Shown here piece after piece: positions 1 to 33,821 of a stretch of 33,821 nt of DNA (the first letter of the stretch is position 1; each line of letters begins with the position of its first letter). The position numbers were made by a program, and so were the translations under genes. The notes beneath the pieces are model-generated. The model made no database searches. It was not told the origin of the DNA and saw only the letters and a list, made by a program, of their open reading frames with translations. The DNA lies in NCBI GenBank assembly GCA_905612355.1, contig CAJQRU010000126.1, forward strand, positions 1 through 33,821, in the 5' to 3' direction. The DNA is from an uncultured Gammaproteobacteria bacterium. GTDB taxonomy: Bacteria; Pseudomonadota; Gammaproteobacteria; Arenicellales; UBA868.

Positions 1-382
1 CCGCAATTGGGCGCTAATGATCACCTATCTTTTCCACAGCACAGCTTTTGCACTTTTCGTTCTATGGCCAACCGACATCGGCTTTACCCTATCCGCCATC
101 ATTTTCGGTCTCAGCGCCTGGAGTGTCCCTGCCATCATGGCTGCAACCTGTGCAGAACTGCTTGGTGCGCGACTAGCGCCTACCGCGTTAGGCTTTGTGA
201 CCCTCTTTCATAGCGTAGGTCAGGTCGCTGGGCCCTACATTGCCGGTGTGATGGCAGACGCCACCGGCTCATTTGATTCTTCATTTCTACTGGCGAGCGC
301 CGCTGCACTGACAGCTGCGATTGGCGCCGCATTCCTTCGAGTGAAACCCTTGTCTGATAATGACAGTCAACCATGTGCCTGA
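1..382 (+). CDS. MFS transporter, C-terminal fragment (YbfB/YjiJ-like)
   Basis: This is the 3' end of a gene that begins left of the window; the reading frame is open from base 2 and gives about 126 residues. It shows roughly three to four hydrophobic helices separated by short turns, with Gly-rich segments such as FGLSAWSVPAIMAA and GQVAGPYIAGVMAD. These fit the last helices of a major facilitator superfamily permease, and the pattern is closest to the YbfB/YjiJ-type group I know. The protein would sit in the inner membrane and export or import a small solute; the substrate cannot be told from this part. It lies 88 bases upstream of a VOC-family gene on the same strand. Family call fairly sure; subfamily is inference. 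Confidence 0.75.
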   Translation, partial: RNWALMITYLFHSTAFALFVLWPTDIGFTLSAIIFGLSAWSVPAIMAATCAELLGARLAPTALGFVTLFHSVGQVAGPYIAGVMADATGSFDSSFLLASAAALTAAIGAAFLRVKPLSDNDSQPCA

Positions 383-470
383 CCAACCGGCCACAGTCAC
401 TCAGCCTTAGATCATGGACGCCAGTACACTGCTCCACCTAACCGTACATCACTAGACCGAAGGAGGCACT

Positions 471-998
471 ATGAGTCGTTTATTTGGTCCGATTCGCCAG
501 ATGGGATACGTCGTCCGCGACATCGAGTCTGCCATGCGCCATTGGATCGATGTTTGCGGGATTGGTCCGTTTTTTTATGTCGACCGACTACCGTTAATTA
601 ACTTTCAGTACCAAGGTCAATCCGGTGATCCTCACCTTTCCATTGCGCTTGCCAATTCAGGAGATGTGCAGGTTGAACTGATCCAGCAAAAAGATAACAC
701 CCCCACCATGTATCAGGATTTTCTCGGGCGTGGGCTCGAGGGACTGCAGCACTGGTCTAGTTGGCCAGAGGACTTCGAAAGGTGCTACGAGACTGCGCTC
801 AAGGCGGGGTATAAAGTCGGCCAAGAAGCCGACAGCCCGCGCGGGCGGTTCGTCTATTTTCTTAACGAAGGGCACCCGGGGACCGTCATTGAGATGGCAG
901 CCTTAACACCGGAACGTCGGCGCATCTTTGATGGGGTTCGTGAGGCGGCGGTTAACTGGGACGGTACGGAACCGATTCGACGCGAATGGCCCAGCTAA
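471..998 (+). CDS. VOC (glyoxalase/epimerase-fold) family protein
   Basis: A 175-residue protein with the paired beta-alpha-beta-beta-beta layout of the vicinal oxygen chelate superfamily. Likely metal ligands are visible at the usual places: Gln10 (RQMGYVV), Glu69 (VQVELIQ), His94 (GLQHWSSW) and Glu141 (VIEMAAL). Gln in place of the first His is known in some VOC enzymes. Members catalyse isomerisation, epimerisation, ring cleavage or glutathione addition using a divalent metal; which applies here cannot be told. The start is secure: a strong Shine-Dalgarno AAGGAGG lies just before the ATG. It follows the MFS gene and converges on the dehydrogenase E2 gene. A role in the same catabolic pathway is inference from position only. 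Confidence 0.85.
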   Translation: MSRLFGPIRQMGYVVRDIESAMRHWIDVCGIGPFFYVDRLPLINFQYQGQSGDPHLSIALANSGDVQVELIQQKDNTPTMYQDFLGRGLEGLQHWSSWPEDFERCYETALKAGYKVGQEADSPRGRFVYFLNEGHPGTVIEMAALTPERRRIFDGVREAAVNWDGTEPIRREWPS

Positions 999-1047
999 AC
1001 TGTCGGCGATTGCCAGCAGATACCAACGAACAGGTCTGTCAAAACTG

Positions 1048-2193
1048 CTAAGTTGTTAACGCCTCGGGCGACTCGATCAGCGCCTTGAGATCCGTTAGAA
1101 AACGAGCACACGGCGCACCGTCGATCACACGATGATCGAAAGTCACCACCAGCGTCGCTATTTGACCGACTTCAACCTCGCCACCGGCTACCACCGGAGC
1201 AAAACGAATGCGTCCCACCCCAAGAATTGCCGCTTGGGGTGGATTCAGCACGGGAGTAAACCAATCAACACCAAGACCGCCGAGGTTACTGACGGTAAAC
1301 GTTCCATTCTGAAAATCAGCGGGCTCCAGAGATCCGGTCCGGGCCTTGTCGGCTAATCTTCGCACCTCGGCAGCGATCTGAGTGAGGCTGAGTTTTTCGG
1401 CGTCGCGCAAAACCGGCACCACCAGTCCCGCTTCAATATCAATCGCTACACCAAGATTAATGCTTGAATACTGATGAACCGCATTGTCAATCAATGCCGC
1501 GTTTAACCGAGGGTGCACCTTTAACGTCAACGCCGTGGCTTTAAGAATGAGATCATTAATGGATGGCACTACGTCAGACGTATCTCGCCAGCCCTGTTCG
1601 TGTTGTGCGCGCAGCGCCATCAGCGCACCGCAATTGATGTCGACCCCTTCCGTCACATGAGGGGCGGCCGCCCAACTGGCACCCAGTCGTTCAGCCGTCG
1701 TGCGTCTTATGCCAGCCAGTGGGGTCACTTCCACCCCTTGATCGGAGACTGGCGTTGGAGGCGCCGCCGTGCCTTCATCGATGGCTCGCTGCACATCTTC
1801 CTTGGTTACACGACCACCAGGTCCTGTGCCGATAATCGCCTCCGCATCTACCCCGTGGCGATCAGCGAGCCTTCGAGCCACAGGCGTTACGCGCGAACCC
1901 GCTGGCGCGCTCGATGCTAGCGGCGCTGGTGCCTCTACCTCGGGTAGTACTTCATCGGCCTCGCCAATCCAAGCCAATAGGGCCCCGACCTCATACTCAC
2001 CATCAGTCTGGCCTACGATTCGAAGCAAAACACCGGCAACGGGCGACTCCACTTCGACCACTGTTTTATCCGTCTCAATCGACACCAACAGCTGTCCTTC
2101 TGCAACATTGCTACCCTCACCAACATGCCATTCGACCACACGTCCTTTCTCCATCGTGTGACCTAGCGCTGCCAGGCGAAACTGTGTGGCCAT
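1048..2193 (-). CDS. 2-oxoacid dehydrogenase E2, dihydrolipoamide acyltransferase
   Basis: A 381-residue E2 component that carries acyl groups on lipoamide and passes them to CoA. It has one lipoyl domain at residues about 2-77, with the lipoylated Lys43 in ETDKT. A linker rich in Pro and Ala follows, then the peripheral E3/E1-binding domain at about 100-138 (TPVARRLA, GPGGRVTKEDV). The catalytic acyltransferase domain spans about 155-378 with the active-site motif DHRVIDG (His354, Asp358). It is the last gene of the minus-strand set E1alpha-E1beta-E2, 15 bases after E1beta. A single lipoyl domain and the E1alpha/E1beta arrangement suit the acetoin- or pyruvate-type group. The substrate is not determined, so no gene symbol is given. 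Confidence 0.92.
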   Translation of the reverse strand: MATQFRLAALGHTMEKGRVVEWHVGEGSNVAEGQLLVSIETDKTVVEVESPVAGVLLRIVGQTDGEYEVGALLAWIGEADEVLPEVEAPAPLASSAPAGSRVTPVARRLADRHGVDAEAIIGTGPGGRVTKEDVQRAIDEGTAAPPTPVSDQGVEVTPLAGIRRTTAERLGASWAAAPHVTEGVDINCGALMALRAQHEQGWRDTSDVVPSINDLILKATALTLKVHPRLNAALIDNAVHQYSSINLGVAIDIEAGLVVPVLRDAEKLSLTQIAAEVRRLADKARTGSLEPADFQNGTFTVSNLGGLGVDWFTPVLNPPQAAILGVGRIRFAPVVAGGEVEVGQIATLVVTFDHRVIDGAPCARFLTDLKALIESPEALTT

Positions 2194-2208
2194 ATTAGAA
2201 CCTCGTCA

Positions 2209-3180
2209 TTAGTTCATTACACGGTTGACTGCGGAAACGACATTCGCCGCCTCGGGCACCACGTGCTTGACCAATTCTGCGCTGAACGGCATGGGCACAT
2301 GGGGGCTGCCAACACGCACAACCGGTGCCTTAAGATCACTGAAACAACTCTCTGCGATCATGGCCGCGATTTCCGATACGGAACCGGCAAAACTGGAATC
2401 CTCCCCGCACACCACCACACGACCTGTTTTACGAACAGACTCACAGATCGTCTCCGTATCGAGCGGCGACAACGTACGTGGATCAACGATCTCAATGTCA
2501 TAGCCTTCATCTTCGAGAAGCACTGCCGCCTCTAGTGATTTCTGCACCATCGGCCCAATGGCAACCACCGTAACGTCTTCGCCTTCGCGCTTGATATCAG
2601 CCTTACCAAAGGGAATCAGGTATTCCCCCTCAGGGACTTCACCCTTGTGGGTATAGGTCCGCTTGTATTCGAAAAACATCACAGGGTCAGGACTCCGTAT
2701 GGCCGTCTTGAGCAACCCCTTGCCGTCCGCCGGTGTCGAAGGCACTACTACCTGCAGACCGGGCACGTGCATAAACCAGGATTCCATTATTTGGGAATGC
2801 TGAGCGGCCAACAGACGACCCACTCCGCAAGGTAGCCGTACCACCATCGGTACGCTCGCCTGCCCTCCGGTCATATAACGCATCTTTGCTGCTTGGTTGA
2901 CCACCTCATCCATCGCGCAGGTAATGAAATCAAGATACATGATTTCGATAACCGGATTCATGCCAGCCATTGCCGCTCCCACACCCAGACCCACTATGCC
3001 CGCTTCAGCAATCGGTGTCTCAAATATCCGTCCGGGGAACTTTTCCGCAACCCCATCGGTCACCTTGTAGGGCCCACCGTGGGTAATAACATCTTCACCC
3101 ATGACAAAGACCGACTCATCCCGCGCCATCTCTTCGTGCAGTGCCTCACGGAGCGCCTCATTGAATGCCATAACAGTCAT
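2209..3180 (-). CDS. 2-oxoacid dehydrogenase E1 beta subunit
   Basis: The beta subunit of the thiamine-diphosphate-dependent E1, which with E1alpha decarboxylates a 2-oxoacid (or cleaves acetoin) and acylates E2. Family features include FVMGEDV near the N-terminus, ETPIAEAGIVGLGVGAAM, and the C-terminal transketolase-like segment around VDPRTLSPLDTETI. The length of about 323 residues is normal. A GTG at 3183 and an ATG at 3180 are both possible starts. I prefer the ATG, which shares one base with the E1alpha stop (TGATG), a form typical of translational coupling; the GTG would give a four-base overlap. It shares an operon with the genes on both sides. AcoB- or PdhB-like; substrate unassigned. 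Confidence 0.92.
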   Translation of the reverse strand: MTVMAFNEALREALHEEMARDESVFVMGEDVITHGGPYKVTDGVAEKFPGRIFETPIAEAGIVGLGVGAAMAGMNPVIEIMYLDFITCAMDEVVNQAAKMRYMTGGQASVPMVVRLPCGVGRLLAAQHSQIMESWFMHVPGLQVVVPSTPADGKGLLKTAIRSPDPVMFFEYKRTYTHKGEVPEGEYLIPFGKADIKREGEDVTVVAIGPMVQKSLEAAVLLEDEGYDIEIVDPRTLSPLDTETICESVRKTGRVVVCGEDSSFAGSVSEIAAMIAESCFSDLKAPVVRVGSPHVPMPFSAELVKHVVPEAANVVSAVNRVMN

Positions 3181-4160
3181 CACGCCACCTCCTTCGCGTC
3201 AAACAACACATCTGTGCCGACCTCGCCCATCTCAGGCCACGGGCTCTCTTCTGCGAACTTGGCAGCGCGCGTGATCTCATCCCCAGCGCGCTGCTGGACC
3301 TGGTCATCATCTGCGCTGCTCAGCCAATTTCGTTCCGTCATAAAGTCACGCAAAATGTTGATGGGATCCGCGTTGAGCTTGCGTTCCTCGACCTCTTCCT
3401 CAGTGCGATATTGCTGCTCATCACCAAGACTGTGTCCGTAGAATCGATAGGTCCGGGCCTCGATCAGGCTCGGTCCGCCGCCACTTCGAGCCCGCGCAAC
3501 GGCCTCCGCAATCACTTCATAGACTTCGATTGCATCCTGTCCATTAACCGAGACCCCGGGAATCGAGTAGGAACCGGCCATATCAGCCACCGAGTCAACT
3601 ACCGCTACATTTTTTCTCGGAACCCATTGCTGATAACCATTGTTTTCGCAGACGTAGACCACGGGCAGCTGCCACAGCGATCCCATCGCGATGGCCTCAT
3701 GAAACGTGCCACGGGCGGCCGCACCATCACCGAAGAAACAAACCGAAACCTGATCCGTGCCGCGAATCTTGCTGGCTAATGCGGTGCCGGTGGTAGGACC
3801 GATACCTGCGCCAACGATCCCATTGGCCCCCAACATATTGAGTGAGAAATCGGCCACGTGCATGGACCCGCCTTTACCTTTACACGTGCCCGTGGCCTTA
3901 CCGAACAGTTCCGCCATCATCTTATCGGATTCAGCCCCCTTGGCGATGCAGTGGCCATGACTGCGATGCGTACCAAGAACGTAGTCATCATCTCGCAGAT
4001 TTGCACACACGCCAACGGCGACGGCCTCCTCGCCGCAATACATATGAAGCGTACCCACCACATTACCCAGATTTGTTTGCCGGTTCGCCTCTTCCTCAAA
4101 CAAACGGATACGCCACATATCCGTATACATTTTCAGGCACTTTTCTTGTGTCAAGCTCAT
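3180..4160 (-). CDS. 2-oxoacid dehydrogenase E1 alpha subunit
   Basis: The 326-residue alpha subunit of a thiamine-diphosphate-dependent E1. The cofactor motif runs from GDG (144-146) to NN (173-174), and GTCKGKGGSMHV at 91-102 is the conserved segment near the substrate channel. The regulatory-loop region RFYGHSLGDEQQYR is also present. This is the first gene of the minus-strand E1alpha-E1beta-E2 set. A purine-rich GAGAGG about 8 bases before the ATG supports the start. The sequence type matches acetoin dehydrogenase/pyruvate dehydrogenase alpha subunits of the two-chain E1 class rather than the single-chain AceE type of the E. coli housekeeping enzyme. No dihydrolipoamide dehydrogenase (E3) gene accompanies it, so E3 must come from elsewhere in the genome. 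Confidence 0.93.
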   Translation of the reverse strand: MSLTQEKCLKMYTDMWRIRLFEEEANRQTNLGNVVGTLHMYCGEEAVAVGVCANLRDDDYVLGTHRSHGHCIAKGAESDKMMAELFGKATGTCKGKGGSMHVADFSLNMLGANGIVGAGIGPTTGTALASKIRGTDQVSVCFFGDGAAARGTFHEAIAMGSLWQLPVVYVCENNGYQQWVPRKNVAVVDSVADMAGSYSIPGVSVNGQDAIEVYEVIAEAVARARSGGGPSLIEARTYRFYGHSLGDEQQYRTEEEVEERKLNADPINILRDFMTERNWLSSADDDQVQQRAGDEITRAAKFAEESPWPEMGEVGTDVLFDAKEVA

Positions 4161-4307
4161 CGTCTCATCCTCTCTTCGATCGTTGTTTGAGTTTAGGGGA
4201 CGAGCCGCTATGATGACCAGCGCATATAGGAAATAAACAGATCAACGTCGAGTTAAACCCGCATTCGCATCGTGGTTTCTTGTCCCACCACTCGGAGAAC
4301 ATACCCT

Positions 4308-5069
4308 ATGAGACTCAAGGGAAAAGTTGCCATCGTTTCCGGTGGCTCCTCCGGGATCGGGGCCGCTGCCTGCCGTTTGTTCGCTGGTGAAAAAGCGGCC
4401 GGTATCATCGTCGCCGATATCAATACCGAAGGCGGTCTCGCGGTCGCCTCGGCCATTAACGAGGCCGGCGGTCAAGCGACTTTCATCCATCTGGACGTGA
4501 GCGATGAGTCCGCTTGGCGTGACGCCGTCGCTACCACCGTGTCCACCTATGGGCGCCTCGATATCACGGTTAATAATGCGGGTTTGTCCTTGCCTGAAGG
4601 CCGTGCCCGTATTGAGGAAACCAGCCTAGCAGTGTGGGATGAAATGCACGCCGTCAATCTGACCGGCGTTTTTCTTGGCATGAAGCATTCGATTGCACCC
4701 ATGCGCGAGTCTGGTGGCGGCTCGTTGATCAACATCTCTTCTATCTATGGTCTGGTGGGCAGTATTGGCAGTACTGCGTACCACTCCGCCAAGGGTGCAG
4801 TGCGCAACCTAACCAAGGCCGCCGCCATTCAGTACGCACCGGAGGGTATTCGGGCCAATTCCATCCATCCCGGCTTTGCCGACACAGGAATGACCGCTAA
4901 GCTGCACGCTCAACCCGGTGAACGTGCAGCTCGCATTGGTAAAACGCCCATAGGTCGAATGGGCACCCCGGAGGACATCGCCTGGGGCTGCGTCTATCTT
5001 GCCTCCGACGAATCGAGTTTTGTCACCGGCGCCGAACTGGTTATCGACGGTGGCATGGTCGCGCAGTAA
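4308..5069 (+). CDS. short-chain dehydrogenase/reductase (SDR), first of a pair
   Basis: A classical SDR of 253 residues, an NAD(P)-dependent oxidoreductase of a hydroxyl or keto group. The nucleotide-binding motif is SGGSSGIG at 11-18, with Ser replacing the usual first Thr. Asp37 at the end of the second strand suggests NAD(H). NNAG is at 89-92, and the catalytic set is Ser145, Tyr158, Lys162. The C-terminal LVIDGG is typical. I chose the ATG at 4308 (MRLKGKV), since homologues begin there and an A/G-rich stretch precedes it; an in-frame ATG at 4272 adds an unlikely 12-residue leader. It is divergent from the E1alpha gene and 8 bases ahead of a second SDR, so the two are probably co-transcribed. 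Substrate unknown. Confidence 0.9.
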   Translation: MRLKGKVAIVSGGSSGIGAAACRLFAGEKAAGIIVADINTEGGLAVASAINEAGGQATFIHLDVSDESAWRDAVATTVSTYGRLDITVNNAGLSLPEGRARIEETSLAVWDEMHAVNLTGVFLGMKHSIAPMRESGGGSLINISSIYGLVGSIGSTAYHSAKGAVRNLTKAAAIQYAPEGIRANSIHPGFADTGMTAKLHAQPGERAARIGKTPIGRMGTPEDIAWGCVYLASDESSFVTGAELVIDGGMVAQ

Positions 5070-5077
5070 GTTGACAC

Positions 5078-5851
5078 ATGAAACTCAGCGGCAAAGCGAG
5101 TCTCGTCACCGGCGCTGCCCGTGGAATCGGCCGCGCCATTGCCGAACGTCTTGCCGATGAAGGGTCCAATGTTGCGCTAGCGGATGTTCGCAAAGAACTC
5201 CTGACTGACGTTGCCGCCGCCGTAGATAAAAAGGGCGTCCAATCCCTCATGATCGCGGCGGACGTGACCCAGCCTATCGAAGTCGAATCCATGATCAATG
5301 CGGTCATCTCAAACTTCGGTGGGATTGATATATTCTTCAACAATGCCGGCGTCGTAAAGGTCCAGGAATTCTTTGACGTCAAAGAAGAGGACTGGGATCA
5401 CATCATGGACGTCAACCTGAAAGCCGTCTTCTTCTGCGGCCAAGCCGTGGCCCGTCACATGCGCGAGCGGGGTCATGGAAAAATTATTAACACCGCTTCG
5501 CTGGCCGCGAATCGAGGCCGACCCGAAATGGCGGTTTACGCCGCGAGCAAGAGTGGTGTCGTTTCGGTGACTCGCTCAATGGCGATCGAACTCGCAGAGA
5601 CTGGCATCACTGTCAATGCCCTAGCCCCTGGAATCATTGATACCGACATGTGGGAATTGATCGATGCACAGTCCGGTGACCTGCGCCATGTAGCCAAAGG
5701 TGAAACCTTCAGAAACCGAAGCAGCCTGATACCCATGAAACGGCCCGGGCGACCTGATGAAGTGGCGAATGTTGCCGCTTTTCTCGCCTCTAGCGAATCC
5801 GACTACATCACAGGTCAGACGATCTATATCGATGGCGGTGATTCGGCCTGA
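5078..5851 (+). CDS. short-chain dehydrogenase/reductase (SDR), second of a pair
   Basis: A classical SDR of 257 residues. TGAARGIG (11-18) binds the dinucleotide, Asp36 points to NAD(H), NNAG lies at 89-92, and Ser141, Tyr154 and Lys158 form the active site. The end reads TGQTIYIDGG, as in sorbitol- or acetoin-type SDRs. It starts 8 bases after the previous SDR, so one transcript is likely. Its last 28 bases overlap, tail to tail, the end of the nitronate monooxygenase gene on the other strand. Two adjacent SDRs divergent from an acetoin/pyruvate-type dehydrogenase suggest stepwise oxidation of a hydroxy compound into a 2-oxoacid or diketone. That link is inference; no substrate is assigned. 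Confidence 0.92.
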   Translation: MKLSGKASLVTGAARGIGRAIAERLADEGSNVALADVRKELLTDVAAAVDKKGVQSLMIAADVTQPIEVESMINAVISNFGGIDIFFNNAGVVKVQEFFDVKEEDWDHIMDVNLKAVFFCGQAVARHMRERGHGKIINTASLAANRGRPEMAVYAASKSGVVSVTRSMAIELAETGITVNALAPGIIDTDMWELIDAQSGDLRHVAKGETFRNRSSLIPMKRPGRPDEVANVAAFLASSESDYITGQTIYIDGGDSA

Positions 5852-6969
5852 CCGCGTGCTTCGCCACTGATCAACTGCCGCAGCGTTTGCTCGGTCTCCT
5901 TGACCAGTTGTTCGAGCAGTTTTTCCGCAGGCAAGTTGCGCGACAAAGACGCACTCTGTCCCGCCCACAATGACATGAAATCAGTATTGCCCGCTTGACC
6001 GCTGGCTTTCCTGAGTGGCCCAGTCAAGGTGTTAAGAATCGGAAAGTCCGGTACAGCATCTTCTAAGTCACGCATCTCTTGCGTAAAACGATTCTGAAGA
6101 CCCCGGGCCGGTCGGCCGGAAAACGCGCGCGTTATTTGGGCGTCATCTGCAGCACTGCGATTGAGTGCGTCACGATAGGCTGGCGGAACAGCAGATTCAG
6201 GGCAAGTCAGAAACGCCGTGCCCAACTGCACTCCCTCAGCCCCCAGTGCCAAGGCGGCCGCGATACCGCGGCCATCTGCAATACCCCCGGCGGCAATCAC
6301 TGGAATCGACACCGCATCCACCACCTGAGGGACCAAAGACAACGTACCAATCTCACCCGCCGCATACGGCTCGGCAAACGTACCGCGGTGCCCGCCCGCT
6401 TCAAAACCCTGTGCGATGATCGCGTCTACTCCTCGTGACTCGAGCGCGCGCGCTTCGGCAACATTGGTGGCTGAACTCATGGTAAAGATACCGCGCTCAC
6501 GAAGGGGACGGAACAGCGACTCACTTGGCAGACCAAAATGAAAACTCACTACTGCCGGCGCCATCTCAAGCACAGCTTCGAGATGCTCAGCATTGAACGG
6601 CGGCGCCGAGGCCTGCGCTAACGGCACCTCGCCCAGACCCAGTTCCTGATAGAACGGCGCCAGTGCGGCTCGCATGGATTCATCTCTCACCGGATCCTGC
6701 TTAGGCTCACGATGGACAAAGAAGTTGATGTTGTAACTCCCGTTAGTCGCGGCACGCAGGGTCCGGCAGTCAGCACGTACCGCGGAAGCCGAATGAAACG
6801 CAAGGCCCAGCGATCCCAGAGCGCCGGCATTAGAGACAGCGGCAGCCAGTTTTGGCGTGGTAGCACTTGCCATAGGAGCCTGCACAATGGGGAAACGCAG
6901 CCCAAGCCGCTCAGTGAGTCGATTCGACGGCCAGCGCGCGGACACCACTGCTGTGTACGAATCGCTCAC
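5824..6969 (-). CDS. nitronate monooxygenase family flavoprotein
   Basis: A 381-residue FMN-dependent TIM-barrel enzyme of the nitronate monooxygenase (2-nitropropane dioxygenase) family. Seen are the N-terminal phosphate/flavin region PIVQAPMA (28-34), the catalytic His194 in AGGHRG, the FMN-binding AAGGIADGRG (226-235) and GVQLGTAFL (246-254). Characterised members oxidise propionate-3-nitronate or other alkyl nitronates, but many in this family have unknown substrates. The start is a GTG that shares one base with the stop of the rhodanese gene (TAGTG), so the genes are coupled. It is the third gene of the thiol dioxygenase-rhodanese-NMO set. Why an NMO-family enzyme sits in an apparent sulfur-oxidation operon is unclear; it may act on a different substrate. 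Confidence 0.9.
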   Translation of the reverse strand: MSDSYTAVVSARWPSNRLTERLGLRFPIVQAPMASATTPKLAAAVSNAGALGSLGLAFHSASAVRADCRTLRAATNGSYNINFFVHREPKQDPVRDESMRAALAPFYQELGLGEVPLAQASAPPFNAEHLEAVLEMAPAVVSFHFGLPSESLFRPLRERGIFTMSSATNVAEARALESRGVDAIIAQGFEAGGHRGTFAEPYAAGEIGTLSLVPQVVDAVSIPVIAAGGIADGRGIAAALALGAEGVQLGTAFLTCPESAVPPAYRDALNRSAADDAQITRAFSGRPARGLQNRFTQEMRDLEDAVPDFPILNTLTGPLRKASGQAGNTDFMSLWAGQSASLSRNLPAEKLLEQLVKETEQTLRQLISGEARGQAESPPSI

Positions 6970-8567
6970 TAGTCAAAACGCCTGAACGTTGTACAACCAT
7001 CCTTATTGACCTGTGCGACCAAGCCCAACTCCCAATCAAGATAAGCCTGCATCGCTTCCTCAACGGCGTCGCGACGCTCGTAAGGCTTGTACCAGACATC
7101 GGCGGGGTCCTCTTCCCAACACGGGTCTACCCCCACCTCGATGGGATTGCCGGCAGCCTGCCAAGCCTTCGTTCCACCAACCAGCACCGATACGGTCCGC
7201 GCGGTGGACTCAGTCACATCACCCGCGGCTACCCCGGCAAGCACACCGTCTGGTGACAAGAGGACAATCTCCCCGTCGGATGGTTGAGCAGACACCCACG
7301 CTGGTATTTCTTCACGCCTTATCATCCTGGCGCCTGGCAGGTGCCCCTGGCGATAGGTCAAGCTGTCGGCAAGATCAAACAATACAGCGTTGCCCGCGTT
7401 CACACGGGCGGCCAGTTCTCCAACCGAAATCTGGTGAACTGTCGTATTTGAAAGACTGAGCACAACACTCGATTCCTCACCGTCAACACACGGCAGTTGA
7501 TCCACCCCCACTTCTAAAACATAAACTTCAGACCAACCCATCTGAATGAGCCAAGATGCAGTCGAAGTGGCCCGCACTCCGGTATCGTCAACCAAAACCA
7601 AACGCGCATTTCTCACACCCACATACTCATCGGTCGCCTGAACCAGTTGACCACCCGGCGCGCACCGGGAACCCGGTAAATGACTTTGCTTAAACTCCGC
7701 GGGCGATCGTACGTCCATCACGAAAAGACTGCGTGCGTCCGCCTCGTGCCGAAAACCTTCTAACTCTTCGAGCGAAACATACGGCACAGAAAATCTTGCG
7801 GCCACTCGTTCGGTCACAGCATTGGAACGCTCAAGTCCGCGCGCCGACACTTTGGGCGCAACACGCGACTGATCACGCTCTAGCGCATAACCGGCCAGAT
7901 GCCAGCCCATTGTCCCATCCTTGAGGGCAACCACTCGATTCGGAATACCGGCATTGATCAATGACTGGCTACCGATGATGCTGCGGGTCCGTCCTGCACA
8001 GTTAACAACCACTAAGGTATTAGGGTCCGGCGCAAGATCGTGCACGCGATAAACCAGCTCGGCCCCAGGACAACAAACCCCCCCGGGTATATTCATATTT
8101 TGAAACTCTGGCAACGGTCGACTGTCCAAAACCACCAGGTCCGTTCCCGATGCTTGAAGCGCTTTCAACTCCTGTGCCGAAACGTGCGGCGTGTCATACA
8201 CGGACTCAACAAATTCGCCAAACGCCTTACTGGGCACGTTAACACCAGAGAATAATTCAAAGCCAGCCGCCTTCCATCCTGCAACACCGTTTTCTAGTAC
8301 GTGAACATCGCAATACCCGAATGCAGACAAGCGCTGTGCGGCTTTGCTGGCACCCAGCTCTCCATTGCCCTCATCACACAAAACGATGGGCGTCGCCAAA
8401 CGCGGAACTAGGCGGCCAAAATCTATTTCGAGGCGGGCCAACGGTACAGACACAGCAAAGAGCAGATGTTCATTGGCAAATGCACCGCCCTCGCGCACGT
8501 CCACCAATGCAAGCTCATCAGACCCTCGAATCCGCTCTCGCAGACTTTCCGCCGACAGTTTCATCAT
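6969..8567 (-). CDS. four-domain rhodanese-like protein
   Basis: A 532-residue protein made of four rhodanese domains in tandem, at about 5-105, 129-230, 264-355 and 379-475, plus a conserved-looking tail (PADVWYKPYERRDAVEEAM). Rhodaneses move sulfane sulfur through an active-site Cys. Domain 2 has the canonical loop CAGRTRS with Cys190, and domain 1 has Cys64 in CDEGNGE. In domain 3 the loop starts with Asp327 (DDTGVRA) and in domain 4 with Ser438 (SPDGVLA), so these two cannot form a persulfide. There is no signal peptide, so it is cytoplasmic. Its start overlaps the stop of the upstream cupin gene (ATGATGA), and its stop overlaps the NMO start, giving a compact three-gene unit. Inferred role: handling of sulfur released or oxidised in thiol catabolism. 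Confidence 0.92.
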   Translation of the reverse strand: MMKLSAESLRERIRGSDELALVDVREGGAFANEHLLFAVSVPLARLEIDFGRLVPRLATPIVLCDEGNGELGASKAAQRLSAFGYCDVHVLENGVAGWKAAGFELFSGVNVPSKAFGEFVESVYDTPHVSAQELKALQASGTDLVVLDSRPLPEFQNMNIPGGVCCPGAELVYRVHDLAPDPNTLVVVNCAGRTRSIIGSQSLINAGIPNRVVALKDGTMGWHLAGYALERDQSRVAPKVSARGLERSNAVTERVAARFSVPYVSLEELEGFRHEADARSLFVMDVRSPAEFKQSHLPGSRCAPGGQLVQATDEYVGVRNARLVLVDDTGVRATSTASWLIQMGWSEVYVLEVGVDQLPCVDGEESSVVLSLSNTTVHQISVGELAARVNAGNAVLFDLADSLTYRQGHLPGARMIRREEIPAWVSAQPSDGEIVLLSPDGVLAGVAAGDVTESTARTVSVLVGGTKAWQAAGNPIEVGVDPCWEEDPADVWYKPYERRDAVEEAMQAYLDWELGLVAQVNKDGCTTFRRFD

Positions 8568-9151
8568 GCCGACAGGAATTCAGTTGTGAGCGTCATTTGC
8601 CGCACTGTGCCATCGACCGTATTAAAGACGAGCCGTTCATGCAGTTGATCCAGCGCCAGTCCGTACAGGTGAAGATGCAACGTGGACTCTGCATCATCTG
8701 TCGAAATGGCGTGAATATCCTCAGGAAGAAAAACAACGCCATTACCATGACTCACGGTGAACTTCCCTTTCTCCTCCACACGACCCTGTCCTTCCACGCT
8801 GCCATCATCCACACGCTCATAGAAGCGATTCAATTCATCGCCGTGCACGCCAACGATCACGGCCCAGGTAGTGTGATTATGCGGAGGCACTGATTTGCCG
8901 GCCGCCCCCGTCGAACCATAAAGTGCGAAACGATGGTCGGCATCCTCTGCCAAGCGATAAATAGCAGATTCTCCTGTTCCAGTTAGAGGAAAATGAGCTC
9001 GGGGAAACAGGGATTTATCATCGGCAAGCGCAATAAGCTCAGCCCGTATCGCCTTCAAGGTGTCATAATTTATTGGCCCATCTTGCTCAATGGCTCGTAT
9101 GCTTGTGATCGTGTCAGAAATTGCCGTGTCTCTTACCTGCTTGATGTCCAT
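8564..9151 (-). CDS. cysteine dioxygenase-like thiol dioxygenase (cupin)
   Basis: A cupin of about 195 residues resembling the cysteine dioxygenase family, which uses Fe(II) and O2 to turn a thiol such as cysteine or 3-mercaptopropionate into its sulfinate. Counting from the GTG at 9154, the expected three-His iron site is His92 and His94 (PHNHTTWAVIVG) with His148 (EDIHAIS). The C-terminal LHLHLYG also fits. The position of the mammalian Cys of the Cys-Tyr crosslink is not Cys, as is usual in bacteria. GTG (9154) and ATG (9151) are adjacent possible starts; I list the ATG. It is first in the set with the rhodanese and NMO genes and divergent from a PhyH gene. Cysteine versus another thiol as substrate cannot be decided. 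Confidence 0.85.
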   Translation of the reverse strand: MDIKQVRDTAISDTITSIRAIEQDGPINYDTLKAIRAELIALADDKSLFPRAHFPLTGTGESAIYRLAEDADHRFALYGSTGAAGKSVPPHNHTTWAVIVGVHGDELNRFYERVDDGSVEGQGRVEEKGKFTVSHGNGVVFLPEDIHAISTDDAESTLHLHLYGLALDQLHERLVFNTVDGTVRQMTLTTEFLSA

Positions 9152-9287
9152 CACCTGTATGTCTCCATAGATTTACACCTGATGCCTGAAGGATCCCACA
9201 TTTCGTTCCCTTTGCGCCAGAAGCAGACAGCCCAATCCTGAGATTGCCCTCATGCCATCATCCCACGGTACAGTATGTCCCTTGAAC

Positions 9288-9301
9288 CACGAGACCTCGT
9301 G
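9288..9301. promoter_or_regulatory. palindrome and direct repeat just before the PhyH start
   Basis: CACGAG and CTCGTG (9288-9293 and 9296-9301) form a dyad with a two-base centre. CGAGACC occurs at 9290-9296 and again at 9302-9308, twelve bases apart. Both lie within 25 bases of the preferred PhyH ATG, where a regulator could block expression. If the gene instead starts at 9252 this is coding sequence. No other feature was seen in the roughly 160 bases between the divergent genes. Confidence 0.25.
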
Positions 9302-9311
9302 CGAGACCGCA

Positions 9312-10328
9312 ATGAACCCATTCGTTGAGTCACAAGAGCTGATACTTGATGCTGAGGCATTAAAGACGAGACTTGATCAGGACGGCTACCTATTTATTCG
9401 AGACCTGATTCCCCGAAACACGATCGAAAACGTTCGTCAACAAACGCTGGCACCGGCAAAAACTGCTGGCTGGCTGAAAGACGGCACACCGGTCAACAAA
9501 GCCATTGCCAATGCCGATGCGGCCTGTGTTGACCCTGACTGTGCGTACCTTAAGGTGCTGCGCCAACAATTGGTACTGGAAGACCTGCATGCATTAAAAC
9601 ACCATCCAGCCATCGTTTCGCTTTTTGAATCACTTCTTGGTGAGCCAGTGCTTGTTCATGCGTTGGCTATTCCCCGAAATATTTTTCCTCAACGATTGGA
9701 CTTCACCACCCCACCCCACCAGGACTACGTACATATCCAGGGCACGACATCGACCTACGCCATTTGGTTGCCGCTAGGCGACGTGCCGTTGGAAATGGGC
9801 GGCCTTTCCATTGCCAGCGGCTCACACCGTGCCGGTGTGCGAGCCTTTAAAGTCTCAAGCGGAGCCGGTGGGATGGAGTGCAGCGAGTCCTTCACGGGTA
9901 GCTGGGTCGGTGGTGACTTTGCAGCCGGGGACGCGCTCATTTTCCACAGCCTCGCCGTGCATCGTGGCCTGCCGAACCAAACAGACCGACTGCGTCAGTC
10001 GCTGGACTGCCGTTACTCACCTGCGAGCGAGCCCGTGATGGAAATCTCTCTTCGACCGTACGCGGACCTGTTCACGTGGGATGAGGTTTATGCGAGTTGG
10101 CAATCAACACAATATCAACATTACTGGCACGCCTTATCGCCCAACATCGTGCCGATAGACAGGCAGTATTACGAGGTCCGCGACCAGATGGCATTCGACC
10201 TGGCAACAAGTGGTGATCCATCGGCTCGGGCTGCACTCATGCGAATCATCCAGCGCGACCCTGATCCCAGTAAAAGAACACATGCAGCCAAGCTCGTCGA
10301 TGAGCTCGCGTCCTTCTCTGCAGGTTAG
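9312..10328 (+). CDS. phytanoyl-CoA dioxygenase (PhyH) family Fe(II)/2-oxoglutarate oxygenase
   Basis: A 338-residue protein with the double-stranded beta-helix pattern of PhyH-type dioxygenases. The iron ligands are His136 and Asp138 in PPHQDYVH and the distal His217 in LAVHRGLPN. Arg residues a few positions later (DRLRQSLD) are placed to bind 2-oxoglutarate. GGLSIASGSHRAG is typical of the family. Such enzymes hydroxylate an unactivated C-H bond, but members range from phytanoyl-CoA and ectoine hydroxylases to oxygenases of small phosphonates, so no substrate is given. I prefer the ATG at 9312; an in-frame ATG at 9252 would add a 20-residue leader with little family character. It is divergent from the thiol dioxygenase operon and converges on the TlpA-like gene. 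Confidence 0.87.
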   Translation: MNPFVESQELILDAEALKTRLDQDGYLFIRDLIPRNTIENVRQQTLAPAKTAGWLKDGTPVNKAIANADAACVDPDCAYLKVLRQQLVLEDLHALKHHPAIVSLFESLLGEPVLVHALAIPRNIFPQRLDFTTPPHQDYVHIQGTTSTYAIWLPLGDVPLEMGGLSIASGSHRAGVRAFKVSSGAGGMECSESFTGSWVGGDFAAGDALIFHSLAVHRGLPNQTDRLRQSLDCRYSPASEPVMEISLRPYADLFTWDEVYASWQSTQYQHYWHALSPNIVPIDRQYYEVRDQMAFDLATSGDPSARAALMRIIQRDPDPSKRTHAAKLVDELASFSAG

Positions 10329-10359
10329 CATCATCTGACCATCCGAGCGCTAACCGGCG

Positions 10360-10848
10360 CTAGAACTGCTGGATGAATGCTTCGATTCGTCGCAGCTCAA
10401 CAGCGCCTGCTCCAGCCGCCTCTAACTCCCCGGTCGGGGAAAAAATCAACAAGGATGGTGTGCCTCGAAAAGGCTGGCCACTTTCACGCGTATAAAAATC
10501 AGCGACCTCACTGGGCTCTCCAATGAGATTAATAAAATCTAGATTGTATTCAGCAACAAATGCCCAGGCCATCATGGCTCCCACTTGCCCATCGAGTGAC
10601 AAACCGAGCACTTGAAGATTGTTTTGCTGACCTCGCGCATGCAGTGCCTGAAACTCGCCCGCTTCGCGCTGACAGACCGGGCAGTCATAAGACCAGATCA
10701 TAACAACCAACCAATATCCTTGACCTCGATAGTCGGACAGTACAGCGACTTCCCCCTCGAGGGTCATGAAAGTCGTGTTGGCAGGCGCGGCACCCACGCT
10801 TGCCGACACGACACACAGCACCATCATGGCCTTCAAAAACTTGCGCAC
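10360..10848 (-). CDS. exported TlpA-like thioredoxin-fold protein
   Basis: A 162-residue protein with an N-terminal signal peptide (charged MRKFLK, then a hydrophobic stretch, likely cut after an Ala near residue 20-23). It then has a thioredoxin/peroxiredoxin-like fold. The redox motif is WSYDCPVC with Cys56 and Cys59, and the cis-proline is Thr130-Pro131 (FRGTPSLLIF). Proteins of this TlpA/ResA-like type work in the periplasm as thiol-disulfide reductants or oxidants, for example in cytochrome c maturation. A CcsA-like gene lies about 7.5 kb away, not adjacent, so that link is weak. It is transcribed alone, divergent from the YbbN-like thioredoxin. Specific partner unknown. Confidence 0.85.
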   Translation of the reverse strand: MRKFLKAMMVLCVVSASVGAAPANTTFMTLEGEVAVLSDYRGQGYWLVVMIWSYDCPVCQREAGEFQALHARGQQNNLQVLGLSLDGQVGAMMAWAFVAEYNLDFINLIGEPSEVADFYTRESGQPFRGTPSLLIFSPTGELEAAGAGAVELRRIEAFIQQF

Positions 10849-10917
10849 TTTAGTCCCCTGATCTCGACGAATGCTTTACTGACCCGGTCCTACTCCCGCT
10901 TAGCGTATCCCACAAAT

Positions 10918-10959
10918 GTTCCCAGCCACTCCTTAGGATTGCGCTATGATAATGGGAAC
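10918..10959. promoter_or_regulatory. 7-bp perfect inverted repeat flanking a -10-like sequence
   Basis: In the 159-base space between the divergent TlpA-like and YbbN-like genes, GTTCCCA (10918-10924) and TGGGAAC (10953-10959) form a perfect inverted repeat with a 28-base spacer. An AT-rich element that could serve as a -10 box for the plus-strand gene (TATGAT or the overlapping GATAAT, 10945-10953) lies against the right arm. No good -35 box is visible. An operator for a dimeric regulator is possible; it may also be chance. The rest of the space shows nothing clear. Confidence 0.3.
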
Positions 10960-11007
10960 GGCAAATCACAATGCCTGCCAACCCATTAACGAACCCTGTC
11001 ACCCGCC

Positions 11008-11871
11008 ATGGAAGAAACACCCCACGTTACCGAGGTCAACGCAACGACCTTTGAAGTCGAAGTCATCGCCCAATCGCACGAAAGACCGGTGGCTGTCGAC
11101 TTTTGGGCCGACTGGTGTGCGCCGTGCAAAATGTTGATGCCGATACTGGCGAATCTAGCAGATGAATACGACGGCCGTTTCCACTTAGCAAAAATCGACA
11201 CAGACAAAGAACAACAGTTGGCAATGGACCACGGAGTGCGCAGCCTGCCGACCGTTAAAATTTTTAAAGATGGCAAAGTAATCGACGAGTTCATGGGCGC
11301 TTTACCCGAATCAGCCATTCGCCAATTCCTTGATCGACATGTTGGTAACGCGACTGACGACCTGATTCTGAATGCCCGAGCGCTTGCCGACGCGGGTCAA
11401 CCAACGGATGCTCTCGCTGTTTTGCATCAAGCCCGTGACACCAGCCCAGATTATGATCCCGTTTATCTCGCGATCACCCGGTTGCAACTTGATCTCGGCG
11501 ACACCGACGCTGCACAGGCTGCATTAAAGGAAATCAGCCCAAATGAGAAACATTCATCTGAATACAAAGCACTTGCTAGCCGAGTCGCCCTGGCCGAGGC
11601 CGCAGCCAGCGGTGGTGATTTGGGGTCACTCGAAGGACGGGTGTTGGAAGACAACAATGATCTCAATGCCCGTCATGAACTCGGTATCGCACATTTTGCA
11701 GCAGGCAATGTCGAGCCCGCAATGGAACAGTTGCTCGAAGTGATTCGCCGCGGCCGCGGCGATCCCAAAGACGCTGCTAGGCTCGAGTTGGTGAGAATTT
11801 TCGAGGTTACCGGCGCGCAGGACGAGCGCGTTTCCCGCTACCGCCGACTGCTGGCACAGGCACTCAACTAA
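11008..11871 (+). CDS. ybbN: YbbN/CnoX-type thioredoxin with C-terminal TPR region
   Basis: A 287-residue cytoplasmic protein. Residues 1-108 form a thioredoxin domain with the classic motif WADWCAPC (Cys37, Cys40) and cis-Pro81 in SLPTVKIF. Residues about 118-285 form helical TPR-like repeats, for example NARALADAGQPTDALAVL and DLNARHELGIAHFAAGN. This layout and length match E. coli YbbN (CnoX, 284 residues), a chaperone-redox protein that works with GroEL and DnaK under oxidative stress. The E. coli protein lacks an active CxxC thioredoxin site, whereas this one has an intact CAPC, as in many other bacteria, so it may be a true reductase as well. It ends 8 bases inside the converging xerD gene. 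Confidence 0.88.
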   Translation: MEETPHVTEVNATTFEVEVIAQSHERPVAVDFWADWCAPCKMLMPILANLADEYDGRFHLAKIDTDKEQQLAMDHGVRSLPTVKIFKDGKVIDEFMGALPESAIRQFLDRHVGNATDDLILNARALADAGQPTDALAVLHQARDTSPDYDPVYLAITRLQLDLGDTDAAQAALKEISPNEKHSSEYKALASRVALAEAAASGGDLGSLEGRVLEDNNDLNARHELGIAHFAAGNVEPAMEQLLEVIRRGRGDPKDAARLELVRIFEVTGAQDERVSRYRRLLAQALN

Positions 11872-12799
11872 CGGGTATACCCGGGCCGCCTCGAGGATGA
11901 TGGCGCGCATGCAAGGAACGCAACCGATCTCGTGCGACATGCGTATAAATTTGTGTCGTTGATAAGTCGGCATGGCCAAGCAACATCTGGACGCTGCGCA
12001 AATCCGCACCGTGATTAAGCAAATGTGTTGCAAACGCATGGCGCAGCGTGTGGGGTGTCACCGCAGCGCTAATACCGGCCTGTTTGGAGTAACGGCGGAT
12101 CATTTGCCAGAACGCCTGACGGGTCATTGAGCGTCCGCGCCGCGTCACGAAAACAGACTCAGACATCCGAGCATCAAGTATCTCGGGCCGAGAATCACTG
12201 AGATAACGACGTAACCAATCCAACGCTTCCTCACCAAGAGGAACGATACGCTCGCGGCCACCCTTTCCTGTCACCCTAACCAAACCAGCCGAACGATAAT
12301 CAAGTTCAGACAACGCGAGACCAACCAGTTCAGACACTCTTAGTCCGGTTGCATACAAAACCTCGATCATGGCGCGGTCCCGAAGACCCAACGCCGTCCC
12401 TGTATTGGGCACCTCCAACAATCGAGTGACCGCGTCTTCTGACAGGCTGATCGGGAGAGGACGTCCCGTGACGGGCGACGCAACTTCGCTGGTTGGATCC
12501 ACAGCAATCAGCGTTTCACGCAACAGATGACGGTAAAACCGCCGCAAAGTCGATAATCGTCTGGCTGAGGACTTAGCAGAGATACCTCGCTTTACTGACG
12601 CGGCGAGATAGGCCAGAACATCAGAACGACTGGCCTTTAGTAAATACGGCTGCCTGTTCGACAGCCATTTAGAAAATTGCGCAAGGTCATTGCGATAAGC
12701 CGAGAGTGTATTCTCTCGTAAACCGGCCTCCTGCCATACTGCATCAAGAAATCGATCGATGATTTCGGCGTTGGAAACTACTGTTTGAACAACCGCCAT
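11864..12799 (-). CDS. xerD: site-specific tyrosine recombinase XerD
   Basis: A 311-residue tyrosine recombinase. The N-terminal SAM-like DNA-binding domain covers about 7-95 (ENTLSAYRNDLAQF). The catalytic domain holds the full set Arg154 (TGLRVSEL), Lys179 (GKGGRER), His250 and Arg253 (HTLRHAFATH), His276 (LGHADLS) and the nucleophile Tyr285 (IYTHV). With XerC and FtsK, XerD resolves chromosome dimers at dif during division. The length and the motifs HTLRHAFATHLL and LGHADLSTTQIY match XerD rather than an integrase, and no mobile-element ends are nearby. It may be longer at the C-terminus than E. coli XerD (298 residues), with the extra HHPRGGPGIPVS-type tail. The ATG shares one base with the stop of the upstream gene (TAATG). 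Confidence 0.92.
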   Translation of the reverse strand: MAVVQTVVSNAEIIDRFLDAVWQEAGLRENTLSAYRNDLAQFSKWLSNRQPYLLKASRSDVLAYLAASVKRGISAKSSARRLSTLRRFYRHLLRETLIAVDPTSEVASPVTGRPLPISLSEDAVTRLLEVPNTGTALGLRDRAMIEVLYATGLRVSELVGLALSELDYRSAGLVRVTGKGGRERIVPLGEEALDWLRRYLSDSRPEILDARMSESVFVTRRGRSMTRQAFWQMIRRYSKQAGISAAVTPHTLRHAFATHLLNHGADLRSVQMLLGHADLSTTQIYTHVARDRLRSLHARHHPRGGPGIPVS

Positions 12800-14634
12800 T
12801 AGCGTTTATCTACTGCCTGTAACAGTTTGAGTTGTTGCAGTCGCTGCCGGATTTGCAGGCGCCGTTTTTCATTTTCGGTCACGCGCAACAATCCCGAGTA
12901 GGTCATGCGAGCATCGTCGTAGAAACCCCCTTCGGTCATAGCATTCGCCGCCTGGAAGCGGGCGCTCAATCCCCACGAGTCGTGCTGTTGGCCCTGTCCC
13001 TCGGCCGACCGCAGATAAAGCTCAGCGGCTTTTGCTGCATGACCTTCACCAACATGTGATTCAGCCATCCAAAATAGCAATTCACGCTGCTGCCCAGTCG
13101 TCAAATCATGGGCAGCCACCGCTTCGAACAGCTCGAGCGCCAAATCGTGTCGATCGATAATCTGAAGGTCAAAGGCAATCTGCATCACTCGATCCAGTTG
13201 CTCTGAGTCTATTTCTTTCTTTAGGCGAAGGTGATCGACCAAAATACGCGTGCCCACGCTAGCATTGCCAGCAAAAACTTCTGTGCGTGCCCGGCGCAGC
13301 AACCACTCGAGCTCACTCATACCACCCGGGGGCGATCGAATATGCGTATTGAAAATAGCGGCGAGATCAAAGCGATTTTCTCTTAATGAGAACGCGGCCA
13401 TTCTGACTGCCACGTCATCTGTCAGGGCCGCCTCCGCCGAACCCAAATAATTTTGACTGTAAAACATTATTACGATGGGTTCGAGACCATTTTTCGCCAA
13501 CGAGCGGACCAGCTTGACCAAGGCTTCAGCCCCACCCTCACCATCGCCAGCGGACGATACGATGTGCGCGTAAATCGCCCTTGCAACCGATCCGTGATCG
13601 AGCGACACATCCTGCGCAAAACGCAGCCACGATGCGGTATCACCAATCAGCAAATGTTCCCGATTAGCCACTTCGAGTGCGAGAAGCCCATAAGCGTCAA
13701 GTAAATTTCCGATCGATACAGCCCCAAGAACACCAAGGCTAGTTTCGCCATGAGCTAACAGGCTCTCCAACGCACCAACCCGCCTTTCAAGATCGCCAGC
13801 AAGGCGTGCTGCCTCAGCAATAATCCCTAGCCGCAGTCTCTCCAACTGCGTGTCGTCTTGCGTCTCCTGTTTGAACCGGGTCATCTCACCCATCGTCAAC
13901 TCCGGCGACGTAGCACCTTCACGCAAACGTGCTATGGACAACAATAATTGAACCTGACCACCTTGGAGATCAGCGAGTTCTAACGCGGCCAATGTGGGTT
14001 CATCATGTAACAGGAGAATCTTGGCGCGTAATAATTTCCATTCGGTATCGTCTGGATAGAACTCGAACTGAAACCGAATAGAGGCAACATATGCATCGTC
14101 GACCCGACCGTCGGCCAGATAGTTTTCGATAAGAATTCGGCGGGCCTGAATCGATTGATTCGGATCACCCGCCCCTTCCAGCAACAATTGACGCAACACG
14201 TGACGTGCCGAAACATATTCGCCTACTGCGGTAAACGTTGTAGCCAGCAGAAGCCTCGCGTTGCGTGCCCGGCCAGCGGACAACAGCGGCAGCGTCTGCT
14301 CTAGACGAACGATCAACGACCGCCAGCGTTGCTGCTGGCCAAGAACTTCCCATAACTCGTGTTCCCACGCATACCATTGTGGGCTGCCTGGATCGGGCTG
14401 CTCGGAAAGAATCAGTGCTTCGGCAAGTGACAGCGCCCCCTGTCGCCGAAGTTCACGCGCCCGACCGAGGCTAACACCGTCCTGCAGTGGCCGAACACTC
14501 ACCGTTGGCGTCGGGAGAGCTTCCCTCGCTTGCTCGGCGAATACAGCGGCCGTGCACAAAATCAGCCACGACACACCAACGGCAAACCGAGCCAGTCCTT
14601 TATATCGACTGTTTTTTTCCCGTGATCGCTGCAT
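12799..14634 (-). CDS. exported helical-repeat (TPR-like) protein of unknown function
   Basis: A 611-residue protein that I do not recognise as a named gene. A signal peptide is likely: a basic start (MQRSREKNSRYKG), a hydrophobic stretch at about 17-31 and an Ala-X-Ala-like end (VFAEQAREA). The rest is almost wholly helical, with repeated Leu/Ala-rich segments of about 34 residues resembling TPR or Sel1-like repeats (for example AKAAELYLRSAEGQGQ and FQAANAMTEGGFYDDA). It would lie in the periplasm and hold proteins together. It sits between rplS and xerD, coupled to xerD by TAATG, and 79 bases after rplS. No clear Shine-Dalgarno is seen. A role in cell-envelope or division assembly would fit the XerD link, but that is only inference. 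Confidence 0.8.
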   Translation of the reverse strand: MQRSREKNSRYKGLARFAVGVSWLILCTAAVFAEQAREALPTPTVSVRPLQDGVSLGRARELRRQGALSLAEALILSEQPDPGSPQWYAWEHELWEVLGQQQRWRSLIVRLEQTLPLLSAGRARNARLLLATTFTAVGEYVSARHVLRQLLLEGAGDPNQSIQARRILIENYLADGRVDDAYVASIRFQFEFYPDDTEWKLLRAKILLLHDEPTLAALELADLQGGQVQLLLSIARLREGATSPELTMGEMTRFKQETQDDTQLERLRLGIIAEAARLAGDLERRVGALESLLAHGETSLGVLGAVSIGNLLDAYGLLALEVANREHLLIGDTASWLRFAQDVSLDHGSVARAIYAHIVSSAGDGEGGAEALVKLVRSLAKNGLEPIVIMFYSQNYLGSAEAALTDDVAVRMAAFSLRENRFDLAAIFNTHIRSPPGGMSELEWLLRRARTEVFAGNASVGTRILVDHLRLKKEIDSEQLDRVMQIAFDLQIIDRHDLALELFEAVAAHDLTTGQQRELLFWMAESHVGEGHAAKAAELYLRSAEGQGQQHDSWGLSARFQAANAMTEGGFYDDARMTYSGLLRVTENEKRRLQIRQRLQQLKLLQAVDKR

Positions 14635-14692
14635 GGCATAGCGGCTCGAGAAGGAAGTTCTTATCCCTCAGCCTAAGACCACCCAAGAGTCC

Positions 14693-14707
14693 GCCGGTCA
14701 CCCCGGC
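14693..14707 (-). other. GC-rich hairpin downstream of rplS
   Basis: Seven bases beyond the rplS stop on the minus strand, GCCGG and CCGGC pair around a five-base loop (GGTGA). No run of T follows, so it is not a standard Rho-independent terminator. It could protect the 3' end of the ribosomal operon mRNA or slow transcription into the repeat-protein gene. Confidence 0.35.
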
Positions 14708-14713
14708 AGGGCA

Positions 14714-15061
14714 TCAGGAAATCTTTTCCTTAATCCTGGCCGATTTTCCCCGAAGCTCGCGGAGATAGTAGAGTTTGGCTCGGCGCACATCACCACGACG
14801 TTTGCGTTCGATCGACACAACCAGTGGGCTGTGCGTCTGAAATACGCGCTCGACACCCTCTCCAGAGGACAGTTTGCGTACTGTGAACGACGAATTAATG
14901 CCGCGATTTTTCTTTGCGATCACGACCCCTTCGAAAGCCTGGAGGCGTTCACGAGTCCCTTCCGTGACCTTGATTTGCACGCGAACCGTGTCCCCGGGTC
15001 TAAATTCGGGAATATCGGTCTTCAGTTGCTCTTGTTCTAGTTCCTGGATCAGGTTGCCCAT
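14714..15061 (-). CDS. rplS: 50S ribosomal protein L19
   Basis: Ribosomal protein L19, 115 residues, found at the 30S-50S interface. Typical motifs are [18 protein letters not shown] and [21 protein letters not shown], followed by a basic C-terminus ([19 protein letters not shown]). I set the start at MGNLIQELE, where family members begin. A Shine-Dalgarno AGGAG lies about 9 bases upstream, within the end of trmD. An upstream in-frame extension of 20 residues overlaps trmD and is not family-like. It is the last gene of rpsP-rimM-trmD-rplS, in the order usual for Gammaproteobacteria. The start codon lies one base after the trmD stop. Confidence 0.97.
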
Positions 15062-15062
15062 C

Positions 15063-15806
15063 TCAACTCTCCTGCACGTCGCTCTCGCGTCTGTAAAGAT
15101 CGAGCAATTCGCGCTGCTCATCTGTCAATTCAAGGTCTCTCAACAACTCTGGGCGCTTTTGCCCAGTCCGCCCCAATGCCTGTTTCATTCGCCATCGGCG
15201 AATTTCCTCATGGTGCCCACTCAAAAGAACAGACGGGACCTGATGCTCTCCGTACACTTCGGGTCGCGTGTAATGCGGCCAATCGAGCAGCCCCGCACTG
15301 AAGGAATCGCTCTTCACCGAATCTTCATTACCAAGCACCCCAGGGAGGTATCTTACCAGAGCCTCGATCAAAACCATTGCCGGCAATTCACCGCCCGACA
15401 AAACGTAATCCCCGATAGAGATTTCTTCGTCAATCTCAGCCTCGAGCACGCGTTCGTCTACGCCCTCGTAACGACCGGCCAACAACACCAATCCGGCCTC
15501 ACTGGCCAGTTCCCTGACCCGTTTCTGCTCCAACCGCCGCCCCTGCGGGGACAAATAAATAACTCGGCCTCGGACGGCTTCCCTGGCACTGCCGATGGCC
15601 TGATTAAGCGGCTCTGCCATCATCACCATACCAGGCCCCCCGCCGTAAGGCCGATCATCGACCTGTCGGTGGTTGTCTTCGGTAAAGTCTCGTGGATTTC
15701 GAAATTCAAGTTGTAATTGACCTGCCTCAAGCGCCCGGCGTGTCATCCCCTCACACACAAAACTGTCAAACATCTGAGGAAAGATAGTGACGATGGCAAT
15801 TTGCAT
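15063..15806 (-). CDS. trmD: tRNA (guanine37-N1)-methyltransferase TrmD
   Basis: TrmD, 247 residues, transfers a methyl group from S-adenosylmethionine to N1 of G37 next to the anticodon, preventing +1 frameshifting. The N-terminal start [14 protein letters not shown], the segment [13 protein letters not shown] and the trefoil-knot SAM site [15 protein letters not shown] are all clear, and the length is normal. It lies between rimM and rplS. Just upstream on the coding strand is a run of seven G (15809-15815) ending two bases before the ATG; it may act as, or interfere with, the ribosome-binding site. Other Shine-Dalgarno sequences are not apparent, so reinitiation after rimM may matter. Confidence 0.97.
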
Positions 15807-15841
15807 AGCCCCCCCAGTTATCCGATAACAACCCGCAACAT

Positions 15842-16351
15842 TTAGTAGTCACGTTCCCAGTGGACTCGAATGTGACGATCTTTGAGATCTACCTGATCGA
15901 CCGTCACCGTCGTATAGGGAATGAGGAGTTCGGACTCACCTTTAACAACCAACACATCATTAGCGCCGGTTTCTAAAAGATCTGCAACAACGCCCAGAGT
16001 CTCACCCGCCATATTCAGCACCGTCAGTCCCTTAAGGTCCTGCCAGTAGAACTCGCCATCCGCTGGGGGCTCTAACTGATCTGATCGAATGGAAATCTCT
16101 GAACCGATCAAGGTGCGCGCCGCTTCTCGATCGATGCACCCCTCCAGCTGAGCGACCACGTTATTGGCTTGTAATCGACCAGCAACCAATCGTACCTCGT
16201 TCCATTCATTTCCCTGGCGTAGCAACCACGTATCGTAGCCAAGGATATCGCCACGCTGGCGACAATAGTCAAAAATGCGAACCCATCCATGCACACCAAA
16301 CAGACCGCTGATCCGACCCACGACCACCGTATCAGCTGAAGGCCCTGCCAC
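15842..16351 (-). CDS. rimM: ribosome maturation factor RimM
   Basis: RimM, 169 residues, helps assemble the 30S head around S19 and 16S rRNA processing. The N-terminal domain shows [18 protein letters not shown], and the C-terminal PRC-barrel domain begins near [12 protein letters not shown] and ends in the typical [14 protein letters not shown] and HWERDY. The start used is a GTG; the distance from it to the VVVGRI motif matches homologues, but no strong Shine-Dalgarno is visible. It lies 36 bases after rpsP and 35 bases before trmD, so one transcript is expected. Confidence 0.95.
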
Positions 16352-16387
16352 TATTTTCCCGAAGGCGGCGCCTGCAACTAACCCCTG

Positions 16388-16645
16388 TCAGGCTGCAGCG
16401 GCCTCCCGCCTCACCTGTTTCAAAACACCCGCAACCCGCTCCGATGGCTGGGCTCCCTGACTGATCCAGTAATCAACGCGAGCACTGTCAAGCCGTAGTC
16501 GCTCTTCCTGACCCGTCGCCATGGGGTTGTAAAAACCAACCCGCTCAATAAATCGACCGCGCGGCTGTCGCCTCTGATCGGACACCACAATCGAATAAAA
16601 CGGACGTTTCTTAGAACCGCCGCGCGCAAACCGAATCGTTACCAT
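16388..16645 (-). CDS. rpsP: 30S ribosomal protein S16
   Basis: Ribosomal protein S16, 85 residues, a primary binder of 16S rRNA in the 30S body. The sequence [20 protein letters not shown] with [20 protein letters not shown] is diagnostic. [21 protein letters not shown] follows, and a short Ala-rich tail ends the protein. It is the first gene of the rpsP-rimM-trmD-rplS operon, and its promoter should lie in the 75 bases between it and ffh or within the end of ffh. Confidence 0.97.
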
Positions 16646-16671
16646 GAATCTAGCCCCATACTGCTCGTGCG

Positions 16672-16692
16672 AAAATTTGAGCCGCTAATTTT
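16672..16692. promoter_or_regulatory. AT-rich inverted repeat between ffh and rpsP
   Basis: AAAATT (16672-16677) and AATTTT (16687-16692) are an inverted repeat with a nine-base spacer, in the short space before rpsP. It may be part of the rpsP promoter or a weak stem after ffh; no clear -35/-10 pair is seen. Confidence 0.25.
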
Positions 16693-16720
16693 AACATGAG
16701 TTATCGGCCGCAAACGTCGA

Positions 16721-18088
16721 CTATTGCCCAAACGGCGGGAGGCCAGGCATCCCCCCTGCTTTTAGTTGCCCCATCATCTGGCCAAGACCCCCTTTACGCT
16801 TTGCTTTCTTCATCATTTTTTGCATTTGCGTAAACTGCTTGAGCAATCTATTCACTTCTTGAACCTGCGTGCCAGACCCCGTGGCAATGCGCTTTTTTCT
16901 CGATCCCTTAATCGTGGCGGGGAACACCCGTTCACCGGGTGTCATCGAGTTAATGATGGCCACCAAGCGACGACTTTCCTGATTGTTCGCTCGATCCAAC
17001 ACCGCAGGCGGCAACTGGCCAACCCCCGGCAATTTCTCTATTAAACTTGAGATTCCGCCCATTTTCTCCATCTGTTCCAGCTGGTCTCGAAAGTCGGCTA
17101 AATCGAAGCCCTTACCCCGACTAATTTTCTTAGCCACCTTGACTGCCTGTTCGTGGTCTACTTTTCTCTCGACTTCCTCCACCAAACCGACCACATCACC
17201 CATTCCGAGAATGCGCGAAGCGATGCGATCAGGGAAAAAAGGCTCGAGCGCATCGAGACCTTCTCCAACACCAATAAACTTAATTGGGCAACCCGTTACA
17301 TGACGGACTGACAACGCGGCACCCCCGCGCGCATCACTGTCGGCCTTGGTCAACACGACTCCCGTCAAATCAAGCGACTGATTGAAATGATGGGCGCTGG
17401 TAACCGCGTCCTGGCCCGTCATGGAATCGATCACGAACAAGGTTTCTACTGGATTAATCGCCTCATGCAGTTGTCGAATCTCGCTCATCATTTGCTCATC
17501 GACGTGCAGGCGACCTGCCGTGTCTACCAGGATCACATCGGCCCCCATACGCCGCCCGTGTGCCAATGCATCGATCGCGATCGCTATCGGTTCTTTCTCT
17601 TCTCCCTGAAAACAAGCCACATCAGCTTCTTCGGCTAATCTTGCCAACTGTTCCATCGCGGCCGGTCGATAAACGTCCGTGCTGACCACCAGTACCTGAC
17701 GCGACTCGCGCTGCTTTAATAAACGCGCCAGCTTGGCCACTGTTGTTGTCTTTCCCGCACCCTGCAATCCCACCAACATAACAACTGCTGGCGGCCGAAC
17801 AGCAAGATTGAGCGCGTCATTCTGTACGCCCATCAGTTCAACCAACTGGTCATGCACAATCTTGATGACCACCTGACCTGGCGTCAGGCTACGGGTCACC
17901 TCTTCGCCGACAGCGCGCTCGCGTACTCGATCGACGAACTGCTTAACCACCGGCAATGCAACATCAGCCTCAAGTAAAGCGACACGAATGTCGCGTAAGG
18001 CATCCGTAATGTTGGCTTCCGTCAGTCGGGCACTTCCACGGATACCACGAAAGGTCTGTTTTAGGCGTTCGCCGAGTTGATTAAACAT
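16721..18088 (-). CDS. ffh: signal recognition particle protein Ffh
   Basis: Ffh (SRP54), 455 residues, binds 4.5S RNA and signal sequences and targets ribosomes to FtsY at the membrane. The N domain starts MFNQLGERLKQTFRGIRG. The G domain has G1 GLQGAGKTT at about 107-115, DTAGRLHVDE and TKADSDARGGAAL. The methionine-rich M domain ends in MMKKAKRKGGLGQMMGQL and a Gly/Pro-rich tail. GGAGA seven bases before the ATG supports the start. It lies upstream of rpsP on the same strand (75 bases apart) and is divergent from the CcsA/YpjD-like gene, an arrangement common in Gammaproteobacteria. Confidence 0.97.
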   Translation of the reverse strand: MFNQLGERLKQTFRGIRGSARLTEANITDALRDIRVALLEADVALPVVKQFVDRVRERAVGEEVTRSLTPGQVVIKIVHDQLVELMGVQNDALNLAVRPPAVVMLVGLQGAGKTTTVAKLARLLKQRESRQVLVVSTDVYRPAAMEQLARLAEEADVACFQGEEKEPIAIAIDALAHGRRMGADVILVDTAGRLHVDEQMMSEIRQLHEAINPVETLFVIDSMTGQDAVTSAHHFNQSLDLTGVVLTKADSDARGGAALSVRHVTGCPIKFIGVGEGLDALEPFFPDRIASRILGMGDVVGLVEEVERKVDHEQAVKVAKKISRGKGFDLADFRDQLEQMEKMGGISSLIEKLPGVGQLPPAVLDRANNQESRRLVAIINSMTPGERVFPATIKGSRKKRIATGSGTQVQEVNRLLKQFTQMQKMMKKAKRKGGLGQMMGQLKAGGMPGLPPFGQ

Positions 18089-18166
18089 TAACGAGTCTCC
18101 ATTGCCCTGTTGTCCAGTGACATTGCCCCTTCCCTCAGGGTGCGGACGATTTTACACTTCCACGAC

Positions 18167-18985
18167 ATGCTGACCACGATCACCACCTTGATGGCTATCG
18201 CCGGATATCTGACGGCAACATGGCTGGCCTATGGTCAGCTGAATAACGACCCGCGCTTGAGTCCTCGCCCAAGCGCCTCCCTTGCCTGGGCGATTGGAGT
18301 GGCCATCATCTGCCATGCCGGTGCAGTATTTCCGGGCATCAACAATTTCACTGCCCTCAACCTGGCTCTGGGCTCAACCATTTCGATAGCGGCTCTCGTC
18401 ATCGTGACCCTCTTTCTTGTTAGCGCCATGCGTCAACCGATCCTTGCGCTCGCCTTCTTGGTGTTACCCGTTGCGGCTGCAGCCGTTGCAATCGGTTCTA
18501 TTTTTCCAGGTGACCCCCACCCACTCCGGCTGACTAGCGGTTTAGCACTCGCACACAGTCTGGTTGCAGGACTGGCATATGCGTTTCTCAGTTTGGCGGT
18601 GACACAGGCTATGTTAGTACACGTTCAAGAGCGCTCACTGAGACAAAGACACTCGCTGGGCATGATCCGCTCCCTGCCACCGGTCGAGACCATGGAAACG
18701 TTATTGTTTCAGTTAATCACCGTTGGTTTTGTCCTCCTCACTATTACGTTACTGAGCGGTATCGGCTTTAGCAGCCAATTGTTTGGAAAGGCTTTCGTCT
18801 TTAATCACCATGTGGTGCTCGCGCTACTAGCTTGGTGCAGTTTCGCAACGTTGCTTGGGGGTCGAGTGTTAGCCGGTTGGCGTGGTCAGTTCGCCGTGCA
18901 ATGGACGCTGGTCAGTTTTATCCTACTGCTGCTGGCCTATTTTGGGACTCGGTTTGTCCTTGAAGTGCTGCTAGCTCAACCATGA
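18167..18985 (+). CDS. CcsA/YpjD-family inner membrane protein
   Basis: An integral membrane protein of about 272 residues with around eight hydrophobic helices. It resembles E. coli YpjD and the CcsA cytochrome c assembly family. Conserved-looking histidines are in ICHAGAVFPG, ALAHSLVAGLAYAFLSLA and VFNHHVVLALLAW, and the end GWRGQFAVQWTLV followed by LAYFGTRFVLE is YpjD-like. CcsA proteins handle heme for cytochrome c; the role of YpjD itself is not settled. The start is uncertain: an in-frame TTG at 18110 and a GTG at 18140 are also possible. I prefer the ATG at 18167, which places the first helix at the N-terminus as in YpjD. It is divergent from ffh and overlaps the next gene by ATGA. 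Confidence 0.8.
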   Translation: MLTTITTLMAIAGYLTATWLAYGQLNNDPRLSPRPSASLAWAIGVAIICHAGAVFPGINNFTALNLALGSTISIAALVIVTLFLVSAMRQPILALAFLVLPVAAAAVAIGSIFPGDPHPLRLTSGLALAHSLVAGLAYAFLSLAVTQAMLVHVQERSLRQRHSLGMIRSLPPVETMETLLFQLITVGFVLLTITLLSGIGFSSQLFGKAFVFNHHVVLALLAWCSFATLLGGRVLAGWRGQFAVQWTLVSFILLLLAYFGTRFVLEVLLAQP

Positions 18986-19620
18986 GCGACCCGGCCCATT
19001 CGACGGTCCTCGATTTCTGGTTTGATGGGGCGCTGAACAACTCCGACGCGGCCGTCGCGCGCTTGAGTGCATGGTTTAAGCAATCCGACGATTTCGATGC
19101 CAAGATTGCACGCCGTTTCGGCGACCTACCCCAAGCCGCACGCCTGGGTCGCCTAAACCACTGGCTGCATTCGAGCGAAGGGACCCTGGCCATGATCTTG
19201 GTACTGGATCAGTTCCCGCGGAATCTTTTCCGCGACAACCCTCGCGCCTTTGCCTACGACGCATTCGCGCTTAGTCACGCGGAAAAAGCGATCGAACAAC
19301 AATATGATCGACAGCTTCATCCGCTCGCGGCTTCCTTCGTGTACCTGCCCTTTGAACATGCCGAGCACCTGCCCACACAAAACCGCTCCGTCGCGCTATA
19401 TGAAGATTTATTGAAACGCACGCCATCAGACCTGTATCCCCTATTTGAACAATTCGTCGATTACGCTCACAGTCATTGCCAGGTGATCGAACGATTTGGA
19501 CGGTTCCCACACCGAAACACTGTGCTTGGACGCAGTCCAACCGAAGAAGAGCTCGACTATCTCGCGTCCGGCGGGGAGACCTATGGGGGATCAGGCCCTG
19601 CTGCTGACAGCGATGTGTAA
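18982..19620 (+). CDS. DUF924 family protein
   Basis: A 212-residue protein of the DUF924 family. Family marks are VLDFWFDGAL at the N-terminus, the central LVLDQFPRNLFRDNPRAFAYD and AASFVYLPFEHAE, and the C-terminal GRFPHRNTVLGRSPTEEELDYL. The protein is all-helical and soluble, with a TPR-like look, and its function is unknown. Its ATG overlaps the stop of the CcsA-like gene by four bases (ATGA), so the two are translated together. It converges on the Rieske gene with an 18-base gap that holds no terminator I can see. Confidence 0.92.
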   Translation: MSDPAHSTVLDFWFDGALNNSDAAVARLSAWFKQSDDFDAKIARRFGDLPQAARLGRLNHWLHSSEGTLAMILVLDQFPRNLFRDNPRAFAYDAFALSHAEKAIEQQYDRQLHPLAASFVYLPFEHAEHLPTQNRSVALYEDLLKRTPSDLYPLFEQFVDYAHSHCQVIERFGRFPHRNTVLGRSPTEEELDYLASGGETYGGSGPAADSDV

Positions 19621-19638
19621 CAGTCTCCGCCGTTGGGT

Positions 19639-20853
19639 CTACGCCGCGTACGGATAACGAGCAGCGACCCACCGGTGAAAATGATGCGTCGCTGTATCAA
19701 GGACGGGCGAAAACGCACCGCCATCGAATGCCGTTGAAGCACGGCCCCGCTGCATTTCTTCTACCGGTCGAATGTCTTCCTCAAAGACTGCACGCCAACC
19801 GTTCAACATCTCCCGCCGAGCCCTCGCGTGCTTGTCATCGGCCACGCTGTCACCAACGTAATAGATCTGAAGGAGTTCCCTCGTTCGGTTATGGGCAAGG
19901 GGCTGCACAATCACGCTGTAGAAGTGATCGATGTGGAGTCCAAGCAAGACGTTGGGAAATAGGGCCACGTACTCCGCCTGGGTCGACTTATCCTTCGGCC
20001 ACTGATCGAAGATCGGCAACTCAATGCCGGCGCGTTCACTGAATGTGAACTTATATGTGCCCTGCCCTGCACCCCATTCACCACCAACGATATGGTAGTG
20101 ATCATCGATGTGCGAGTAACCATTTAGACCTGGATGCACCCAGGGGAGATGATAACTCTCACAATAGTTCTCAATCGCAAGCTTCCAGTTAGCGTGGAAC
20201 TCGAGCTCCAGTGATCCGTCCTCACCAACTGCCTCGACGTTATTCAGTCCTCCGACGCCAGTAAAAGAGGACCAGCGTTGTTCGAGGCCAGCAATATGTG
20301 TCGAGAACTCCGGCCCGCTCCCATCTAGATTCACGAATACCATGCCCATCCACGTTGCGCTTCGTACTACCCACAAGGAGTGCTCATCGATATCAAAATC
20401 AGCACACTGATGTTGACCATGCCCACCGATATGCGGCGTACTATGTAATGAGCCATCCAACCCATAAGTCCAGCTGTGATAGGGGCAACGAATAACTTTT
20501 CTCCTCACGCCCTCCTCTGTCACCAATCGGTGTCCACGATGTCTGCAAACATTGTGAAAAACACGTGCGTTACCCGTGTCGTCACGGACAATGACCAGTG
20601 GCAATCCGAGCAAATCAACCGGCCGAACCCCACCAAGCGCAAGGTCATGGCAATAACCGACACAAGTCCATGATGAAGCCAGCACTGTCTCACACTCGAT
20701 TCTCGCCCACTCAGCACTGGTATAGCACTCGCCCGGCAAGCCGGCCGCATGCTCAATCGGCTGATCGATTGCCGCACGCTGTTCTCTCGACAAGCCTCGC
20801 GATGCAGTGTGCGACACCTCAATCCGTGTACTTGGATGTCGATTGTTCGTCAC
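19639..20853 (-). CDS. Rieske non-heme iron oxygenase, alpha subunit
   Basis: An oxygenase of about 404 residues. The N-terminal Rieske [2Fe-2S] site is CRHRGH with CPYHSWTYG (two Cys, two His). The catalytic domain carries the mononuclear iron site NYCESYHLPWVHPG, with His ligands and the bridging acid. The sequence type is nearest to oxygenases that demethylate quaternary or tertiary amines, such as the glycine betaine or carnitine groups, but this is pattern recognition only. The sarcosine oxidase operon 4 kb away makes an N-demethylase plausible. I prefer the GTG at 20853, preceded by GGAGAGG eight bases upstream; another in-frame GTG at 20898 is possible. No reductase gene is adjacent, so electrons must come from a partner elsewhere. 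Confidence 0.88.
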   Translation of the reverse strand: MTNNRHPSTRIEVSHTASRGLSREQRAAIDQPIEHAAGLPGECYTSAEWARIECETVLASSWTCVGYCHDLALGGVRPVDLLGLPLVIVRDDTGNARVFHNVCRHRGHRLVTEEGVRRKVIRCPYHSWTYGLDGSLHSTPHIGGHGQHQCADFDIDEHSLWVVRSATWMGMVFVNLDGSGPEFSTHIAGLEQRWSSFTGVGGLNNVEAVGEDGSLELEFHANWKLAIENYCESYHLPWVHPGLNGYSHIDDHYHIVGGEWGAGQGTYKFTFSERAGIELPIFDQWPKDKSTQAEYVALFPNVLLGLHIDHFYSVIVQPLAHNRTRELLQIYYVGDSVADDKHARARREMLNGWRAVFEEDIRPVEEMQRGRASTAFDGGAFSPVLDTATHHFHRWVAARYPYAA

Positions 20854-20940
20854 CGCCTTCACCTCTCCTGAGATTATCGTGTCTGGCAATACCACCACCG
20901 CTATAGTCTACAATCTGCTTAAGACGTGAAACAGCGTACC

Positions 20941-20967
20941 GTGACATGACGGACAACTAGATATAAC
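20941..20967 (+). promoter_or_regulatory. possible promoter of the cobS-cobT pair
   Basis: GTGACA (20941-20946) and TATAAC (20962-20967) resemble sigma-70 boxes with a short 15-base spacer, ending 20 bases before the cobS ATG. A clear Shine-Dalgarno AAGGA follows, eight bases before the start codon. The gap would be suboptimal, so this is tentative. Confidence 0.3.
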
Positions 20968-20986
20968 GATCGTAAGGATCCTGTGA

Positions 20987-21991
20987 ATGGCAAAACCCAC
21001 CTATGGCAACAGTGACTTAGGTCACCCGATTGACGAACCTGACATTAATATCTCTGTGCGTCAGCATTTTGGCCTCGACGCGGACCTACAAGTGCCCGCC
21101 TTCAGCCAACGAAGCGAACATGTTCCTGATATTGATGATACCTATTGCTTCGACCGCGATACGACACTCGCTATTCTTGCCGGTTTTACCCACAACCGCC
21201 GCGTTATGGTGCAAGGTTTCCATGGCACTGGAAAATCGACTCACCTGGAACAGATAGCAGCGCGGCTGAACTGGCCATGTATCCGCATCAATCTGGATAG
21301 TCATGTCAGCCGTATGAGTCTTGTTGGTAAAGATGCCATCGTATTGAAAGAAGGTCGTCAAGCAACAGAGTTTCAAGAGGGTTTACTACCTATTGCAGCA
21401 CAAAATCCGTGCGCACTGGTTTTCGACGAGTACGATGCGGGTCGACCTGACGTGATGTTTGTGATTCAACGCGTGCTAGAAGCAGATGGACGTTTGACCC
21501 TACTCGACCAGAACCGGGTCATTCGACCTCATCCGTATTTCCGACTGTTTGCAACCACCAATACGGTTGGCCTTGGCGATGCCACTGGCCTCTATCACGG
21601 CACACAACAACTTAATCAAGGTCAGATGGATCGCTGGAATATTGTCGCCACACTTAACTATCTACCGCTGGAAGCAGAGCGACAAATTGTGTTATCCAAA
21701 GTGCCAGACTTTGATAACCCGGAAGGTCGCGAAACCGTCAGCGCCATGATTGCAGTGGCCGAACTTACCCGCGCTGGTTTTTCCGCCGGCGACTTATCCA
21801 CTGTGATGTCTCCACGCACTGTCATTATGTGGGCCGAGAATGCTCGTATTTTCTCGGATCTTGCGCTGGCGTTTCGTCTTACGTTTCTAAACAAGTGCGA
21901 CGAACTTGAGAGGGCTGTCGTCGCTGAATTCTACCAACGCTGTTTTGGTACCGAACTGGCAGAATCCGGCGTTCAGGTCGCAGAGGCCTAA
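20987..21991 (+). CDS. cobS: CobS-like AAA+ ATPase (cobaltochelatase small subunit type)
   Basis: A 334-residue AAA+ ATPase of the CobS type. The N-terminal part matches the family ([21 protein letters not shown]). Walker A is GFHGTGKST at 77-85, Walker B LVFDE at 144-148, and sensor-like residues occur in [10 protein letters not shown]. CobS and CobT form a chaperone-like ring that powers CobN in aerobic cobalt insertion into hydrogenobyrinate diamide. Here no cobN or other cobalamin gene is in the window. CobS/CobT-like pairs without CobN are known, so the pair may serve another metal enzyme. It is six bases upstream of cobT and divergent from the Rieske oxygenase gene. The symbol states the family, not a proven role. 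Confidence 0.9.
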
Positions 21992-21997
21992 CGGACG

Positions 21998-23776
21998 ATG
22001 GACCGGCAACCCCCGGTCGACAACTTCTGCCACGCGACCGCCGGCACGATGCGGGCAATCGCCCAGGATAACCACCTGGCCGTATCTTTCGCTGACGGAA
22101 AGGCTGGAATTGCCGGACACGACGCACGACTTCCCGTGCCACCAACAGATCTTGCGCATGATCGAGTGACCCGTGTACGCGGCGAAGCAGACGGCATGGC
22201 GCTTCGGCTGCGCCACCACGACGCCATGATTCATAACCGGCACCAACCGGGTACACCGAGTGCACGAGCCGCTTTCGATGCATTAGAAACCGTTAGAGTC
22301 GAATCCCTTGGCTCCCGACATCGTATCGGCATCGCTCATAACTTGGCTGCTGTGCGAGACGTCTATTGCCGCGCACAGGGATACGAGGCAGTCGTTGAAC
22401 GCGCTGACGACCAACTTCCTGATGCACTTGGACTACTCGTTAGAGAAGCATTAACGGGGGAGGCGCCGCCAATCTCTGCCCGAACCATGGCCAACCTGTG
22501 GCGACCCTTAATCGAACCCCGCCTGCAAGCGACTCTCGACTCCCTTCGCAGCACGCTTAATGACCAGACACAATTTGCCGAACAGGTACGGAGTTTTCTT
22601 TCTGCACTGGATTTTCTCGACGACGAACCTAACGAACTGACCACCACTGATCCCGGTGAAGACGAAATGGAGGATCCAGCTGACCCGGGCCAGTCCGAAG
22701 ATGAGGGCAACGAGCAAGCACAGGAACAGGCGTTAGAAGATGGAGCGGACAGTGATCTTGGCGATGTCGATGCCGACGAATTAAACATGGAAGCCATCGA
22801 CGAAGACGAAATTCCCGAAGACGCCTCCTTGATTAATGCATCGCATAACGATTCGCAGCGCCCTTACAACGCCTATACGGATCTCTTCGATGAGATTGTG
22901 CGTGCTGAAGACCTGTGCGATACAGAAGAACTGGGACGGCTTCGCGGACGACTGGACGACCGCTTGGCCCAGTTTGCCAGCGTTATTGGACCTCTGGCTA
23001 ACCGCCTGCAACGCAAACTGCTTGCCCGCCAGCAATTTGCCTGGCGGTTCGAGCTTGAAGAGGGCCAACTCAACACCGCCGTACTCGCCCAGGTCGTCGC
23101 CAACCCAACCGATGCACGCCCATTTATGGAGGAGATAGAAACTGATTTCCGTGACACCATCGTCTCACTGCTTATTGACAACTCGGGCTCTATGCGGGGG
23201 CGCCCCATTACGGTCGCTGCCATGTCAGCTGACATTCTGGCTCGCACGCTGGAACGATGTGGGGTCAAGGTAGAGATTCTCGGTTTCACTACCGGCGCAT
23301 GGAAAGGTGGGAAATCAAGAGAAAAATGGTTGTCAGACAACACGCCGACAGCTCCGGGGCGCCTTAACGACTTGCGGCACATCATCTACAAACCCGCATC
23401 AGTTCCATGGCGTCGCGCAAAAAACAATCTCGGACTGATGCTGCGCGAAGGTATCCTGAAGGAGAATATCGACGGTGAGGCTGTCCTTTGGGCCCACCAA
23501 CGACTGCTCCAGAGACCAGAACAAAGGCGTGTTCTGATGGTGATTTCAGATGGAGCCCCCGTCGATGATTCGACCTTATCCGCCAACAGCGATAACTACC
23601 TGATCAGGCACCTTAAAGGCGTCATCAAAAACATCGAAGCGGAATCACCAATTGAACTCATCGCCATCGGCATTGGTCATGACGTGACTCATTACTATCA
23701 ACGAGCCATTACGATCGACGATGCCGAACAACTGGGCGGCACCATTATGGATGAGTTGTCAGCGCTGTTCGACTAA
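21998..23776 (+). CDS. cobT: CobT-like VWA-domain protein (cobaltochelatase subunit type)
   Basis: A 592-residue CobT-type protein. Residues 1-205 form the helical N-terminal region. Residues about 208-278 form a strongly acidic linker (many Asp and Glu), as in known CobT. The C-terminal von Willebrand factor A domain spans about 385-590 with the metal-ion-dependent adhesion site DNSGSMRG (Asp394, Ser396, Ser398) and the later [10 protein letters not shown]. The segments [15 protein letters not shown] and HRLL-type stretches near [16 protein letters not shown] are family-specific. It works with the AAA+ CobS just upstream. The gap to cobS is six bases and the gene converges, seven bases apart, on the broken alcohol dehydrogenase gene. 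Confidence 0.9.
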
Positions 23777-23783
23777 CCGTCTT

Positions 23784-24892
23784 TCAGGCGCTTTCTCCAG
23801 AAAAAATAATGACATTGCGCAATGCTTCACCGCGCTTTACCGAATCAATCGCTTTGTTAATGTCTTCCAGTGGATAGCAACCTGACACGAGTTCATCCAA
23901 TTTCAAAGGTCCACTACGGTAGTGCGCGAGTAAGGTCGGAATATCGGTCTGCAAACGTGCCCCGCCCATTTTGCTTCCGATCAAACGAATCGAATCATTG
24001 GCAATATCCAGCGGTTCATACTCCACTTTAAGACCACTGGGAGCCATCCCAACCAGCACTACCGTTCCACCACGGCGCACTAGAAGCGGGGCAACAGCCA
24101 TGGCCGCGCCACTGCCGGTGGCAACGAAAACGTAGTCGGCACCGCGACCGGCCGTCAGCGTCTTGATCTCATCTACCACATCGGGGTGTGTTGCATTCAA
24201 TGCGTGAGTCGCCCCGAAGGTCATCGCGGTTTCCAACTTGTTTGGTGACAGATCGACAGCAATGTTAGTTAGCGCACCCATAATAGCTGCGGCTTGTATA
24301 CAGTTAAGGCCGACTCCACCGGCTCCCAGCGTCACCACACGACTGCCCGGGGGCACTCCAGCCACCCGCGCAACGGCACCGTAGCCCGTGATGACACCAC
24401 ACGCCAGCAATGCCGCACTCGGCGCAGGGATGTCCGCGGGAATCGATGCAATCTGGGACTCGCTCACGACCACCGCCTCGGCAAAACCCGCTGTCCGTAG
24501 ACCCTGAACGATGGGGCTCCCCTGTGCGTCAGTCAAAGGAGAATGGGTATCCAGCGGCACTTCCCCTTCGCACAAAGGTTCGTCACCACTGCGACAGAAC
24601 AAGCATTCACCACAAGCCCGCAACAGCGTAACTAAACACTCTCGCCTTCGCGCACCTTAAACACGCCCGCTCCCAACGACTCCACTACACCCACCGCTTC
24701 GTGGCCGTAGACTGCCGGCAAATCACCGCCCCACGCGCCACTCATATAGGTGATGTCACTGTGACAGATCGCACAAGCGCTGAGACAAACCCGCACCTCC
24801 CCTGGCCCTGGGGAAGCCAACTCAACCCATTCAATGGATAGCGGGCTACCGAACTCTCGACAAACAGCGGCTTTCACTGTGTTTTTCTGCAT
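23784..24892 (-). pseudogene. zinc-dependent alcohol dehydrogenase (MDR), broken by a one-base frameshift
   Basis: Two adjoining frames on the minus strand give the two parts of one medium-chain dehydrogenase of about 370 residues. The N-terminal part (24892 to 24632) has the catalytic zinc ligands CAICHSD and GHEAVG and reads to KVREGESV, then TAG. The C-terminal part continues with VTLLRACGECLFCRSG, the structural zinc cysteines, then the Rossmann motif GAGGVGLN, and ends at 23784. One extra base near 24634/24635 would restore a family-like ESVVVTLL junction, so a one-base deletion, or a sequencing error, explains it. All key residues are otherwise intact, which suggests a recent or artefactual break. 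It lies 61 bases after soxG on the same strand, and might have handled formaldehyde or another aldehyde/alcohol from amine breakdown. Confidence 0.85.
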
Positions 24893-24953
24893 TAGGTCGA
24901 CAGGAGCACGGGGGCCTCAGCAGCGACCAGTTCACCCGCGCTGGCTCCACACA

Positions 24954-25556
24954 TCAGCATTCAAAACGATAACCGTATTCGGTCGACGCGGATACCAACG
25001 CCTCACAAAGACTGACGGCAAACCCGCGCATCACATGCAACTCAAAGTCATCCCGCCCAGGCACCCTGGCAATGTGTACCGCCATATGATGCATGGTGGT
25101 GTTCGCACAAGACCCCACGACAAAGATCTTTGGATGCAGATCTAACGAACATAACTTAGCCAACGCCGACAACACCTGTGGTCCTGAAAGCGACAGAATG
25201 CTGCGCGCGTGACTGAGCTCGACCACGGAAGCGACTCCGCCGAGTGGGGTTTCGAGTTCCACAGCTAGTTCGCCCGCTTCGAGTTCTGAAGCGCATACCA
25301 ACCAACTTCCCGGTCCGTACCAATGCCAATTACGCGCGCCGCGTGCAACGACAGTATTCGTCACCAACGCCGGGCCGATCAGTTCCCCCCACTGTAATTT
25401 CATGTTTTGCCGGCGCGTAACCAGCGCCAAAGATCGTCCATGAATTTCCTTAATGACCACGCCTGGAACCGTCTGTCCTGGCAGCAGCACCTGTGCGTCC
25501 TCCAGGTGCCGGAGAAGTGGAGAGTCAATAACTGGTTTAAATATCAATTCAGTCAC
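24954..25556 (-). CDS. soxG: sarcosine oxidase gamma subunit
   Basis: About 200 residues, the smallest variable subunit of heterotetrameric sarcosine oxidase. The sequence ELIFKPVIDSPLL, then HGRSLALVTRRQ and the SoxG-like WYGPGSWLV, followed by ILSLSGPQVLSALAKLCSLDLHP and HHMAVHIARVPGRDDFELHVMRGF near the end fit the SoxG/GcvT-like fold. I use the GTG at 25556, which overlaps the soxA stop by eight bases. The frame stays open further upstream inside soxA, but that part is an out-of-frame shadow. It is the fourth gene of soxB-soxD-soxA-soxG. Confidence 0.88.
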   Translation of the reverse strand: MTELIFKPVIDSPLLRHLEDAQVLLPGQTVPGVVIKEIHGRSLALVTRRQNMKLQWGELIGPALVTNTVVARGARNWHWYGPGSWLVCASELEAGELAVELETPLGGVASVVELSHARSILSLSGPQVLSALAKLCSLDLHPKIFVVGSCANTTMHHMAVHIARVPGRDDFELHVMRGFAVSLCEALVSASTEYGYRFEC

Positions 25557-28533
25557 GCAAACGTACCCCCTCGGGGTCGAGAAACAACGGTGACACCAGT
25601 TCCACATCCGCTTCCATGCCGCGGAGTCCTTCGATAGCCCGCATCTTCTCGCCGATACGCTCTTCTCCACCGTTGACAAGTGCCAAACCAATCCAGTGAC
25701 CCAAAGCGGGACTGTAAGTAACCGAGGTAACAAATCCCTCGTCGTTCTTCGCTATCGCAGACTTGCCCGGTCCCACCAGATGAGCACCGGCGAAGAGTCG
25801 GGCGCCGGCTCGTTCGGGAACCAGGCCAACAATGCGCTGTCGGTTTGCATCAATCATGCCAGGACGACCTGATAGGAAACGGCCGATGTAATCTTTCTTT
25901 TGACTAACCATCCGGCCGAGGCCAAGATCGTGCGGAGTCGTTTGCCCGTTCAACTCCTTGGCAGTCACGTGTCCCTTCTCTATCCGCATGACATCCAACG
26001 CCTCACTACCGTACGGTGTAATGCCGAATGCCTCCCCGACTTCCATCAGATGATCAGCAAAAGCACGGGCATAGCCGGCGGGCACGTTAATTTCATAGCC
26101 TAATTCTCCGGAAAAACTGATACGAAAAAGCCGAAGCGCCATCCCTTGAAAGGTGAATTCCCCCGCGGCCATATAAGGGAATGCGTCGTTATCAAGTGAA
26201 ATCTGTGGCAGCACACGAGACAACAACTCGCGGCTTTGCGGCCCCGCAACGGCGAGGCCCGCCCACTGTTCTGTCACCGAACAAAACTGAACGTCGAGTC
26301 CAGGCCAGACGCACTGGTGATAAAACTCCATATGCGCCAACACACCAGCTGCATTATGGGTCGTAGTCGTCATCAGATACCGATCAGCTGTCAGTCTCGA
26401 GGCAGTGCCATCGTCATAAAGGATGCCATCTTCACGCAACATCAAACCGTATCGTGCCTTACCCACTTGCAGCGTTTTGAACCCGTTGCTGTACAGTAAA
26501 TTAAGAAATGCGCCTGCGTCGGGGCCCTGGATATCTATCTTTCCCAAAGTTGAGACATCACACACTCCGACGGAACGCCGCGTTGCCAACACCTCACGTT
26601 CTGAGGCAACCGCCATGTCCTCACCCGCTTTAGGAAAGTATCGAGACCGGTACCACAGTCCTACCTCAAGAAATTCTGCGCCCAAATCCACAGCCCATTC
26701 ATGTAACGGGCTGTAACGCACCGGCTGAAAATGCCGACCGCGACTGTCTCCAGCGAATGCACCAATGGCAACCGGTGTGTAAGGTGGGCGAAAGGTCGTG
26801 GTCCCCACATCAGCCATCGCTCGCTGCGTTTGTTCACCCAGGATCGCCAAGCCGGTCACATTTGATGTTTTGCCCTGGTCCGTAGCCATTCCAAGCGTGG
26901 TGTAGCGTTTCATCAACTCAACTGAATCAAACCCTTCCCTTACCGCCAATGCCAGGTCATCCACGGTCACATCATTCTGTAAATCGACGAAGGCCTTTTC
27001 TGTTGCACCGGCAATCTGCCAAAGTGCTTCGCTTGCCGACTCGGCGGACTCCCCTGTCACCTCGGGGATCGGCTGTTCAATAGCCAACGCAAACCCGCAG
27101 CGTAAAGCGGCTTCATGCCCCGCATCATGCCCTGTTCGAAGGGCCGTCACCATATCGAACCGCCCAGACGCTCCGCCGACAACCGACACCGATTCGCCCA
27201 AGTCACCTGCCAGAAAACAACCCAGTGTGTTGTCAAAGACCGGCTTCACGCCAGTGTGCGAAGTCAAATGAATACGCGGATCATGGCCCCCAGAAAGACA
27301 CAACAGGTCGCAATCAAGGTCAACTCCCTGACCTCCCCCCCGTGGTGCTATGCGCGCCCCTCGCAACTGAGTTGTGCCATGTGCTCGAAGCACTACACTG
27401 TTGTCGAAAACCTGCGTCCCGGTATCTTCAAGTTCTGCACGCACCGCCGAATCAACACCCGATCGCACATCAACGAGAGCGCGGACCGTGAGTCCGACTG
27501 ACTTGAGGTCCCGGACGGTGCGGACACCACTGTCATTGTTAGCGAAAACAATCGCCGATTCACCCGGCGCAACCGCATAACGGTTGACGTACGATCGAAC
27601 AGCACTGGCCAACATCACCCCTGGCCGATCGTTGTTCGTAAACGACAGGCCTCTCTCCATTGCACCGCTCGCAAGGACCACCTGACGAGCAATGATGTGC
27701 CACAACCGTTGGCGGGGCTGGCCAGGTGGTGGTTCGGCCAAGTGATCATTGACCCGCTCCACTGCGCCCAGAACATTGTGGTCATAGTGACCAAATACGG
27801 TGGTTCGCGGTAACAGTGTAACGTTGTCAGACGTCTTCAACTCCTCGATGCAAGCGCGCGCCCACTCGACTCCCGTGACTCCATCAATGACCACGTGTTC
27901 ATCGAGCAGCGTGCCACCGAAACGGGCCTGCTCATCGGCAATCAGTACACGGGCGCCACTTCGCGCCGCGGCGCGTGCAGCCATCAAACCGGCAGGACCT
28001 GCACCAATAACCAATAGGTCGCAATGATGCCAACTGGCTTCGTAGTGATCAGGATCCGCACGAGAAGACGCGCGACCCAATCCCGCCGCCCGTCGAATCT
28101 GTGGCTCGTAAACTTTTTCCCAAAAAGACGCGGGCCACATAAATGTTTTGTAGTAAAAACCGGCGGGTAACAACGCCGATATCAAACCGTTGACCGCCCG
28201 CCAATCGAAACGCAAACTTGGCCAACGATTCTGACTGCACGCTGACAGTCCCTCAAACAATTCGGTGACGGTGGCCCGTGTGTTAGGTTCCCGTCGAGCT
28301 CCTTCTCTCAACTCAACCAACGCGTTCGGCTCTTCCGACCCGCTGGTAAAAATACCTCGCGGCCGGTGGTACTTGAAACTGCGCCCCACCAGGCGAACTC
28401 CGTTAGCAAGCAGCGCCGAGGCCAGCGTATCCCCCTCGTAGCCCTCGAAACGCTTACCATCGAATCGAAATTCGATGGGTTGTAATCGGTCAATCAAGCC
28501 ACCAACGGGCAGGCGAAACTTCTGCCGTGTCAT
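25549..28533 (-). CDS. soxA: sarcosine oxidase alpha subunit
   Basis: A 994-residue alpha subunit of heterotetrameric sarcosine oxidase, which with SoxB, SoxD and SoxG oxidises sarcosine to glycine, passing the methyl carbon to tetrahydrofolate and making hydrogen peroxide. The N-terminal 2Fe-2S-like/ubiquitin-fold region (FEGYEGDTLASALLANGV, FKYHRPRGI) leads into a dinucleotide-binding domain with GAGPAG at 177-182. A second nucleotide-binding segment follows (AIVFANNDSGVRTV). The C-terminal 400 residues are a GcvT-like folate domain (GELGYEINVPA, DVMRIEKGHV). The ATG overlaps the soxD stop by four bases (ATGA). The length is close to the usual about 960-1000 residues. Confidence 0.95.
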   Translation of the reverse strand: MTRQKFRLPVGGLIDRLQPIEFRFDGKRFEGYEGDTLASALLANGVRLVGRSFKYHRPRGIFTSGSEEPNALVELREGARREPNTRATVTELFEGLSACSQNRWPSLRFDWRAVNGLISALLPAGFYYKTFMWPASFWEKVYEPQIRRAAGLGRASSRADPDHYEASWHHCDLLVIGAGPAGLMAARAAARSGARVLIADEQARFGGTLLDEHVVIDGVTGVEWARACIEELKTSDNVTLLPRTTVFGHYDHNVLGAVERVNDHLAEPPPGQPRQRLWHIIARQVVLASGAMERGLSFTNNDRPGVMLASAVRSYVNRYAVAPGESAIVFANNDSGVRTVRDLKSVGLTVRALVDVRSGVDSAVRAELEDTGTQVFDNSVVLRAHGTTQLRGARIAPRGGGQGVDLDCDLLCLSGGHDPRIHLTSHTGVKPVFDNTLGCFLAGDLGESVSVVGGASGRFDMVTALRTGHDAGHEAALRCGFALAIEQPIPEVTGESAESASEALWQIAGATEKAFVDLQNDVTVDDLALAVREGFDSVELMKRYTTLGMATDQGKTSNVTGLAILGEQTQRAMADVGTTTFRPPYTPVAIGAFAGDSRGRHFQPVRYSPLHEWAVDLGAEFLEVGLWYRSRYFPKAGEDMAVASEREVLATRRSVGVCDVSTLGKIDIQGPDAGAFLNLLYSNGFKTLQVGKARYGLMLREDGILYDDGTASRLTADRYLMTTTTHNAAGVLAHMEFYHQCVWPGLDVQFCSVTEQWAGLAVAGPQSRELLSRVLPQISLDNDAFPYMAAGEFTFQGMALRLFRISFSGELGYEINVPAGYARAFADHLMEVGEAFGITPYGSEALDVMRIEKGHVTAKELNGQTTPHDLGLGRMVSQKKDYIGRFLSGRPGMIDANRQRIVGLVPERAGARLFAGAHLVGPGKSAIAKNDEGFVTSVTYSPALGHWIGLALVNGGEERIGEKMRAIEGLRGMEADVELVSPLFLDPEGVRLRD

Positions 28534-28811
28534 GACCTATGGTCCTCTCCATCTACCCCCGCCGCCAGTGCAACAGCCAGCACTTTGTGCGTCACGGTGT
28601 CACGTTTCAGCCGAAACCAGGCGCGACAGCCACTGATGTGGTGCCAAAATTCCCAATGCGGACCATACGGATTGTCCCGTAAATACACGTAGTCAAGCCA
28701 CGCTGATTCGGAAGATGGCTCGATGGAAGTCGGTCGCGTTACGGTCGCATCACCTCGATAACTGAATTCCTCGAGCCCTCGCTCACCGCAATTTGGACAG
28801 GGAATACGCAT
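28530..28811 (-). CDS. soxD: sarcosine oxidase delta subunit
   Basis: A 93-residue zinc-binding delta subunit of heterotetrameric sarcosine oxidase. The family start MRIPCPNCGERGLEEF is plain, with Cys5 and Cys8, and the second half of the zinc site is at WHHISGC (His57/58, Cys62). WLDYVYLRDNPYGPHWEFW is diagnostic. I set the start at MRIPCP, ten bases after the soxB stop; an in-frame upstream extension overlaps soxB and is not conserved in the family. The stop overlaps the soxA start. Confidence 0.94.
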   Translation of the reverse strand: MRIPCPNCGERGLEEFSYRGDATVTRPTSIEPSSESAWLDYVYLRDNPYGPHWEFWHHISGCRAWFRLKRDTVTHKVLAVALAAGVDGEDHRS

Positions 28812-28821
28812 CGTCGGGGAC

Positions 28822-30072
28822 TTAATGCAGGTTGGGCTGTGGACCCATACCCTTCTCATCAATGATTCGGCCTGTCGAAAACCGATCTAGCCGGTAGGCT
28901 GCGTTTAATTGATGCGGCTCGCCACGTGCCAAGGTATACGCAAAAACCCAACCTGATCCCGGCGTTGCCTTGAAACCCCCATAGCACCAGCCGCCATTCA
29001 GATAGAGACCGGTCACTGGCGTCAATCCGATGATGGGACTGCCATCCATGGTCATATCCATCACACCACCCCAGTGCCGCACCACGCGGACGCGGCCCAA
29101 ACACGGCATCATCGCCATTCCCGATTCCATAATATGCTCAGCGGTCGGCAGGTTTCCGCGTTGTGCGTAAGAGTTGTAACCATCCAGGTCTCCACCAAAA
29201 ACCAGCCCGCCCTTGTCGGATTGAGAAACATAAAAATGCCCGGCGCCAAACGTCACCACCGTGTCGACCAACGGTTTAATGCTTTCCGATACAAAGGCCT
29301 GAAGCACGTGACTCTCGATCGGCAGACGCAGCCCCGCCATTGACGCGAGGCGCGAAGAGTTTCCAGCAACTGCCAGCCCCACTTTGCCCGCGCCGATAAA
29401 TCCCCTAGTGGTGTCCAGGCCCTCGATGGCACCATCCTTTATACGCATGCCAGTCACCTCACAGTTCTGGATAATGTCGACACCCAGTTGGTCCGCGGCT
29501 CGAGCAAAACCCCACGCCACGGCGTCGTGGCGTGCGGTCCCCCCGCGAGGCTGACACAAGCCACCCAACACGGGAAACCGCGCGTTATCGAAATCAAGAT
29601 AGGGCAAGACCTTTTCCAGTTCGTCCCGATCCATCAGCTTCGCATCCGCACCATGCATGAGCATCGCGTTACCGCGGCGAATGAAACCGTCTCGTTGCGA
29701 ATCCGAATGAAACAAATTGATCACACCACGTTGGCTCATCATCACGTTGTAGTTCAGCGATTGTTCAAGTCCTTCCCATAACTTGAGCGACCACTCGTAG
29801 AACGGCTCGTTGCCATCCAGCAAATAATTTGATCGCACGATAGTGGTATTCCGACCCGTATTGCCGCCGCCAATCCATCCCTTTTCAAGCACCGCAACAT
29901 TGCGAATACCGTGCTCACTGGCAAGGTAAAAGGCCGTCGCCAGGCCGTGGCCACCGCCACCCACAATGACGACGTCATAAGCCGGCTTAGGCTCAGGACT
30001 GGACCAGGTACGAGGCCATTTCCGATGACTCGACCATGCCTGACGAAATATCTGGAGCGCGGAGTGCTTCAT
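28822..30072 (-). CDS. soxB: sarcosine oxidase beta subunit
   Basis: A 416-residue flavin subunit of heterotetrameric sarcosine oxidase, where sarcosine is oxidised. The FAD dinucleotide motif is VIVGGGGHGLATA (GGGGHG at 38-43), followed by VLEKGWIGGGNTGRNTT. His182 in GTARHDAVAW is where I expect the His that carries covalent FMN in characterised beta subunits. The C-terminal DGSPIIGLTPVTGLYLNGGWCYGGFKATPGSG is typical. It is the first gene of soxB-soxD-soxA-soxG. The ATG has no strong Shine-Dalgarno. About 115 bases lie upstream, with small palindromes noted separately. Confidence 0.95.
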   Translation of the reverse strand: MKHSALQIFRQAWSSHRKWPRTWSSPEPKPAYDVVIVGGGGHGLATAFYLASEHGIRNVAVLEKGWIGGGNTGRNTTIVRSNYLLDGNEPFYEWSLKLWEGLEQSLNYNVMMSQRGVINLFHSDSQRDGFIRRGNAMLMHGADAKLMDRDELEKVLPYLDFDNARFPVLGGLCQPRGGTARHDAVAWGFARAADQLGVDIIQNCEVTGMRIKDGAIEGLDTTRGFIGAGKVGLAVAGNSSRLASMAGLRLPIESHVLQAFVSESIKPLVDTVVTFGAGHFYVSQSDKGGLVFGGDLDGYNSYAQRGNLPTAEHIMESGMAMMPCLGRVRVVRHWGGVMDMTMDGSPIIGLTPVTGLYLNGGWCYGGFKATPGSGWVFAYTLARGEPHQLNAAYRLDRFSTGRIIDEKGMGPQPNLH

Positions 30073-30078
30073 GCGATG

Positions 30079-30095
30079 TAACGTTAAGACCTTAA
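30079..30095. promoter_or_regulatory. overlapping small palindromes upstream of soxB
   Basis: TAACGTTA (30079-30086) is a perfect 8-bp palindrome, and TTAAG/CTTAA (30084-30095) overlaps it with a two-base centre. They lie 7 to 23 bases before the soxB ATG, close enough to act as an operator or to affect translation start. They are short and AT-rich, so chance is possible. The rest of the 114-base gap before the permease gene shows nothing clear. Confidence 0.25.
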
Positions 30096-30186
30096 AGTGG
30101 TGATGCTACTTGATGTGGCCATCGACCGGAATACCCTACCAGCAAACTATGCACCGCGCATCTCTTAGCGACGACTCCCGACGCGG

Positions 30187-32697
30187 TTAACTTTGTATCC
30201 ATTGCAATCTGGTGAGCGGTGGATTCCTAAGGACCGATCGACTTGCGACTAACCCGACCAGACCAATACCCAACGCACCGCCGCCGATACCCACCAACCA
30301 GACCGCAATGCCGGGTTCGAATGGCAGATCAAAAACTTCCCGTGCCAGTATGTGTCCGGCAAGCACTGAAAACAAAGCCGCCAGTAGGCCGGCTATACTG
30401 CCGAGGATTAAGAATTCTAGAAGTAACCCCCACTCCAACCGTCGCCGGCCCGCACCCAGTGCGCGGAGAATGGCCATTTCTGTAAGACGATCGTGTGCAC
30501 CCACCTGAACCGCAGCAATCAATACCGTGATCCCCGCTAACAGAGTAAAGACGAACACATATTGGACCACGAGACTGACCTGGTCGATGATCTCCTGAAC
30601 CTGTTCCAGGAGCATCCCAACATCAAAGACCGTCACACCAGGGAACTGACGGATCAAGCCTGCTAATACCGCGCCACGTGCCGGAGGCAGTGCAAAACTG
30701 CCAATATAGGTCGTCGGTCTATCAACCAGCAGTCCTGGCGAGGCAATCACAAAAAAGTTGACCTGAAAAGAATCCCACACCACCCGGCGCAGGCTGGTCA
30801 CCGCTCCACTGACCTCTTCTCCTGCTATTCGAAACGTCAATACATCGCCTAATACAATTCCCAAAGTCTCGGCAAGTCCTTCTTCCACCGACCACTGACC
30901 CGCTCGTCCCTTCGCGGGAGAGAACCAGGATCCCCGAGTGATGGTGTTGCCCTCCGGTAACGCTTCGGCAACCGACAAGTTGAATTCTCGGCTGGCAAGG
31001 CGCTGTGCGCGTGGCGAAGAGAAAGCTGCGTGATCAACCCGCATGCCGTTGTGCTTTTCCCAACGCCCTCGCACCATCGGAAACAAACCTTGACTGGCCA
31101 GGTTGGCGGTCTCCAACGCGCTTTCAAAAGCTGCCCGCTGAAGCGGCTGTATATTGATCGCAAAATGGTTTGGCGCCTGTGGCGAAATGCTGGTTGACCA
31201 ACTATCAAGCAGATCCACCCGAATCACCATCAGCAACAACAGCGCCATGATCCCGGCGCCGAATGCACACAGCTGCAATGTCGCTATACCGGATCGACGG
31301 CCAAGACTGGACAACACATAACGAGTCGCCGACGGTCCGAAACGGATTTTCCTGAGTCCCGCGAAAAAAAGCCAACCGCCTCCCACTAAACCCAATATCA
31401 ATACAATCATTACCGCCAACACCCACATCGCCAATACTCCATCCCTTGCCTGCCAGAAAACTAATCCCGTGGTTGCGGCAATTGCCATCAAAGTCAGAGA
31501 GACACTTGAGGTCGTCAGCGCTGAGGATTCGCGTCTAATCAGCCGCATCACACTCACCTTGCGTAATGCTACGATAGGCGCGAGACCAAACCCCAAGGTC
31601 ATCAGCAAACCTGAAATCAGCCCCGCCAATACCGGTCGAACTGACGGCGAAGGCAGCTCCACTGCGAGCGCCCGGCCGGCAAGATAACCAAGTCCACCCT
31701 GCCCAAGATAGCCAAACACCAGGCCGATCAACGTCCCGACACAGGCCATCAACATGAGGCCGAGCAAGAATTCCTGCAAAAGGGTCGCCTGAGAAGCCCC
31801 AAGTGCACGCATCACTGCCGCCACGTCTGTCTGACGACGCGCATACAACTGCGCGGCCAAAGCAATCGCAGCACCGGCAATGATGACGGCGCTGAGGCTA
31901 GCCAGCCCAAGATAACTGGCGGCCCGATCCAGAGCTGACTGCAGCGCCGGACGCTCATCACCGACGCCTTCGATCTCGATGCCTTCAGTCAAGCCTTCTG
32001 CCTGTTGACGCGTAAACCAGCGCCGATAGGTGTCCAATGCTTGCGCGCTGCCCGCCAGCAACAGGCGATATCGCACTCGACTGGCCTCTGTCACAAGACC
32101 GGTTGCCCCGAGATCTTGAAGACCAATCAAGAGACGCGGTGCAGCCAGATCAAACAAGAACTGGCCCCGATCGGGTTCACGTTTAATCACTTGCGTCAAA
32201 GTGAGATCAAGGTGTCCGAGGGTAATAGTCGCACCACGGGCAAGCTGGCTTTGTGCCCATAATCGAGCGTCACCCCAGGCAGTCCCTGCGACAGGACCTG
32301 ACCCTGGCGAGTAGGACTCGCCCTCAGGTTGATCCGCGATCATTAAAGCCCCGCGTAGCGGATAAGCTGAGCCCGCCGCTTTGACTGAAACGAGTAACGT
32401 CATGTCTTCACCAACCACAATGACACTTGGAAATTCGCGCACCTCTGCCACATCGAGACCCAAGATTTTTGCCTTAGTAACGTAGTCAGCCGGAATCAAT
32501 GATCGCGACCGAAGTACCACGTCGGCCGCCATGACTTCGGCCGACCGAAGGGTCATTGCCCGCCCAACCCGGTCAGTAAAGAAACCAACCGAGGTCACAG
32601 CGGTTACCGCGATCGCAACAGCAAGTACCAGAACCCGTAACTCGCTGACCTGCAAATCCCTGTACAGTCGACGCCACACCCAGTAATTACGACTCAC
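30187..32697 (-). CDS. ybbP: YbbP-like ABC transporter permease (FtsX family)
   Basis: An 836-residue permease with about ten membrane helices, of the large FtsX/LolCE-like type. The N-terminal helix is at about 20-40, followed by a large periplasmic domain. A helix bundle comes around 255-460 (VIIAGAAIALAAQLYARRQTDVAAVMRALGAS), then a second periplasmic domain and a final three-helix FtsX bundle (DRLTEMAILRALGAGRRRLEWGLLLEF). This duplicated layout and length match E. coli YbbP. With YbbA it forms an inner-membrane ABC complex whose cargo is not established; a role in moving lipids or hydrophobic compounds, linked to the TesA esterase next door, is often suggested. It overlaps the ybbA stop by four bases. 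Confidence 0.9.
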   Translation of the reverse strand: MSRNYWVWRRLYRDLQVSELRVLVLAVAIAVTAVTSVGFFTDRVGRAMTLRSAEVMAADVVLRSRSLIPADYVTKAKILGLDVAEVREFPSVIVVGEDMTLLVSVKAAGSAYPLRGALMIADQPEGESYSPGSGPVAGTAWGDARLWAQSQLARGATITLGHLDLTLTQVIKREPDRGQFLFDLAAPRLLIGLQDLGATGLVTEASRVRYRLLLAGSAQALDTYRRWFTRQQAEGLTEGIEIEGVGDERPALQSALDRAASYLGLASLSAVIIAGAAIALAAQLYARRQTDVAAVMRALGASQATLLQEFLLGLMLMACVGTLIGLVFGYLGQGGLGYLAGRALAVELPSPSVRPVLAGLISGLLMTLGFGLAPIVALRKVSVMRLIRRESSALTTSSVSLTLMAIAATTGLVFWQARDGVLAMWVLAVMIVLILGLVGGGWLFFAGLRKIRFGPSATRYVLSSLGRRSGIATLQLCAFGAGIMALLLLMVIRVDLLDSWSTSISPQAPNHFAINIQPLQRAAFESALETANLASQGLFPMVRGRWEKHNGMRVDHAAFSSPRAQRLASREFNLSVAEALPEGNTITRGSWFSPAKGRAGQWSVEEGLAETLGIVLGDVLTFRIAGEEVSGAVTSLRRVVWDSFQVNFFVIASPGLLVDRPTTYIGSFALPPARGAVLAGLIRQFPGVTVFDVGMLLEQVQEIIDQVSLVVQYVFVFTLLAGITVLIAAVQVGAHDRLTEMAILRALGAGRRRLEWGLLLEFLILGSIAGLLAALFSVLAGHILAREVFDLPFEPGIAVWLVGIGGGALGIGLVGLVASRSVLRNPPLTRLQWIQS

Positions 32698-33365
32698 GAA
32701 GGCGCCACCCAGCCATTAGACATGCGGCAGACGCGATCACACCGAGTCGCCAGCGTCTCGTCATGTGTAACCAAAACCAGGGCAGTCCCCGTGTCACGCC
32801 GGAGATTGAACAGCATGTCAGCGACCTGCCGACCACTCTCTTGTTCGAGGTTTCCAGTTGGCTCATCAGCAAACAGTATTTGAGGTGATACGGCAAACGC
32901 CCGCGCCAGCGCAACCCTCTGCTGCTCTCCACCCGACAGTTGCCGCGGAAAATGACGCAGCCGATGCGCAAGGCCAACTTCATCCAGTATCTCCCTGGCC
33001 CGTTCCTCGGCTTGAACAACGCCGGCGAGTTCCAGCGCCAACACAACGTTTTCAAGCGCCGTGAGAGAAGGCAACAGATGAAAGGACTGAAATACAAACC
33101 CCACGTTGCCGGCACGAAGTGCTGCCTTAGCATCTTCGCTAAGCGTCCCAAGATCCTGGCCCAACAAATGTACCGACCCGCGAGTCGGCACATCAAATCC
33201 CGCCAACAGTCCAAGCAGGGTCGACTTGCCTGATCCCGATGCCCCGGTCACGGCCACTGCTTCACCGGGAATCACCGAGAAGTCGACATTGTCCAGGATC
33301 CTCAGCACACCATCAGGCGCGTTGACTTGCCGTGTTAGTTTGTTGGCAACGACAATTGGGTCCAT
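32694..33365 (-). CDS. ybbA: YbbA-like ABC transporter ATP-binding protein
   Basis: A 223-residue ABC ATPase of the LolD/MacB-like group. Walker A is GASGSGKST, the Q-loop is FVFQSFHLLPSLTALENV, the signature is LSGGEQQRVALARA, and Walker B is ILFADEPTGNL followed by the switch His in LVTHDE. It energises the YbbP permease encoded just downstream, with overlapping stop and start (ATGA). The ATG at 33365 shares two bases with the start codon of tesA on the other strand. AAGGA lies about 11 bases before the ATG, a long but usable Shine-Dalgarno spacing. Any ybbA promoter must lie inside the tesA coding region. Confidence 0.93.
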   Translation of the reverse strand: MDPIVVANKLTRQVNAPDGVLRILDNVDFSVIPGEAVAVTGASGSGKSTLLGLLAGFDVPTRGSVHLLGQDLGTLSEDAKAALRAGNVGFVFQSFHLLPSLTALENVVLALELAGVVQAEERAREILDEVGLAHRLRHFPRQLSGGEQQRVALARAFAVSPQILFADEPTGNLEQESGRQVADMLFNLRRDTGTALVLVTHDETLATRCDRVCRMSNGWVAPS

Positions 33366-33821
33366 GTCACGAATTTTCCTTTTCTTGTTGGCCGGTATTA
33401 TGGCCGCCCCAACCTATGCTGAGACGATTCTCGTTCTTGGCGACAGCCTCAGTGCTGCTTTCGGCATGGCCCCGGAACGAGGATGGGTGCATCTGTTGCG
33501 GACGCGACTGAATCCGACAACAGGTCAACACCGTGTCATCAATGCCAGTATTAGCGGAGAAACCACCGCTGGTGGCGCCGCTCGACTTGGTCGTCTATTA
33601 GAGCGCCACCGACCCACGGCCGTTATCATTGAACTCGGTGGCAACGATGGTTTGCGCGGAATGGCACTTCGTGACAGCCGTGTCCAGCTTGGATTTATGA
33701 TCAATCTTGCACTCACACAAAATGCCGACGTTCTTTTGCTGGGCATGCGCCTACCGCCCAATTATGGACCCACCTACACCGCTCAATTTGAAGCGATGTT
33801 TAGCACCCTCGCTGAGGAATA
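33364..33821 (+). CDS. tesA: TesA-like SGNH esterase/lysophospholipase, N-terminal part
   Basis: An open frame of about 152 codons running off the right edge. The N-terminus is a signal peptide (MSRIFLFLLAG, then MAAPTYA, likely cut before ETILVLGDS). The SGNH esterase blocks follow: GDSL with the nucleophile Ser28, NASISGET (block II Gly), and ELGGNDGLRG (block III Asn). The catalytic Asp-x-x-His is beyond the window. E. coli TesA is a periplasmic thioesterase, protease and lysophospholipase, and it likewise lies divergent from ybbA-ybbP. The start is judged from the signal peptide, because no clear Shine-Dalgarno precedes it. A later in-frame ATG at 33400 would remove the signal peptide. 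Confidence 0.92.
   Translation, partial: MSRIFLFLLAGIMAAPTYAETILVLGDSLSAAFGMAPERGWVHLLRTRLNPTTGQHRVINASISGETTAGGAARLGRLLERHRPTAVIIELGGNDGLRGMALRDSRVQLGFMINLALTQNADVLLLGMRLPPNYGPTYTAQFEAMFSTLAEE

Follow-up and report, generated by a model that had tools for sequence, protein, structure and literature searches.

The three coupled minus-strand genes studied here are probably a thiol dioxygenase/four-domain rhodanese unit of a known kind, which would carry out a sulfur route, joined in a single genus by a coupled flavoenzyme gene whose product would act separately. They lie in a stretch of 33,821 nucleotides (hereafter the window) from an uncultured Gammaproteobacteria bacterium, and the features referred to below are as follows.

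5824..6969, minus strand: nitronate monooxygenase (NMO) family flavoenzyme (PF03060), 5LSM-like, 381 aa
6967..6971, minus strand: TAGTG stop/start overlap, rhodanese/flavoenzyme, read from the sequence; TAGTG, TAATG or GTGA across four species
6969..8567, minus strand: four-domain rhodanese, 532 aa
8564..8567, minus strand: ATGA stop/start overlap, dioxygenase/rhodanese, read from the sequence; identical in four species of the genus
8564..9151, minus strand: thiol dioxygenase (cupin), mercaptosuccinate-dioxygenase-like, 195 aa from ATG 9151
9152..9251, no strand: intergenic stretch separating the unit from a divergent PhyH gene, from the ORF map

The ORF map and the sequence agree on three reading frames (9151-8564, 8567-6969 and 6969-5824), with a GTG in frame at 9154, ahead of the ATG of the dioxygenase. 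The genes are thus real, as are the order and the stop/start overlaps given for them in a preliminary description of this DNA, and the same order was found in four species of the genus. One detail of that description had to be amended: the first overlap does lie at 8567-8564 but reads ATGA, the longer ATGATGA spanning 8567-8561. At the second overlap, the TAG of the rhodanese (6971-6969) and the GTG of the flavoenzyme (6969-6967) have one base in common; since this junction is kept in three letter forms among the four species, it cannot be put down to chance in a single assembly. Within the genus the trio spans about 89-96% protein identity, and all three genes are under purifying selection (dN/dS 0.10-0.19, with about 0.11-0.13 for the NMO). 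This arrangement implies that the three genes share a transcript, whose promoter is likely to be located in the 9152..9251 intergenic region; a consensus scan of that region found no sigma-70-like promoter, a result that is uninformative in either direction. The unit is bordered by a convergent SDR gene, the tail of which overlaps the end of the NMO gene (5824-5851), and by the divergent PhyH gene at 9252.

Three other parts of the window were recorded. A 611-aa protein encoded at 12802-14634 (minus strand) has no Pfam match and is kept in the genus at 86-89% identity. A CobS/CobT-like pair is found at 20987-23776 (plus strand), with no other cobalamin genes adjoining it in the window, and the region 24957-30072 (minus strand) carries sarcosine-oxidase-like alpha and gamma subunits together with a FAD oxidoreductase (DAO family) encoded by a gene of its own.

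We then looked at the identity of the dioxygenase. The protein gave no Pfam or NCBIfam match; it matched mercaptosuccinate dioxygenase (PDB 8VNI) at 5.4e-35, with 41% identity, compared with 21% for the Azotobacter 3-mercaptopropionate dioxygenase (3MDO). Its AlphaFold2 model (pLDDT 93.2) had the same protein as its best PDB match (Z 27.2, rmsd 2.0, 191 aligned), the scores being about 22 against 3-mercaptopropionate dioxygenases and 18.7 against cysteine dioxygenases (CDO). The cupin fold and the three iron-binding histidines of the thiol dioxygenase family are present, His91, His93 and His147 being invariant in 17 aligned sequences. The triad at positions 159, 161 and 163 is His-His-Tyr (HHY), as in 8VNI, compared with Ser-His-Tyr (SHY) in 3MDO-type proteins, and the protein contains no cysteine. 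Sequence and model together assign the enzyme to the mercaptosuccinate dioxygenase (MSDO)-like subtype; the preliminary description, which had called it cysteine dioxygenase-type, was correct at the level of the family but not of the subtype, as judged from the 8VNI match, the triad and the Z scores. The window genome (G000) also encodes two more distant thiol dioxygenase homologues, on C44 (L153:4383-4970) and C133 (L154:4195-4743), which are 30% and 26% identical to the window dioxygenase and have no Pfam family match.

A Pfam search recognised four PF00581 stretches in the rhodanese, and the protein matches 1YT8 from end to end (4.5e-126, residues 9-527 of 532 aligned); by sequence it is a member of the PA2603 (1YT8) four-domain family. 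In the CAGRTRS loop of domain 2, Cys190 is present in 101/101 homologues and is the sole invariant cysteine among them. The cysteine of domain 3 is replaced by Asp327, an aspartate equally kept in 101/101 homologues, while domains 1 (Cys64) and 4 (Ser438) are variable in the same set. Several irregular relatives were seen. In G007 the rhodanese (L142:8276-9869) is split across two frames near residue 447, by an assembly error or a frameshift. One genus (G359, G431, G478, G519, G535, G604, G652, G682, G701) has a shorter relative, matching over about 350 residues, which is without the last part of the four-domain protein and without an adjoining dioxygenase. On an Agrobacterium Ti plasmid (L163:4974-7083), the rhodanese has a LysR/sulfonate-transport (ssu-like) set on one side and a gene for a small cupin on the other.

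How widely the first two genes travel together was assessed in 80 rhodanese loci taken from genome contigs, 78 of which include upstream DNA; neighbours were mapped at the domain level, the loci being partly GC-rich. A thiol dioxygenase gene was directly upstream on the same strand in 60/78 loci and absent from that position in 18/78. The 60 include four loci where the two proteins are fused in one frame (L007:5320-7584, L008:4907-7498, L015:5329-7581 and L022:5203-7578), L015 coming from the isolate Desertibaculum subflavum. A sample of the phylum (398 genomes) yielded three more fusions (G458, G515 and G706); outside the window genome it held 43 rhodanese places, of which 18 had an adjacent dioxygenase and 3 were fused. 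Natural fusions are thus known from seven loci (L007, L008, L015, L022 and L165-L167) in several Pseudomonadota, single-contig genomes included, and a limited search of the open literature found no description of them. Persulfide dioxygenase-rhodanese fusions of the ETHE1 type likewise join a sulfur dioxygenase to a rhodanese, but the dioxygenase there has a beta-lactamase fold and is not a cupin. The same rhodanese family is paired with dioxygenases of just about 20-25% identity, of the 3MDO (SHY) and MSDO (HHY) types, and this pairing with deeply different subtypes is strong evidence of a functional link. As a unit, dioxygenase and rhodanese recur widely, adjacent or fused in most sampled rhodanese loci; the view that the two belong together holds, and the unit has already been described (PMC12947264, PMC5373536).

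Two described systems allow a direct comparison. In the 3mdo-tst unit of P. protegens CHA0 (c14110-c14100), homologous to PA2602-PA2603 (PMC12947264), the thiol dioxygenase gene is, as in the window, directly upstream of a gene for the same four-domain rhodanese family, apparently in one transcription unit; in contrast to the window, the dioxygenase belongs to the 3-mercaptopropionate type, with about 21% identity to ours, and there is no NMO. Deletion of 3mdo raised 3-mercaptopropionate, whereas deletion of tst did not significantly alter the extracellular level of this compound (PMC12947264). The Msdo cluster of Variovorax paradoxus B4 and Advenella mimigardefordensis (PMC5373536) combines a mercaptosuccinate-type dioxygenase, 41% identical to that of the window, with a rhodanese-domain protein, and differs by its LysR regulator, cystathionine beta-lyase and amino-acid ABC transporter and by having no NMO; the window unit, for its part, has no adjoining regulator or transporter. 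A layout comparable to the Msdo cluster was seen in G515, where the pair is surrounded by LysR, TctC and Cys/Met PLP enzyme genes. In sister genera of the window's, a class V aminotransferase gene is upstream of the pair and an amidase gene downstream (L140:6133-11065, L141, L142 and L146); in L140 and L141, 2 bases separate the rhodanese from the amidase gene.

The third gene behaves differently. Only in the genus of the window (the window, G001, G002, G003 and L004) is the rhodanese followed by an NMO gene; the count for the genus is four species, L004 being apparently, from its equal length, the same contig as that of G003. Apart from this genus, none of the 77 other rhodanese loci and none of 22 rhodanese-bearing relatives carried an NMO gene in the unit. 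In a sample of the class (274 genomes), NMO relatives were present in 55 genomes and the rhodanese in 6, the two being adjacent only in the window's own genome, and of 38 further rhodanese-bearing genomes, 30 had NMO relatives, none of them in the unit. The nearest was in G515, 2.3 kb from the pair and beside its own MFS gene; this locus was rejected as a trio, the pair being followed by TctC and the Cys/Met PLP enzyme and the NMO being on the opposite strand. The locus, class and phylum samples all reject the trio as a general unit, and nothing relevant to it was found in the open literature. In sister genera the NMO adjoins a Rieske protein, an Mrp antiporter or MFS genes, and in the tree the NMO of the unit is sister to the NMOs that the family has elsewhere (support 98/97). 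The preliminary description had proposed that the flavoenzyme adds a third step to the pathway of the other two and had called for a genome-neighbourhood check, holding that confinement of the trio to this genome and its close relatives would refute that proposal; such confinement, to one genus, is what we found, the orthologues elsewhere lying by Rieske or MFS genes. The flavoenzyme gene is best read, from these comparisons of sequence, as a lineage-specific, translationally coupled addition to a known pair.

Some further observations concern NMO genes outside the unit. The family's NMO-like gene is repeatedly beside a gene of about 540 aa (L134:4372-7116, L135, L136 and L137), for which the sole Pfam match, in the two loci searched (L134 and L137), was an N-terminal Rieske domain. 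The possibility that the NMO of the trio is a recent duplicate was rejected: in the tree, the second NMO of G002 (C156, L138) falls among those of another genus, separated from them by very little, and is probably bin contamination or a recent transfer.

The flavoenzyme has a full-length PF03060 match (2.5e-88) and is closest to 5LSM (5.7e-88). Like the class I NMOs (PaNMO, 4Q4K; Shewanella 5LSM), it has FMN-barrel motifs and the active-site Met, Asn and His. The active site of class I is made of five residues (Met18, Asn67, His176, Tyr297 and Lys305 in PsNMO; PMC11510023), and two of the five differ here, Tyr299 being changed into Phe and Lys307 into Gly (PaNMO numbering); 5LSM likewise lacks the Tyr and Lys and has the changes in part. 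With 2/5 residues different, nitronate need not be the substrate, so the doubt already raised on this point has some ground, but the changes are common to NMOs throughout the bacterial family, including those outside the unit. As for the suggestion that the real substrate is a sulfur compound, the class I set is indeed incomplete, but nothing points to such a substrate.

The sulfur route that we favour would run as follows. Judging from its subfamily and residues, the dioxygenase would use Fe(II) held by three histidines, together with O2, to oxidise a small thiol carboxylate (one resembling mercaptosuccinate is most likely) to a sulfinate, which would break down to sulfite, as reported for sulfinosuccinate (PMC5373536). 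The rhodanese would carry sulfane sulfur on its domain 2 cysteine, Cys190, and, most simply, join it to sulfite to give thiosulfate, which the organism's Sox proteins could then oxidise; SoxY is present in the window's genome. Since the tst deletion had no significant effect in P. protegens (PMC12947264), the rhodanese step is putative. The flavoenzyme would be the family's ordinary NMO-like gene product, its gene placed in the unit in this genus, and would probably oxidise or detoxify a small anion in a reaction of its own, its co-expression having been gained by position. Retention of the coupled NMO in 4/4 species of the genus counts against its being a mere passenger.

That retention, together with the three forms of the overlap, the low dN/dS of the NMO and the loss of the class I Tyr and Lys, could also be read as the mark of a true third step in the sulfur pathway, one that has a sulfur compound (e.g. 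the sulfinate) as its substrate or removes a by-product. We find this quite unlikely, however: no NMO is in the unit outside the genus, sister genera that have the pair keep theirs beside Rieske, Mrp or MFS genes, and the residue changes are common to NMOs outside the unit. The common theme might instead be the carbon skeleton and not sulfur, the unit guarding against or consuming toxic C3/C4 acid analogues, with the dioxygenase taking thiol acids and the NMO nitro or nitronate acids (propionate-3-nitronate). The NMO family assignment fits this idea, as does the action of MSDO and 3MDO on thiol carboxylates (PMC5373536, PMC12947264), but it leaves the rhodanese without a role, the class I residues are incomplete and no conserved link exists elsewhere; we hold it to be very unlikely.

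The seven natural fusions raise another possibility, namely that the rhodanese feeds persulfide to the dioxygenase or takes the sulfinate directly, the two forming one channelled enzyme in which free sulfite is not the link. This seems unlikely, since a fusion speaks for closeness and not for chemistry, and the known 3MDO and MSDO use plain thiols. It is highly doubtful that the flavoenzyme, minus its two class I residues, is in this genus a dedicated third enzyme on a sulfur intermediate and, at the same time, that the fusions reveal the pair as a channelled sulfur-oxidising enzyme.

Altogether, the trio is mainly a warning that coupling of genes within a single genus is no proof of a pathway. 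The most useful by-product of the analysis is the set of one-frame dioxygenase-rhodanese fusions. Loss of the four-domain rhodanese in P. protegens left no clear phenotype. Its link with thiol dioxygenases can be put to a direct test, given the wide pairing over divergent dioxygenases, the natural fusions and the one cysteine that never varies.
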